DNA of 5,713 nt from Candidatus Jordarchaeales archaeon (GTDB lineage: Archaea; Asgardarchaeota; Jordiarchaeia; Jordiarchaeales; Freyrarchaeaceae). Positions 1-5,713 of this stretch are shown here, one piece after another. Each line of letters starts with the position of its first letter. Position 1 is the first letter of the stretch. The stretch is taken from positions 1-5,713 of the forward strand of contig JAWAHN010000006.1 of the NCBI GenBank assembly GCA_038889235.1, in the 5' to 3' direction. Below the pieces are notes generated by a model that searched no databases, was not told the origin of the DNA, and saw only the letters and a program-made list of their open reading frames with translations. The translations under genes were made by a program, and so were the position numbers.

Positions 1-151
1 CCTCAGACTTAAGCCACACACCCCTCACAAACTCAATCTCCATAGCACTTAAGCCAAGCTCCCTAACCACTCTAACACCCCTCACTACCCCGGAACCCTT
101 AGCAGATAAAGGAATGCCTGCAGGACCAACAAACAAACCACCAAGACCCAA
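1..151 (-). CDS. Endonuclease IV-like TIM-barrel protein, N-terminal part (runs off left edge)
   Basis: Only about the first 50 residues are present. The reading frame gives GPAGIPLSAKG, then VRELGLSAMEIEFVRGV. As I recall it, this is the N-terminal signature of archaeal endonuclease IV / apurinic endonuclease family 2 proteins: first TIM-barrel strand, then the 'LGLdAMEveFVRGV' helix-strand. These enzymes cut DNA at abasic sites in base-excision repair, but the metal-binding His/Glu/Asp residues lie outside the window, so activity is not shown. The start is uncertain. I chose TTG at 149-151 because a GGTGG Shine-Dalgarno-like motif (157-161) sits 5 nt upstream. GTG codons at 158-163 and TTG at 134-136 are alternatives. 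It lies downstream of the tRNA half on the same strand, separated from it by a T-rich stretch. Family membership is recognised from memory of the motif, not from a search. Confidence 0.75.
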   Translation of the reverse strand, partial: MGLGGLFVGPAGIPLSAKGSGVVRGVRVVRELGLSAMEIEFVRGVWLKSE

Positions 152-194
152 ACAAACCACCACATAAATATGAACTAAGAAAACATAAAACTAC

Positions 195-221
195 AAAACA
201 GACAGAAAATAAGAAAACAAA
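195..221 (-). terminator. T-rich end downstream of the tRNA-Met half
   Basis: Read on the minus strand, the stretch just after the CCA end is made of repeated T runs (TTTG, TTTTC, TTATTTTC, TTTTG). Archaeal RNA polymerase commonly terminates at such T-rich tracts. It separates the tRNA half from the endonuclease IV-like gene and leaves no room for a tRNA 5' half in between. Confidence 0.5.
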
Positions 222-222
222 G

Positions 223-284
223 TGGTAGCGGGGGGTGGATTTGAACCACCGACCTCGGGGTCTCACACGACCCTCAGTAGACCC
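223..284 (-). tRNA. 3' half of initiator tRNA-Met, probable split (trans-spliced) half gene
   Basis: From 261 down to 223 the minus strand reads as a perfect tRNA 3' half. Position 38 is A261. The 3' anticodon stem is CCCCG (256-260), the variable loop AGGTC (251-255), and the T-arm GGTGG-TTCAAAT-CCACC (234-250). The acceptor 3' strand is CCCCGCT (227-233), the discriminator A is 226, and CCA is 223-225. An acceptor 5' strand AGCGGGG with A1:U72 and a CCC-containing anticodon stem are hallmarks of archaeal initiator tRNA. No AGCGGGG 5' half, D-arm or CAU anticodon lies on either side; the leader (262-284) runs straight back into a promoter. The predicted transcript starts near 284 with GGGTCTACTGAGGG, a G-rich leader like those that pair with the partner half in split tRNAs. 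A permuted gene with a distant 5' half, or a dead fragment, are the alternatives. Confidence 0.75.
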
Positions 285-306
285 ATAAATCCTAAAACAA
301 CCACAC

Positions 307-321
307 CTTATAAAGTTTTCG
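307..321 (-). promoter_or_regulatory. BRE/TATA promoter of the tRNA-Met half
   Basis: On the minus strand CGAAAA (316-321, BRE) is followed directly by CTTTATAAG (307-315, TATA box), close to the archaeal consensus. The TATA centre near 311 is about 27 nt from G284. Transcription would therefore start at the leader of the 3' tRNA half and not upstream of any 5' half. This is the main evidence that the half is a gene of its own. Confidence 0.7.
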
Positions 322-358
322 CCTAGAAACACAAGCCACAAAACAAGAAGAGAAACAC

Positions 359-367
359 AATTTAAAG
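359..367 (+). promoter_or_regulatory. TATA box of tRNA-Arg
   Basis: AATTTAAAG lies about 28 nt upstream of the tRNA 5' end at 391, the expected archaeal spacing. It is divergent from the tRNA-Met-half promoter, so the 285-390 interval serves both genes. Confidence 0.55.
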
Positions 368-390
368 CTCTATTACGCATAGTAGTAAAG

Positions 391-468
391 GGGCCCGTAG
401 CCCAGCCAGGATAGGGCGCCGGCCTCCGGAGCCGGAGGTCCCGGGTTCAAATCCCGGCGGGCCCGCCA
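391..468 (+). tRNA. tRNA-Arg (anticodon CCG), attachment site of the element
   Basis: This is a complete cloverleaf. The acceptor is GGGCCCG (391-397) with CGGGCCC (458-464). The D-stem is GCCC (400-403) with GGGC (414-417). The anticodon stem is CCGGC (419-423) with GCCGG (431-435), around loop CTCCGGA with anticodon CCG at 426-428, reading codon CGG. The variable loop is 436-440. The T-stem is CCGGG/CCCGG around TTCAAAT. The discriminator is G465 and CCA (466-468) is encoded. There is no intron. The part from the anticodon loop to CCA is duplicated at 4579-4624, so a tyrosine recombinase has integrated here and its element supplied the present 3' end, leaving the tRNA intact. Confidence 0.97.
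424..468 (+). repeat. attL core (3' part of tRNA-Arg)
   Basis: This 45-nt segment runs from the anticodon loop through the T-arm to CCA and is repeated at 4579-4624. Aligned, the copies differ by G434 to A, one extra C in the attR variable/T-stem junction, and C464 to T. The T-arm block CCGGGTTCAAATCCCGG is identical. Confidence 0.9.
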
Positions 469-518
469 GTCTTCAATCACTCAAGTAAAAAAGCTTAATT
501 AACTTTCTCGATATCACA

Positions 519-541
519 GTTTCATTGTACAGACTGAAACA
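519..541. promoter_or_regulatory. Inverted repeat near attL (arm-type site or integrase operator)
   Basis: GTTTCA (519-524) and TGAAAC (535-540) form an inverted pair with a 10-nt spacer. The right arm belongs to the octamer CTGAAACA (534-541), which recurs exactly three times near attR. A weak TATA-like CTTAATTAAC at about 493-502 would place transcription start of the integrase fragment near 523. The site could therefore serve recombination, autoregulation, or both. Protein binding is inferred. Confidence 0.5.
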
Positions 542-576
542 TCAAGTGTGATAGCTTTGGGCAATAGTAGTTCTGA

Positions 577-1068
577 GTGGTGAGGAATGTAGACGTTTCA
601 AAGCTAGACGAAGACTCTCGCTACAAGGTTCTCTACTATCTTGTCGAAAAATGTGAGAGAAAGAAGGTGGTGGAAGAAGTCGGGATCAGCCGTGTAACAC
701 TATGGGGATTATTGAGACGGGAGTTTCCCGTTAAGCCAGAGTACATAGCCCCGCTACTACAGTTACTCATACCAAACGAGTTCAAGAGTCTAGTGTCTGT
801 AGGAAATAGGCTTAGGCCACTTGGTATATCAAGGGATGACGAAACAGTAGACTACAGCTTAATCTTAGAGATAGTGAGTATAGCGAGAAGCGATGAGTAC
901 CTCAAGAACGCTATACTAAGGTTCGTCGTCCAAGAGTTTAAGGAAGATATTAGAAAAATGCTAGAGGAAAATAACAGAAAACCGCAACTAATTAATGAGT
1001 CGGTATTTAAAATTGGTAAGTTAGTAGTAATCCTACAGAAAATTAAGGTAGAAGATGAGCACTTCTAA
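577..1068 (+). CDS. Truncated tyrosine integrase, N-terminal domain only
   Basis: The 163-residue protein has a helix-turn-helix-like segment at about 24-48 (VEEVGISRVTLWGLLRR). A region at 78-130 follows, with RLRPLGISRDDETVDYSL, then SDEYLKNAILRFVVQEF. I recognise this pattern from the N-terminal part of integrases of crenarchaeal integrated plasmids and conjugative elements; the attribution is from memory. Full-length relatives are roughly twice as long and carry the catalytic R...HxxR...Y domain; none of those residues is present. Near the end, QKIKVEDEHF resembles the junction leading into the core-binding domain, then a stop follows, which suggests a deletion. Starts GTG 577 and GTG 580 are adjacent and equivalent. 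Its position, pointing inward just after attL, supports the assignment. It could persist as an attachment-site binding protein or be a remnant. Confidence 0.65.
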   Translation: MVRNVDVSKLDEDSRYKVLYYLVEKCERKKVVEEVGISRVTLWGLLRREFPVKPEYIAPLLQLLIPNEFKSLVSVGNRLRPLGISRDDETVDYSLILEIVSIARSDEYLKNAILRFVVQEFKEDIRKMLEENNRKPQLINESVFKIGKLVVILQKIKVEDEHF

Positions 1069-1096
1069 ATCCAACCAATAATATTAATAAGAGTTT

Positions 1097-1121
1097 AACT
1101 CAATAATTTGAGAGTTGAGTT
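1097..1121. terminator. Hairpin between convergent genes
   Basis: AACTCAA (1097-1103) and TTGAGTT (1115-1121) form a perfect 7-bp stem with an 11-nt loop. It lies exactly between the stop of the integrase fragment and the stop of the CofE-like gene, and it touches the latter's stop codon. The position suggests a transcript-end structure, but there is no strong T run after it. Confidence 0.35.
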
Positions 1122-2062
1122 TACAGCTTCTTCTCCCCATTCTTGTAGCCTTTTAATGTAAGCATAGGCTTGCTCATCATTGAGGGACCTAGAACGATTA
1201 TTGTATGCTTAACTGTTTCCAAAAGAGCCTTAAGTAGCATTTTTAGAGACATCCTCGTAACTAGCACCTTGTTTATTCCTTCATTAGACCATTCATACTT
1301 TAGGCCTCTGATGATTACTACGGGTATCCCTTCACCCCTCTGCCCCATTAGTAGGGCTGCTGCTGAGCTAACCATGAAGGCTATGTTATCTACGCCCCCA
1401 AACTTTGGCTTCCCATAGGAGTCTGGTTCTCCAAACTCCATCTTCGTGGGCTTTATCCCGTACGATCCTCTCGCAACATCCATAGCCCCCCATGGGAAGA
1501 GCTCCGTATCAGAAATAACGACCGCAACTCTCTTTCTAATCCTCCTAAATATCTCTTCAGAAATCTGCTTAGCAATCTCATCGAGGTTTCTTGGAGGGAT
1601 AGAGTATACTCCATGAGGGTGATTTGATGTATCTATACCAGATTCGCTCCACAGCATCCCATCCCTAATAGTCAAAAATATTGTCGGATAGAACTCTAAA
1701 GCTTTTATCGCTTTAGATGGCTCTTTAGAGAGAAAACGTACATCTATAATTCCTCTTTCAATAAGTTTCTTGAACGGTATTGATACAACAATCCTATCAC
1801 TTTCGCGAAGAAGGAGTTCAACAAATCTTGGATCCGAGCTAGCTCTGCGCGCAATCTTATATGCTTTCCTAGAGGGCTTAACATCCTCGATGTTAACTAG
1901 AAGACCGAGGGCCTTAGATAAAACCTTACTAGCTATCACCAATACATCATAGTCTTGGAGTCCAATACCATCAACACTAGCAGCCTTTAAAACCACTTCA
2001 ACTAGGTCATCGCCCGGACGAATTTCAGGAAGCCTCAAACCAAACAACTCAACCTTCAACAT
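1121..2062 (-). CDS. cofE: CofE-like protein (coenzyme F420-0:L-glutamate ligase family)
   Basis: CofE adds gamma-linked glutamates to coenzyme F420-0 using GTP. From the first codon of the longer frame (TTG at 2068), family landmarks are YDVLVIASKVLSKALG at 40-55, SGIDTSN at 143-149, VVISDTELFPWG at 183-194 followed by MDVARGSYG, and KFGGVDNIAFMVSSAAALLMGQRGEG at 222-247. These match the CofE order ASK..SKaeG, aGIDxSN, SDTfGrPWR. Differences are the usual LPxDPD-type segment after GIDxSN, here IPPRNLDE, and a C-terminal extension beyond about residue 260 (the protein is about 313 aa against about 250 aa in typical CofE). Substrate may differ. I chose ATG at 2060-2062; a TTG two codons upstream is better spaced (5 nt) from GAGGT (2074-2078). 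It follows the small protein at 2077 by about 14 nt, so they are probably co-transcribed. It sits inside the integrated element as apparent cargo. Confidence 0.8.
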   Translation of the reverse strand: MLKVELFGLRLPEIRPGDDLVEVVLKAASVDGIGLQDYDVLVIASKVLSKALGLLVNIEDVKPSRKAYKIARRASSDPRFVELLLRESDRIVVSIPFKKLIERGIIDVRFLSKEPSKAIKALEFYPTIFLTIRDGMLWSESGIDTSNHPHGVYSIPPRNLDEIAKQISEEIFRRIRKRVAVVISDTELFPWGAMDVARGSYGIKPTKMEFGEPDSYGKPKFGGVDNIAFMVSSAAALLMGQRGEGIPVVIIRGLKYEWSNEGINKVLVTRMSLKMLLKALLETVKHTIIVLGPSMMSKPMLTLKGYKNGEKKL

Positions 2063-2076
2063 ATTCAATCAAGACC

Positions 2077-2403
2077 TCAATAGTGCAAGCTCCTAGTCCT
2101 ACCTGAGTAGTGTAAGACCTTGACTTCATTTTCGGCTAATAGCCTCTCTATGGCTGGGAGGAGCTCGCTAAGCCCATTGAAGAAGTATGGTTCAGAAGGC
2201 TTCAACCCGCGACTTTCATTGGCTAGTAAGCGCACGGTCCTAATGTCCCAGCAAACTCTTGGGACAACCTTCCCCTTTTCGCTGGCTATGCCATCTGTGA
2301 AGAAGGCGATCCTGAGCTCTATCATTCTCTCACCACGCTTAGCTTCGACCTCACTCCTCTCCCTCCTAAGCCTCTCCTTCAAATCAGTAAGCACAAATGA
2401 CAC
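2077..2403 (-). CDS. Conserved hypothetical protein upstream of the CofE-like gene
   Basis: The 108-residue frame has a charged N-terminal helix (about 7-26, LKERLRRERSEVEAKRGER). A compact region follows: MIELRIAFFTDGIA, GKVVPRVCWDIRTVRLLANESRG, and FFNGLSELLPAIERLLAENEVKVL. I recall similar short archaeal proteins of the form ELRIRFWTDxIA...GKxVPKxxW...N...FNSLxxLxxAIExxL. No function is known to me and I name no family. The upstream start is GTG 2403, with a TATA-like TTAATAAT 25-32 nt before it that would give a leaderless transcript. ATG 2323-2325 with a GGTGAG Shine-Dalgarno is the alternative and gives 82 residues beginning at the conserved part. Its stop overlaps the Shine-Dalgarno of the CofE-like gene. 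Confidence 0.65.
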   Translation of the reverse strand: MSFVLTDLKERLRRERSEVEAKRGERMIELRIAFFTDGIASEKGKVVPRVCWDIRTVRLLANESRGLKPSEPYFFNGLSELLPAIERLLAENEVKVLHYSGRTRSLHY

Positions 2404-2427
2404 CCGTTTAGTAGCTTATTTCCAGAG

Positions 2428-2435
2428 ATTATTAA
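2428..2435 (-). promoter_or_regulatory. Candidate TATA box of the hypothetical/CofE-like pair
   Basis: TTAATAAT on the minus strand lies 25-32 nt upstream of GTG 2403, the spacing of a leaderless archaeal gene. No clear BRE precedes it. Confidence 0.35.
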
Positions 2436-2439
2436 CGTT

Positions 2440-2770
2440 TATCCTTACCAGTCTGTAAGCAAGCCGAGCCATGATGTTAACGCTTACGCATAATCATAGC
2501 CCTTCCGGGAGTCGTGCCCAAATTTGAGTATGAAGAAGCAGTGGCTGAGATTCGAAGAGACCACCACGATCTTTAGATTATCCCCCACACAGCTCCAGCT
2601 CAGCTCCGGCTCTGCAAGCACACTAGCGGAGGAGGCTCCTATGTCGAGAGATCCCCCCGTCTTTAGCTCCTTGGTCGTCCGATAATGAAGCCTGCGTAAA
2701 ACCAAAGACGGGTTTGTGTGAAGATGTGTGTGCAGACGCCCCCGCAGAGGTGCGGAAAAGTGAAGAGTAA
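2440..2770. other. No supported gene; GC-rich island
   Basis: Several frames are open for short stretches on both strands but none has a start with a ribosome-binding site or a recognisable domain. The 2575-2750 part is richer in G and C than its surroundings and has hairpin potential, such as AGGAG-G-CTCCT around 2633. One plus-strand frame ends with GGGSYVERSPRL and a stop, which vaguely recalls the C-terminal tails of TnpB transposases; that is too weak to annotate. Confidence 0.4.
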
Positions 2771-2793
2771 AAATTTAATGTATTTTAGTATGA
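2771..2793 (+). repeat. 23-bp direct repeat, copy 1
   Basis: This matches 5306-5328 at 21 of 23 positions in the same orientation. The shared part is TTAATG-N-ATTTTAGTATGA. This copy lies inside the element; the other lies outside attR. Confidence 0.5.
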
Positions 2794-2854
2794 ATTTAGT
2801 CTGACGAGTATGTACTAGTGGATAACCGATCTTGTTAATGCTGATACAAAAGCC

Positions 2855-3004
2855 ATGGGAGTCTACTTAACGCTTCTTTACTTGAGAGTTGAAAAGGATT
2901 ATACTTCATATAGTGGAAAGCCGTCTGCTAGTGAAATATTACAGGAGGACAGAATAAGGGGTTTGGGTTTCATGTCGTTTGATATTGACCCTTGGCTTCA
3001 TTGA
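2855..3004 (+). other. Short ORF of unknown origin (49 aa), probable remnant
   Basis: The frame is open from 2819 and has an ATG at 2855 with no ribosome-binding site. It encodes a hydrophobic then charged segment (VYLTLLYLRVEKDYTSYSG, then SASEILQEDRIRG). Its composition looks protein-like, but nothing is recognisable and it ends abruptly at the GC-rich island. It is more likely a fragment of a broken element gene than a working gene. Confidence 0.25.
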
Positions 3005-3096
3005 CCTCAGGCCTCCTTTCATTGAAGGTCTTATCATTAGTCTCCACTCTTTCAGGGTAACCCCAACTCACAGCTCACCCTCATTTGGCTCACAGC

Positions 3097-3114
3097 TGTG
3101 GGGAAACCCCCACA
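3097..3114. other. Strong GC hairpin in a GC-rich island (about 2985-3185)
   Basis: TGTGGGG (3097-3103) and CCCCACA (3108-3114) form a perfect 7-bp stem closed by AAAC. The surrounding 200 bp is C-rich on the plus strand, unlike the AT-rich flanks. The minus strand reads through protein-like but stop-interrupted frames, including WGFPHSCEPNEGEL, a stop, then LKEWRLMIRPSMKGGLRSM. The island may be a decayed coding tail (possibly a TnpB-like C-terminus) or a structured RNA. Neither is proven. Confidence 0.4.
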
Positions 3115-3185
3115 TCCTGGCTTTAGATACCCTACCCACTCGAGTCTTCACTACGCACCCACATCGTGAGCAGGCTCAACCCACA

Positions 3186-3558
3186 ATAAAGTATCAACTC
3201 CTTATAAACCTTTATGAAACCCGAAACAGTTGCACTAGGCAATTGCTTGCTAAATATTTTGCCGGAAGAGGCGTTGATGCAAGAGAGGCTATTAGTGCTG
3301 GAACTACATTTATAGATAGACTTTTCGAAGATAAAGGTACTAAGTCTCGGCGATAGGAATAAAATTCTTGGTGATTGGGAGGTAGAGTTTATTGAAAAGT
3401 TTGCAAAAGCATTTAAGAAATATCTTAGGCTTGATATCATTCCGAAAGAGCTAGTAGAAGCATCATGTGAAGTGCTTCTTGATATTCGAAGCCATCTTTA
3501 CATTGATTACTTGCAAAATTTTAAATTTAAAGCTACGTTAAATACTCGCCTTCAGTAA
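3186..3558 (+). pseudogene. Broken reading frame of unknown function
   Basis: Frame A, open to 3356, encodes LLAKYFAGRGVDAREAISAG, then FIDRLFEDK. Just after FIDRLFED, an AAA run at 3332-3334 allows a one-base shift into a second frame. This frame is open to the stop at 3556-3558 and encodes VLSLGDRNKILGDWEVEF, EKFAKAFKKYLRLDIIPKE, and ASCEVLLDIRSHLYIDYLQ. Joined, they give an all-helical-looking basic/acidic protein of about 120 residues. Alternatively the second frame starts at ATG 3214 (MKPETVALGNCLLNILPEEA) and is interrupted by a single in-frame TAG at 3313-3315. Either way one lesion separates two coding-like halves. I recognise no family. The start is approximate, and no promoter at the right distance from ATG 3214 is visible. 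Confidence 0.5.
3213..3229 (-). repeat. 17-bp inverted repeat, copy 1
   Basis: The minus strand reads CTGTTTCGGGTTTCATA, identical to 5102-5118 on the plus strand. This copy is inside the element and the other is outside. Neighbouring sequence does not align beyond the 17 bp by eye. Confidence 0.55.
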
Positions 3559-3583
3559 AAACATGACAACGATTTAAATCACT

Positions 3584-3706
3584 ATGAATAAGAAGCCTCA
3601 GAGAGCTGGGGAAGCCAAGCCAGAAACTATTAGAGAGGTAGCAGAGGAGAACGGAGTGCTACACTACGGAGCGGTAAGCTTGATAAGCCTGTCAAGCCTA
3701 TTTTAA
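3584..3706 (+). CDS. Small ORF of unknown function (40 aa), uncertain
   Basis: It starts at ATG 3584 after GATTTAAATCACT and encodes MNKKPQRAGEAKPETIREV, then AEENGVLHYGAVSLI. The lysine/glutamate-rich N-terminus looks coding. There is no Shine-Dalgarno, no correctly spaced TATA box and no recognisable domain. It lies between the broken frame and the C/D box sRNA. It may be a truncated element gene. Confidence 0.25.
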   Translation: MNKKPQRAGEAKPETIREVAEENGVLHYGAVSLISLSSLF

Positions 3707-3721
3707 CAAATCAAGTAGCTA

Positions 3722-3771
3722 GTGATGAGCGCTCGGGTTGACTGTAGGATGATGACGGTCTTGAGTTCTGA
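3722..3771 (+). ncRNA. C/D box sRNA (2'-O-methylation guide)
   Basis: All four boxes occur in order with archaeal spacing. C box GTGATGA is 3722-3728, followed by a 13-nt guide (3729-3741). D' box CTGT is 3742-3745 (one change from CTGA), followed by a 4-nt spacer. C' box TGATGA is 3750-3755, followed by a 12-nt guide (3756-3767). D box CTGA is 3768-3771. Such RNAs assemble with L7Ae, Nop5 and fibrillarin and direct methylation of the target base paired to the fifth guide nucleotide upstream of D or D'. The predicted target segments are UCAACCCGAGCGC (D' guide, methylating the fifth base) and AACUCAAGACCG (D guide, fifth base). I cannot place these in rRNA or tRNA from memory. A TATA-like TATTTTAAC (about 3699-3707) lies upstream. 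The terminal stem is weak, as is common in archaea. Confidence 0.75.
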
Positions 3772-4476
3772 GCCTATCACCTACATGATCATTGATGAGC
3801 CGAATGTTTTCCTCAGTACTCTCAATAATTTGTAATTGCGTTTCTTATCTCTACTTTATGAACAGCTATATCCACGTAAATAACGATTATTAGCGCAAAA
3901 TATTGCGTATACGTTGCAATTGTTAGTGGGGTAGTTCTTGCTGTAGCATTCTTTATTCAAGAGATGGGTCATAGAAGTTGAATTCGAAATCACCTCAAGG
4001 TATTTCTAGTATCTTATCTTTTAAGAAGACCTATTTAGAGCTGGGAAAAGGCCAACGATACGTTAGCAATAGTGTTTAACTACTCTCCTCTGTGGTCTAC
4101 AATTTTTAGGACTGGTATTCTCCTAAGGGGAATGCAGCAACATTGTTTTAGAGCTAAGCCTATTACTATAGTCTCAATTACTTTTAGGTTGTGCACTATG
4201 TTTTTAAAGTACGTAGTCTCTAATGCTTACTTCGTCAAAAGTGCTTCGGCAACTTAAGCTTTAACAACGTTTTTCAGTACGTTGTATAGAGTTTTCTTCT
4301 TACCTCATGTCTTGAAGGAAGAGATTTTTTAGCTATGACGATTGTTTTACGCATTTCATTGCTTAAGACTTACTCTACGGGTACGTACGCCTGGATTGTT
4401 ACGCTTCACTATATGCGTAACGACTTTAAGTAACTGGCTCGAAGCTCCATACCTGGTATTCATTAGTCAGCCTTAA
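3772..4476. other. No supported gene; decayed interior of the element
   Basis: About 700 bp of AT-rich sequence has frequent stops in all frames. The longest plus-strand frame (4072-4257) has no ribosome-binding site, odd composition (many Phe, Thr, Ile, Cys) and no recognisable domain, so I leave it out. The one structured spot is the inverted repeat at 4398-4421. Confidence 0.55.
4398..4421. repeat. Inverted repeat GTTACGC-N10-GCGTAAC
   Basis: Two perfect 7-bp arms (4398-4404 and 4415-4421) surround a 10-nt spacer, about 160 bp inside attR. The geometry suits a dimeric repressor site or a small hairpin. No adjacent gene tells which. Confidence 0.4.
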
Positions 4477-4558
4477 TGTTTCAGTTTTCAAAGAGGAAAA
4501 GCATCATCCGCCTTCAGCTATGCATTGATGTTTCAGTTTTATGTAGTTTGCTGAAACA
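4477..4558. promoter_or_regulatory. Octamer cluster near attR (putative recombinase arm sites)
   Basis: TGTTTCAG occurs at 4477-4484 and 4529-4536, and its complement CTGAAACA at 4551-4558. The last two form an inverted pair with a 14-nt spacer, 20 nt from the attR core. The first two copies share a longer direct repeat, ATGTTTCAGTTTT. The fourth exact copy in the window is at 534-541 near attL. In the circular form these would flank the core on both sides, as arm-type sites of tyrosine integrases do. The function is inferred. Confidence 0.55.
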
Positions 4559-4578
4559 GATCTACGGGTGCCCCAGGA

Positions 4579-4624
4579 CTCCGGAGCCAGAGGTCCCCGG
4601 GTTCAAATCCCGGCGGGCCTGCCA
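4579..4624 (+). repeat. attR: displaced 3' end of tRNA-Arg
   Basis: This is a direct repeat of tRNA-Arg positions 424-468, from CTCCGGAGCC to GCCA. It carries G to A at 4589, one extra C in the run 4595-4598, and C to T at 4620. The T-arm is unchanged. No 5' half precedes it, so it is not a tRNA gene but the original chromosomal 3' end pushed away by integration. Confidence 0.9.
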
Positions 4625-5057
4625 CACCCATGCGTGGTGATGGCTTATAAAATCATTGTTTCAAACCCTCCTTTAGGAATTAAAGTTATTCATAATTCTT
4701 AATCTTTCGATTCATAGAGCATCTTAGTATTTTTTACTTTACCGTATCCTACCCTACAATAAGATAAAGTTATCAGAGACGAAGATTTATTCTTAATTCT
4801 ACTTTATGGAGCGGTAGCCTCGTAGCTGAAGCATCACTCTTGTAATAAAATCTTAGTCTTTGTTTTAGAGCGTATAACAGTTATTTAAATTATTGATGTG
4901 TATCTAATCACGTCTTACTTTTTGGAAGTTAAATATTTTGTCATAAGTATTAAATGAACTGTCGTTAGTACTAAGAATAATAGAATAAAATACTTGCTAC
5001 TATACGTATGTTCTCCTAGACACTCCTATTTAATCCTAAGAATGTATCTAATTAGAA
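4625..5057. other. No supported gene; AT-rich flank
   Basis: Stops are dense in all frames. A well-formed TATA-like GCTTATAAAAT (about 4643-4653) lies just outside attR, but no ORF or recognisable RNA follows at the right distance. An unannotated RNA cannot be excluded. Confidence 0.5.
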
Positions 5058-5063
5058 ATGAGC

Positions 5064-5104
5064 CACGGACTCGTCCGTGAGGTAGGACCAGCTGAACACA
5101 GCTG
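5064..5104. other. Two tandem hairpins, possible structured RNA
   Basis: CACGGAC/GTCCGTG (5064-5070 and 5073-5079) is followed by CAGCTG-AACA-CAGCTG (5089-5104). Both stems are perfect. They sit in an AT-rich setting, where paired GC-rich segments in hyperthermophiles often mark RNA genes or mobile-element ends. The identity is unknown. The 17-bp repeat copy (5102-5118) begins at the end of the second stem. Confidence 0.4.
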
Positions 5105-5118
5105 TTTCGGGTTTCATA
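5102..5118 (+). repeat. 17-bp inverted repeat, copy 2
   Basis: CTGTTTCGGGTTTCATA is identical to the minus strand at 3213-3229. Confidence 0.55.
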
Positions 5119-5302
5119 TCTGTTCACATTGGTTGGTATGGATGGAAACACTTACAAGTACCCCTTTCTGTGGACTGCCAGAGCACGAAGCCCTAGACGT
5201 ATATCAACACTCCAGTGATGAGTAGAAGAACGAGATTAATATAACACGCTATGAGTTTAGATGGTTTACTCATGTTGTTGAAATCTCTAGGTTATAATGC
5301 TG

Positions 5303-5328
5303 ACTAAAATTAATGAATTTTAGTATGA
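5303..5328 (+). repeat. Palindrome and 23-bp direct repeat, copy 2
   Basis: ACTAAAATT-AATG-AATTTTAGT (5303-5324) is a perfect 9-bp stem with a 4-nt loop. It overlaps the repeat shared with 2771-2793 (5306-5328, 21 of 23). In the other copy the stem is imperfect, so the repeat rather than the stem is what is shared. Confidence 0.5.
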
Positions 5329-5489
5329 CTACCTAATCTTTCTTCAGGACCTCATATAGGGTATTGCGAATAAACTCGTTTGTAAAATCATAAGTGGCTA
5401 CCTATCTCGCTTCCTAGAAACTAAGCTCTAAACTACGTAACAAAGGAAAACCTAGGAAAATACAATATTAAAGCTTAGTTAGTATAGTC

Positions 5490-5496
5490 TTTATAT
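5490..5496 (+). promoter_or_regulatory. TATA box of the HEPN gene
   Basis: TTTATAT is centred about 33 nt before ATG 5526, so the leader would be very short (transcription start near 5520). A GGAGGAG at 5497-5503 falls inside the predicted untranscribed part and is probably not used for this start. Confidence 0.4.
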
Positions 5497-5525
5497 GGAG
5501 GAGAATTAGTTGTGGTGAGTACTAA

Positions 5526-5713
5526 ATGAGGGGTGAGGCTTTAAGATGGTTTAATGAGGCTTTGTGGGATCTTGATACAGCCAAAATTCTATATAGGGAG
5601 AGGAGATTTAATGCGGCTGCATTCTACTCTCACCAAGCAGCTGAAAAGGCTTGTAAGGCGCTTCTCTACAATGTTAATGAGGCTCCATGGGGGCATAGTG
5701 TTAGGGAGCTCCT
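5526..5713 (+). CDS. HEPN-domain protein, N-terminal part (runs off right edge)
   Basis: The first 63 residues are present. They show the N-terminal helices of a HEPN domain: WFNEALWDLDTAKILYRERR (8-27), FNAAAFYSHQAAEKACKALL (28-47) and WGHSVREL (55-62). The SHQAAEKAxKALL helix is the family signature. Stand-alone archaeal HEPN proteins often pair with a MNT nucleotidyltransferase as toxin and antitoxin, and many act as RNases through a C-terminal RxxxxH motif. That region and any partner lie outside the window. ATG 5526 is preceded by GGTGAG (5514-5519) with 6-nt spacing. A five-codon frame (GTG GTG AGT ACT AAA TGA) overlaps the start codon. The gene lies outside the element. Confidence 0.85.
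   Translation, partial: MRGEALRWFNEALWDLDTAKILYRERRFNAAAFYSHQAAEKACKALLYNVNEAPWGHSVREL

Follow-up and report, generated by a model that had tools for sequence, protein, structure and literature searches.

The initiator tRNA (tRNA-iMet) starts every protein. In a published survey it was split in one organism only, Nanoarchaeum equitans, and permuted in one, and the split 3' half of N. equitans is about 52/36 nt (PMC3218864). In N. equitans, the promoters of the tRNA halves carry TTTAAA 26 nt upstream of the start (PMC3491384). The permuted iMet gene of Thermofilum pendens is broken at 59/60, with the 5' part lying 7 nt downstream. A tRNA piece does not have to belong to a split gene: in Caldiarchaeum, a stray fragment of tRNA-Thr lies near a mobile element and a complete gene is also present (PMC3293823).

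Here we describe an isolated iMet 3' half on a contig (C6) binned with an Asgard-like genome. The stretch of DNA analysed, called the window below, is the whole of this contig, 5.7 kb. On the minus strand, at 261-223, it carries the 39-nt sequence ACCCCGAGGTCGGTGGTTCAAATCCACCCCCCGCTACCA, which corresponds to positions 38-73 plus CCA of an initiator-type tRNA. We see about an even chance that this element encodes the 3' half of a trans-spliced tRNA-iMet in the archaeon from which the contig comes. The features of the window are the following.

2-136, minus strand: 5' part of an endonuclease-IV-like gene (nfo), truncated where the contig stops and named from sequence resemblance
205-222, minus strand: pyrimidine/T-rich stretch after the CCA, a possible terminator judged from its composition
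223-261, minus strand: tRNA-iMet 3' half, consisting of A38, anticodon 3' strand CCCCG, variable loop AGGTC, T-arm GGTGG-TTCAAAT-CCACC, acceptor CCCCGCT, discriminator A and CCA
262-284, minus strand: predicted leader GGGUCUACUGAGGGUCGUGUGAG, 23 nt, ending in an intron-3'-end-like strand, UGUG-AG^A
307-320, minus strand: predicted BRE/TATA GAAAACTTTATAAG, 1 mismatch to the textbook consensus RNWAAWTTTAWANR
391-468, plus strand: intact tRNA-Arg(CCG), a divergent neighbour 130 bp from the iMet half
577-1068, plus strand: 163-aa ORF beside the tRNA-Arg
1121-2068, minus strand: F420-0:glutamate ligase-like protein (PF01996)
3719-3772, plus strand: C/D-box sRNA-like stretch (GTGATGA ... ATGATGA ... 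CTGA), sR5-like at 22.5 bits, under the Rfam cut-off of 40
4576-4624, plus strand: decayed tRNA-Arg 3'-half copy starting at the anticodon loop, a presumed att remnant of an integrated element
5526-5711, plus strand: start of a HEPN-domain protein, cut by the contig end

The half matches the window exactly once and was found in 0 of 200 shuffles. It begins exactly at the 37/38 junction, a splice-position boundary, and its structure is intact, without any departure from the iMet consensus, while the tRNA-Arg remnant nearby shows 4 differences when compared with its gene. The original prediction, a perfect initiator-type 3' half on the minus strand followed by a T-rich end, is borne out by these observations. 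The 24-nt T-arm/acceptor part is also present in 7 other genomes of the phylum, always within complete iMet genes, and the half unit itself was absent from all other genomes searched. ARAGORN called only the tRNA-Arg(CCG) in the window and left the iMet half uncalled. A full-length tRNA covariance model gave the half 16.3 bits, similar to what genome stretches with nothing but a T-arm obtain, which indicates that the upstream sequence is no hidden 5' half and that nothing tRNA-like precedes the half. An intact but degenerate tRNA could thus be ruled out, since including the upstream part hardly improves the covariance match.

The near-consensus BRE/TATA that had been proposed about 27 nt before the leader was recovered with proper spacing. 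When both strands were compared, GAAAACTTTATAAG (320-307, minus) was the top BRE/TATA of the intergenic region, and among dinucleotide shuffles of the upstream flank, 0.75% had one as good within the zone of proper spacing (P 0.0075). The leader start was placed at 282-285 from the TATA spacing, approximately 26 nt downstream, and the predicted transcript from about 284 begins with GGG and comprises a 23-nt leader and the 39-nt half, 62 nt together. The competing fold between the leader GGGTCT and AGACCC (258-263) was also recovered by fold prediction, in which GGGUC of the leader and GACCC at the start of the exon form a hairpin. The stability of the whole 62-nt fold is not unusual (z -0.42).

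The end of the leader resembles the 3' end of an iMet intron. Nine iMet genes with a 37/38 intron were found in other genomes of the phylum, and all nine introns end in [UG]G[AG]G-AN^A; pairing of these ends with the anticodon-loop CUCA is complete (4/4) in seven and 3/4 in two. The leader end UGUG-AG^A forms three of the four central-helix pairs with CUCA, with an AG^A bulge and one U-U mismatch, and it shares the bulge form AN^A with the nine real introns. The leader end thus fits the relaxed bulge-helix-bulge proposed at 37/38, of which the opposite strand, on the 5' half, was not found; only 2.3% of window positions match the junction fit. The shared bulge form, the three pairs and the low background suggest that a canonical iMet intron lies behind the leader, which would be its 3' part or a descendant of it.

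If the iMet gene is split, its own TATA would drive the 62-nt RNA, and a separately encoded 5' half would provide the trailer with which the leader pairs. Such a 5' half is expected to consist of AGCGGGG, a D arm and CGGGGCTCATA, and its trailer to show complementarity to GGGUCUACUGAGGGUCG and GGGUCUACUGAGGGUCGUG. Once the splicing endonuclease had cleaved the relaxed bulge-helix-bulge, in which UGUG-AG^A faces CUCA, positions 37 and 38 would be joined by a ligase. The likeness to the split iMet of N. equitans extends to the same tRNA, the 37/38 junction, a separate 3' half, a G-rich leader and a TATA about 26 nt upstream (PMC3218864, PMC3491384), and the anatomy of about 62/39 nt matches published split 3' halves, including that of N. 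equitans (PMC3218864). In contrast to N. equitans, the 5' half was not found here, the central helix has one mismatch and the leader is partly self-complementary. That a working split iMet exists in an uncultured archaeon outside Nanoarchaeota, apparently derived from an intron-containing gene by separation within the canonical intron, is a proposal to which we give a shade less than an even chance.

The search for the 5' half gave a mixed outcome for the prediction. No 5' half is present in the window, as had been claimed, but the literal AGCGGGG is not missing: it occurs once, at 755-749 on the minus strand, and has neither a D-arm nor CTCATA. A gene with a long intron within the window was ruled out by the missing 5' half upstream. 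As in T. pendens, the 3' part of the same tRNA stands without a preceding 5' part, but the break here is at 37/38 and no 5' half follows within the 222 nt available downstream, which rules out a permuted gene. In the assembly (G000, 2.14 Mb in 8 contigs) no separate 5' half was detected either. Of the matches to the loose pattern GCGGGG...CTCATA, one is tRNA-like, namely an intact iMet gene on another contig (C5:19305), AGCGGGGTAGGGTAGTCAGGAGATCCCGCGGGGCTCATAACCCCGAGATCGGTGGTTCAAA-[intron]-TCCACCCCCCGCTA, and three others lack tRNA structure. The exon sequence of this gene is nearly identical in genomes of the same genus. Its intron lies in the T loop (59/60 region) and CCA is not encoded (L096, L129); one same-genus iMet gene (L122) has its intron in the variable-loop region instead. 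The assembly gave just 12 tRNA matches above the Rfam cut-off, and many of its tRNA genes are broken by introns at several positions. The original prediction had held that an intact iMet gene elsewhere in the genome, or the lack of a matching 5' half, would speak against a split tRNA. The assembly has the one and lacks the other, so by the prediction's own standard a split tRNA is refuted for this assembly, while the isolated half and the predicted promoter still stand and the leader end fits a relaxed junction. However, the contig is probably DNA of another archaeon, and this test may therefore concern the wrong organism.

Several features argue that the contig is foreign to the bin, which has a completeness of 95% and a contamination of 3.27%. 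Its tetranucleotide correlation with the main contigs is 0.34, against 0.61 +/- 0.07 (minimum 0.46) for their own 5.7-kb pieces. The nfo start is 65% identical to the native full-length copy (G000:C1:329167) and represents a second, divergent nfo, although each relative with a match shows only one; the 45-aa fragment alone gave no match in Pfam. The nearest relatives of the F420 ligase belong to another family, at 45-47%, and matches in the genus are only weak; its subfamily has close members in the phylum in family f12 only, at about 45% identity. A search of named genomes with this ligase, aimed at the origin of the contig, gave a single spurious hit. Among the other 226 genomes of the phylum, none has the 163-aa ORF apart from two marginal matches (L162, L163) in stop-filled stretches, beside which no integrase was found. 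The variable loop of the half is AGGTC, and that of the genus AGATC. On these grounds we consider it likely that the contig is foreign, probably misbinned DNA of another archaeon. Should the window and the intact iMet gene belong to one genome after all, the gene with the T-loop intron would supply the iMet and the half would be redundant. The shared assembly and the genus-typical sequence of the intact gene speak for this, but the tetranucleotides, the second nfo, the 163-aa ORF and the variable loop speak against it, and we regard it as unlikely; the weight given to it overlaps with that of a non-functional fragment.

Traces of mobile DNA are present on the same contig. The decayed tRNA-Arg copy lies 4.2 kb downstream of the intact gene and has its 4 differences over 49 columns. 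A 35-nt stretch of the intact gene is carried by an IMG/VR contig of 15,465 bases (L168), which we take to be SSV1, and an integrase-sized ORF overlaps the site. The 163-aa ORF presumably resembles the N-terminal part of Thermoproteales integrases; it had no convincing family match and nothing was found in viral, phage and plasmid collections. The iMet half is absent from IMG/VR. tRNA-Arg(CCG) is the tRNA type whose 3' half SSV1 carries, and the strand-exchange overlap of the SSV1 integrase is the anticodon loop (PMC8371274). The tRNA-Arg copy begins with the anticodon loop, and so does the att site of SSV1; tRNA-targeting elements therefore seem to have been active here, and judging from the two copies the interval from 391 to 4624 probably once held an SSV1-type element.

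The iMet half shares with SSV1-type att remnants that a tRNA 3' half is isolated from its gene, on a contig with another such remnant. Unlike them, it lacks the anticodon-loop overlap and has its own promoter-like element. Only one of seven loop bases agrees (TGTGAGA against CTCATAA), although the tRNA-Arg copy keeps the overlap, and the half is placed on the other side of the tRNA-Arg from the presumed element, on the opposite strand; it is therefore not a remnant of the same kind, and an SSV1-type att remnant was ruled out by the absence of the anticodon loop. Like the Caldiarchaeum tRNA-Thr fragment, it is an isolated piece of a tRNA from an uncultured archaeon, with mobile DNA that targets tRNA genes close by, but that piece is a 5' fragment with a complete tRNA-Thr gene present and ours is a 3' half (PMC3293823). 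In one f12 genome (G027) nfo and a tRNA-Arg are likewise divergent and stand about 168 nt apart, compared to 255 in the window; G020 and G034 have the same neighbourhood. The half unit may be a local insertion between nfo and tRNA-Arg.

The weights given to the readings are judgements, not computed values. A non-functional fragment is a serious possibility, which we place somewhat short of even: the 3' exon of an intron-containing iMet gene that lost its 5' exon and kept its promoter, or a half displaced by a tRNA-targeting element or a rearrangement, with a complete iMet gene elsewhere. In hyperthermophilic archaea, partial tRNA pieces are found more often than split tRNAs (A. pernix has six), the contig itself holds a tRNA-Arg att remnant, canonical 37/38 iMet introns are present in several related genomes, and the wider gap than in the one f12 genome measured fits a local insertion. 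A truncated intron-containing gene with a retained promoter accounts for most features too, and the fold-back of the leader on the exon start and the U-U mismatch in the central helix count against a split gene, as do the lack of a 5' half in window and assembly, the intact iMet gene on C5, the absence of the unit from the other genomes searched and the precedent of the Caldiarchaeum fragment. On the other hand, an SSV1-type remnant should have kept the overlap, as the tRNA-Arg copy did, the half is undecayed, and a well-placed promoter is unexpected for a randomly displaced piece. In a random fragment one would not expect an edge exactly at 37/38 together with a body free of decay, a junction like that of an intron and a promoter at good spacing. 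What weight is left goes to an artefact or other causes. A chimeric metagenome contig in which the 5' exon was lost or scrambled could be suspected from the short contig and the contamination of the bin, but the f12 genomes have a similar divergent nfo/tRNA-Arg neighbourhood, so the flanks of the half resemble real genomes, and we find such an artefact highly improbable.

If the split tRNA-iMet is real, it would be a second, independent split of the initiator tRNA, with a leader still resembling the end of a canonical intron. It would then bear on the question whether split tRNAs are of late origin, through breakage of genes with introns, and on the part played by mobile DNA that targets tRNA genes, traces of which are found on the same contig.
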